Part shown: positions 1-43,270 of the stretch, in pieces
How the letters are laid out: the number at the start of each line of letters is the position of its first letter
Position numbering within the stretch: the stretch's first letter is position 1
DNA from: a virus
DNA length: 43,270 nucleotides
Virus record (IMG/VR): IMGVR_UViG_3300042558_000331
Coordinates: 1 to 43,270 of that record
Strand: one strand, 5' to 3'
Position numbers and translations under genes: made by a program
Notes under the pieces: model-generated
Told to the model about the DNA's origin: nothing
Databases searched by the model: none
The model's input: the letters and a program-made list of their open reading frames with translations, nothing else

Positions 1-309
1 ATATACTGATAAATCTTCATATGTATCCTGCACCGATTCTCCTACCTCATCTGGCTGTCCTAGTACCACCAATTGCTTCAATCTTTGAACTTTATCATTG
101 ATTCTGAACCAAAGACCCGTAAGTGATAGCTTAACATCATCTTTCGTTTGCAATGCAGTACCTACGGAAATATTACCAGGTCCATAGTTTCTTTGCTTTT
201 TGCAAAATGTTTCATACATTTCGGCTTGAATTTTCTTAAATTCAGCCATCATTTCGGGGTAAACCCTTTCACAATGTTCTCTTGCTGTTTCTTCGTGGAT
301 TTCTGTCAT
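1..309 (-). CDS. DUF1599/Nmad1-like protein, 3' part cut off by window edge
   Basis: An ATG at 309 opens a frame that stays open to base 1, giving 103 codons with no stop, so the gene is partial at the window edge. The visible protein starts MTEIHEETAREHCERVYPEM. It carries a dYGpgNIsvG segment at about residues 41-50, then LTGLWFRINDKVQRLKQL, and near the edge an ES-x-x-DtyeDLsvY stretch. That order (aromatic/Gly segment, G-x-x-x-Ri-DK-x-Rl, then ES-x-x-D-x-x-x-D) is how I recognise the DUF1599 family, also called nucleotide modification associated domain 1. Members occur in phages and are linked by context to modified nucleotides; the reaction is not established. It lies downstream of the methyltransferase gene with a 9-base gap. 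Family call is from motif memory only. Confidence 0.6.
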   Translation of the reverse strand, partial: MTEIHEETAREHCERVYPEMMAEFKKIQAEMYETFCKKQRNYGPGNISVGTALQTKDDVKLSLTGLWFRINDKVQRLKQLVVLGQPDEVGESVQDTYEDLSVY

Positions 310-318
310 AACTGTTTT

Positions 319-966
319 TTATATTAAATTTAAATTGTCTGCTTCTACTCTTTGTAAGATTATAATAGAACCTACATTTTCTCTTATATTTGAAAATGAA
401 TGAATACGATATTCACCATTCTTTCTGACGAAATCCAATACTGCGTTTTGTAATTCTTTTTGTGTCCAAAAATCATCAATCATAATAAACTTAGCTTGCA
501 ATGATTTTGTTAATAGTAATTCTTCCAATAACATATCATAGGTATGAGTACTATCTAACCAAGCTAAATCAACTTTGAATCCCGTATTATGTAATTGAGT
601 AAGTAATTGAATACTATTAATATTTTGATAAAATATTTTATTATCATCATAATATTCATTAATGAAGTTTACACATCGCATTGATTGATTATCAGAATGT
701 GCATCGCATGTAAATAGTTTGAAATCTTCTAACGTTTCGTATAAAACGTAACTGAATGAACCATAATTGGTTCCTGTTTCTAAAATGGTAAATGGTTTTT
801 CTGCAATAAGAAATTCCCTCATAAATGTAGTACCACGTCTAGAGTTATTTAGGTCGTACTCTGAAATACCATCGATACTTCCGGCATTTCCACCCCAACC
901 CATTCTATTGTTTAGGCTTTCATTTATAAGGAATTCGTAAACTGGTCCTTGGTAAATATCCTTCAT
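319..966 (-). CDS. Class I SAM-dependent methyltransferase (Methyltransf_24-like)
   Basis: 215 aa. A glycine-rich SAM-binding loop, ILETGTNYG, lies at residues 61-69. An acidic residue follows the second strand (CDAHSD, D88), and VDLAWLDSTHTYDMLLEEL at 132-150 contains the D-x-x-H pattern (D138, H141) typical of Methyltransf_24 and related small-molecule or sugar methyltransferases. FIMIDDFW at 160-167 is a further core strand. Length suits a single Rossmann-type domain without a target-recognition domain, so a DNA methyltransferase is less likely. Substrate cannot be read from sequence; sugar or small-molecule O-methylation is the usual role of this group. It follows the 138-aa gene after 56 bases and precedes the DUF1599-like gene, so the three are probably co-transcribed. 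Confidence 0.7.
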   Translation of the reverse strand: MKDIYQGPVYEFLINESLNNRMGWGGNAGSIDGISEYDLNNSRRGTTFMREFLIAEKPFTILETGTNYGSFSYVLYETLEDFKLFTCDAHSDNQSMRCVNFINEYYDDNKIFYQNINSIQLLTQLHNTGFKVDLAWLDSTHTYDMLLEELLLTKSLQAKFIMIDDFWTQKELQNAVLDFVRKNGEYRIHSFSNIRENVGSIIILQRVEADNLNLI

Positions 967-1022
967 AATTTATTAAATTGTTTATTTCAACAAATATAAT
1001 AAATTAATTCGGAATTTCCAAA

Positions 1023-1439
1023 TTAAAAAGTATCAATATTTAAATCCGATAGATTTAAATTTTTAAATACCTTTGTAGGGATTTTTTTGTAGCCGTAATT
1101 TGATGTGGTAATAATACAATTTCTATACTCATTCCAATCTAATTGGTATGTAGTATCTAATTGACCGCCTGTTTTAGATTTAATAACTTCGTTTAAGGCG
1201 TTGATTGTGTATATAGTATTCGATTGCTTCTTTCTATGAACTAAAATAGTTTTCCATTGAGAATCTATTGGAGCAGAACCTTTTTCTACATTATATGTTA
1301 TAAACAAATCGTTTTCCGCAATCTTACTTTCTAATACAAATATATTAGGATTTATAAGTGTATAGTTTCTTAATACAAATTCTAAAGATGTATCTAATTC
1401 GTTTCTATATGTGAACAAACATAAAAGTTGTGTATTCAT
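1023..1439 (-). CDS. Hypothetical protein
   Basis: 138 aa, starting MNTQLLCLFTYRNELDTSLE. No signal peptide, membrane segment or catalytic motif that I recognise. The pattern of alternating hydrophobic residues (for example NPNIFVLESKIAENDLFITYNV) suggests a small alpha/beta fold. Its ATG lies three bases after the stop of the 721-aa gene, so the two are almost certainly co-transcribed and probably translationally coupled. Function unknown. Confidence 0.75.
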   Translation of the reverse strand: MNTQLLCLFTYRNELDTSLEFVLRNYTLINPNIFVLESKIAENDLFITYNVEKGSAPIDSQWKTILVHRKKQSNTIYTINALNEVIKSKTGGQLDTTYQLDWNEYRNCIITTSNYGYKKIPTKVFKNLNLSDLNIDTF

Positions 1440-1442
1440 TTT

Positions 1443-3608
1443 TTATCTTTTCTTTTTATCACACGATACGATGTGTGATGGATTTACGTTATTAGGAGTC
1501 ATCCATACTTTACCCTCAAATTTACTGAATTTAAATCCAGGATTATATGACCAACTCATACAACATTTATTAACAATACCATCTAACTCTTCGTTTTTAA
1601 CTGCTCCCGTTCTTTCGTTAACTGTACTTCTTTCGTTAGAAAAATAATTGAAATCCGTATCATTATTATTAATTGTTTCTATACTTGCTCCAGCTAATGC
1701 GTGCAATCTTAATAACTTTTTATATTCCATTTTTTCTTTATCATTCAATGGTCCAACTCCATTTCTCATTGCTGTTTGAAAAGCGCTTTCAGATTGCTTA
1801 TCAGCTTGTGCCATAATACGATTGTATTCATCCTTTGTAATTATGTTGTTTTTTAAAGCCCAATTTAGGTGAAACATTATCTGCTTTTCTTTTTTCACCA
1901 TATCTTGTACAGATGGTGGATATTTTGCATCTTTACTTCTACCATATACAAATTGATGTACACCCAATAAACTCTCTAATACAACTTTTGTTTCAGGGTG
2001 TTTGTATTCGGTTTGGTCTACTTTGGAATCACTTTGTCCTGCACCACCTTCTGCGAATTTAACACTTGAACCACCCACTAATACTAATGATGTTTTAATC
2101 ATTTTAAAATTATCCGCAACTGCTTGTGCTATGTTTCCTGATTTAGGGAATTTAAAGTTTGGTTCTTTAAATGCTATTACATCTGATACTTTAAATGTTT
2201 CAGAAGAAGGTAAGAACGCTTGATATCCTCTACCAATCATTTTTGAAAATACAATTACCTCCAACAAATCGGGAACCGCTGTTCTAAAATCTTTATTTAA
2301 AGTCATTGCGCTTAGTAAATCATCCAATTCTTTTTCAAAATTTGGATTACTACCATTTTGATTAAATTGTATAGATTTAAATCTATCCATAATCATTCTT
2401 TGTTCCTTTGTTATTCCACCGCTTTCTTTAAATAATTGTTCAAATCGTTTTATGTATAGATTTTTTACATTATCAAATGTAGATTGTCTACCTTCAGGTG
2501 TAGATGTATCACCAAAATCAACAATTTCAAACTTTCCGGCTTTCTTCATCATCTCCAATTGCTTATTGTATCTTCTCAATGATGCAATTGTAGCTTTTGC
2601 TTCAACTTCGGCATCCGGTACTCCGTTCTTCTTTAAAAGTAATGCCAACTCTCTTAATTTTGGCACTGGCACCGGCTTATGTCTAACTCCATCGATTATT
2701 ATAGAACCATCTTTTTCTTCTTTAATTACAACATCTTTACGTGCTGGGGTAACTTTGTTTGGAACTGCTTGTTTTTTACCCATAGCCCCTTCCTGTGCTT
2801 TGGTTGATTGTAATCCAAATGATTGAGTAAGTTGTTTTAATTCTTCTCTTTTTGAGCTAGGGAATGTTACTTTTTTATGTTTCTTAAAGTTTCCAGGAGT
2901 TGCGTTTGCTATATATAATGTAGCTTCACCTGATTTATCTTTGAATGCTACAAAATTTTGTAATAATTCTTTTTCTTGTGCACTAACTTTTTGACCCGAT
3001 ATCATTTTCTCAAAGCCTGAAAGTAATGTTTTAATTCCCTTTTCTCCTAAACTCTTTTTTAATTCAGGCGAAAAATCTTTGTTAATAACTTGAGCTAAAG
3101 CGGCTGTTCTTTTCGCAACATCATCAGGTTTTAGATTTAAATTAGATGTAGTAGTTGTTTCTGGTTCAGAATCATTACCAAATACTTTACCACCCTTTCC
3201 TTTACCAAATACATTTGGTTTTTCTTCATCATCAGGACCGGCATCAATCATATCGATATCCTTATTACTAAATCCGGCTGCTTTAAATTTATTTTTTGCT
3301 ATATTGTAGGCTTGTGATTTTTTATCATACCCCAACGCAGTTGCTATTGTTACTTGTCTTTCGGTTTCTGGGTTTGTAAATGTTTGAGCTAATACCGTAT
3401 CGATATCTTGTCCTTGAGCTTTTGGTACTCTTCTAGGTTTGGATGTTGCCTTTTCTTTTAAACTATTAATAGCTTTAGAATTGTATATACGTTTTTCTTC
3501 TAAGATGGTAACTAATTCATCTAAGTGTTCTTCGTTTGTTAAATCAACAATCCCAGTAGGAACTCTGTAACTTAATTCCAATAATATTTCTTCGAAATTT
3601 GGAGTCAT
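1443..3608 (-). CDS. Large hypothetical protein, possibly virion-associated
   Basis: 721 aa, not recognised. The N-terminal 50 residues (FEEILLELSYRVPTGIVDLT onward) form a compact predicted-helical domain. Residues about 50-300 are Lys/Gly/Asp-rich and low in hydrophobics, suggesting a flexible linker (GKGKGGKVFGND). The C-terminal 400 residues look folded and helical (for example PDLLEVIVFSKMIGRGYQAF). The C-terminus has an unusual CCMSWSYNPGF segment and a basic KKKR tail. No transmembrane helix or nuclease motif seen. It sits in the late operon after the polymerase gene, with the ATATTTATA motif about 37 bases upstream of its ATG. Domain order (small N-terminal domain, linker, large helical domain) would suit a structural or morphogenetic protein, but that is only a guess from location. 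Confidence 0.75.
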   Translation of the reverse strand: MTPNFEEILLELSYRVPTGIVDLTNEEHLDELVTILEEKRIYNSKAINSLKEKATSKPRRVPKAQGQDIDTVLAQTFTNPETERQVTIATALGYDKKSQAYNIAKNKFKAAGFSNKDIDMIDAGPDDEEKPNVFGKGKGGKVFGNDSEPETTTTSNLNLKPDDVAKRTAALAQVINKDFSPELKKSLGEKGIKTLLSGFEKMISGQKVSAQEKELLQNFVAFKDKSGEATLYIANATPGNFKKHKKVTFPSSKREELKQLTQSFGLQSTKAQEGAMGKKQAVPNKVTPARKDVVIKEEKDGSIIIDGVRHKPVPVPKLRELALLLKKNGVPDAEVEAKATIASLRRYNKQLEMMKKAGKFEIVDFGDTSTPEGRQSTFDNVKNLYIKRFEQLFKESGGITKEQRMIMDRFKSIQFNQNGSNPNFEKELDDLLSAMTLNKDFRTAVPDLLEVIVFSKMIGRGYQAFLPSSETFKVSDVIAFKEPNFKFPKSGNIAQAVADNFKMIKTSLVLVGGSSVKFAEGGAGQSDSKVDQTEYKHPETKVVLESLLGVHQFVYGRSKDAKYPPSVQDMVKKEKQIMFHLNWALKNNIITKDEYNRIMAQADKQSESAFQTAMRNGVGPLNDKEKMEYKKLLRLHALAGASIETINNNDTDFNYFSNERSTVNERTGAVKNEELDGIVNKCCMSWSYNPGFKFSKFEGKVWMTPNNVNPSHIVSCDKKKR

Positions 3609-3644
3609 TCTTTATTGCGTGTTTGTTCTTATATAATTATATGA

Positions 3645-3654
3645 TATAAATATA
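3645..3654 (-). promoter_or_regulatory. ATATTTATA motif upstream of the 721-aa gene
   Basis: Coding-strand TATATTTATA, 37 bases upstream of the ATG at 3608 in the 51-base gap after the polymerase gene. Confidence 0.4.
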
Positions 3655-3659
3655 AAGTT

Positions 3660-4925
3660 TTATTGTATTACAACTAAATTATCGTAATTACTTCCTTCAT
3701 ATGCTCGGACAGGAAATCCACCCCTCTCCAATGCCGTAGTTAATTCCTTCAATAGATTATCTCTATCTTGCGGATGTACATCAATTAAGAACGCATCGTA
3801 GGTATATAGTATCATTTTTGACCTTCTCCCATCACACCATTTCAGTACCTCATCAATCTTAGTATAATTGATTTCAGTTTCCAACGCCTGAAGCAGATAG
3901 TTGAATACCTTTTGTTCGTTTGGAGTTTCGATTCGTTGGAATGGGATTTCCCTCTTATAAAGAGGTGTCGTTAAACGGCCGGATATTACGAATTTTTGGT
4001 AAACCGATTGAATGTATTCATTTACCTTTTGAAAGAATGGAATGGTTTTCGCAAATTCATCCAATCCCCCATAAAGATATCGGAACGATAGGGCTTTAGA
4101 TTCTTCGGTCGTAACCCCATAATATTTTGCTAAATGTTCGTGCGCAGTTTCTCCTTCGGGAAATACATACCCCACCATCTTTCCAATGATACGGATGTGA
4201 TAGGATTCATAATCGAATTGAATCAAAGTACCCCCCTTAAACCTACTCACTATATTACTCCTACTACCATCGGATTTATTCATCGCAGCCCAATTAACCC
4301 CTAAGTGTCTATTGCTCGGTCTACCCGTTATCGTATATGGATTGTATTTTGTGTACGCAAATCCTTTGGGCAAATACTCATTATTGAAATGAAATCTATC
4401 AATAAATTTTTCTTCTTCGACTTTCACCCCAGCCCCCTCCAGCCTCCCTAATATTTTAATGGATTCTGAATATTTTCTATACCAAGGTTTGATATTTGAA
4501 ATTAATGGAATTTGTCTTAAAACTTCGTACCATCTCATTAGTGGTACACAATCATTTAGATATTTAAAGTCGCTTCTATACCCCTTATAAACCTCTTCAG
4601 CGAACTCATTGAGTATGAATGGTTTACCATACTCTTCAAAATAAACCCACTCATAATCAAGTCCTTTACTACCAATATATCGATTGCCAAAAACCAATGT
4701 GTTTTCGTTTGCAAACATACTCAATGCGGCTTGCCTACATTGACTTGCATCTATATGATTGAAATTTATAATGTAATCGGAATTATTGGTTCTCACATAT
4801 GCAAATGATATCGAAGTATCATATTCATGTGCTTTCGGAGAACTCCATACGGGTACTAACAAATCTACTTTTGGGTTAGATTTGTAAAATTCCAATAGGG
4901 CATTATTTGTTTCGATTAAATTCAT
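3660..4925 (-). CDS. Compact family A DNA polymerase (PolA-like), no 5'-3' exonuclease
   Basis: 421 aa. Palm and fingers motifs of family A polymerases appear in order. The template-grip segment is TITGRPSNRHLGVNWAAM at 198-215. Motif A is DYESYHIRI with D238 (canonical DYSQIELR). The O-helix motif B is KALSFRYLYGG at 277-287, keeping the Lys, Phe and Tyr-Gly positions of KAINFGIIYG. A thumb/palm helix, NEQKVFNYLLQALETEI, lies at 336-352. Motif C is YTYDAFLI with D377; the usual His-Asp-Glu is Tyr-Asp-Ala, so the catalytic Asp is kept but its neighbours are changed. The N-terminal ~150 residues have the size of a reduced 3'-5' exonuclease-like domain, but I cannot identify its catalytic carboxylates. 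It is much shorter than Klenow (about 600 aa). Flanked by the oxygenase (38-base gap) and the 721-aa gene. Probably an active or accessory polymerase; reduced processivity or a repair role is possible. Confidence 0.8.
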   Translation of the reverse strand: MNLIETNNALLEFYKSNPKVDLLVPVWSSPKAHEYDTSISFAYVRTNNSDYIINFNHIDASQCRQAALSMFANENTLVFGNRYIGSKGLDYEWVYFEEYGKPFILNEFAEEVYKGYRSDFKYLNDCVPLMRWYEVLRQIPLISNIKPWYRKYSESIKILGRLEGAGVKVEEEKFIDRFHFNNEYLPKGFAYTKYNPYTITGRPSNRHLGVNWAAMNKSDGSRSNIVSRFKGGTLIQFDYESYHIRIIGKMVGYVFPEGETAHEHLAKYYGVTTEESKALSFRYLYGGLDEFAKTIPFFQKVNEYIQSVYQKFVISGRLTTPLYKREIPFQRIETPNEQKVFNYLLQALETEINYTKIDEVLKWCDGRRSKMILYTYDAFLIDVHPQDRDNLLKELTTALERGGFPVRAYEGSNYDNLVVIQ

Positions 4926-4963
4926 ACCCTACAAAGATACTAAATTTTTATTAAATTACCAAA

Positions 4964-5725
4964 CTATTCTCCCCAATATTTTTGTCTTAATTCGTAAACA
5001 TCGATTGGTTCTCTTTTCATATGCTCACCTTGTCTAAGGAAACCACCTTTAACCATATATCCACTTAGAATGGAATATCTCGATGTTGTACCATTATTGG
5101 TATCAGAACCATGCACTAAATGTGAATGTATTAAAAATGCCTGCCCTTTCTTTAATTTAGCATATATCTTTGGAAAATTATGTCCTTCCGGCATTTTAGA
5201 TGCTTTACCTCTTTCGTTTCTCCAATGACCTGGATTTGTCTTAACTCTCTCCTCATCCACTTCAATATCCAATAGTGGTAAATAGTGAGAAGCCTCATAC
5301 GCCCATAATCCACCATTACTTTCATCCGATGGGTCTAATGATATTGATATATTTGCAATCTTATTCCATCCAGCTTGCGAATAGAACCCATCCTGATGAG
5401 CATCTCTACCTAATTCACCAACTGGTTTAAAATATGCCCAAGTCTGAACACCCTGAACTTCTGAACCAAATAGTAGTTCCATCATCTCTATTGCTTTAGG
5501 ATGTGCTAACATTTTATTTACCAATTCGGATTCTTTATGCGGATGCATATATGGTTCGTATTCTCCCCACTTTTCATCGGATTGGTTTCTAGCTATTCTT
5601 AATCTATCCAATTCAGCTATTACTTCATCTACTTCACTTTCGGTAAGAAAATCAACAATTGCGTAACCTTTATATTTCCAATCGTGCAATAAATGTTCAG
5701 CTTCAGATTGTGTAATATGTTTCAT
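4964..5725 (-). CDS. Fe(II)/2-oxoglutarate-dependent oxygenase, PhyH family
   Basis: 253 aa. The iron-binding triad is visible: H110-Q-D112 (HQDGFYSQAGW) and a distal His at H205 in LIHSHLVHGSDTNNG, followed by R216 in SRYSIL, the expected 2-oxoglutarate-binding basic residue. The N-terminal DWKYKGYAIVDFLTESEVDE segment is the usual entry strand/helix of phytanoyl-CoA dioxygenase-like proteins, and the length is normal. Such enzymes hydroxylate small molecules, sugars, lipids or halogenated compounds; the phage substrate is unknown. The ATG overlaps the stop of the upstream 124-aa gene (TAATG), so translation is coupled to a tail-region gene. Marine and freshwater phages often carry 2OG oxygenases; hydroxylation of a host metabolite or of a virion component are both open. 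Confidence 0.85.
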   Translation of the reverse strand: MKHITQSEAEHLLHDWKYKGYAIVDFLTESEVDEVIAELDRLRIARNQSDEKWGEYEPYMHPHKESELVNKMLAHPKAIEMMELLFGSEVQGVQTWAYFKPVGELGRDAHQDGFYSQAGWNKIANISISLDPSDESNGGLWAYEASHYLPLLDIEVDEERVKTNPGHWRNERGKASKMPEGHNFPKIYAKLKKGQAFLIHSHLVHGSDTNNGTTSRYSILSGYMVKGGFLRQGEHMKREPIDVYELRQKYWGE

Positions 5726-6099
5726 TATTTATAAAATTGTTTTAGGTTTGGTAAATATAACGAAATATTTTTAATTTTCAAAGAAATTATAGATAAAGAT
5801 GCTTTATTGGATTCAATAACTCCTTTATCTATTAAGTTACCATTGGAATCATATACCATACCCAAAGGACCGGAAATTCTCCATCTCATACTTACTGCTA
5901 TCCAATATGGATTTTCCAAATAATCTGCATATTCCGTTTGAGATACCTCATACACAAATCCATTAACATCGCTTACCCTTTGTATAAAATACCTAAGTAG
6001 GTATGCATCCGTATAATCATTATTGGTCGGAGATGGCACAATAGTATTTGGCGATTTTAATGAAAATGATTCCTTACTACTAACTAAATCTTTATACAT
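5725..6099 (-). CDS. Hypothetical protein in baseplate region
   Basis: 124 aa, starting MYKDLVSSKESFSLKSPNTI. The central part (LLRYFIQRVSDVNGFVYEVS, then YWIAVSMRWRISGPLG) is rich in beta-type and aromatic residues, consistent with a small structural domain. No known motif recognised. It starts two bases after the hub-like gene ends and overlaps the oxygenase start. Position next to the hub suggests a baseplate or tail-tip component; this is inference from synteny only. Confidence 0.75.
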   Translation of the reverse strand: MYKDLVSSKESFSLKSPNTIVPSPTNNDYTDAYLLRYFIQRVSDVNGFVYEVSQTEYADYLENPYWIAVSMRWRISGPLGMVYDSNGNLIDKGVIESNKASLSIISLKIKNISLYLPNLKQFYK

Positions 6100-6101
6100 A
6101 A

Positions 6102-8321
6102 TTAACTTTTTGGTGAAACGGCTTCAACATTAATTCTATATCCTGCTTCAATGGTTGTTTTCCAACCACTATCATCTAAACCTTGCTTTACGTTCGTAAT
6201 TTGAAATATACCATTTTTATTATACGTTTCTGGTATACCATCTATTTGAAAATATTCACCACAACTCAATCCGGCTAATCCATCTATTGCCAATGATATT
6301 TCTAAAAATGTTAAAGCAGAACCTTTCTTTTCCGGATTGATTTTTTCTTTAATTAAACCTTTATCTAAAAATATAAGAGTTTTATTTTCTTTACCAATTT
6401 TAAATTTAATAGATTTTCTTTTAACAACTTCTTGTAGATTTTCCGTTTCCTTAGATGCTTCACCCTTTTTGGCTTGAGGCGTTAAATTAAATGTTGTGGA
6501 TTTTTGCTTATTATTTACTGCCGCATTTACTACAATTGCTTTTTCTACTTCGTTTACTGAAAAATATCCATCAGAGTTTCTTGCATACGACATGTCGAAT
6601 AAGGTATATGCATCATCTTTTAATTCCGTATTATTTGAACCAGTCAATTCTTGTCCAGCCATTATATTATCTAAATTCAATTGAGCTTGATACAATGCTT
6701 GTGCTTGAGCTAATTCACCTAATTCCATTGAAAAACTAAATTCTCTTACGATACTACCAATTGGTCCTATTTTGAATCTATATGCTTTTTGTTGTTCGGT
6801 TATACTTTCCGGCTTAGTATATAATTTATAATCCATTATTTGTAAAGCTTTTCCGCCAGGACCTCCTTCATCATTGATAGTCATCAACTCCAATTTACAT
6901 AATCCATAGGTATTATCATTTACCAATCCTAATATTCCATTTATAAAATCGGCTTGAGAGAATGATTGATTGTAAATCGATAGTACCGCTTCATATTTAA
7001 AAAATACATTTAATAGATTTCCATATACTTTATCCGATGATAGGTTTTTTGTTACATCGTTTAAATCTTTTAATATATTAACATCTTTTAAATTAAAACT
7101 TTTACCATTTATCGAACAATCTTCTGTTGGGTCACCATCTATAACCAATACATTTTTTTTATTTGCATCAGATATAAATTTAAACTTTGGAAGTTTATTT
7201 GGTAGAATGATATCTTCTGATGATGATATCATAAATTTATCCGAATTCATTGGTATTACCGGCTTAGTTTTGTCACCATTTTCAAAATAATTTATTTTTA
7301 TTTTCTCACTGTTCGATTTAAATGATTGCGAATTTTGAAGTAATTCTAATAATAATTTAAAAGAAACATATTCATCATATGATACAACTTTATCTTTTTC
7401 TTTTGCATTCATCATATGCCAATTGAAAAATTCATTTTTCCACGTTGCTTCATCCAATGCTATTATATTCGGTAAATTAAAATCAGCCGATACTCTTCTT
7501 AACCATGTATTGTATGGAGGTTCTTCGTTTGTTCCTTTTTTTGGTATACTCGAATCCGTATTAGTTTGTTTGATTGGCATCCATAATTGTAATTCGTTTC
7601 CGGCGGAGATATCTAAAGTGATATCATATGTACCATCTTCGGCTGGACCATAGTTGAATCCCGTAACCTTTCCTGCCATATAATCATAGTTACCATCAGT
7701 TTTTTCCAAATTGGCTACATAATTACTTTTAGCTATTTTGGCATCATCAAATAGTGCTGCAAATTCTTTTACATACACATCGTGTTTCTTTTTTGCAAAT
7801 AACAATGTATCTATATCAGTTTTACCAACAATATCAGTATTCCATCCGTATTCTAAAATTACATTCATAGATGGTCTGCAAAAGAAAAGGTCAAACATTT
7901 CTAATTGCTTCAAAGAAAAACACTTAATCTTTATATGAGCTTCCTTTAAAGTATTGTTACCACCATCGGTATCTATTTCTACCGATTGAATTATTGGTGT
8001 GGAGATTTTTCTATTAGTTTCACCTTTTATAACAATTGGAACACCATCTAAATCATATCCCAATATAGTATCAGATGTTTGATACAATTTTGAAAATTCA
8101 CTTTGATTTGATATTACACATCCTCTAAATGAAGTCGACTTATCATATGAACCATCTTTAATCAGTTTTTTTACATTCGCATCATCAGCTTTTGTAACAA
8201 CTGCACCAGATGACATAATTACAAATGGGGATAATCTAAAATTTTCATATGAAAGTTTTTCCCTATCTTCTAATTTCTTTTTAACCCAAGGCTTTATTGG
8301 TGCTATAAATGGAAATGACAT
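6102..8321 (-). CDS. Probable baseplate hub protein (gp27/gpD-like)
   Basis: 739 aa. It follows the LysM-type baseplate protein by four bases, the order seen for tail protein X-like and hub proteins in many contractile phages. The N-terminal half holds beta-rich stretches such as SVEIDTDGGNNTLKEAHIKI and MNVILEYGWNTDI that resemble hub tube-like domains. The last 50 residues (GEYFQIDGIPETYNKNGIF, then ITNVKQGLDDSGWKTTIEAG) match the closing strand pattern of hub proteins, in which an 'F-x-I-t-x-V-x-x-x-l-x-x-x-G-W-x-T-x-I' segment precedes the end. Long for the family (T4 gp27 is 391 aa), with an insertion around residues 260-450 that is Lys/Asn-rich. No lysozyme domain is seen, so it is not a gp5 fusion. 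Alternative: another large baseplate wedge protein. Confidence 0.6.
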   Translation of the reverse strand: MSFPFIAPIKPWVKKKLEDREKLSYENFRLSPFVIMSSGAVVTKADDANVKKLIKDGSYDKSTSFRGCVISNQSEFSKLYQTSDTILGYDLDGVPIVIKGETNRKISTPIIQSVEIDTDGGNNTLKEAHIKIKCFSLKQLEMFDLFFCRPSMNVILEYGWNTDIVGKTDIDTLLFAKKKHDVYVKEFAALFDDAKIAKSNYVANLEKTDGNYDYMAGKVTGFNYGPAEDGTYDITLDISAGNELQLWMPIKQTNTDSSIPKKGTNEEPPYNTWLRRVSADFNLPNIIALDEATWKNEFFNWHMMNAKEKDKVVSYDEYVSFKLLLELLQNSQSFKSNSEKIKINYFENGDKTKPVIPMNSDKFMISSSEDIILPNKLPKFKFISDANKKNVLVIDGDPTEDCSINGKSFNLKDVNILKDLNDVTKNLSSDKVYGNLLNVFFKYEAVLSIYNQSFSQADFINGILGLVNDNTYGLCKLELMTINDEGGPGGKALQIMDYKLYTKPESITEQQKAYRFKIGPIGSIVREFSFSMELGELAQAQALYQAQLNLDNIMAGQELTGSNNTELKDDAYTLFDMSYARNSDGYFSVNEVEKAIVVNAAVNNKQKSTTFNLTPQAKKGEASKETENLQEVVKRKSIKFKIGKENKTLIFLDKGLIKEKINPEKKGSALTFLEISLAIDGLAGLSCGEYFQIDGIPETYNKNGIFQITNVKQGLDDSGWKTTIEAGYRINVEAVSPKS

Positions 8322-8325
8322 ATGC

Positions 8326-8628
8326 TTATTTATTTATCTTTTCTAAATCATTTAAAATTTGAGATAGATTAGATGGGATTCTAAGCTGTAATCCTTCTTT
8401 TACATAAAATGATGCATCATTTATGTTATTTGCTACTGCTATAACCCACCATAGAGTTCTATCTCCATAGTATTTGTGTGCCAATAAATCCAATCTATCC
8501 GTTGATTCGGAAATTACATATAAATCATTATCAGTTGGCTTTATCTTTGGATAGATAATGCTTCCCAAATATGTTTTCTTAGTAGAAGATTCCGTTTGTA
8601 TAGTTGAATATGTATATCTATTTGCCAT
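8326..8628 (-). CDS. LysM-domain baseplate protein (gp53 / tail protein X-like)
   Basis: 100 aa. Residues about 35-90 form a LysM-like module: the segment DLYVISESTDRLDLLAHKYYGD is followed by LWWVIAVANNINDASFYVKE and then GLQLRIPS. The layout 'y-x-v-x-x-x-D-x-L-d-x-l-A-x-x-x-Y-G-d-x-x-l-W-w-x-I-a-x-a-N' followed by 'l-x-x-G-x-x-l-x-I-P' is standard for phage LysM tail proteins such as P2 gpX and for the T4 gp53 baseplate wedge protein. It acts in baseplate assembly rather than cell-wall hydrolysis, since no hydrolase domain is attached. Its ATG overlaps the stop of the 456-aa gene (TAATG) and it is four bases upstream of the hub-like gene, so all three are probably made together. Confidence 0.8.
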   Translation of the reverse strand: MANRYTYSTIQTESSTKKTYLGSIIYPKIKPTDNDLYVISESTDRLDLLAHKYYGDRTLWWVIAVANNINDASFYVKEGLQLRIPSNLSQILNDLEKINK

Positions 8629-9998
8629 TATTCTTCTTTTGGTAATGTTCCTAATTTTTTCAAAAATGCTGCAATTGATTTCTTAATTTCTTTATTAGTT
8701 TTATCCGTCTCTCTACCATCAAAATCGTATCTATAAGTTTTGGTGTTACCCTCACCATTCGATATAGCATGGTCTTCGATTATTTTAAAACCTATCGATA
8801 CATCAACTACAGATGGATATAATAATGTTGAACCATCATCCATATTATCCGAACCACCTAATCCTGAAGTCATTTTTGAATTTGGCATATTTGCTGAATT
8901 TGGCCAAGGTGCATTATCATCTATTTCAAATGATAAACTTTCTATAAATCCAGGTATATTTTTATATAAATCTCCGATAGATACTCTAACTAAATTTGGA
9001 GCCATAGCATATTGAGAATTATTTTTTCCAGATGCATCAGTCCCAAATGTAATAGCTCTTATATCTTTATCCGGAAATGCTAATGATTTTAAATAATTAA
9101 TTTTTGTAATCATTACATCTCTTTCTGTAATAGTTGTGTAATACAACTTTAAATTAAATCTCAAAGCCCTTTCTACTCCACCATATCTATATACACTAAA
9201 TGGAGAACCTAAATATTTAAAATTAGTCCAAGCAGGAGTAACCTCTTCGGATATTCCACTAACACTACCAACAAACGGAACTTTTAAAGAAGTTTTACCT
9301 TTTGCAGGAATGGTTTGAAATGTAGTTATTACGTGATTAGCATACTCTTTTCCTTCTAACTCATCTTCGGTTATTGAAATAGCTTCTAATAGTTTTTTCT
9401 GACCTTCATCCCAATACGTTCCAGCTCCTTTTGAATCCCTTAGTTTAAGACCATTTTTATCTTTAAAATGCGTAGAAAATAGCATATCTTCTCTTTTAAC
9501 TTCCTTGCCATCTTTATCTTTACTAAGTTTTGGTCCAAAAACTTCATTGTTATCTTTATCCTTTAAATCATTAGCCAATTTCTTTAAGCCACCTTTCGTA
9601 ACGGCTTTGATTGCTAAATTTGCAGCCATTCCGGTTATCGATGAACCACCCTGTGTAAACGATGCTATCAATGATGCGGGTGCAGGAGTATCTTTTATAT
9701 AATACTTTGTACCAGGTTCTACTGCTGTTCTTAATTGTTGTTGAGTTTTAAATAAAGATAATGGTTTTTGAAATGGAGTTTTATCTTTAAATATAGTATC
9801 CGATGGTCTATTAGCTGAACCACCTAAAGCACCACCTATTTGATTCCCAATTAAATCAGCTACCGCATCCGGCGATGATGCAAGTAATGCAGCACCTCTT
9901 GGAGGGTTGATTAAACCTCTACTTTCGATTATAGCTGTACCGCTTAATCCGTATAGTTCTTTCTTTTGTGATTTAAAAAGGTCTAAAAGTGTTGCCAT
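8628..9998 (-). CDS. Probable baseplate tail-tube junction/cap protein (gp48/gp54-like)
   Basis: 456 aa. The N-terminal 150 residues are Ala/Gly/Pro-rich and partly low complexity. The C-terminal half holds a beta-rich domain with the run GGVERALRFNLKLYYT, then YLKSLAFPD, then MAPNLVRVSIGDLYKNIPGF and IESLSFEIDD. A 'load-like strands, YLksL-fP, P-x-v-x-v-x-i-G-x-l-y-x-x-i-P-g-x-i-x-x-x-s' order is what I associate with tube-initiator proteins that join the hub to the tail tube. Its place directly after the tape measure and before the LysM protein fits T4 gp48/gp54, which follow gp29. The ATATTTATA motif ends about 17 bases upstream of the ATG. Assignment rests on pattern and order, not on a strict signature. 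Confidence 0.55.
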   Translation of the reverse strand: MATLLDLFKSQKKELYGLSGTAIIESRGLINPPRGAALLASSPDAVADLIGNQIGGALGGSANRPSDTIFKDKTPFQKPLSLFKTQQQLRTAVEPGTKYYIKDTPAPASLIASFTQGGSSITGMAANLAIKAVTKGGLKKLANDLKDKDNNEVFGPKLSKDKDGKEVKREDMLFSTHFKDKNGLKLRDSKGAGTYWDEGQKKLLEAISITEDELEGKEYANHVITTFQTIPAKGKTSLKVPFVGSVSGISEEVTPAWTNFKYLGSPFSVYRYGGVERALRFNLKLYYTTITERDVMITKINYLKSLAFPDKDIRAITFGTDASGKNNSQYAMAPNLVRVSIGDLYKNIPGFIESLSFEIDDNAPWPNSANMPNSKMTSGLGGSDNMDDGSTLLYPSVVDVSIGFKIIEDHAISNGEGNTKTYRYDFDGRETDKTNKEIKKSIAAFLKKLGTLPKEE

Positions 9999-10015
9999 TT
10001 ATAGTTTGTATTTAC

Positions 10016-10025
10016 TATAAATATC
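10016..10025 (-). promoter_or_regulatory. ATATTTATA motif upstream of the tube-junction gene
   Basis: Coding-strand GATATTTATA, 17 bases upstream of the ATG at 9998. Confidence 0.4.
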
Positions 10026-10049
10026 TTTAATGTAAATTTATAGGAATTA

Positions 10050-13000
10050 TTAAGTTCTAGATAATGAGTAGTTCTTACGGCTATTCGATAGTAATTGTCT
10101 ATTAACAGTCTTGCCATCTAAACTAATTGGTGTTTCACCTGCGGTATTGTATGCAATTTGTTCTAATATTGCCGCATTAGCCGCTAAAAGTGCTACCATC
10201 TCATTTTGTACGTTTCCAGAGAACTTCATTTCTTTAGCAGCATCTTCTGATAATTTATTGGTTTTTTCTGCTAATGCGGTTGTTTTTGTTGCTGCTGCTA
10301 CTACCGGCTTTTGTGCTTCCGCAACTGCTTTTGTTTGAACTTCAGCTGCTACTGATGGATTTGCTGCGGCTGTTGCTGCGGGAGTTTCTGTTTTTCTCAA
10401 TTCCATTTTACCCAATCCCAATTGTTGTCCCAACCAAGAATCAGCTAAACCATTCCACATCTTTGCAAAAGCGTTGTAAATCATATCAAATGTACTTTTG
10501 AATGGAGCTATTACACCATCTATGAAATCTGAAAATCCTTTTTTAAGCGTTTCCCATGCTCCGGTGAAATCACCCGATAAGAATTGACCAACTGCACTAA
10601 TGATATCAAATAAAAATCCGAAAGCAGATATCAATATTTCAAACGGCGCCATAAGAGTGTTTCCGATAAAAGTTGCAATGCCAGAGAATATACTACCTAA
10701 ACCTTCTTCAAAGCCTAAACTTATCATAAAGTTATTAACACTATCATATACTGCTGAAAACTTTTCACCTAACCAACTAAACGCTTGTGATATCTTATCA
10801 ATTACAGGTTTAAACTTTTCCCCTATTGCCATAAATTTACCACTAACACTATCCCATAATCCACCAAATCTTGCAGAAACTTCCGGTGCATTTTCATTTA
10901 TCCAACCACCTAATGTATCACCCAAAAATCCTCCAACCAAAGTACCTACTGGTCCAAGCATAGTTCCTAACGCAGCTCCACCTGCGGCTAACCCACCTTG
11001 CAATGCTCCTGCTCCAACTGCTTCTCCTGTACTACCACCTTTATCCTTTTTATCCATAAATCCGGTAACACCACCAAATAGACCAGCTAATGCACTACCT
11101 CCTCCTTTTGTTAAAAATTTACCAACACCACCTAATAAACTACTACCACCTTCTGCGGTAGCAGTTGCACCACCTCCTTTAAATAATCCTTTAGCACCTT
11201 TAACTATTTGTGGTAAAAAGTTTCCAATCAATCCTCCGGCAGATGCAGCTAATGCTCCTCCGATGTTTTCTGTAAATCCTCTTTCTACGTTCAATTGTGC
11301 CAATCCTTTTTTATAATCCAAATATGCTTGAGAATTTAACCAAGCATTATTTTTCATTGTATCTAAAGCAGCTTGTGCAACTGCTTTTTGGCCCTGAATC
11401 ATTGCTTGTTGTGTATTCAATGCAGATTCGGCACTTTGCTTTAATGTTAAAAATGCATCATTTGATGCTTTAGCACTCTTTTCTTCCAATGTACCAACTT
11501 TTCCAGCACCTTCTTGATAACCAGGTGTTCCTATTTTTTCCAAAGAACTCAAATCCATTCCACCTAAAGCGGATTGTAATTGTTGTTTTTGGAACATATT
11601 CATATCGGATGGCTTTAATCCTTGCGCTTGTAATGCTTTTAATGCTCCCTCTTGGTCACCCGACATAAACTTAGACCTAACTTCTGATAAGTTTACATTT
11701 TTACCTAACATAGCCGATAAACTCATTTCTGCTTTGATACTATCTTTATAGTTCAATACCATACTTTGTCCAGCCTTAGCTACTTCAGAAAAACTAACCC
11801 CCAATGATTTTGCATAAACTACTTGTCTAGCTAATGCTTTACCACTTTGTACCTGATAATCCAATGCCATTTCAGATGCAGATGCAACTTCGTTCATTAT
11901 ATCACCAACATTTAAGCCGGCTTGTTCTGCCATTGCCCTCGTACCTTCTGCCATATTTAATGCAGTATCAGCCGAAATTCCATCTAATAGTTTAAATGCT
12001 TGTTGTACGTTTGCTAAATTATCTACCGATATACCACTTCTTTCAGCGAATATTGCCATATCAGCAGCTAATTTTGTAGAACCACTACCTGCTTTAGATG
12101 CTGCGGTTGTTGCTGATGCAATACTTTCAGCAGATATACCTGCTAATTGTAATTTAGATGCAGCATATCCTACACTACCCAATCCTTTACCAAAAAATGC
12201 AGTTTTAGATGCTGCGTTAAATTGAGCAGCCATTTCTTGCAATTGGAAACCAAAGTCCATAGCGGCTTGTTTTCCAGCAAATGCCAAATCGTTTCCTGCT
12301 TGTGCTACATTTTTAGCACCTTCAATTTGATTCTCTTTTACATCATTCGATGCCTCAATCGCCGCTTGAGTACCGGCGCCGAAATAATCATATGCTAGTT
12401 TTCCAGCGGCTGCTCCTAAAGCAATTAATGCCGCTTTACCCAATGTACCTTTGTTTGCAATATCCCCTACCACATCACTCAACTCTCTAGCCAATGGAAT
12501 ACCACTACCACCAAGTTGGTCTAACGCAGTATTCATTCCACCCAATGCAGCTGCGCTTCGTTGTGCAGCTTGTTCAAAGGATTCCATCTCTGCTCTACCT
12601 TGTCTAAATACTTCCACTAAATCTTGGCCGGATTGGGTGCTCGTATCTATTAAACCTATAAGTTCATCGAATGATGCTAAAGATTGTTGTACTAAATTAT
12701 TATATTCTTCCTGTCCTATTCTTCCCTGTGCTAATTTAGCAGATGCTTGTACAATAGAAACATTCATATTTCTATAAGCATCATTAGCTTTATCAATATG
12801 TTTTAATTGCCTATCATCGAATCCAGCAGTTTCAACTATACTAGCTATATCACTTAATGCATCTTTTGCGGAATTTAATTTTGTTCCGAATTTTTGCTGT
12901 AATTCAACATTATTTTGTAAAGAATTTCCAATACTTGTTAAAGTATCATCTATATCATCAAAGTTTCGTAGGTTCTTCGATATTACATTTTTTAGAGAAT

Positions 13001-13187
13001 TCAATTCATCTAATTGGTCCTCTAATAAACCAAGAATTATTTTTTGTTGTTCCGCACGAGCTTCTAAATCTCTTAATTCTTGCCCAGATGCGGTTGCGGC
13101 AGCTCTATTTTGCTCAGCGATTCTTTGCTGAGTAGCTTCGATATCTCGAAGTAAATCCCTTCTTTCTCTTTCGTTAGGAGTTGCCAT
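10050..13187 (-). CDS. Tail tape measure protein
   Basis: 1045 aa, the longest gene of the tail module and located after the tail chaperones, the standard place for a tape measure. The N-terminal 130 residues are charged coiled coil (RERRDLLRDIEATQQRIAEQ). A long helical body rich in Ala, Ser and Gln follows. Around residues 650-770 there are Gly/Ala-rich hydrophobic stretches (GGLAAGGAALGTMLGPVGTL) that could insert into the host membrane during ejection. The C-terminal part has Trp/Phe-rich amphipathic helices (MIYNAFAKMWNGLADSWLGQ). The tape measure sets tail length; at the usual 0.15 nm per residue this would predict a tail of the order of 150 nm, which is an estimate from family behaviour. 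No lysozyme or peptidase motif seen. T4 gp29 is shorter (590 aa). Confidence 0.85.
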   Translation of the reverse strand: MATPNERERRDLLRDIEATQQRIAEQNRAAATASGQELRDLEARAEQQKIILGLLEDQLDELNSLKNVISKNLRNFDDIDDTLTSIGNSLQNNVELQQKFGTKLNSAKDALSDIASIVETAGFDDRQLKHIDKANDAYRNMNVSIVQASAKLAQGRIGQEEYNNLVQQSLASFDELIGLIDTSTQSGQDLVEVFRQGRAEMESFEQAAQRSAAALGGMNTALDQLGGSGIPLARELSDVVGDIANKGTLGKAALIALGAAAGKLAYDYFGAGTQAAIEASNDVKENQIEGAKNVAQAGNDLAFAGKQAAMDFGFQLQEMAAQFNAASKTAFFGKGLGSVGYAASKLQLAGISAESIASATTAASKAGSGSTKLAADMAIFAERSGISVDNLANVQQAFKLLDGISADTALNMAEGTRAMAEQAGLNVGDIMNEVASASEMALDYQVQSGKALARQVVYAKSLGVSFSEVAKAGQSMVLNYKDSIKAEMSLSAMLGKNVNLSEVRSKFMSGDQEGALKALQAQGLKPSDMNMFQKQQLQSALGGMDLSSLEKIGTPGYQEGAGKVGTLEEKSAKASNDAFLTLKQSAESALNTQQAMIQGQKAVAQAALDTMKNNAWLNSQAYLDYKKGLAQLNVERGFTENIGGALAASAGGLIGNFLPQIVKGAKGLFKGGGATATAEGGSSLLGGVGKFLTKGGGSALAGLFGGVTGFMDKKDKGGSTGEAVGAGALQGGLAAGGAALGTMLGPVGTLVGGFLGDTLGGWINENAPEVSARFGGLWDSVSGKFMAIGEKFKPVIDKISQAFSWLGEKFSAVYDSVNNFMISLGFEEGLGSIFSGIATFIGNTLMAPFEILISAFGFLFDIISAVGQFLSGDFTGAWETLKKGFSDFIDGVIAPFKSTFDMIYNAFAKMWNGLADSWLGQQLGLGKMELRKTETPAATAAANPSVAAEVQTKAVAEAQKPVVAAATKTTALAEKTNKLSEDAAKEMKFSGNVQNEMVALLAANAAILEQIAYNTAGETPISLDGKTVNRQLLSNSRKNYSLSRT

Positions 13188-13202
13188 TTAGTTAATAAAA
13201 GA

Positions 13203-13454
13203 TTATTTATTAATTGATTTCAAATAATTGGCTAGATATTGAGATTCGCCACCATATTTTTGCATCATTTTTTTTCTATCCGCCATATTTTTAGCGATTA
13301 GTTCATCAAAATCTTTCCAAATATCAGCAAGTTCTGGACTTTTATCTTCTAAACTACCTATCCAAGCTTTTTCTTTTCCATCTGCTTTTGCTCTAAAAAA
13401 GCTTTTGAAAAAATCGGATATACCAGCTTCTGTTATTTTTATCTTTTTAGGCAT
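13203..13454 (-). CDS. Small hypothetical protein upstream of tape measure
   Basis: 83 aa, basic at the N-terminus (MPKKIKITEAGISDFFKSFF) and helical throughout, with many Lys and Asp residues. No motif recognised. It lies between the tail chaperone frame and the tape measure gene, 15 bases before the latter, and has the ATATTTATA motif at 13478-13487, about 24 bases upstream of its ATG. A tail-assembly accessory role is plausible from location alone. Confidence 0.65.
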   Translation of the reverse strand: MPKKIKITEAGISDFFKSFFRAKADGKEKAWIGSLEDKSPELADIWKDFDELIAKNMADRKKMMQKYGGESQYLANYLKSINK

Positions 13455-13477
13455 ATTAGTTCTATTGTTTATTCTTA

Positions 13478-13487
13478 TATAAATATC
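13478..13487 (-). promoter_or_regulatory. ATATTTATA motif upstream of the 83-aa gene
   Basis: Coding-strand GATATTTATA, 24 bases upstream of the ATG at 13454, overlapping the stop of the gp51-like frame. Confidence 0.4.
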
Positions 13488-13755
13488 ATCTTCTTCTTAT
13501 TTTAGAAGAATTATTTGATGGAGATTTATTTGTAACTTTATTCATCGCTTCACTTTCGTTTTCTTTTACTTTAAGTAACTCTCTCCAATAGAATTCTCTT
13601 AACTTAATAGGCATGAAATATAAGTCATGCCAATTGAATCCACCATTGGCATAATAAATCATTTGAAAGATTTTCTGATGTAAAACTAAAGAATAGTTAT
13701 TCGCTAGGGTAAAAAAAGTCAACCCCAAACGGGATTCGGAGAGCCTCCTTCTCAC
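13486..13755 (-). CDS. Second tail-assembly chaperone frame (gp51-like / GT-type extension)
   Basis: Open frame of 89 codons overlapping the end of the gp26-like gene by 59 bases. The only start codon in the overlap is GTG at 13755; the first ATG is at 13662 and gives 58 aa. The conserved-looking core is MIYYANGGFNWHDLYFMPIK, followed by LREFYWRELLKVKENE, a small helical motif (y-x-x-GGF-x-x-x-D-l-y-x-MPi-x-lR-x-fY) that I associate with short proteins following gp26 in T4-like phages. Location between tail tube and tape measure is that of the lambda G/GT chaperone pair. The frame is +1 (equivalently -2) to the upstream gene and both meet at a T7 run at 13711-13717. It may be made as a frameshift fusion, by re-initiation at 13662, or both. 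The C-terminus is basic (SSKIRRR). Confidence 0.65.
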   Translation of the reverse strand: MRRRLSESRLGLTFFTLANNYSLVLHQKIFQMIYYANGGFNWHDLYFMPIKLREFYWRELLKVKENESEAMNKVTNKSPSNNSSKIRRR

Positions 13756-14509
13756 CTGTAAATGGGGATTCGTAATCGAATTTTAAATCTAAATCTGGAC
13801 TAAGTTTACTAATTTCTTTTCTTAGTGATTTAGAATCTCCTGCTAATAATCGATTTGATACAAAGTTACTAATGTATCCGATATCTCTATTTCCATCTAC
13901 TTCGGTGATAATTCTTCTATATCTCGATGTAATTTCGTTACTTGATTTTGTAGCTTTTTGAATAGCCTCAATATCTTTGTTGATAGAAAGTTCATCACCA
14001 TGTGTTAATAATCTAAACTTTATAGAAGCTTTAGATATTGGTAATGTATAATCATATTCATTCTTTCTATTCAATTTAGATTCATCAACTTCTTTAATTT
14101 GTATTTTTGATAAATCCACTGTTACTTTTACTGGCTCATTTGCTTCCGGGTCATTAATAGTAACTTCGTATTCAGGTCCAAATGCCAATACTCTAGATGA
14201 TATTAAAATAGCATTTTTATCACCTACTAATAAATCATTTATGTTTACACCTGGCTCTACCACTACCGATTCCAATAGTTTATCCAAATGCACACCCTTT
14301 TTAACTAAATTAGCTGAAGTAAGAATATCTTCTTCTTTAGCTGTCATTAATTTGATTGTGATTTCTCCTTTAGATAGTGGAGATGATTCAGGATAACATA
14401 ATCCTTTTGATGGTAAACTGATAATTTCAGTTGGAAATGGATAGTTTCTTTGGTCCGATGATGCTCCCAAACCTCTTGTAACTTGTTGTTCTACGTTTTG
14501 TTGTTCCAT
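13697..14509 (-). CDS. Baseplate/tail assembly protein, gp26-like (tail chaperone position)
   Basis: 270 aa from ATG 14509. A longer in-frame start at 14566 exists but would run through the terminator hairpin at 14551-14581 and add an atypical hydrophobic stretch, so I prefer 14509 (MEQQNVEQQVTRGLGASSDQ). Residues about 25-80 carry FPTEIISLPSKGLCYPESSP, then LSKGEITIKLMTAKEEDILT, the 'LPSkG-x-x-Yp-x-x-s-p-l-x-x-G-e-i-x-i-k-x-m-t-a-x-e-E-d-I-L' signature I connect with the T4 baseplate family (PF12322, T4 gp26). The position between the tail tube and the tape measure suggests a tail-assembly chaperone. The frame ends in GVDFFYPSE; the two Phe codons lie in a T7 run five codons before the stop, which could allow shift into the next frame. 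Confidence 0.7.
   Translation of the reverse strand: MEQQNVEQQVTRGLGASSDQRNYPFPTEIISLPSKGLCYPESSPLSKGEITIKLMTAKEEDILTSANLVKKGVHLDKLLESVVVEPGVNINDLLVGDKNAILISSRVLAFGPEYEVTINDPEANEPVKVTVDLSKIQIKEVDESKLNRKNEYDYTLPISKASIKFRLLTHGDELSINKDIEAIQKATKSSNEITSRYRRIITEVDGNRDIGYISNFVSNRLLAGDSKSLRKEISKLSPDLDLKFDYESPFTGEKEALRIPFGVDFFYPSE
13711..13717 (-). other. Candidate programmed frameshift site (T7 run)
   Basis: On the coding strand the sequence reads GAC TTT TTT TAC with the gp26-like frame as written: seven T in a row, and the zero-frame stop TAA comes four codons later at 13697-13699. Slipping +1 or -2 on the Phe codons moves ribosomes into the open frame of the gp51-like ORF. A -1 shift instead meets TAG after four codons. 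The fusion would be about 340 aa. Programmed shifts between tail chaperone frames are known across tailed phages; most are -1, with -2 proposed for phage Mu. Confidence 0.5.
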
Positions 14510-14550
14510 AATATTAATAACTTTATCTTTATATATAAGTATATATAAAT

Positions 14551-14581
14551 AAAAAAAGGAGAACATTTCTGCTCTCCTTTT
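14551..14581 (-). terminator. Rho-independent terminator
   Basis: On the minus strand AAAAGGAGA, a loop of about ten bases, then TCTCCTTTT and a T run. It lies 27 bases past the stop of the 61-aa gene and upstream of the gp26-like gene. The A and T tracts on both sides make it potentially bidirectional. Confidence 0.8.
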
Positions 14582-14607
14582 AAACTATTGAAAAAATATT
14601 ATTTTAA

Positions 14608-14793
14608 TTACTCACTTCTACGTTCTAACAATTCAGCCTTAGCTCTCTCATACATCAAATCACTAATCAAATCACGATCGAAGTAATACTCCATATTTAG
14701 CTCAAATGAACTAACTCCCAAATGTAGAGCTCTACTCTCTACGAAGTTACAATACTCATACACACTCATACCACACACATCTAAAAGCTCCAT
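14608..14793 (-). CDS. Small hypothetical protein
   Basis: 61 aa, acidic, starting MELLDVCGMSVYEYCNFVES and ending AKAELLERRSE. Two Cys residues (7 and 15) and helical character; no family recognised. Together with the 87-aa gene just upstream it forms a two-gene cassette enclosed by terminators at 14551-14581 and 15194-15223, inside the tail gene order. It may be a cargo (moron-like) gene not needed for virion assembly. Confidence 0.65.
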   Translation of the reverse strand: MELLDVCGMSVYEYCNFVESRALHLGVSSFELNMEYYFDRDLISDLMYERAKAELLERRSE

Positions 14794-14812
14794 ATGTTAT
14801 TTATTTTAAGGA

Positions 14813-15076
14813 TTAATATTCAATTAAGGAAATTGGAACGATAAACACACCACCACTCTTTACACTTAGAGTAGCTTTGGTTCGGTTAATCTTATTAACA
14901 GACAACTCTTTACCACGCAACTTAGGGTGATTTACTCTAACGGTCATACCCACAGCTAAACCCACTTTCTTTTGAAGTGATTCAATATTACGTTTTTGTT
15001 TGATTAACTCAACAACAATCTGATTGATGTTTCTTAATTCCGCTACTGATAGATTTGATAATTCTGAAATGTTCAT
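14813..15076 (-). CDS. Small KOW-like protein, unknown role
   Basis: 87 aa from ATG 15076 (MNISELSNLSVAELRNINQI). An upstream in-frame ATG at 15127 exists but adds only a poorly conserved-looking, aromatic/basic stretch, so I choose 15076. Residues 1-40 form a helical coiled-coil-like segment (VVELIKQKRNIESLQKKV). Residues 43-87 look like a small SH3/KOW-type barrel: VGMTVRVNHPKLRGKELSVN, then KINRTKATLSVKSGG and a beta end. KOW-like barrels occur in translation and transcription factors and in phage regulatory proteins, so a nucleic-acid-binding or ribosome-related role is possible, but this is inference. Followed after 19 bases by the 61-aa gene; the pair lies between two terminators. Confidence 0.65.
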   Translation of the reverse strand: MNISELSNLSVAELRNINQIVVELIKQKRNIESLQKKVGLAVGMTVRVNHPKLRGKELSVNKINRTKATLSVKSGGVFIVPISLIEY

Positions 15077-15193
15077 AACTTTATTTGTTTTACGTTTAAC
15101 TCTTATTACATAGTAAAGGTAATACATTCTGCTATAAAAGTCAAGCCTTTTTTCAATTATTTTTCAAATTTATAATCATTCTAAATAAGACAT

Positions 15194-15223
15194 AAAAAAA
15201 GGGATAGAAATCTACCCCTTTTT
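15194..15223 (-). terminator. Rho-independent terminator after tail tube gene
   Basis: On the minus strand AAAAAGGGG, TAGATTTCTA, then TCCC and a T7 run: a GC-clasped stem with A and T tracts, 28 bases past the tail tube stop. Probably ends the sheath-tube transcript. Confidence 0.85.
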
Positions 15224-15251
15224 AATTATTTTAAAGTTTACCTATTAGAGA

Positions 15252-15740
15252 TTAGTACTCAAGAATTGCGTAATCGTATGCTAATGTCAATTCGATTGAT
15301 AATGGGTCATTTGAAGCCCAATCCAACTCACCGAAGTTTGCTGAAGAAATGAATGCTCCTTTAAGAGTCCATTGTTCAACTTTATCACCTACCGGTCCTA
15401 ATAGATAGAACGTAATATCTTTCTTATAGAAAGCTGCGTATCCATCTCTACCTGTCAATGATTCGTGTGAACTTCTAATCCACTCCATAACTTGCTGTGC
15501 ACCTGATGGTACAATTGGGTCATAAAGAGAGATAGTGATATCATCCCAAGTTGATTTACCTTTAATTTTTCTTTTTACGTTGATGTGGTCTAGCTCAACT
15601 ACTTCCGATGTGAAAGTTGGTCTACTAGCCGTTTTTATCATATACGATTGGATACCGTTGATTTCCATTATAAATCTATTACCTAACTTTGGTTCAAAGT
15701 TGGTATAGAACATTTTATCGAACTCTAATACTTCTGGCAT
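15252..15740 (-). CDS. gp19: Tail tube protein (gp19-like)
   Basis: 162 aa, the same length as T4 gp19 (163 aa). The N-terminal FYTNFEPKLGNRFIMEINGI, the middle VVELDHINVKRKIKGKSTWD and DDITISLYDPIVPSGAQQVM, and the end SIELTLAYDYAILEY follow the tube-protein pattern of alternating strands around a ring-forming barrel. The phrase 'P-k-x-x-N-r-F-x-m-x-i' and 'w-x-d-i-t-i-x-l-y-D-x-i' are typical of myovirus tubes. It lies directly after the sheath gene, as in T4, with its own ATATTTATA motif about 28 bases upstream and a strong terminator after it. Hexamer rings of this protein form the inner tail tube through which DNA passes. Confidence 0.95.
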   Translation of the reverse strand: MPEVLEFDKMFYTNFEPKLGNRFIMEINGIQSYMIKTASRPTFTSEVVELDHINVKRKIKGKSTWDDITISLYDPIVPSGAQQVMEWIRSSHESLTGRDGYAAFYKKDITFYLLGPVGDKVEQWTLKGAFISSANFGELDWASNDPLSIELTLAYDYAILEY

Positions 15741-15768
15741 TTTTTTCTCTATTTAATTGTTTTCTTTA

Positions 15769-15778
15769 TATAAATATC
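15769..15778 (-). promoter_or_regulatory. ATATTTATA motif upstream of tail tube
   Basis: Coding-strand GATATTTATA, about 28 bases upstream of the ATG at 15740. One of the recurrent intergenic copies; candidate late promoter or RNA signal. Confidence 0.4.
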
Positions 15779-15789
15779 TACTTTTAAAA

Positions 15790-18018
15790 TTATCCGTTAA
15801 ACGCTGCGCCAGTTGGTAAGATGTTGAAATCAATTTGAATGAATTCAGCTGTCTTAGTTGGTTGTAAATAGATAGCTCCTTTCATAATGTTTCTATCAAT
15901 TACATCTGGTGTGTTATTAGTTTCATCCATAACTACTCTGAAAGCGTAAAGACCTTGTCTTTGTTGGATTGATTCTAAGTAAGGGTTAACGATATTTAAG
16001 AATCTATTTCTAGTCTCCGATGTGTTTTGTTCGAACACTAAGTAACGAGAAGTAGATGCGATATACTTTCTAACAGTCAATAATAATCTTCTTACGTTGA
16101 TTCTATCTAATGCTGATGGTTTATCTTGTAATGTTTTTTGTCCAAATACTACAATACCTTGTCCTGGAAATTGTACGATTGGGTTTACTTTGTTTTCGTA
16201 TAATGAATCTTTTTCAGATTGAGTTAAACGATTTTGAACACTTACTGCTCCGATTAAACCACCTCTATTTAAACCGGCTGGTGCGAACCATTCTGCTGCT
16301 ACTCTATCGTTTGCTGCGAATACGCCAGGTAATAATACTGAAGGTGGAACTGATATTAATTTGTTTGTGTTAACATCAATTGTCTTAACCCAAGGGTAGT
16401 AAGTTGCTACCATATTTGAATCGATTGCTTGTGCTTGTGTGTTAGCCTGTGCAATTGAATCACCATATGCAGTTGTATCTAAGATATAGAAACAATCATT
16501 TCTTTGCTCAACCATATCCAATACTGAAGTTGCTACTGAAGGGTGTAATCTTCTTACAACACCTGGAGTTACAACCATATTGATATCAAATTCATCTGCG
16601 TTTGATAATGCTGCTACGTGCTTAGCGTATGCTACTGAACCAGATGATGCTGAAGTTGTCAAATCAAAACCTTGTGAGTTACCTGCTGAAATATCAGAAC
16701 CTTTGTTGATTGCTACTGCTGGGTTCTTACCATCAAATCCATTTTGAAATGCTACAACGAATTGTGCTAAAGTTGAACCAACTGCTAATGCTGCGCCATT
16801 TGTTGCTGCGTTATCTAATCCAAATACTGAATTTGAACCTACACCTGCTCCTGTTGGAATTGGTTTTAAGTAAATATTATTATCAGTATTGTTATCTAAA
16901 TCAATACCACCATATTGTGTTGCTGATGAAGTTACGAATGTTACTGAAGGAATCAATGCTCCAACTGCTGCTGATGCAGAAACTGGTAAAGAATATTTAT
17001 CATGTCCGAATGGTACTGCCTGTACAGGAGCTGCTTCGTTTAAGTTTGCAATTCTAACATACTTTGAGTTATTAACCCAATCACCTGTTTCTGAAATTTT
17101 ACCTTCTGAACTGATTGATAATTTTCTATCACCAATTACTCTTGCGATGTAGTTAGGAGAGTTAGGGTCTAAGTTTACGTTTGACCAAGTTTCTAATACT
17201 GTCTTTTTCTTATTTGTATCAGCAAAATCTCTAACAACTACTGTGAATGTACCATAATCAGTACCATTTACAGAACCAGCTGCTTTGATGTTTGTAATAC
17301 CAATTTTAACTTTAGTATTTGCCGAATTACCTGCTCCGATTGTTTCAAATTGGAATAAATCGTATCTATCACCAGAGATTGTTTGAGATTTAATCATTGG
17401 TGTTAATGCTTCCTGTGCATCAAAGTTAAATAATTGATTTCCCAATACAGTTACACTTGCAGAAGTTGCAGATGTAAAATTCATAGATGTATTTTTGAAG
17501 AAACCATATGAATATGCATCTTTACTTCCAAATGGTGATGTTCCAAATACTGCCTCAATATCATTAGTATCGGTTACATTTAAAGATGCCGAACCTAAAG
17601 TTGATAAAACAAAATCACCTCTACCATCAGCGTCTGCTAATGTTTCACCAACAAATCCACCATTTGCACCTACTGCGGTATTAAAAAGAATACCTAAAGA
17701 TGCTGATACTGAACCTGAAGTTGCGGTTAATAATAAAGGAGCGGTTTCGGTATATCCACCTACACCAGCTACTCTACAAATAGTTGCAGTTCCTGCTTCT
17801 CTTAAATAAGATTGTACTGCTAAAGGAGTATAATATGTGCCATCAACTGCTCCGAAAAGTGTTTCGAATTCAGCTTGTGAATTAACAATTGTTGGGGTTA
17901 AAGGACCTTCGTTAAAAGGACCAATGAACGCTGCACCTATTTCAGATACACCTTGTTGTAAGAATGAAAGGTCGTTTTCTTTAGTAAATACGCCTGGTGA
18001 TACTATTTTCTCTGCCAT
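15790..18018 (-). CDS. gp18: Tail sheath protein (gp18-like)
   Basis: 742 aa. Sheath signature at the N-terminus: VSPGVFTKENDLSFLQQGVS, then AAFIGPFNEGPLTPTIVNSQ and FETLFG, the 'pGV-x-x-x-e-x-d' and 'G-x-f-x-G-P-x-x-x' strands that join neighbouring subunits. The C-terminal domain has NRLTQSEKDSLYENKVNPIV, then FGQKTLQDKPSALDRINVRR and the closing TAEFIQIDFNILPTG, the handshake region that defines contractile sheaths. Slightly longer than T4 gp18 (659 aa), the difference lying in the middle (residues 100-450), which is Gly/Ser/Ala-rich and likely forms surface domains. It polymerises around the tube and contracts on infection. The start has the ATATTTATA motif 33 bases upstream. Confidence 0.95.
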   Translation of the reverse strand: MAEKIVSPGVFTKENDLSFLQQGVSEIGAAFIGPFNEGPLTPTIVNSQAEFETLFGAVDGTYYTPLAVQSYLREAGTATICRVAGVGGYTETAPLLLTATSGSVSASLGILFNTAVGANGGFVGETLADADGRGDFVLSTLGSASLNVTDTNDIEAVFGTSPFGSKDAYSYGFFKNTSMNFTSATSASVTVLGNQLFNFDAQEALTPMIKSQTISGDRYDLFQFETIGAGNSANTKVKIGITNIKAAGSVNGTDYGTFTVVVRDFADTNKKKTVLETWSNVNLDPNSPNYIARVIGDRKLSISSEGKISETGDWVNNSKYVRIANLNEAAPVQAVPFGHDKYSLPVSASAAVGALIPSVTFVTSSATQYGGIDLDNNTDNNIYLKPIPTGAGVGSNSVFGLDNAATNGAALAVGSTLAQFVVAFQNGFDGKNPAVAINKGSDISAGNSQGFDLTTSASSGSVAYAKHVAALSNADEFDINMVVTPGVVRRLHPSVATSVLDMVEQRNDCFYILDTTAYGDSIAQANTQAQAIDSNMVATYYPWVKTIDVNTNKLISVPPSVLLPGVFAANDRVAAEWFAPAGLNRGGLIGAVSVQNRLTQSEKDSLYENKVNPIVQFPGQGIVVFGQKTLQDKPSALDRINVRRLLLTVRKYIASTSRYLVFEQNTSETRNRFLNIVNPYLESIQQRQGLYAFRVVMDETNNTPDVIDRNIMKGAIYLQPTKTAEFIQIDFNILPTGAAFNG

Positions 18019-18050
18019 TTTATGCTTTTATTTAATTTTTTAATGTCTAC

Positions 18051-18060
18051 TATAAATATA
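18051..18060 (-). promoter_or_regulatory. ATATTTATA motif upstream of tail sheath
   Basis: Coding-strand TATATTTATA, 33 bases upstream of the ATG at 18018, in a 71-base A/T-rich gap between the Hint/LamG gene and the sheath gene. Confidence 0.4.
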
Positions 18061-18089
18061 ATCTTTTATTTCAAAACAACAAAATAATG

Positions 18090-19823
18090 TTATTTATATG
18101 TTGGTGAGAAATAATCATAAACTTGTCCTACACCTGCTGCGTTTTGTAATGTGTTGTAAAACAATACAGGTCCAACTTGTCCATTCCAAAACGTTGTTCT
18201 TGCACTATTACTACCAATCGTTAAAAAGTTCGTAGATGATGGTGCTGTAAACGCTGCTGCTGTGAATGTACCTACCGATGTTTTATCAACATAAACAGTT
18301 ACAGTTCCACTTGGTTGGAATGTTGCTGAAATCATATACCAAACGTTTGATGATAATGATGTCGTTAATTGTGCACTATTTCCTAATGTACTACCATAGA
18401 ATTTTACTCTATTCAAAGTTGAACTATCGGATGATTCAATTGCTAAACCATAGAATCCAGCGTAGTCAAAAATATGTCTTGTAGTTGTACCTAATGTAGT
18501 TGTAGGTCTAACCCATACGTGAATTGTGCCGGTGTTTGTATTGAATTGAGCAATACCACCATTGATATTGGTAGTAGTATCTTTATACCAGAATTGGTTT
18601 GTACCATTTCCTGCCCAATACTTTTCTTTTCTACTTGCACCATTATTATATGATGGGTTACCACCACTAATACCTGCTGCATTTGGTGCGCCTGCCGGTC
18701 TAACACCTGTACCCCATCCTGTCAAATCTAACCAATCCGTACCAGCCGTTCCACCCGTAGATGATGCTTTTGATGGGTCTAAATATAATCTTAATCCTGA
18801 TGATGGGATATGTGGTTGTGTAGTTGTACCTTTATTGTGAGAAATAAATCCATTTGCTATGTAAACGTCAGCCTGCTCTACGTTAATAGTTGCAATCTCA
18901 ACATCTTCATTAACTATCTCAATATTTGTTACTTCAACTTCTTGTGTTTCATTTAAGAAATCATCCCACTTAACAATCATATCACCAATAAGAATATCTT
19001 CTACATTTTTAAAGTGATATTTTTCAATTTCAGAATCCCATACCCAAAGAGGGTGAGTTCCTGTTGCTTTAATTTCTCCATCGTTTAATGAGAAATATCC
19101 ACTAGCGAAGTTATAAACAACATCAGCTACAACAACAGTTTGTGCCGAACCAGATTGTGCTTCTAATTGATAGAATCTCCAATCAACTTGGTCAGATTCT
19201 GCATCTTGCGATTCATCCGGTAATCCTGCTGGCACCCATGCTTTAATTTCATCACCCACATTCAAATCCTCTACTGCTACCGATGTACCATCAGCTTTTT
19301 CTACCATTGTACCAAATACCAAACAAAAATCAGGTTGGTTAATTGTATTATAAACATCTACTGCGTATAATGTTTTTGTAGATGTACTATTATAGTTTGT
19401 TGCTGCTAAATTGAATCCATCCTGATATTTCATAGATAATACAGAAGATGCTTCAGAATAGTTAGAAGATGCAATTGATGCCGGAGTTATTGGAAACGAA
19501 GGAGTTGCTCCTAAAGTTGCCGAACCTACTGAAAAGTTTGCATTATCAAATGTTACCGAATAATTTGCCGCTACACTACCAACTCTACTACCATGCAAAG
19601 AACCAGCACTTCCAAATGTGAAACCCGCTGTTTCAGTTGTACTCTCTACAATATATGTGAATGTAGGTAAGTTTACAGTTACAGAATCAATTGCGAAAGA
19701 ACCCAATGAAGCTTGTGTTCCAGCCGTTGCATTCATAGCATTCATCGAAACCTGTTGTGTGGTTCTAGCTGAACCCACAGTTGCTCTATATAAGTTTCCT
19801 AATGATAGATTAGTTTTTGGCAT
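18090..19823 (-). CDS. Virion protein with intein-like Hint domain and C-terminal LamG-like domain
   Basis: 577 aa. Residues 1-166 are beta-rich and Ser/Thr-rich, resembling a tail-surface protein. Residues 167-330 form a Hint domain: C167 (FCLVFGTMVEKADGTSVAVE) as block A, T254-G-T-H257-P as block B, and VYIANGFISHN with H329-N330 as block G. Size (164 aa) fits mini-inteins or bacterial intein-like domains without a homing endonuclease. The residue after N330 is Lys, not Cys/Ser/Thr, so normal protein splicing is not expected; cleavage at N330 or at C167 is. Residues about 340-577 look like a concanavalin A/LamG fold (SSGLRLYLDPSKASSTGG, then GTIHVWVRPTT and VTVYVDKTSVGTF, ending in VGPVLFYNTLQ), which usually binds sugars. 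Lies between the glycosyltransferase and the sheath gene. The Hint may release the LamG part. Confidence 0.8.
   Translation of the reverse strand: MPKTNLSLGNLYRATVGSARTTQQVSMNAMNATAGTQASLGSFAIDSVTVNLPTFTYIVESTTETAGFTFGSAGSLHGSRVGSVAANYSVTFDNANFSVGSATLGATPSFPITPASIASSNYSEASSVLSMKYQDGFNLAATNYNSTSTKTLYAVDVYNTINQPDFCLVFGTMVEKADGTSVAVEDLNVGDEIKAWVPAGLPDESQDAESDQVDWRFYQLEAQSGSAQTVVVADVVYNFASGYFSLNDGEIKATGTHPLWVWDSEIEKYHFKNVEDILIGDMIVKWDDFLNETQEVEVTNIEIVNEDVEIATINVEQADVYIANGFISHNKGTTTQPHIPSSGLRLYLDPSKASSTGGTAGTDWLDLTGWGTGVRPAGAPNAAGISGGNPSYNNGASRKEKYWAGNGTNQFWYKDTTTNINGGIAQFNTNTGTIHVWVRPTTTLGTTTRHIFDYAGFYGLAIESSDSSTLNRVKFYGSTLGNSAQLTTSLSSNVWYMISATFQPSGTVTVYVDKTSVGTFTAAAFTAPSSTNFLTIGSNSARTTFWNGQVGPVLFYNTLQNAAGVGQVYDYFSPTYK
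18834..19325 (-). other. Hint (intein/BIL-type) domain inside the LamG protein gene
   Basis: Codons 167-330 of the 577-aa protein. Codon 167 is TGT (Cys), codons 254-257 give Thr-Gly-Thr-His, and codons 329-330 give His-Asn, the penultimate His and terminal Asn needed for Asn cyclisation. Codon 331 is Lys. No homing endonuclease insertion. Confidence 0.8.
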
Positions 19824-19834
19824 ATTATTATGTA

Positions 19835-20833
19835 TTATTCTCCGTTATAAATATCTAAAAGTTTTTCTTTCCACACATCTTTATTTCCAAAATGTGCAAC
19901 CATCCAATCTTTTAGTTTTTGAAACTCTTTTTTACGGGTTTCATAATCATCGTTACAAATCGTTTCGTAGGTCTGCTTAAATGTTTCCTCGTCAATCGCT
20001 TTGTATTTATAATCAAGTGGTACGTGCCATTTTTCATGTAGTATTGGAAGTTTCCCCCAATCCACTGCTTCAAATATTCCGTATCCAAATGGTTCAGATT
20101 CAAAGCAAGAATGAGATATTCCCCAATCAAGTCCGTAGAACCTTTCTTTATATTTGAAATCAAATTTATAAACTTTTGATTTTTCAAATTTGTATCCATA
20201 TTTTTTTCTATAATATTTGTTGAATGTTTCTGAATTGGTAGAAATAAAACTTTCTAATCCATCCAAATATTCAACATTTTTTCTACCTTCGCTCCTTGCT
20301 GCAAATCCAATTTTGGTAGAATGAGATAACTCATTATTTATTTTAAATTCATAAGTGTTTGGTATATGATATAAATTTTCCGTCTTATATGGAAAATGAT
20401 ATAATCCTACCCAAACTTTATTTTTAATCTTATCGATTAGTTCTGATTCATATTCCCAATTACCATACCAATGTAAATACTCATCTTTTTGTTGTTGAGC
20501 TATTAATGATACTTTGGTTAGATTATGGAAAACAATTGAATCAATCTTTTCCAAATTTTGATGAATAGCTCTGGTTGGAGTATAATGGCCGTGCAATATA
20601 TGTATCCTTCTAGCACCATCTAATATTTTTATTATCTCATCTTCCGATGTTTCCCAAATGTGGTCAATATCGATTGGAAATTGTTCATAATTTTCGGGCT
20701 TATGTCTATGGAATAGAAGAAGTGGCTTCACTTCTAAATGAGGTGCCACTTCTTTTATCCATTCGGTTACCCATATATCAGCACCGCTGTTGAACCAAGG
20801 GCCTCCAGCGGTGGTGTAGTAAACATCGTACAT
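19835..20833 (-). CDS. GT-B glycosyltransferase (GT4-like)
   Basis: 332 aa. Two Rossmann-like halves are suggested by strand patterns. The N-terminal half begins VYYTTAGGPWFNSGADIWVT, a Gly-rich acceptor-site loop. The C-terminal half has IGFAARSEGRKNVEYLDGLE (175-194, the 'G-R-x-x-x-K-n' donor-site segment) and FESEPFGYGIFEAVDWGKLP (244-263). The latter contains the E-x7-E pair, E247 and E255, with FG between them, as in retaining GT4 enzymes. It lacks a signal peptide or membrane helix, so it acts in the cytoplasm. Its ATG overlaps the stop of the 914-aa S74 fibre (TAATG), tying its expression to a fibre gene, and it is 11 bases upstream of the Hint/LamG gene. Possible targets are the Ser/Thr-rich fibres, phage DNA, or host surface sugar; the context favours the virion. 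Confidence 0.8.
   Translation of the reverse strand: MYDVYYTTAGGPWFNSGADIWVTEWIKEVAPHLEVKPLLLFHRHKPENYEQFPIDIDHIWETSEDEIIKILDGARRIHILHGHYTPTRAIHQNLEKIDSIVFHNLTKVSLIAQQQKDEYLHWYGNWEYESELIDKIKNKVWVGLYHFPYKTENLYHIPNTYEFKINNELSHSTKIGFAARSEGRKNVEYLDGLESFISTNSETFNKYYRKKYGYKFEKSKVYKFDFKYKERFYGLDWGISHSCFESEPFGYGIFEAVDWGKLPILHEKWHVPLDYKYKAIDEETFKQTYETICNDDYETRKKEFQKLKDWMVAHFGNKDVWKEKLLDIYNGE
19846..19855 (-). promoter_or_regulatory. ATATTTATA motif upstream of the Hint/LamG gene
   Basis: Coding-strand GATATTTATA inside the last codons of the glycosyltransferase gene, about 22 bases upstream of the ATG at 19823. Confidence 0.35.
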
Positions 20834-23577
20834 TAATTATAACCTAATTTTGATTTTAATTCTTCTATTTGTGATTGTTGTTCTTTAATTGCTTCAACTA
20901 ATAATCCCATCATTTTAGAGTAATCCAATCCTAAGAAACCATCTTCTTTTTGTTTTACTACTTCAGGCAATACTTCTAATACTTCTTGTGCTATTAAACC
21001 TGTTTTTGGAGATTGTTTTGTTACTTCATTTACATCATCATTCCATTCCCAAGTTACACCATTCAATTTAGATACTTTCTCTAAAGCGTTTGGAATAGTT
21101 TGGATATTGTTCTTATGTCTCTTATCTGAAGTAAAATATGCCGTAATATCACCCGTTGCAGTTATTGCTCCGTTGATTGTTAAACCTGCGAAAGTTGGTG
21201 ATGCTGATGTTGCTACCGATTGTCCAATTGAGATTGTTACTGCTCCCGTTGCTCCACTTACACTAACACCTGTTCCGGCTACGTTTGAAGTTACACCGGT
21301 GTTTGCGATTGTTACTGCGGTAGAACCATTGTATGAAGTTCCACTTAAACCAGTACCAATTGTTAATGCCGCTAAGTTAGAACCTAATGAAATTCCACTA
21401 ATTGTATTATTAGTTAATCCAATCGTAGGAGTAGCACCTTCACCTGTATTATTTGCTAATGTAATATTAGTTCCAGCTACTAAACTTGCAACATAGTTAC
21501 CAGTCGTATCAGTTCCCAATGCTACCGAATTTGCTGCGATTGTAGCAACACCACCTGCGGTTATTGTTACATCTCCCGTTATTGATGATAATATTGTTCC
21601 CGAAATTGCCGGAATTAAAGTAGCCGTATTAACTGCTACATCATCTGCATTTACAGTTATATATGAACCTGCACCAACTGCGAATGTTCTATTTGTTGAA
21701 ATATTACCTCCACCTGTTAAACCACTACCTGCCGTTAAAGTTACAGCCGTATGGTCAATGTGTCTATTTGCCGAATATCCTGTTGTTGAATCGTGTGCTA
21801 TTTGAGATGAACCACTAACTACTCCTGCTGGCAATATTGAAGTTAATTGAGATGAACCACTTACAATTCCTGCAGGTATCGATGAGATACTTGCGTATGT
21901 AATTTGAGATGAACCCGATACAACACCATTAGTTGCTCTGATTGGACCTGTTATATTACCAGTCACAGTCAATGCTCCACCAATAGATACAGTCGTACCA
22001 TCATCGGAAATTTGAGAATCAACCAAATGTTCTTTTCCAGTTCCTTTTGGTAATCTATTGTTTGTTAAGTAAGTTTCAGTACCTAAGTTATCATATGTCT
22101 CAGGTCCTAAAACAAAGTGAGATGAAGTTACGTTTATACCATTTCCTTTGTGAACAAATATAAATTCATCATGAAGTGAATCATATAAGAATGAACCCGA
22201 ACTACCTGCTGAACCTGAATCATTGATTGCAAGTCCACCGAATCTTAATGAAGGACTGTTTACATTTAATTGAATAATGTTATCACCAATATCTAATCTA
22301 GATGCGCTAATAGTTTGAATAGAAGATGAACCACCTACTACTAAATCCTGCGAAACATATAATGAACCGGTAATAATTTGATTACCACTAAATGTATTTG
22401 CACTATTAGTTCTTGCAAACGAACCACTCAATGAACCTAATGTAGACCATTTGGTATCATTTGAACCCGTATAGGTTGCTAATGTTGAATCTTTACTTAA
22501 TTGAGAACCACTAAATGTTTCCAAATTAGATGTTTCAACTTCTAACGCAGTTAATCTCGTTAATGCGGATGCACTAAATGTTTCTAAATTAGAAGTATCA
22601 ATTCTATTAGCAGATGCAGTTGCAATTAATGAACCTGTAATAGTTGCTAATGCGGTATTTTGGGTTAATATAGATGCACTGAATAATTCTAAATTTGTAG
22701 TTTCAACTTCTAATGCGGTTAATCTAGTTAATGCAGATGCAGTAAGAGTATTTAAATTTGAAACGGAAGTGTTTAAACTTGCAGTTGTAGTTTCTAAGTT
22801 TGTTAATCTAATTGAGTTAGAACCAGTCAACGTTGCTAAAGTAGTAAATCTACCATCAACTGAAGCTGTATAAGTTCCTAATGTTGTAAATTTAGATGCA
22901 ACTGATGCTGAATAATCCGTTACGTTTCCAATACCATTTATAGAACCACTAACTGAACCAGAAATTGTACTAGCTACCAATCTATTAGCTGTTACCGATT
23001 GGCTTACACCTAAATCGCCATATAATAAAACATTGGCGTGAGTCGATGATGATAAAAACGATACAGCCAGACGACCAACCGTTGGATTATGTATAGTAAG
23101 GTTACCACCATCACCATTTTGTATATGATATGCAATTCCGGTTGTTTTGTTATTTAATCTTAATTCCGGATTACTACCTGACATTATTTCTACTACACTC
23201 GCACTTATAGTGTTAGCATATACATTTTTATATAGCTTCGTAGGACTACCAATATCAAATACGTTTGTTGTATCAGGTATGATTGATGAACTCAAATCTG
23301 CGTTAATTACAACAGTATCGGTAGTTGCATCTCCTATTGTGATGTTACCACCTAAAGTTAAATTACCTGCAATATTTGCGTTTCCTGTGATATCTAATCC
23401 GGAACCTGAAATTGCTCCGAACGTTCCGGTACTTCCTGTACCTGCTGTTGATAATACGATATCTCCCGTTGGACCACCAATTAATAAAGTTCCTAATGTA
23501 GTATTTACATATGGTTCTCCAAATGCTAACGAACCTGATTGTTGTGCGGTTGTCCCACGTCTAAATTTAAGTGCCAT
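20833..23577 (-). CDS. Tail fibre protein with C-terminal peptidase S74 chaperone
   Basis: 914 aa. The N-terminus (MALKFRRGTTAQQSGSLAFG) resembles the short receptor-binding-protein N-terminal module ('k-R-g-t-x-x-x-x-x-l-x-x-GE'). The body is built of Ser/Thr/Asn-rich repeats such as TALEVETSNLETFSGSQLSK, typical of trimeric fibre shafts, with beta-type segments carrying GSSQI repeats (VVSGSSQ). Residues 817-914 form an S74 intramolecular chaperone: SDKRHKNNI supplies the Ser (S817) and a following Lys, then GLIAQEVLEVLPEVV, LGLDYSKMMGLLVEAIKE and a coiled-coil end. S74 domains guide trimer folding and then cut themselves off just before the Ser. The stop overlaps the glycosyltransferase start. 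One of seven fibre-like proteins in this cluster. Confidence 0.85.
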   Translation of the reverse strand: MALKFRRGTTAQQSGSLAFGEPYVNTTLGTLLIGGPTGDIVLSTAGTGSTGTFGAISGSGLDITGNANIAGNLTLGGNITIGDATTDTVVINADLSSSIIPDTTNVFDIGSPTKLYKNVYANTISASVVEIMSGSNPELRLNNKTTGIAYHIQNGDGGNLTIHNPTVGRLAVSFLSSSTHANVLLYGDLGVSQSVTANRLVASTISGSVSGSINGIGNVTDYSASVASKFTTLGTYTASVDGRFTTLATLTGSNSIRLTNLETTTASLNTSVSNLNTLTASALTRLTALEVETTNLELFSASILTQNTALATITGSLIATASANRIDTSNLETFSASALTRLTALEVETSNLETFSGSQLSKDSTLATYTGSNDTKWSTLGSLSGSFARTNSANTFSGNQIITGSLYVSQDLVVGGSSSIQTISASRLDIGDNIIQLNVNSPSLRFGGLAINDSGSAGSSGSFLYDSLHDEFIFVHKGNGINVTSSHFVLGPETYDNLGTETYLTNNRLPKGTGKEHLVDSQISDDGTTVSIGGALTVTGNITGPIRATNGVVSGSSQITYASISSIPAGIVSGSSQLTSILPAGVVSGSSQIAHDSTTGYSANRHIDHTAVTLTAGSGLTGGGNISTNRTFAVGAGSYITVNADDVAVNTATLIPAISGTILSSITGDVTITAGGVATIAANSVALGTDTTGNYVASLVAGTNITLANNTGEGATPTIGLTNNTISGISLGSNLAALTIGTGLSGTSYNGSTAVTIANTGVTSNVAGTGVSVSGATGAVTISIGQSVATSASPTFAGLTINGAITATGDITAYFTSDKRHKNNIQTIPNALEKVSKLNGVTWEWNDDVNEVTKQSPKTGLIAQEVLEVLPEVVKQKEDGFLGLDYSKMMGLLVEAIKEQQSQIEELKSKLGYN

Positions 23578-23625
23578 CTAGTTTACCTTTTTTTTAGTAC
23601 GTTAATGTAATTATTATTGTATGTG

Positions 23626-23635
23626 TATAAATATC
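23626..23635 (-). promoter_or_regulatory. ATATTTATA motif upstream of the 914-aa fibre gene
   Basis: Coding-strand GATATTTATA starting at the stop of the 1189-aa fibre gene and about 48 bases upstream of the ATG at 23577. The leader in between is A/T-rich. Confidence 0.4.
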
Positions 23636-26600
23636 TATTTATTTTCCAATCTGTCAACTTTAGAAGATAATTCCTTAATTGCTTCAATTAATAATGGAAT
23701 AATTTTTTCGTATTGAACTGCTTTGAAGCCCGTATCTCTATTGGTTACGATTTGTGGTAATATTGCTTCAATTTCTTGTGCGATTACCCCAACATCATTT
23801 CCTTTATGAGAGTGAACTTCATCGTATCCTTCTTTCCAATCATATGTGTTACCACTAATTTGATTTACTTTTTCTAAAGCGTTTGGAATTGGAACAATGT
23901 TTTCTTTCAAACGAATATCAGATGAATAATATGCGGTGATATCACCCGTTGCTCTAATCTCACCCGATGTTCCACTTGCAGTTGTACCAACACCAATTGA
24001 ACTAAATTGTACGTTTGCTGATGTACCAACTGCTTGTCCGATTGCGATTGTAGGAGTTGCGTTTTCTCCACTATTATTTGTAATCGTAACACCCGTACCT
24101 TGTACTAATGATGCTACATAATCACCCGTTGTTTGAGTTGCTAATGCAATATTTCCAGCAGCTGAACCTAAACTTATTTGAGATGAACCACTAACTACAC
24201 CTACTACATTCAATCTCGTTAAAATACCACTTGCATAGTTTGTAGTTGCTGTCAAATCTATTTGAGATGAACCACTTACAACGCCCGTTGGTAATACTGA
24301 TACAATTTGTGTAGATGATGATATTACGTTTGTACCATTTAATATGGTTGCTGCCGTAATTGAACCACCTAAAGATACCGAAGTACCTGCTATTGTGATT
24401 GAACTATTACTTAATTGTGCATTACTTAATCCACTAATTTGAGAACTACCACTAATTACAGTTTCAGCATTTAATCTATTCTTAATTGTTGTATTAATAG
24501 AAGATGTAAATGATTCTAAATTTGTAGTTTCAACTTCTAATGCCGTTAATCTTGTAATCGCTGAACCACTTGCAGTTGATAACTGGTCTAATCTACTATT
24601 TTGAGTAGTATTAGTTGTATCATTTGAAGCAGTGTAACTATTCAATGAACTTAATATACCAATTACTTGCGATGAACCCGAAACAACTCCTGCTGGTAAC
24701 ACTAATGCTATTTGAGAAGAACCGGATATTACACCATTTGTTGCATTTATTATACCATTAAATGAAGTTGCAGTAGATGGTCCTATTGTAGTAATTGAAC
24801 CACTTATTTGAACTGAACCCGTAAACGCATGCGTATCATTTCCAAAATCACCAAATCTATTTGAACCACTACTAAATACAATTGAAGATGTTTGATTAAC
24901 AGTCGTTAAGTTTGTAATAGTTAAGTTTGTAATAGTAGTTCCACTCAATTGAGCTGCTCCACTAATAATGCCAGATGGTATATTTGAAAGTGATGGATAT
25001 GAAACTTGCGATGAACCACTCACAACGCCTGCTGGCATTTGAGTTGAACTACTCCAAATTCCACTACCACCTAATATTTGGATTGAACCACTAATTACTC
25101 CCGTAGGTAATAATGGAACTATTTGTGAACTACCACTAACAATTCCTCTACCTTTTGTTTCATATGATGAAGTTGCTGCCTCTAAATTCGCTAATTGAAT
25201 TCTAGCAGAAGCTGTCCATTCTTGTATAGGCGTTAATGGATTACCACCACTAATTCCACCTATACCATATAAGTAATCCACATCTTCTCTTAATTTCTTA
25301 ACGGATGCGGTCATCAATGAAGCACTTACATATGATTGCGATGCTGATACTATTAATGAACCCGTAACAGTTGCTAATGCAATATTTTGAGTTAATATAG
25401 ATGCGCTGAATAATTCTAAATTATTTGTTTCAATTAGTAAACTAGCAGATGTAGTTTCTAAATTACTTAATCTAATATTTTGAGTATCGTTTGTAGTTTT
25501 AGCTGCTGATGCAGATAAAATCAACGAACCAGTCACTACTCCGATTTCAGTCAATTTAGTATTAACGGATGCGGATGTAGTTTCTAAATTTGTAAATCTA
25601 ATTAATGCCGATGCAGTAAGTGTATTAATGTTACTTACCGAAGTGTTTAAACTCGCAGTTGTTGATTCTAAATTTGTTAATCTAATTGCGTTAGAACCTG
25701 TAAGTGTTGCAAGTGTACTGAATCTACCTTCGACTGAAGCTGTATAAGTTCCCAATGTTGTGAACCTACCATCATATGATGCAGTTAAAGTTGCTAATGT
25801 AGCTGCCTTACCATTTTCAGATGCACTAAATGTGTTTAAGTTGGAAACTGAAATATTTAAACTTGCAGTTGTAGTATTTAAGTTACTAACTGATGTATTT
25901 ACACTTGCCGAAGTAGTTTCTAAATTATTTAATCTACTATTAGTTGATGCTGTAAATGAATTTAATTCAGTTAATTGCGCTGATGATGATATAACATTAT
26001 CTCCACCTGCTACTAATATCTTACTTTCATTTCCTAACTTCCCAGCTTTCCAATAATCTACACCATTTGCTGAATCCCAAACTAAAGAACCGGATGTTGT
26101 TGATGTTCCAGTTCCATCTTTTACATAAATTCCTGCAGTAGTTTGCGAACCACCATAATTTAATTCAATAATATTATCCCCAATGTTAATGGTTGTTGAA
26201 TCAATTTGAGTAGTTGTTCCTTTTACGGTCAAATTACCATTGATTGTTACGTTTGTACCACTAGCAGTAATTGCAGTTTTTAAAGATGAAGTATATGAAT
26301 TTAATTCTGCTATTGAAGTGTTTACACTTGCAGAAGTTGTTTCTAAATTTGTTAATCTAACTGCGTTTGAGCCAGTCAAAGTTGCTAAAGTAGAAAATCT
26401 ACCTTCTACTGAAGCAGTGTAAGTTCCTAATGTAGTAAATCTACCATCATAAGATGCAGTCAAAGTTGCCAATGTAGCATCTTTACTTAATTGAGAAGAA
26501 CTAAATGTATTTAAGTTGGTTACTGATACATTTAAACTCGCAGTTGTTGTATTTAAATTTGTTATAGAAGTGTTCGCAGATGCAGTAAACGTATTTTGAT

Positions 26601-27204
26601 TTGCATTTGCTATCGCTGCCGCACTTGCTGATAAAATTAGTGAACCAGTCACTACTCCGATTTCAGTCAATTTAGTATTAACTGAACCTGTATAAGTTGC
26701 TAATGCCGAATCCTTTGCTAATTGTGAACCACTAAATGTATTTAATGAATCTAATATACCAATTACTTGCGATGAACCACTTACCACTCCTTGCGGTAAA
26801 GATGCTGCTATTTGAGCAGAACCTGAAATTACACCATTGGTTGCAGCTATTGCTCCCGATATGTTTGTTGCATATACGTTTCTCCAATATGCGGATGTAG
26901 TACCCACATCAATACCATTATGTGGAGTTGGAACTAAATTTGTTGTAAATTGTCCCAATGCAGAGATGTTATCAGCAGTTGCATTACCTAAATAAATATT
27001 TCCACCAATTCTTACATCTCCAGATGCGGAGATACTACCACTTAAATTTATATCACCATATGCCGGTGCGTTTAGCGGTAATAGATTGTATGGCGTTGAA
27101 CCACTACCAAATTGGATAGAACCACTTCCTTTATGTAAATATAACTCACCATCAGCAATACTGATGTTTGTTTCACCTCTTCTTATTTGAAATATAGCTG
27201 CCAT
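23635..27204 (-). CDS. Long tail fibre protein with C-terminal peptidase S74 chaperone
   Basis: 1189 aa, the largest product here. N-terminus MAAIFQIRRGETNISIADGE is of the same receptor-binding type as its neighbours. The shaft is almost entirely repeats: units such as TASYDGRFTTLGTYTASVEG and RLTNLETTSASVNTSVSNLN occur several times, mixed with GSSQ-type beta units. Residues 1095-1189 are an S74 domain: SDIRLKENI (S1095, K1100), then DVGVIAQEIEAILPQIV, KAVQYEKIIPLLIEAIKE and a coiled-coil tail. The S74 Ser-Lys pair is intact, so self-cleavage to a fibre of about 1094 residues is expected. A 41-bp exact DNA repeat (25526-25566 and 26642-26682) lies in the shaft. Confidence 0.85.
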   Translation of the reverse strand: MAAIFQIRRGETNISIADGELYLHKGSGSIQFGSGSTPYNLLPLNAPAYGDINLSGSISASGDVRIGGNIYLGNATADNISALGQFTTNLVPTPHNGIDVGTTSAYWRNVYATNISGAIAATNGVISGSAQIAASLPQGVVSGSSQVIGILDSLNTFSGSQLAKDSALATYTGSVNTKLTEIGVVTGSLILSASAAAIANANQNTFTASANTSITNLNTTTASLNVSVTNLNTFSSSQLSKDATLATLTASYDGRFTTLGTYTASVEGRFSTLATLTGSNAVRLTNLETTSASVNTSIAELNSYTSSLKTAITASGTNVTINGNLTVKGTTTQIDSTTINIGDNIIELNYGGSQTTAGIYVKDGTGTSTTSGSLVWDSANGVDYWKAGKLGNESKILVAGGDNVISSSAQLTELNSFTASTNSRLNNLETTSASVNTSVSNLNTTTASLNISVSNLNTFSASENGKAATLATLTASYDGRFTTLGTYTASVEGRFSTLATLTGSNAIRLTNLESTTASLNTSVSNINTLTASALIRFTNLETTSASVNTKLTEIGVVTGSLILSASAAKTTNDTQNIRLSNLETTSASLLIETNNLELFSASILTQNIALATVTGSLIVSASQSYVSASLMTASVKKLREDVDYLYGIGGISGGNPLTPIQEWTASARIQLANLEAATSSYETKGRGIVSGSSQIVPLLPTGVISGSIQILGGSGIWSSSTQMPAGVVSGSSQVSYPSLSNIPSGIISGAAQLSGTTITNLTITNLTTVNQTSSIVFSSGSNRFGDFGNDTHAFTGSVQISGSITTIGPSTATSFNGIINATNGVISGSSQIALVLPAGVVSGSSQVIGILSSLNSYTASNDTTNTTQNSRLDQLSTASGSAITRLTALEVETTNLESFTSSINTTIKNRLNAETVISGSSQISGLSNAQLSNSSITIAGTSVSLGGSITAATILNGTNVISSSTQIVSVLPTGVVSGSSQIDLTATTNYASGILTRLNVVGVVSGSSQISLGSAAGNIALATQTTGDYVASLVQGTGVTITNNSGENATPTIAIGQAVGTSANVQFSSIGVGTTASGTSGEIRATGDITAYYSSDIRLKENIVPIPNALEKVNQISGNTYDWKEGYDEVHSHKGNDVGVIAQEIEAILPQIVTNRDTGFKAVQYEKIIPLLIEAIKELSSKVDRLENK
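25526..25566 (-). repeat. Fibre shaft repeat R2, copy a
   Basis: 41-bp stretch identical, as read by eye, to 26642-26682 in the same gene; it encodes a TKLTEIGVVTGSL-type shaft unit. A possible site for homologous recombination that would remove or add shaft length. Confidence 0.75.
26642..26682 (-). repeat. Fibre shaft repeat R2, copy b
   Basis: Exact 41-bp copy of 25526-25566 in direct orientation, about 1.1 kb apart and in the same reading frame. Confidence 0.75.
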
Positions 27205-27223
27205 TAAATACTATTATGTTTCT

Positions 27224-27233
27224 TATAAATATG
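27224..27233 (-). promoter_or_regulatory. ATATTTATA motif upstream of the 1189-aa fibre gene
   Basis: Coding-strand CATATTTATA, 20 bases upstream of the ATG at 27204, in the 30-base gap after the 266-aa gene. Confidence 0.4.
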
Positions 27234-27234
27234 A

Positions 27235-28035
27235 TTAAATATTAAAATCCAAATCTCCTGCGGTTGATATATACTTTGCCAAATGCATGTAGTTTGCTGT
27301 GATACTTCCTGTTGTAACGTTCATAGCAGATGCGCTAATTGATAAATATCTATTATTAGCAATCAAAACATCAAATGAACCCGTTCTAGCTATTGCTTGA
27401 GTATTGCCCGTACTATCTTCTATAAAATTTACTGTCCCAGCTGCTTCCGGGTCTAAATTAAAATCGAATGTATTTGGTCCTGCTGAAACTCCAACTTCGC
27501 TACCATTCACTAAAAATGAACCACTTATAGAAACTGAACCTGTAAATGAATGTGTATCATCCGATGTATCTCCAAATTTGGTAGAACCACTTTGGAATAA
27601 TACCGATGAAGAAATTACCGATATGTTGAATTGTCTTGCATTAACTGTTCCTAAAACAGTTAAATTATTTGTTATGGTTTGAGAACCACTTAATATTAAA
27701 CTTCCACTTAATAATGCGGAACTACCGGTGATATCCCCTGTTATATCAATATCACCCGCACCTATAATATCATTTGTTACATATAAATCTCTACTAATAT
27801 TGGCATCTTGTGTTACTACTAATTCCCCAAAAGAACCTGTTCGAGTTAAAGTTATAGAACCCGTAGTTGTTGAGTTTGTAACTACGATTCCTTCAATCGA
27901 ATCAACATTTCCCGAACGTTTGATAAATAGTTTACCATCATAGGTATTTACTGCTATTTCTCCGGCATTTAATGAGCCGGTTGTCGGTACTTTTCCAGGT
28001 AGCGCTGAGCGCTTTAGTATAATACTTTGTGCCAT
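27235..28035 (-). CDS. Fibre-like protein, S74-less
   Basis: 266 aa. N-terminus MAQSIILKRSALPGKVPTTG, then SLNAGEIAVNTYDGKLFIKR, follows the 'k-R-x-x-x-x-G-x-x-P-x-x-x-x-L-x-x-GE-x-x-v-N-x-x-d-g-k-l-f-i' module seen at the start of many receptor-binding proteins and resembling the N-terminal domain of the Bordetella phage Mtd. The body carries beta-strand repeats with GSxxxxGDxxDDTHxFTGSV. The end (VTTGSITANYMHLAKYISTA) looks like a globular tip. Paralogous to the 216-aa gene upstream. No chaperone domain, so it may form a short fibre or an adaptor. Confidence 0.75.
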   Translation of the reverse strand: MAQSIILKRSALPGKVPTTGSLNAGEIAVNTYDGKLFIKRSGNVDSIEGIVVTNSTTTGSITLTRTGSFGELVVTQDANISRDLYVTNDIIGAGDIDITGDITGSSALLSGSLILSGSQTITNNLTVLGTVNARQFNISVISSSVLFQSGSTKFGDTSDDTHSFTGSVSISGSFLVNGSEVGVSAGPNTFDFNLDPEAAGTVNFIEDSTGNTQAIARTGSFDVLIANNRYLSISASAMNVTTGSITANYMHLAKYISTAGDLDFNI

Positions 28036-28070
28036 ATTTATGGACTATAAATTATTTAGAGTTATGTAAC

Positions 28071-28099
28071 AAAAAAAAAGGTACTATATAGTACCTTTA
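28071..28099 (-). terminator. Rho-independent terminator between fibre genes
   Basis: Palindrome AAAGGTACTATATAGTACCTTT followed on the minus strand by a T9 run. It lies 29 bases past the 216-aa gene stop and 36 bases before the ATG at 28035. A TATATTTATA motif overlaps its upstream edge (28098-28107). Confidence 0.85.
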
Positions 28100-28107
28100 T
28101 AAATATA
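28098..28107 (-). promoter_or_regulatory. ATATTTATA motif before terminator
   Basis: Coding-strand TATATTTATA at the upstream foot of the terminator hairpin, 63 bases before the next ATG (28035). A weaker AATTTATA copy lies nearer that ATG. Confidence 0.3.
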
Positions 28108-28127
28108 TAATATTTTTATTATCGTAA

Positions 28128-28778
28128 TTAGAATTCTCCGGCATCTGGACCAAATGATGATGATACTTCAAGAGCTGCTAATCTATTAGCTACCGAACCA
28201 CTAAATGCGAGTACATCACCAATTCCGTAAAGTGAACCACTAAATCCATTTGTAGTAGTTATGGTTGCAATCGTTACATCATTATATCTGAAATCAATTG
28301 CTTCAGAATCAGTAGCTACTTTGTAAAGAGAACCACTACCCTGAATATATCCAATTGTTCCTGCGAATGGGTCTGAATTAAAGTCAAAATCATCGGGTCT
28401 CATCGAAGCGGTGATTCCTGTCAATCCACCACCAAAACCAACGAATAATGAAGAAGATACTATTGATGCGGATACTGCTCCTGCGATATCAATATCACCA
28501 TTTCCAACAATATCACCACTTACATATAAATCTCTACTAATATTGGCATCTTGTGTGATAACTAATTCACCAAAAGAGCCCGTACCTAATAATGTAATAG
28601 AACCGGTTGTAGTCGAATTGGTACTAACTAAAGTTTCAATCGATTGACCTGAACCAGATTTGTGTATATAAACTTTACCATCGGCTACGTTTATACCCAA
28701 CTCACCTACTAATAGGGAGCCAGTGTCAGGAACTTTTCCTGCTACTAAGGACCTTTTTTGTAATATATTTTGAGCCAT
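28128..28778 (-). CDS. Fibre-like protein, S74-less
   Basis: 216 aa. N-terminus MAQNILQKRSLVAGKVPDTG, then SLLVGELGINVADGKVYIHK, is the same receptor-binding-type module as in the 266-aa neighbour, and GSFGELVITQDANISRDLYV is almost identical between the two, so they are recent paralogues that diverged at their ends. The remaining part is beta-rich and Ser/Gly-rich and ends in LAALEVSSSFGPDAGEF. No chaperone domain. It is bounded by terminators on both sides (28817-28842 and 28071-28099), so it is likely transcribed on its own. Confidence 0.75.
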   Translation of the reverse strand: MAQNILQKRSLVAGKVPDTGSLLVGELGINVADGKVYIHKSGSGQSIETLVSTNSTTTGSITLLGTGSFGELVITQDANISRDLYVSGDIVGNGDIDIAGAVSASIVSSSLFVGFGGGLTGITASMRPDDFDFNSDPFAGTIGYIQGSGSLYKVATDSEAIDFRYNDVTIATITTTNGFSGSLYGIGDVLAFSGSVANRLAALEVSSSFGPDAGEF

Positions 28779-28816
28779 TATGATTGATTTATTTGATTCA
28801 TTGATAATTTAAAAAG

Positions 28817-28842
28817 TACCCCCTCCTATAAAAGAGGGGGTA
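28817..28842 (-). terminator. Rho-independent terminator after the 949-aa fibre gene
   Basis: Strong stem TACCCCCTC / GAGGGGGTA on the minus strand with an eight-base loop, followed by CTTTTTAAATT. It begins seven bases past the stop of the 949-aa gene. Confidence 0.85.
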
Positions 28843-28848
28843 AGTATT

Positions 28849-31698
28849 TTAGAATGAACCACCATCAATTACATTACTCATTACGAAGTCAGTACCATCC
28901 CATTGTAATAAATCTCCTGATACACTTGCCGTTGGAACTAAATCTAAATTGCCATTTGTATTTCTAAATGCAATTCTCTTAGAACTTCCTGCGGTTGTAC
29001 CTAAATTTATTGATGCGGTTACTGCCGGTGCAAATAATGCTACTGATGAAGTAAATGCTGTTCTGGAGTGTTGATAAACAAAGTTTGCACTTGCTCCAGC
29101 AATTTCTATACCTGCACCATCTGCGGTTGCTGATGATGTTGAACCACTTGCTAATGTTACTACCTTATCTTCTACTACTAATTGTGCAGTATTTAATGTT
29201 ACAGTGTTACCTTGCACTACCAAATCTCCACCAACTACTATATCACCAGATGTTGTTACTTTAGCGAATGTTACGTTATTAGAAGTACCAACTCCCTGTA
29301 TTGTTCCCGTTCCTTCTAATGTATCTAATCTACTATCTACCGAAGAACTGAATGTAGTTCCGAAAGAAGAAGTAAATGTATTAATATTAGAAATACTCGT
29401 ATTAATACTTGCCGAAGTTGTTTCTAAATTGGTAAATCTTACTAATGCAGAAGATGTTAAAGTATTAATGTTAGTTATTGAAACTCTATCAGCGGATGCC
29501 GATGATATCAATGAACCAGTTATAGTTGCTAATGAAGTAAAACGTCCATCATAAGATGCAGTTACCGAACCGATAGTTGTAAATCTACCATCATATGATG
29601 CGGTAAGAGTTGCTAAAGTTGCATCTTTTGATAATTGAGATGAACTAAATGAGTTCAAATTATCTATCGATACCTGTTGAGATGCCGATGATGCGTTTAA
29701 GTTAGTTACCGAAATATTAACACTTGCTGAAGTAGTTTCTAAATTAGTTAATCTAACTGCGTTTGAACCAGTCAAAGTTGCTAATGTGGTAAATCTACCA
29801 TCAACCGAAGCGGTATATGTTCCTAATGTAGTAAATCTACCATCATACGATGCGGTAACAGTTGCTAACGTTGCTGATTTACCATTTTCAGATGCACTAA
29901 AAGTATTTAAAGCATCGATGCTAATTTGTTGTGAAGCAGTTGATGCGTTTAATGATGCAGTTACACTTGCTAATGTTGTAAATCTACCATCCGCTGATGC
30001 CGTAAATGCGTTTAATGCGGTTGTAGATGAGTTAGAAGATGTAAATGAGTTTAATGCTGCAATTGCGGTATTAACACTTGCCGAAGTTGTTTCTAAATTA
30101 GTAAATCTAGTTAACGCAGATGCGGTAAATGTATTTTGATTTGCATTTGCTACTGATGCTGCACTTGCTGATAAAATCAATGAACCCGTAATCGTTCCAA
30201 TTGCGGTTAATTGTGCTGCATTTATTGAACCAGTTATTGTTAAATTACCTGCGATAGATACGGTTGTACCATCATCCGTAATTTGTGAATCTTGTATATG
30301 GTCTTCCCCTTGTGATACAGGAACTTTGAATTGAGTTAATCCAACTTCATTTCCAATTGAACCTGTATTTTTAGGTCCGTTGATTATCATTGCGGAGTTG
30401 TATCCTTCATCACTACCAGATGGGTTTATATTTAACCAATGGTCGTTTAATGAATCCCAGAATAATGAACCACTTCTACCTTGCGCACTACCCGAATCCG
30501 ATACCGAAATACCACCAAATCTAACACTAGGTGTTGCCGTATTAAGAACGATTTGATTAGTACCAACATCTAATCTACTAGCCGTAATATTTTGTAAAGA
30601 TGATGAACCATATACAACTAAATCTTGTGTAATGTATAATGAGCCGGTAATTACTTGCGTACCATTAAATACGTTACCACTATTTGTTCTCGCAAACGTT
30701 CCGCTAACTGCTTCAATTGCGTTTAATCTACCAACAGTAGAAGATGCGGTTGAAATTAATGAACCTGTAATAGTTGCTAATGCAGTATTTTGAGTTAATT
30801 GAGAACCACTAAACGTATTTAAGTTTGTTATAGAAACACCTTGCGAATCATTAGTAGTCTTAGCTGCTGATGCTGATGCAATCAACGAACCCGTAACTAC
30901 ACCAACTTCCGTTAATCTAGTCAATACCGAAGCACTGAAAGTTTCTAAATTAGAGGTTTCAACTTCTAATGCGGTTAATCGTGTTAGTGCAGATGCGGTA
31001 AGAGTATTTAAGTTAGATACCGAAGTATTTACACTCGCACTAAATGTATTTAAGTTTGTTATAGAAACACCTTGCGAATCATTAGTAGTCTTAGCTGCTG
31101 ATGCCGATAATATTAAACTAGCAGTTACAACACCAACTTCTGTCAATTTCGTATTAACAGACCCCGTATAGGTTGCTAAATTCGAATTTTGAGTTAATTG
31201 AGAACCACTAAATGTTTCCAAATTAGAAGTTTCAACTTCCAATGCAGTCAATCTAGTTAATGCGGATGCACTAAATGTATTTAATGCTGCTACCGATGTA
31301 CCAATCGCACCGCCACCAATAGATGAACTCAATGCATTAATTGATAATGCTACTGAAGCACTAAATGTACTAATGTTACCTGTTAAGTTTGGTATCTCAT
31401 TAGCACCTTCTCCTAATAAGTATAAGGTAGAACTACCACTCGCGTAGTAAGGAACTCCTTTTAACATTCCGTTATAAGTTCCTGCAGCAAATGTGTTTGG
31501 TGCAGAAGCTCCTACTAAAAATCTATTTACCGCTTGTACTTGTCCATTTTCTGGAACTGCAAATACAATCGATGCTCCGTTTGTTACGGATAGATTTGAT
31601 GAGCCTGAAGCTATTACCAACTCACCTTTCTGAAGGGATGAGGTTACAGCTGATAAGGCTTCTAAACTACCACGTCTGTGTTTAATGATTTGTGCCAT
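28849..31698 (-). CDS. Long tail fibre protein, repeat-rich
   Basis: 949 aa. N-terminus MAQIIKHRRGSLEALSAVTS, then LQKGELVIASGSSNLSV, is the shared receptor-binding-type module. The shaft is dominated by repeats such as TRLTALEVETSNLETFSASV, TKLTEVGVVTASLILSASAA and RFTTLGTYTASVDGRFTTLA, the same units as in the two S74 fibres. The last 150 residues (VVQGNTVTLNTAQLVVEDKV onward) form a folded head domain without the S74 Ser-Asp-x-Arg signature. A 59-bp exact repeat (30815-30873 and 31046-31104) sits in its 5' part. Confidence 0.85.
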   Translation of the reverse strand: MAQIIKHRRGSLEALSAVTSSLQKGELVIASGSSNLSVTNGASIVFAVPENGQVQAVNRFLVGASAPNTFAAGTYNGMLKGVPYYASGSSTLYLLGEGANEIPNLTGNISTFSASVALSINALSSSIGGGAIGTSVAALNTFSASALTRLTALEVETSNLETFSGSQLTQNSNLATYTGSVNTKLTEVGVVTASLILSASAAKTTNDSQGVSITNLNTFSASVNTSVSNLNTLTASALTRLTALEVETSNLETFSASVLTRLTEVGVVTGSLIASASAAKTTNDSQGVSITNLNTFSGSQLTQNTALATITGSLISTASSTVGRLNAIEAVSGTFARTNSGNVFNGTQVITGSLYITQDLVVYGSSSLQNITASRLDVGTNQIVLNTATPSVRFGGISVSDSGSAQGRSGSLFWDSLNDHWLNINPSGSDEGYNSAMIINGPKNTGSIGNEVGLTQFKVPVSQGEDHIQDSQITDDGTTVSIAGNLTITGSINAAQLTAIGTITGSLILSASAASVANANQNTFTASALTRFTNLETTSASVNTAIAALNSFTSSNSSTTALNAFTASADGRFTTLASVTASLNASTASQQISIDALNTFSASENGKSATLATVTASYDGRFTTLGTYTASVDGRFTTLATLTGSNAVRLTNLETTSASVNISVTNLNASSASQQVSIDNLNSFSSSQLSKDATLATLTASYDGRFTTIGSVTASYDGRFTSLATITGSLISSASADRVSITNINTLTSSALVRFTNLETTSASINTSISNINTFTSSFGTTFSSSVDSRLDTLEGTGTIQGVGTSNNVTFAKVTTSGDIVVGGDLVVQGNTVTLNTAQLVVEDKVVTLASGSTSSATADGAGIEIAGASANFVYQHSRTAFTSSVALFAPAVTASINLGTTAGSSKRIAFRNTNGNLDLVPTASVSGDLLQWDGTDFVMSNVIDGGSF
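30815..30873 (-). repeat. Fibre shaft repeat R1, copy a
   Basis: 59-bp stretch that, as read by eye, matches 31046-31104 base for base. It encodes AAKTTNDSQGVSITNLNT and is in frame in both places. Exact identity at DNA level, not only protein level, suggests recent duplication or gene conversion. Confidence 0.8.
31046..31104 (-). repeat. Fibre shaft repeat R1, copy b
   Basis: Direct, in-frame copy of 30815-30873, offset by 231 bases (77 codons). Confidence 0.8.
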
Positions 31699-31736
31699 AT
31701 TGTTTGGTTATTTCTTTTTTCTGATTTGAATTCCTT

Positions 31737-31746
31737 TATAAATATC
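31737..31746 (-). promoter_or_regulatory. ATATTTATA motif upstream of the 949-aa fibre gene
   Basis: Coding-strand GATATTTATA, about 38 bases upstream of the ATG at 31698, in the 100-base gap after the 155-aa gene. The gap is otherwise plain A/T-rich sequence. Confidence 0.4.
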
Positions 31747-31798
31747 TAAATTTTTTCGAATCGTATTACATTATATACTATATCTAATATATTAATTT

Positions 31799-32266
31799 TT
31801 ACCACTCTCCCATATCGATACTTATATTCGATTGAGATACTGAAAGTTCAGCATCAGTAGCGTATGTACTATCCAATGATGCGGTAAATTGGTTAATTGA
31901 TGCAGAATGTTGATTCAACGGAATTAGTATATCAATGATTTGTTCTGAACCAGATACTAATGTTGGTAATCCAATGATATCTTCATAATTTACAGATGTT
32001 GCTGCGATATCTCCGATAACTCTTGAACCCGATAATTGACCCGATGTATCGCTAATTACAATTTGTGCAGATGATGATATTACACCTTCTGGTAAAACTG
32101 CTACAACATTATTTGTTATAATATTTACGATAGATGCCGAAAGTGTAGTTTCTAAAGATTGTGATACTATACTATTTACCGAAGCACTGAAATTTGTACC
32201 AACTTCTGCGGATTGTTGTAGTGCCGAACCACTTTCTATTTGTTTTAATCTTATTAAGTTTGCCAT
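31799..32266 (-). CDS. Small fibre-like or fibre-adaptor protein
   Basis: 155 aa, starting MANLIRLKQIESGSALQQSA. Ser/Thr/Val-rich with GSSQ-type elements (EGVISSSAQIVISDTSGQLS) and NQHSASINQFTASLDSTYA, the same composition as the shafts of neighbouring fibres but without a repeat array or a chaperone. The ATG is only four bases past the ATATTTATA motif at 32271-32280. It may be a short fibre component or an adaptor for the long fibres. Confidence 0.7.
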   Translation of the reverse strand: MANLIRLKQIESGSALQQSAEVGTNFSASVNSIVSQSLETTLSASIVNIITNNVVAVLPEGVISSSAQIVISDTSGQLSGSRVIGDIAATSVNYEDIIGLPTLVSGSEQIIDILIPLNQHSASINQFTASLDSTYATDAELSVSQSNISIDMGEW

Positions 32267-32270
32267 ATTA

Positions 32271-32280
32271 TATAAATATC
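32271..32280 (-). promoter_or_regulatory. ATATTTATA motif immediately upstream of the 155-aa gene
   Basis: Coding-strand GATATTTATA, only four bases from the ATG at 32266. If it were a -10 element the transcript would be leaderless or would start inside the gene, so this copy argues for checking the promoter idea. Confidence 0.35.
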
Positions 32281-32281
32281 G

Positions 32282-34342
32282 TTAATGTAATCTTTCGATT
32301 GAAACTAAATTATTTAGATAACTACCACCAATTTGTATTGTGATACGATAGGCTCTACTATTTGTAGTATCGGTTATGATATAAGTTGCTATATCACCTT
32401 GAGTGGTAAATCCCCAACCAAATAGTGAAGTAGATGCGGATGTTGTTATTGTTGCAGTACCTGATGAACCACTAGCTCCAACAACGGCTCCCGCATAATT
32501 ACCAGCTATATTACAAACAAATGTTCCTGAAATAGTAGCAAGACTTAAACCACGTTGTCCACTTGTTGTGATTGTGGCTTTAATATTATCCAATTGAACA
32601 AAAGTTCCTGCGTTTACTAATCCACTTGCTTTATATGTTATTTCATTATTATTTCCAGTAGGTTTACTCAAATCAATATAAACACCATTAGCACCAGCAC
32701 TACCTTCAAAAAATCTCAATCTATTTTGCCAAACATCAGCGGTTACACGATTTTGTAATGTGGTATTTGTTACCGGTACGCCGAATTGAATTTCACCACC
32801 TTCATCTCCACCAGCTGATGCAAATATGGTTGTGCTTCTAAATGTATTTGTTCCTGTAAATGTGTTATTTGTAGATGGTAAGTTTGTGTTTGTTTTTAAT
32901 TCTACTGCCGTTAAGGTAGGGCCGGATTGTTCACCAAAATCAAACGTACCGGAGTGACCACTAACAGTCCTCATACTATATGTGTAAGTTCCTGCCGATG
33001 GTGTATCTATTACATTTACACAATATGGAACGTTTAAGTTTGAAGAATTTTCAACGTGAACGATATTTCCAATTGCGGTACTATCCCTATAAATTTGTAA
33101 TCTAGTCCAAGCAACACCTCCTATTGGATTTGCATCACCCGTTACCATAATTTGAACTGGGTTACCGGTTGTTGTTATGGTTTCACTTATTATTGTTACA
33201 CCCGTTGATGTAACTCCTGTAACTCTACTACCCAATTTTTGAACATAGTTTACACTACCTGTTATGATAGATGATTCTAATGTATCTAATCTATTATCTA
33301 CCGATGATGAGAATGATTGTGTAAATGAATTTATATTTGAAATAGATGTTACTAAACTTGCAGTTGAAATACTTGCAGTATAAGAATTGAAAGATGATGT
33401 AGTTACTAAATTGGCAGATGAAGATATAATACCTCTACCCGTTGTTTCGTAAGAACCACTAACAAATCCAAATGCAGTTATTTGTGCAGATGAACTTATT
33501 GCACCATTTAATGATGTCAAAAACGAACCCGTTTCACTTTCAGTAATCCAACTACCACTTACACTATCTATTAAATCAAATTTTTGAGTCCAAATAAATG
33601 CATTATCATACAATTCTGTTATGGATGATGTTGCTCTTGATGCGGAAAATTCCAATGCACCCAGTCTATCCACTAATGATGATGTAGATTGTGATGCTGT
33701 GAATGTGTTTAAATTTGAGATAGATGTTACTAAACTTGCAGTTGAAATACTTGCGGTAAATGTATTTAATGAACTTAAATCCGTAGATTGTGAAACTATA
33801 CCCGATGGTTTATTTGCAATGTTATCCCAAGTTGTTTGTGTTATACTCCCACTTAAAACATATCTTTCATCATATGAAGATGTAAATTGGGAACTACCAC
33901 TAATTAAACCATTGAATGATTGTTCATTTGTTGCTGCTACAATTTCACTATGTACGGATGCTGAAAAATCATTAAAAGAAGATGTTTGTAATCTTGCACT
34001 TATTCCATTTGTAAAGGCAGTATTTAATATTTCTTGCGATTGGGTAAATGAATTTAGGGAAGTAATATCCGTATGGGATGAACTTATAAACCCAAATGCA
34101 GATATTTGTGCAGATGAACTTATAATACTTCTACCTTTACTTTCAAACGAAGATGTTGCGGATTCTAAAGATGATAATCTACTTCTATCTAATATGTTTA
34201 CGCGTGAAGTTACTGCATCTGCTAAAGTATCTAACTCTATTTTATAAGTAGTCCCACCATCTACACCTACTAAGGTAGTATCCAATGATGCGGAAGTCAA
34301 TGCTGTTAATTCTGATATCTTTTTTCTTACGTTTGTTGCCAT
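32282..34342 (-). CDS. Tail fibre protein with beta-sandwich C-terminal region
   Basis: 686 aa. The N-terminus (MATNVRKKISELTALTSASL, DTTLVGVDGGTTYKIELDTL) is of the 'kkIseL-x-x-x-t-x-x-d-x-x-l-v-g-v-d-g-g-t-t-x-k' type found in many phage fibre adaptors. Residues 50-370 are shaft repeats (SLVTSISNLNTFTASQSTSS and ISSSAQI units). After residue 370 the repeats stop and a beta-rich, jelly-roll-like region follows (TGDANPIGGVAWTRLQIYRD, TYTYSMRTVSGHSG), then a second beta-rich region ending in IERLH. No S74 motif. It is probably a receptor-contact protein. Confidence 0.75.
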   Translation of the reverse strand: MATNVRKKISELTALTSASLDTTLVGVDGGTTYKIELDTLADAVTSRVNILDRSRLSSLESATSSFESKGRSIISSSAQISAFGFISSSHTDITSLNSFTQSQEILNTAFTNGISARLQTSSFNDFSASVHSEIVAATNEQSFNGLISGSSQFTSSYDERYVLSGSITQTTWDNIANKPSGIVSQSTDLSSLNTFTASISTASLVTSISNLNTFTASQSTSSLVDRLGALEFSASRATSSITELYDNAFIWTQKFDLIDSVSGSWITESETGSFLTSLNGAISSSAQITAFGFVSGSYETTGRGIISSSANLVTTSSFNSYTASISTASLVTSISNINSFTQSFSSSVDNRLDTLESSIITGSVNYVQKLGSRVTGVTSTGVTIISETITTTGNPVQIMVTGDANPIGGVAWTRLQIYRDSTAIGNIVHVENSSNLNVPYCVNVIDTPSAGTYTYSMRTVSGHSGTFDFGEQSGPTLTAVELKTNTNLPSTNNTFTGTNTFRSTTIFASAGGDEGGEIQFGVPVTNTTLQNRVTADVWQNRLRFFEGSAGANGVYIDLSKPTGNNNEITYKASGLVNAGTFVQLDNIKATITTSGQRGLSLATISGTFVCNIAGNYAGAVVGASGSSGTATITTSASTSLFGWGFTTQGDIATYIITDTTNSRAYRITIQIGGSYLNNLVSIERLH

Positions 34343-34345
34343 TTA

Positions 34346-34894
34346 TTATATTATTATATCCAAACCATCTTCGGTTGTTATTACTGAATTATCTTCGGTT
34401 GCAATTGGAATATCGATTAATTTTCCAAAAACATAAATATCATTTATTGTTACAGAATCGAAATCTATATACCTATTATTTAGTTTTATAACAACATTTT
34501 GATTATCTTCATATATTGTATAATCGCCGGGAATATGTAGACCAAATGTTAATACTTCAAAATTTTCAGGAGATGCTCCATCAGTACCATAATCTAATCT
34601 AACATTATATATTGTAAGGGTATTTTCGATATTATTAAATTCATCAATATTTCTATTAACATATCTGCCTGAAAATTGTAATATTTCGTTATAAAAATCG
34701 GAAATTTTATTTTTATTATTTACTAATTTAGTAGTATTTGGATTTGATTTTGTATTAGAATTGAATTTTGTATTGGTAGGAACTTCTATATTTAATAAAC
34801 TACCTGTCAAATCAGTTGACACTAAATTATTAGGATTTATTTTTGGTACAATCCTATTTAGTTTTCTGGCATTTGAATTAAATTGTTTAAGCAT
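34346..34894 (-). CDS. Hypothetical protein, probably structural
   Basis: 182 aa, Asn-rich. The first 65 residues are polar and low complexity (TKFNSNTKSNPNTTKLVNNK); the rest is beta-rich (TLTIYNVRLDYGTDGASPEN, FGLHIPGDYTIYEDNQNVVI), ending in a hydrophobic IATEDNSVITTEDGLDIII. No family recognised. It overlaps the upstream 109-aa gene by eight bases and ends three bases before the 686-aa fibre gene. A fibre-attachment or neck/whisker role is possible from location. Confidence 0.7.
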   Translation of the reverse strand: MLKQFNSNARKLNRIVPKINPNNLVSTDLTGSLLNIEVPTNTKFNSNTKSNPNTTKLVNNKNKISDFYNEILQFSGRYVNRNIDEFNNIENTLTIYNVRLDYGTDGASPENFEVLTFGLHIPGDYTIYEDNQNVVIKLNNRYIDFDSVTINDIYVFGKLIDIPIATEDNSVITTEDGLDIII

Positions 34895-35216
34895 ATTGTT
34901 CTATATCTCCTTCAATTTCGATATAATCATCATCATCTAAATTATATTCAAAATTATTTTTAATAAATTTTAAAAGTAACCCATCTCCACTTTGTTCAGC
35001 TATATAATCTCTAGCACTTATTGATTGAGTATTTATATAAACTACCAATCTATCTTGTGTAGTTCTTGTCTGAATTTCTCTTAATATTTCTACGAATCTA
35101 AATCCCTTTGCTTCAAATATAAAATAATTGGGATGATTTAAATCCTTTGGAATTAAAACGGCTTTATGTTGATGCCTATCTATTTGTCTCGTTATATCTA
35201 ATAGAGTTCTTTTCAT
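34887..35216 (-). CDS. Hypothetical protein near the neck genes
   Basis: 109 aa, starting MKRTLLDITRQIDRHQHKAV. Mixed alpha/beta pattern with VLIPKDLNHPNYFIFEAKGF and an acidic C-terminus (YNLDDDDYIEIEGDIEQYA). No motif recognised. The ATG overlaps the stop of the gp15-like gene (TAATG), and its own end overlaps the next gene by eight bases, so it belongs to the neck/tail-completion operon. Confidence 0.7.
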   Translation of the reverse strand: MKRTLLDITRQIDRHQHKAVLIPKDLNHPNYFIFEAKGFRFVEILREIQTRTTQDRLVVYINTQSISARDYIAEQSGDGLLLKFIKNNFEYNLDDDDYIEIEGDIEQYA

Positions 35217-36337
35217 TATACGATATCAATAAATTTACCTGTTATTGTTATTTCATCACCACTATCAATTGGTTGTGAAAATAATCCTGAAATAAAGTTT
35301 ATTGTAAGGGATGTCAATGTTATCGATACAGTAAAATGTGTATTTTGATAATATCTCGTACCATTTATATAAAGTTTAACATCATACGAATCACTACCAA
35401 CGGAAATGCCCGATGTAATAACGGATGCCAATAACGATGGTGTTTTAATTAATTTTATGTTTGCAAAAGTTATAGTATCGTTTGTAATTGGATTTTGTGT
35501 TTTCGTATTATTCAACGATAAAAAATCTATTAAATCTTTATTATCATAATATGGAGATGGTGTACTTAATACTCCTTCCAATCTATTACTTCCACTTGTC
35601 ACATCCGTTTCGGTTGCAATTACAACTCGTTTTGTTGACATTGATTTTCTCGTTGTACGTTCTCCATCGAATGTTTCAGGCAATAAATGCGCTTTTACAT
35701 TCAAACTAAATTCAACTCTATTAATTCTTTGCGAACCTTCTCCAACTTCATTTATTACGTTGAAATCTGAAATAGATGTTCTAAATTTAAATTTATCTCT
35801 ATCTCCCCAATATTGCGATGTAAAGTTTAATTGCTCAATTACTGAATTCAGTTGTTCGGTATAATCTGTCCAAACCATACATTCATAATTTACCTCAACA
35901 TAATCAGGCATCACAATATTAAATAATTCGTATTTAGGTTTTGTACTACCACCCAACGCAGTAAATCTATCGTATCTATTATCTTTTGAATATTTTGTAA
36001 TTGTTGGATATGAAACGTGTCTATTCTGCATTGGCATTGATTCATCCTTTGCAATAGATGTTCTACGAATCATCATTAAAGGTAATTGTATAACTCCCTT
36101 TTTATCTCTATAAGCACCATCTCTTCTTGCTCCTTTCCATCTTTCGGAGTTACCATAAATTACAGGAATACTAACCGATTTACCATTGTAATCCAATTTT
36201 GGTAAAGCAACATCCTCCAAATACGTCATCATAGCGTAATCTATATCAAATAGACCTACACTTTTCTTAACATCCCCAACGTTGGATTTTATTTCGTTTG
36301 CCCTATTTAAATTGGGCTTAATTGGATTTATTGACAT
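35216..36337 (-). CDS. gp15: Tail sheath stabiliser/completion protein (gp15-like)
   Basis: 373 aa. The N-terminal YAMMTYLEDVALPKLDYNGK, followed by VSIPVIYGNSERW, parallels T4 gp15, where a short helix is followed by 'v-P-I-t-Y-a-s-x-E-x'. LPLMMIRRTSIAKD and YELFNIVMPDYVEVNYECMV continue the match to 'l-P-r-i-n' and 'i-x-Y-e-L-x-i-f-t-x-y'. DKFKFRTSISDFN and RVEFSLNVKAHLLPE resemble the last strands. Gp15 caps the tail tube and sheath and joins the tail to the head neck. It is longer than T4 gp15 (272 aa) by about 100 residues, which form a separate beta-rich C-terminal segment (VITSGISVGSDSYDVKLYIN). Sits after gp13/gp14-like genes as in T4. Confidence 0.65.
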   Translation of the reverse strand: MSINPIKPNLNRANEIKSNVGDVKKSVGLFDIDYAMMTYLEDVALPKLDYNGKSVSIPVIYGNSERWKGARRDGAYRDKKGVIQLPLMMIRRTSIAKDESMPMQNRHVSYPTITKYSKDNRYDRFTALGGSTKPKYELFNIVMPDYVEVNYECMVWTDYTEQLNSVIEQLNFTSQYWGDRDKFKFRTSISDFNVINEVGEGSQRINRVEFSLNVKAHLLPETFDGERTTRKSMSTKRVVIATETDVTSGSNRLEGVLSTPSPYYDNKDLIDFLSLNNTKTQNPITNDTITFANIKLIKTPSLLASVITSGISVGSDSYDVKLYINGTRYYQNTHFTVSITLTSLTINFISGLFSQPIDSGDEITITGKFIDIV

Positions 36338-36338
36338 A

Positions 36339-36794
36339 TTATTTAATTCTTTCTTCTATGTTTAATGCCGACCTGTTAACCATAAATGTACTACATACAA
36401 TACTAAAGCTATTATTCGGTTGTCCTCCAACGAATTGAATTTCATTTGTATTATCTATTTCATAGTACGAACCATCGAAGAAAATAACATCTCCAATTTC
36501 TGGGTATGCACTTTTTTCCTCACACATCCATCTATCTACTCTAAATTCTACATTTTGATTCGCATCAGGTCCAAATCCTTCGTAATTTGCAGTTTCGGGT
36601 TCTTTGTTGATTAATGCAAATAATTCTACACCGGGATGCCAAGTCTTACTAATAGATTCGCCATACAAATTTATTTTAGTTTCACTCAAATTTACTTTGA
36701 ATAATACAATAGCATTTTGTACAACAACATCTACCAATTCTCTAGCAATTCCTTTGAAAAACGTTACATCTCTATCTGATATAAATTTTGGCAT
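36339..36794 (-). CDS. gp14: Neck protein (gp14-like)
   Basis: 151 aa. The end IGDVIFFDGSYYEIDNTNEI, after NQNVEFRVDRWMCEE, parallels T4 gp14, where 'v-t-x-x-i-n' is followed by 'G-D-l-I-y-f-p-x-d-x-s-l-f-E-i-n-w-V'. KLNLYGES-type residues at 42-48 and HPGVELFALINKE give the rest of the small beta barrel. It is shorter than T4 gp14 (256 aa). Gp14 and gp13 form the connector between the portal and the tail in T4. It ends two bases before the gp15-like gene and starts two bases after the gp13-like gene, so the three form one translation unit. Confidence 0.6.
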   Translation of the reverse strand: MPKFISDRDVTFFKGIARELVDVVVQNAIVLFKVNLSETKINLYGESISKTWHPGVELFALINKEPETANYEGFGPDANQNVEFRVDRWMCEEKSAYPEIGDVIFFDGSYYEIDNTNEIQFVGGQPNNSFSIVCSTFMVNRSALNIEERIK

Positions 36795-36795
36795 A

Positions 36796-38016
36796 TTATC
36801 CTACATATAATTTTAAAGGAACTTTTCTTAACATTTCTTGCTGATGGTTTGATTCATGCGTTTTATTTTCCATCACATTCTTTCTACTCAATTCTTCTAA
36901 GTTTTCTCTAAGTTGCGTTATTAGTGCATCTTTTTCAACTTGCGCTTCAGCTCTTAATGCTGCACCATCCAATGATACTTCACCATCTGGAATTGGAATT
37001 GAATTATATTTCTCTCTAATAGCACCTAATAATTCTTTTGAAAGTGCTAATGTATATTTTCTAATCCATTGTTTACCAACATCATTAATAAATGAATATT
37101 GAATAAAATCATATGGAATATCGGAATAATCAGAAAGTGAATCTGCTTGAACAATTTGTGAATCGTGTTCAAATTCATCTTTACTCATATAATCAAAGTA
37201 TAATCTATCAGGCCCAAATCCCTCTTTTGGTAAAGGGAATACTTCAATTACATTATTAACAATATTAAATGTATGATGCGATTTACGAATATGGTCATTC
37301 AATTCGATTGCTTGTATTCTTAAAACATCTTCGTATAAAGGCATTAATAAGAATTGTGCTGCCGGAGAATATGAACCAAATCCCATCTCATCCATTAAAT
37401 TCAATGTACCTTGTCCGCCAACCGAATATGGGTCAAAGAATCTTTGTATTGCCGGAGTTGCTTCATAAAATACTTTCATTACATCGATTGTTTGAGAACC
37501 AGAAAACATTGTAGCAAATGATGTAGATGTATCGACATCAACAGATGCACTCATCATATCATACTTTTGCTGTCCTGGAACTAAATCAATATATGCTTTT
37601 TTAATAGATGTATTACCACCTACGCCAGCTAATGTACCATATTGTTGGGACATACGAACTATTGTTGGTAAAAATGAACCATCTACAAGTGTTTGTGAAT
37701 AGTTTGCTACCGCATTTTTTGGAGTACCTTTTAAGATATCCAAATTATTTCTAAGGTTAAATTGATTTACCTGTGCAGAATATTCTGATACGGATTCCTC
37801 AAAACAAGCATAAAATTGCTCATCAATCATTTCCACATCTACGATTGGATATCCCAAACGTTTTGCACACCATACGGCTGTCTTTGGTGCGTCTGTATAG
37901 AAATCAGTATCTAAATCATATATACCAAAAGGGGTCAATCCTAATGATGTTGCCGTTGAGCCTGAAATTTGTACAATTGCTGAACCACTACCTGGCCATT
38001 TTAAGTTTAAAGACAT
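36796..38016 (-). CDS. gp13: Neck protein (gp13-like)
   Basis: 406 aa. The C-terminal pattern IRKYTLALSKELLGAIREKY, then IPIPDGEVSLDGAALRAEAQ, VEKDALITQLREN parallels the gp13 family end, in which a helix precedes 'i-x-x-P-g-g-x-x-l-n-G' and a further helix. Middle region IKKAYIDLVPGQQKYDM is a strand-turn-strand unit. It is longer than T4 gp13 (309 aa). Gp13 stabilises the packaged head and, with gp14, forms the tail-binding neck. It is next to the gp14-like gene and downstream of the C1q-like gene. An ATATTTATA motif is 22 bases upstream of the ATG. Confidence 0.6.
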   Translation of the reverse strand: MSLNLKWPGSGSAIVQISGSTATSLGLTPFGIYDLDTDFYTDAPKTAVWCAKRLGYPIVDVEMIDEQFYACFEESVSEYSAQVNQFNLRNNLDILKGTPKNAVANYSQTLVDGSFLPTIVRMSQQYGTLAGVGGNTSIKKAYIDLVPGQQKYDMMSASVDVDTSTSFATMFSGSQTIDVMKVFYEATPAIQRFFDPYSVGGQGTLNLMDEMGFGSYSPAAQFLLMPLYEDVLRIQAIELNDHIRKSHHTFNIVNNVIEVFPLPKEGFGPDRLYFDYMSKDEFEHDSQIVQADSLSDYSDIPYDFIQYSFINDVGKQWIRKYTLALSKELLGAIREKYNSIPIPDGEVSLDGAALRAEAQVEKDALITQLRENLEELSRKNVMENKTHESNHQQEMLRKVPLKLYVG

Positions 38017-38037
38017 ATTATTCCAATTATATTTACT

Positions 38038-38047
38038 TATAAATATA
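38038..38047 (-). promoter_or_regulatory. ATATTTATA motif upstream of the gp13-like gene
   Basis: Coding-strand TATATTTATA, 22 bases upstream of the ATG at 38016 in the 49-base gap. Confidence 0.4.
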
Positions 38048-38065
38048 AGAATATAAAAAGATAAG

Positions 38066-39097
38066 TTATCCTATTTGGGTTAATGTTGCAATAACGGATG
38101 GAATTGCGGGTCTTGACGGGTTTGTTTGTGTTCCTTGTGAAGTAATTTGACCTGTTGAATCATTACAACTCCATTTTATTTCAACATAATCATTTGCAAC
38201 TATGGGTAACATCCAATTCCATGCCGCAACACTTCTACCCAAAGAACCTGCTACTTTTGTTAATGTAATATTTGTGTTTGAATTTGCAACATTACTACCC
38301 GTATATGCCAACCAAATATCAAAATCAATTGTACTATTTGCAGTATTTTCCATTTGTGCTGAAAATTGTAAATTGTATATACCTGTGTTTGCTGGTGTTA
38401 TTCTAGTTCCATTTGCAATAGTAACTTCATGTGCAAAATCGGTTGTATTTAATTTCATAGAATATGCAGTATTTGCAGAACCGCTTTGAGTTGTTGTATC
38501 ACTAAATTGTCCGTAATTAAACAATTTATTTCCTGCTAAATAAAATTCAGAACCACTTGCTACATTTATATTTCCTTTAACATCCAATGAACCTGTAATT
38601 GATTGAGAGCCACTTGTGTACATTGAACCTGTCATTGTAATAGTGTGATTATGAAAATTGGTTGAACCACTTACATCAATCGTACCATATAATTGAGTAT
38701 TACCCGTTAAAGTGTTATTTCCAATTTGAATTGTTGAACCACTTACTAAAAATGAACCTGTTATAGTTGAAGCACCAATTGTGTTTAATGAACCTGTAAT
38801 CCTAACTGAACCAGTAAATATATGTACATCACCATCATCTAATCCAAAATTAGTAGATGCGGTATAGTGTGTTACCGATGATGTTGTTACTAAAAATTGT
38901 TGAGCGGTTATATTTCCATCAATTGTAAGATTACCTAATATAATTTGGCCACCTACGAATATATTTGAACCCGTTGTTGCAAATGTAAGAGCTGGAACAT
39001 ACCCCAATTCATTATTCCCTTGCGAAGAAAGAATTTTATCAGCCGCATCTAATGTGTAAATTGGTAAATCGTATGCTTTGAAAATTACGTTTGACAT
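38066..39097 (-). CDS. Surface/fibre-like protein with C1q-like C-terminal domain
   Basis: 343 aa. Residues 1-60 are a folded head (MSNVIFKAYDLPIYTLDAAD, then LGYVPALTFATTGSNIFVGG). Residues 60-200 are beta-helix-like GS repeats (GSLNTIGASTITGSFLVSGS, GSTNFHNHTITMTGSMYTSG). Residues about 210-343 form a C1q/TNF-like jelly roll: DTTTQSGSANTAYSMKLNTT, then TPANTGIYNLQFSAQMENT, the 'i-t-x-x-x-x-G-x-Y-n-i-q-f-S-x-q' signature of C1q-like domains in phage virion proteins. It trimerises and often contacts carbohydrates. Located between the capsid gene terminator and the neck genes, so it could be a head decoration, neck whisker or fibre. Confidence 0.7.
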   Translation of the reverse strand: MSNVIFKAYDLPIYTLDAADKILSSQGNNELGYVPALTFATTGSNIFVGGQIILGNLTIDGNITAQQFLVTTSSVTHYTASTNFGLDDGDVHIFTGSVRITGSLNTIGASTITGSFLVSGSTIQIGNNTLTGNTQLYGTIDVSGSTNFHNHTITMTGSMYTSGSQSITGSLDVKGNINVASGSEFYLAGNKLFNYGQFSDTTTQSGSANTAYSMKLNTTDFAHEVTIANGTRITPANTGIYNLQFSAQMENTANSTIDFDIWLAYTGSNVANSNTNITLTKVAGSLGRSVAAWNWMLPIVANDYVEIKWSCNDSTGQITSQGTQTNPSRPAIPSVIATLTQIG

Positions 39098-39119
39098 TTA
39101 ATAGGTGTTATGTTACACT

Positions 39120-39129
39120 AATAAATATG
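39120..39129 (-). promoter_or_regulatory. ATATTTATT variant motif upstream of the C1q-like gene
   Basis: Coding-strand CATATTTATT, about 23 bases upstream of the ATG at 39097 and downstream of the capsid terminator. Confidence 0.3.
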
Positions 39130-39150
39130 AATAATTTGTTATATCGGCAT

Positions 39151-39182
39151 AAAAAAAGGGAAGTATTTCTACTTCCCCTTTT
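39151..39182 (-). terminator. Rho-independent terminator after the major capsid gene
   Basis: Minus strand AAAAGGGGAAGTA, a short loop, TACTTCCC and a T7 run. Lies 23 bases past the capsid stop. It is expected to separate the abundant capsid transcript from the neck operon. Confidence 0.85.
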
Positions 39183-39204
39183 ATATTCTTTAATTCAATA
39201 AAGA

Positions 39205-40818
39205 TTAAAGAGTGTTGATACCATCAACGATAATCTTACCGTAGAATTCTGGTCTTACGATTTTCTTAGCGTAACGAGTCATAACACCACGTCTAGGAGT
39301 GAAGTTAGTTGGGTCGTACACTAAAGGAGTCATAATCAATGGTACATATGGTGCGTAAACTGCTCCGGTTTCGAAGAAGTTAGAACCTTTGAAACCTAAT
39401 AAGATTACGTTCTCAGTCATGTAAGGGTTTTTGTAAACATCGTATCTATTTGAGATAGAACCGATATTAGTTACACCTGCTGCGAAAGATAAAGCGTCTT
39501 TACCTGGGTTAGCAGAGAAACCATTCATTGATTCTAAGATAGTTGCTACGTTAGGAGAAACTACTAAGAAGTTTGCTCCACCTCTCATAGTCAATTGGTG
39601 AATCTTGTTAGATACCTTTTGTAATTTGATACCTAAAGTTTGATACCAAGTTGATTTTGTGTATGCTGAAGCTGCTGCTGCATTTGAATCTACTTGGAAA
39701 GCGTTTGCTACTGAATTGTAATCATATCCAACTCTTGCAGACCAATAATCAGTTGTGAAAGCGTTAGCTTGTAACATTTCTAAGATTTCTAAGTCGATTT
39801 CTAAAGAGATGTACTCACTTAACATTTGAGTCAATTCCGCTTCTGCATCTACAGAGTGGTATGCGTTCAAATCTTGCGCTAATTCAGGAGTCCAAATTGC
39901 TTTTAACTTACGAGTCTTAGCAACGATTGGTTCTGATTTCAATTCTAATTCAATTTCTGGAATATCCAAGTTTGAACCTCTATCTTCGAAGTCACCACGA
40001 GAGATATCAGTTGGTTGTGCGTGGTATGATAAAGTTGCACCTACTGAACCAGTAGTTACAGCTGAAGTATATGCTGCGAAGAAACTAGCAGTTCCTGCGT
40101 TTACTGCAGTATATTCAGGATAGAAAGTAAATCCAGAACCTGATTGTACTAATTCAAATGCTCTTGCACCATTCCAATCAGCACCTGCTGGCAATTCTAC
40201 TGATAATTTTTTGATTTTTTCAGCTGCGAAAGATGCAGAGAAAGTTGAGTTTTTCAAATCAAAATTGATATCTGATAATGAAGCTGATGCAATAGTTGCA
40301 ACAACTGCTGTATCGATATCATTGATTGTATATCCAAAACGACCTGCTCCATAAAGACCACCTTCAGTAGCTTGAGTAGAACCTAATTTGTTACCAGCTG
40401 GAGATTGAGAATCTTTACCAAAAGCACCACCATTACCGAATAAAGATTCGTTTTGTGCTGGTCTACCTGTTTGGTTAGTACCATATTTGAAGTCCATGTA
40501 GAAAATAAGACCTGAAGGTAAGTTCATTGGTTGAACTGAAACGAATTCTTTAGATGCGATAGAACCAAAGATTCTTCTTACTAAAGGTAACGCAACACCA
40601 GCCCACTCTTCAGAACCTGAAGATGTACCTGTTCTTGTAGCCTCGTCTAATAATTGTTTTGCTTGGTTTTCTAACATTACTGCCATACCATGCTTAGATG
40701 TTTCAGAACCTGCGTTCTCTAACAATCCTGTTTTTTCCCACTTTGCTTTCAAACCTCTAGTTTGCTCAAGCATAATGCTTTGTGGGTTAGCTCCGTTCAT
40801 TAATTTTTTTAAGTCCAT
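39205..40818 (-). CDS. gp23: Major capsid protein (gp23-like)
   Basis: 537 aa, near T4 gp23 (521 aa). The N-terminal helix (LEQTRGLKAKWEKTGLLE) is the delta-domain, and residues 71-110 read WAGVALPLVRRIFGSIASKE, then FVSVQPMNLPSGLIFYMDFK, the diagnostic 'W-x-g-v-A-L-P-L-V-R-R-i-F-g' and 'v-s-V-Q-P-M-n-l-P-s-G-L-x-F-Y-m-D' block of the T4 superfamily. C-terminal LIMTPLVYDPTNFTPRRGVM, then KKIVRPEFYGKIIV, matches the end of gp23. Possible prohead-protease sites of L/I-x-E type are LLE at 32-34 and LDE at 57-59; the latter is close to the T4 cleavage point at 65. Preceded by the scaffold gene after 31 bases and followed by a terminator. The leader has A-rich sequence and no Shine-Dalgarno. Confidence 0.95.
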   Translation of the reverse strand: MDLKKLMNGANPQSIMLEQTRGLKAKWEKTGLLENAGSETSKHGMAVMLENQAKQLLDEATRTGTSSGSEEWAGVALPLVRRIFGSIASKEFVSVQPMNLPSGLIFYMDFKYGTNQTGRPAQNESLFGNGGAFGKDSQSPAGNKLGSTQATEGGLYGAGRFGYTINDIDTAVVATIASASLSDINFDLKNSTFSASFAAEKIKKLSVELPAGADWNGARAFELVQSGSGFTFYPEYTAVNAGTASFFAAYTSAVTTGSVGATLSYHAQPTDISRGDFEDRGSNLDIPEIELELKSEPIVAKTRKLKAIWTPELAQDLNAYHSVDAEAELTQMLSEYISLEIDLEILEMLQANAFTTDYWSARVGYDYNSVANAFQVDSNAAAASAYTKSTWYQTLGIKLQKVSNKIHQLTMRGGANFLVVSPNVATILESMNGFSANPGKDALSFAAGVTNIGSISNRYDVYKNPYMTENVILLGFKGSNFFETGAVYAPYVPLIMTPLVYDPTNFTPRRGVMTRYAKKIVRPEFYGKIIVDGINTL

Positions 40819-40849
40819 TTTATGTACTTTTAATTGTTTTTGTTATGAA

Positions 40850-42046
40850 TTACTTAATAATACCTGCTAATTTCTTAAATCTATTAGAAAAATCTGCAGA
40901 TTCTGCAATTACTTGCTTAGCTGCTGCTTTCGGTGCAGTTGATTTAACTGCTTTAGAAGCGATTCCTTCTTTGATTGTTTTCTTAGCTGTTTTGTTAGTT
41001 GAAGTGTATTTGAAGTTCTCTGCTAATGTAGAGAATACCAATTTAACCTCTCTTACTGATTTTGTTCTATCCAAAGTTTCAATCACTTTAACTTTTTGTT
41101 CGTTAGTCATGTTGTGAGCTCTGAATAATTTATTAGCGAATAATAACTTAGCGTTTAATAAGTTTACTTCGTTAATAGTTCTTTGTAATGATTTGATAGT
41201 TTTGTAAGCTTCTTCGATTTCCTTATCTTTTTCGGTTTCTTCAGCTTCATCAACTTTCTCTTCGTCGCCTTTCATATCAGCTTCCATTTCTCTTAAAATT
41301 TCTTCTAAGTCAACTTCATCTGATTCTTCTTCAGCTTCGTTAGTTACAACTACTTTAGGGTCTTCGCCTTTGTCAGTTCCAGCTTCTGAACCATCTGCTA
41401 AATTTTCAGCCATTGGCTCTTCTGCAGGTACTTCTTCTGAACCTTCTTCATCACCTAATTGTGCTTCTAACTCTCTGATGATTGCTTCTAAGTCCATGTC
41501 ATCTTCTTCAGATTCTTCTGGTTCCATACCAGTAACATCGTACTCTTCGCCATCACCTTCCATAGATGCGAATGGGTCTGCTTCTGCATCCATTCCATCT
41601 TCACCTTCTGCAGCTGCAAAAGGATTTTCTTCTTCTGAATCTTCGCCTTCTAATTCAGCTAATCTAGCCTTTAATTCTGCGATTTCAGTATCTTTATCCA
41701 TTTCTTCTGCGCCTTCTTCTTCGTTGATATCTGCTACTTTTTTGTAGTCATCTACTTGTGCACCTGGCTCACCAGATGTAGTTTCAGTAGAACCAGCTTC
41801 GAATTCAGTGTGCGCATCCAAAGTAGGATTAGATGTAGAAGAACCGATTCCTGTTGAATCTAATTCTTCATCTACTTGCTCCTCGTCCCCTTCCATTTCA
41901 GCTTCAGCTCTTAACTTTTGAGTTAACATAGACTGTAGTCTTGGTGTGAAGGCTTCTTCAAGTGCAAGCTTTGCGTTAGCCAATGCAGTTTCTTTAACCG
42001 CTTTAGCATCTGCGATTGCTTCTTTTAACAATTTTGAATTTGCCAT
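40850..42046 (-). CDS. Prohead core scaffolding protein (gp22-like)
   Basis: 398 aa. N-terminal helix (LLKEAIADAKAVKETALANA) then AFTPRLQSMLTQKLRAEAEM. Residues 55-260 are extremely acidic, Glu/Asp/Ser-rich (for example EEEGAEEMDKDTEIAELKAR). The C-terminal part (IKSLQRTINEVNLLNAKLLF, ANKLFRAHNMTNEQKVKVIE, TLDRTKSVREVKLVFSTL) is the most characteristic block of gp22-like scaffolds. The final basic tail may bind the inner capsid. It forms the core on which gp23 assembles and is normally degraded by the prohead protease, whose gene is not in the window. Located directly upstream of the capsid gene, as in T4 (22-23). Confidence 0.8.
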   Translation of the reverse strand: MANSKLLKEAIADAKAVKETALANAKLALEEAFTPRLQSMLTQKLRAEAEMEGDEEQVDEELDSTGIGSSTSNPTLDAHTEFEAGSTETTSGEPGAQVDDYKKVADINEEEGAEEMDKDTEIAELKARLAELEGEDSEEENPFAAAEGEDGMDAEADPFASMEGDGEEYDVTGMEPEESEEDDMDLEAIIRELEAQLGDEEGSEEVPAEEPMAENLADGSEAGTDKGEDPKVVVTNEAEEESDEVDLEEILREMEADMKGDEEKVDEAEETEKDKEIEEAYKTIKSLQRTINEVNLLNAKLLFANKLFRAHNMTNEQKVKVIETLDRTKSVREVKLVFSTLAENFKYTSTNKTAKKTIKEGIASKAVKSTAPKAAAKQVIAESADFSNRFKKLAGIIK

Positions 42047-42069
42047 TTTTAAAATGTATTTTGTTCCTG

Positions 42070-42095
42070 TGAAGTTATTGTATTGTGGAACTTCA
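42070..42095 (-). other. Inverted repeat in scaffold leader
   Basis: TGAAGTT and AACTTCA, a perfect 7-bp inverted repeat with a 12-base loop, 24 bases upstream of the scaffold ATG. In RNA this would be a weak hairpin; as DNA it could be an operator. No T run follows, so it is not a terminator. Confidence 0.3.
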
Positions 42096-42164
42096 ATGAT
42101 ATTTTGTCGGTTGTTCGGTCACGCCTTATAAGAGAAGGGTATTCATTAACCAACTAAGTCTTAA

Positions 42165-42193
42165 TAAAAAAATCCTATATAAGATAGGATATT
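42165..42193 (-). terminator. Rho-independent terminator after bS21 gene
   Basis: Minus strand ATCCTATCTTATATAGGAT followed by a T7 run. Lies about 40 bases past the bS21 stop and upstream of the 186-base leader of the scaffold gene. Confidence 0.75.
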
Positions 42194-42197
42194 CGAA

Positions 42198-42207
42198 AAT
42201 AAATATA
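42198..42207 (-). promoter_or_regulatory. ATATTTATT variant motif between bS21 and its terminator
   Basis: Coding-strand TATATTTATT between the bS21 stop and the terminator hairpin. The next gene starts about 150 bases downstream. Similar placement to the copy at 28098-28107. Confidence 0.25.
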
Positions 42208-42232
42208 TAAATTTTTTAGAAAACTAAAGAAA

Positions 42233-42430
42233 TTATTTGTTTTTATCAAAAATATTTTGTAATTTCTCTTTTCTTATAGCTTTTTGAGTTTTAATTCTTT
42301 TAGTTACAGATGGTTTTAGAAACTCTTTTCTATCTCTAAGTTGCTCAATTTGCTTTACGCTTTTTACTTTATTCTTGTAAGCTTTTAATGCTCTTTCGAT
42401 GTTTCCATCTTTTACATCAATAATCAACAT
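42233..42430 (-). CDS. rpsU: Phage-encoded small ribosomal subunit protein bS21
   Basis: 65 aa, basic. Start LIIDVKDGNIERALKAYKNK matches the bS21 opening 'v-i-x-V-k-x-x-x-n-i-e-x-A-L-k-x-f-k-r-k'. The second part (QLRDRKEFLKPSVTKRIKTQ) carries the conserved 'l-R-x-R-x-e-f-x-K-P-s-x-x-k-r' helix and a Lys/Arg-rich end. Length is typical of Bacteroidota bS21. It binds the 30S platform near the anti-Shine-Dalgarno end of 16S rRNA. In Bacteroidota, bS21 with bS18 and bS6 helps sequester that end, so a phage copy could alter which mRNAs start well. It begins six bases after the Dps-like gene's end and has AAAAGG only two bases before its ATG, too close for a normal SD. Followed by a terminator, then capsid genes. 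Confidence 0.9.
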   Translation of the reverse strand: MLIIDVKDGNIERALKAYKNKVKSVKQIEQLRDRKEFLKPSVTKRIKTQKAIRKEKLQNIFDKNK

Positions 42431-42436
42431 AACCTT

Positions 42437-42808
42437 TTATTGGTGATTTACTAATTTATATTTAGTTTTGTATAATAAAGATACAATCAAATCGATATCG
42501 TTTTGTATCCAACTATCTTGCAGTTTTGGATTTTGTCTTAATTTTGCAACTAAATTACATAGAGTTTCAAAATATTTAATGATGTTTTTAATATCACAAT
42601 TTTTATCCAAAGTACCTATGCCGGAGATTTGTATCAATCCCTCTTTACCCTGATATGCTTCAACTATTGGGTCTATCAAATCACCAATTGCTTCATAGTA
42701 TTCACCCAATGCCATATGAGCAGAATGTGCTCCTATTCCTTTAACTCCCCAATGGAAAGCGTGCGCCTGTGTTCTACTTTGTAATAATAATGATGCTAAT
42801 TCTTCCAT
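42437..42808 (-). CDS. Dps/ferritin-like protein (DUF5856-like)
   Basis: 123 aa from ATG 42808, which overlaps the upstream stop (TAATG); a TTG nine bases earlier is also open but less likely. The first half, ELASLLLQSRTQAHAFHWGV, then KGIGAHSAHMALGEYYEAIG and DLIDPIVEAYQG, reproduces the helix A/B pattern of Dps-type ferritins: His in 'a-H-x-f-H-W', then 'h-x-x-l-x-x-x-Y-e-x-i-x-d-x-i-D-x-i-a-E'. Phage members fall in the DUF5856 family. Dps proteins oxidise iron and shield DNA; whether this short phage version binds iron is unknown. It is downstream of the 142-aa gene and six bases upstream of bS21, so the three form an operon ahead of the head genes. Confidence 0.65.
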   Translation of the reverse strand: MEELASLLLQSRTQAHAFHWGVKGIGAHSAHMALGEYYEAIGDLIDPIVEAYQGKEGLIQISGIGTLDKNCDIKNIIKYFETLCNLVAKLRQNPKLQDSWIQNDIDLIVSLLYKTKYKLVNHQ

Positions 42809-43236
42809 TATTTGCAAGTTTTACATTCTCTTAATCCCAATCTTTTTCTCATAACATCTTCCGAAACATTTGCAATCTCAAAGTATCTATTTAATACGTG
42901 TCCCATATCTTCATATAGAGCTTCCAATCTTTGTTCTTGTGCTTTTGCTTCTAATGCTTCTTTTTGGAATTTTTCGTGCAATCCTTTTAACTCCTTCATA
43001 TTGCGTTTAATAGTAACTCTATCAAACCAATCACCGCCTTCTCTCAAAGTATATTCTTGCGCCGCATCTGCGATACCACCCAACGTTTCTGCAACAGTTC
43101 TGATATCGGATTTTCTATTCATTTGTTCGCCAAATTGGCCGAACGTAGAAATTATTTCCAAAAAGTGTTTTTTGATTTCGGTAGGAAGTTGTTGAAATTC
43201 TTCTTCCTCATTCAATAAATCTTTTAACTTTATCAT
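42808..43236 (-). CDS. Hypothetical protein
   Basis: 142 aa, mainly helical and highly charged, starting MIKLKDLLNEEEEFQQLPTE. The opening 'm-i-k-L-k-d-L-l-x-E' resembles a short motif found at the start of many T4-like phage proteins, but no family is clear. A long amphipathic helix follows (RNMKELKGLHEKFQKEALEA), and the C-terminus has two Cys in RECKTCK, possibly a metal site with no partner pair. The stop overlaps the Dps-like start (TAATG). Between its ATG and the window end are 34 bases of A/T-rich leader. Confidence 0.7.
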   Translation of the reverse strand: MIKLKDLLNEEEEFQQLPTEIKKHFLEIISTFGQFGEQMNRKSDIRTVAETLGGIADAAQEYTLREGGDWFDRVTIKRNMKELKGLHEKFQKEALEAKAQEQRLEALYEDMGHVLNRYFEIANVSEDVMRKRLGLRECKTCK

Positions 43237-43270
43237 AATTATCTCTTTACAATTTTATTTTTTTTCAATT

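Follow-up and report, generated by a model that had tools for sequence, protein, structure and literature searches.

A modular phage tail-region protein with a BIL-like Hint domain and a conserved lysine at +1

The A-type bacterial intein-like (BIL) domains are reportedly due to Amitai 2003 and Dassa 2004. BIL domains are without a nucleophile at the +1 position and their products are mostly cleaved ones (PMC7664689); A-type BILs do splice at times (PMC5874633), and their ligation route needs no +1 side chain (PMC5874633, PMC7664689). In splicing, the BIL2 domain of BUBL makes an isopeptide bond which joins its N-flank to the epsilon-amine of a lysine, and it is able to pass the ubiquitin-like part to other proteins (PMC8616854). 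Here we describe a Hint domain of related type from the tail region of an uncultured phage.

The ORF at 18090–19823 of the window (the whole stretch of viral DNA analysed, 43,270 nucleotides) lies on the minus strand, a point absent from the preliminary description, and specifies a protein of 577 aa; the plus strand is riddled with stops at this place. It sits in a T4-like tail cluster which is kept in relatives, with a gp18-type tail sheath gene (phrog_23, E 7e-69) directly downstream and fibre-like genes upstream, which supports the virion-protein context proposed earlier. The features, with the evidence for each, are:

18090–19823, minus strand: tail-region protein of 577 aa consisting of N-domain, Hint and LamG (ORF and homologues)
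19326–19823, minus strand: N-domain, residues 1–166, a short N-terminal helix and an Ig-like beta sandwich (AF2 model, sequence family)
18834–19325, minus strand: Hint domain, residues 167–330 (fold comparison and class profile)
19323–19325, minus strand: Cys167, residue 1 of the Hint (conservation in close and distant homologues)
19053–19064, minus strand: block B, T254-G255-T256-H257 (conservation in close and distant homologues)
18834–18839, minus strand: block G, H329-N330 (conservation in close and distant homologues)
18831–18833, minus strand: Lys331, the +1 residue (conservation in close, distant and N-domain relatives)
18093–18785, minus strand: LamG/pentraxin-like C-terminal domain, about residues 347–577 (Pfam and fold match)
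19835–20833, minus strand: putative glycosyltransferase-like neighbour of 332 aa with a GT4-like motif (synteny)

Amid the tail genes two further ORFs were recognized by eye, one DNA-polymerase-like (3660–4925) and one PhyH-like dioxygenase (4964–5725). Scanned against Rfam and for tRNAs, the window gave nothing.

The Hint starts at C167 with CLVFGT, has T254-G255-T256-H257-P258 as its block B, and ends in S328-H329-N330, after which the protein continues K331-G332-T333; translation of the ORF places Cys167, the T-G-T-H motif, His329-Asn330 and the Lys at +1 exactly where they had been reported. Because the Pfam Hint models score below cut-off on the 577-aa protein (Intein_splicing E 0.035, Hint_2 E 0.2), the assignment is founded on fold and profile. 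AF2 residues 164–332 (the model of the whole protein is moderate, pLDDT 63) match the NpuDnaB intein [Z 16.7], Hedgehog [Z 16.3] and the Clostridium thermocellum BIL [Z 16.2] in VIA-align; by fold alone inteins, Hedgehog and BIL domains are tied (Z 16–17 to the window Hint). The horseshoe fold, the Cys/Ser at position 1 and the block-B Thr-x-x-His of the Hint superfamily are all present, and the middle domain is a Hint, neither a chance feature nor a decayed intein.

The flanks agree with the earlier placement of the Hint between a beta-rich N-terminal half and a LamG-like C-terminal half. The N-domain, modelled by AF2 with pLDDT 83 and pTM 0.78, gives weak fold matches of Ig-like type, the best being to lambda tail tube protein V [Z 6.7], and its sequence family spans 26–60% identity. 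The C-terminal domain possesses a Pfam Laminin_G_3 match at residues 425–563 [E 3e-14, above cut-off] and resembles pentraxins [Z ~15]. What follows the same N-domain and Hint varies, however: LamG (~247–254 aa) in some relatives, at least two other beta-type regions of ~99–111 aa in others, and in the remainder only 7–21 residues (KGNNSQH, KGTNDAP, KGAASVSDTGDGIGHSFTEDG). Since relatives swap or lack LamG, its release or exposure, which had been suggested as the purpose of the domain, cannot be the general role.

A homologue search with the 577-aa protein gave 178 matches. Among the matches listed, 80 were full-length homologues at 72–100% identity, and all 80 of these have kept C167, T254, H257 and S328-H329-N330-K331-G332-T333. 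Fourteen representatives, whose Hints mostly share 28–39% identity with that of the window (the nearest 64%), have as invariant Hint positions C167, G179, G249, H257, E309, V315, G325, H329 and N330, then K331 and G332; thus C167, H257, H329, N330, K331 and G332 are the same in 14/14, and T254 is sometimes Asn. Within the Hint, dN/dS is 0.11–0.36. Loss of the catalytic residues in homologues had been named beforehand as evidence against a functional domain, and it was not found in close or distant homologues.

A query consisting of the N-domain only cannot select for the Hint. All relatives recovered with it carry a Hint with HN-KG, bar one ORF (L594) broken inside the Hint. The loci taken together yield 112 unique N-domain proteins, with Lys at +1 in 110 (a count which takes in three 5'-truncated ORFs where HNKG was read), Thr in one paralogue, and one broken; the +1 residue, which the preliminary description proposed to follow in homologues, is therefore essentially always non-canonical. 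Cys1, the block-B His, His-Asn and the Lys-Gly at +1 and +2 persist in ~110 unique relatives, at identities as low as ~27%. A second N-domain and Hint paralogue, at L551:1966–2944 upstream of the glycosyltransferase-like gene, has Thr at +1 and ends in HNTFHDK. No Hint-less allele was found by the N-domain-only search or among the 112 unique N-domain relatives, which argues that the Hint is a fixed part of the protein and not a mobile intein. A search of 50,697 phage records with the 577-aa protein gave no match, and therefore no cultured phage of this protein family is known to us; Microcystis phage Mel-JY01 and Flavobacterium phage immuto, isolates related through the tail sheath, are without a Hint of this class.

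The +1 residue was examined more widely by two scans. The first employed the C-terminal motif with +1 left open and gave 120 viral sites, mostly enzyme inteins, with Cys in 80, Ser in 27 and Thr in 4 (111/120) and Lys in 4; Ser, Cys and Thr again dominated when cellular genomes were scanned with this +1-open motif. The second employed block A of small Hints and was blind to +1. After removal of two misparsed entries it comprised 55 parsed mini-Hints with a His-Asn end, 42 having Lys at +1, five Arg and eight other residues. Clustered at 60% identity these form 34 phage mini-Hint clusters, with Lys at +1 in 23/34 and Arg in 3/34, and the excess of Lys has p ~1e-21 against its background frequency of 5.3% in these proteins. 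Position +2 is not conserved, and A, T, S, G, E, I and F turn up occasionally at +1. A DNA-level cause for the conserved Lys was rejected because both of its codons are used in the wider family (AAA 36, AAG 16; AAA in 80/80 of the close homologues listed). To judge from these sequences, Lys at +1 is a positively conserved feature and not, as had been supposed, the mere loss of a nucleophile.

Hints with Lys at +1 are a large and scarcely described class in environmental phages, and such domains are not rare there, contrary to the description of this one as an unusual maturation step. Our search of the open literature found no report of them in virion proteins. The lysine is kept where no residue, or one to three residues, come after it (L233, L435, L467, L531, L543, L525) and where it is the sole or nearly the sole residue between tandem Hints (HN-K-C, HN-K-F-C).

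Tandem arrays occur as two or three Hints per phage protein, with a linker that may be a single residue (HN-K-C, HN-K-F-C, HN-R-A-C). They are found at L461:5624–6976, L504, L448, L489, L463, L491, L513, L185 and L233, and in LR756508 at 146447–148045; the LR756508 Hint protein, used as a query, found no relatives. Ten other phage loci (L440, L442, L452, L472, L486, L507, L512, L520, L526 and L539) possess ORFs with C-terminal Hint-like domains having Cys1 and a GSHxV-type block B and lacking the His-Asn end (e.g. ..EFTDYFE..), which looks like a second, Hedgehog-like class. Outside this set, Flavobacterium Rhs- or surface-type proteins (L332/L628 and L629) have a terminal Hint, with HNKN or HNKSNQNK, which no toxin domain follows, and a Planctomycetota protein (L327:2258–4492) has two N-terminal tandem Hints (HNKG-CFLPDT..HNKGGGGG) ahead of a stretch rich in glycine and of another domain.

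Arrays with so little linker are odd for a processing domain, and might suggest a folded spacer which is kept for its structure and has either lost its processing or performs it very slowly. A domain that served only as scaffold would not, however, retain Cys1, the block-B His, His-Asn and Lys, and at 28–39% identity few positions are invariant, the catalytic residues among them; we consider this explanation improbable.

In a tree, the phage mini-Hints (46 with Lys/Arg, seven with other residues, two with C/S/T) lie apart from inteins (14 with C/S/T and one bacterial with Lys) with support of 94/88. Arg at +1 is nested within the Lys groups at several places; many inner branches are weak. The split bears upon the notion that the domain is a selfish class 1 intein which recently lost its +1 nucleophile. 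Although its fold is the same as that of inteins, the Hint is never absent from relatives, Lys is at +1 throughout the family, the phage mini-Hints branch separately from the C/S/T inteins, and there is no homing endonuclease. To this explanation we give hardly any credence.

We tentatively favour, with somewhat less than even confidence, the reading that this is a modular tail-region protein in which an A-type-BIL-like Hint processes itself, the amine of K331 being the acyl acceptor and plain cleavage a competing reaction. H257 would assist the rearrangement of the peptide bond between F166 and C167 into a thioester at C167, and H329 would help N330 to cyclise, whereby the amino end of K331 would be freed. 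The K331 amine (alpha, possibly epsilon) would then take the acyl group of the N-domain and the Hint would leave, so that the N-domain would be joined to Lys331 and to whatever follows, which is LamG here and, in other proteins, a tail of seven residues or no more than the Lys. Plain hydrolysis at one or the other junction would compete.

The preliminary description had the domain built for cleavage and not for splicing. The part of this which stands is that the catalytic residues are intact and that Cys, Ser or Thr is missing at +1; this absence does not decide between cleavage and ligation, since the ligation route of A-type BILs needs no +1 side chain (PMC5874633, PMC7664689) and BIL2 makes its isopeptide bond to a lysine (PMC8616854). 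Nor is the +1 residue the nucleophile of a third step, as was stated, for in class 1 splicing its part comes at the second.

Cleavage only, with N330 cyclisation and/or thioester hydrolysis cutting at one or both ends of the Hint and no rejoining, so that the N-domain and the LamG part come apart, is an explanation to be taken seriously, albeit we think it unlikely. The BILs tested give mainly cleaved products (PMC7664689), which counts against the ligation reading, the catalytic residues are intact, and the lysine could tune the rate, the charge of Lys or Arg perhaps steering Asn cyclisation. For C-terminal cleavage alone, however, the strict conservation of C167 and H257 would be superfluous; both ends are conserved (C167 and H257 as well as H329-N330), and such cleavage is therefore disfavoured. 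Furthermore, relatives with a tail of seven residues or one would release almost nothing, yet they keep Lys at +1. Its retention where nothing follows suggests a role together with the Hint itself: selection would not maintain a lone Lys that is set free, but could maintain one that is ligated or structural. Acceptance by the K331 amine would be the simplest reading to cover both the conservation of the two ends and the terminal lysines.

Whether the side chain takes part is a separate matter. Arg at +1 in three clusters implies that the side chain can at times do without a nucleophilic amine, and because Arg has none the +1 side chain may matter for its charge and not as an acceptor. A route through the alpha-amine, as in A-type BILs, would work with Lys and Arg alike; the preference for a positive charge would then be left unexplained. 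A bolder proposal, which we regard as rather speculative, is that this phage Hint class uses the conserved +1 Lys, or the amine exposed there, as a built-in acceptor for a covalent, possibly isopeptide, bond linking structural components of the virion, tandem copies providing several links per protein.

The gene directly upstream may point to another acceptor. It specifies 332 aa and is found at this place in 82/83 unique relatives with enough DNA; a glycosyltransferase-like gene also adjoins Hint genes with unrelated N-domains (LR756508, L522). Instances are at 19835–20833 of the window, at L085:6485–7498 and on the minus strand of L522 (~4932–5457 of the reverse complement). From this synteny, a working link of the gene to the Hint protein is likely. 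Its motif GFAARxEGRKN ... EPFGYxIFEAVDxGKLPI resembles GT4 glycosyltransferases, and a comparison of the protein with PDB gave no match. An amine or hydroxyl from outside, on a lysine of another tail subunit or on a glycan, might attack the C167 thioester and the N-domain become attached to this partner, as in Hedgehog with cholesterol or BUBL BIL2 with protein lysines. That BIL2 conjugates to other proteins (PMC8616854), the constancy of the upstream gene and its presence beside unrelated N-domains, and the many Hints at or near the very C-terminus speak for such a transfer. Yet no partner is known, the C-terminal His-Asn would be superfluous, and the glycosyltransferase call consists of the motif and a sub-threshold Pfam match (E 0.037, in 2/16 members), and we hold transfer to be distinctly unlikely.

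If the K331 reading is true, a self-acting covalent maturation step would be added to phage tail building, the absent +1 nucleophile would represent a positive choice of lysine in a phage Hint class, and there would be a rich natural supply of small Hints with a different acceptor for protein ligation. The combination Cys1 ... His-Asn-Lys could serve as a marker when environmental phages are searched for virion proteins that process themselves.

Compared with known systems, the class of the window Hint is closest by sequence to A-type BIL domains. A class profile (A3), built from 16 diverse Lys-type Hints including that of the window, matched among solved structures BUBL BIL2 of Tetrahymena thermophila [1e-27; 6TMM, 6Y75], then the C. 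thermocellum BIL [2e-25], and inteins at 5e-16 or weaker. The structure of the C. thermocellum A-type BIL is 2LWY. Shared with A-type BILs are the Hint fold, Cys1, the block-B His, the C-terminal His-Asn, the lack of Cys/Ser/Thr at +1, and variable host proteins with changing flanks. Unlike them, the class of the window Hint has a conserved Lys (sometimes Arg) at +1, resides in phage tail- or virion-type proteins, and often occurs in tandem copies or at the very end of the protein. The comparison with BIL2 does not extend to its +1 residue, as the crystallised construct is mutated and the alignment ends before +1. Membership of BUBL was rejected: those proteins are eukaryotic with ubiquitin-like flanks, which were not found here, where Pfam places only LamG beside the Hint and the N-domain is weakly Ig-like.

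PT-HINT of bacterial polymorphic toxins (PF07591) likewise directly precedes an exchangeable C-terminal domain, but here LamG, other beta-type regions or nothing follow the Hint, and no toxin domain; this membership was also rejected. The Bacteroidota toxin-like Hints examined have A, N, G, Q, T or V at +1, and Lys in only two proteins. To the class 1 inteins of phage enzymes (terminase, RNR, DNA polymerase) there is likeness in fold and probably in first-step chemistry, but these have C/S/T at +1 where the window Hint has Lys331. Hint-less alleles exist for the class 1 inteins of phage enzymes; with Lys at +1 and no intein-less alleles found among the relatives, this membership was set aside. 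So was that of Hedgehog Hog, which has no C-terminal Asn and has a sterol-recognition region, whereas here His-Asn is present and LamG follows. Among phage proteins, the Alexandravirus virion structural protein (Erwinia/Dickeya jumbo phages) and the "large intein domain protein" of phage NCTB have a similar C-terminal Hint 7–10 residues before the end, but with Thr or Ala at +1 and unrelated N-terminal parts. Hints without a +1 nucleophile are thus already known from A-type BIL and PT-HINT; what our search of the open literature did not find described is a broad phage class with conserved Lys at +1, tandem arrays and terminal HNK.
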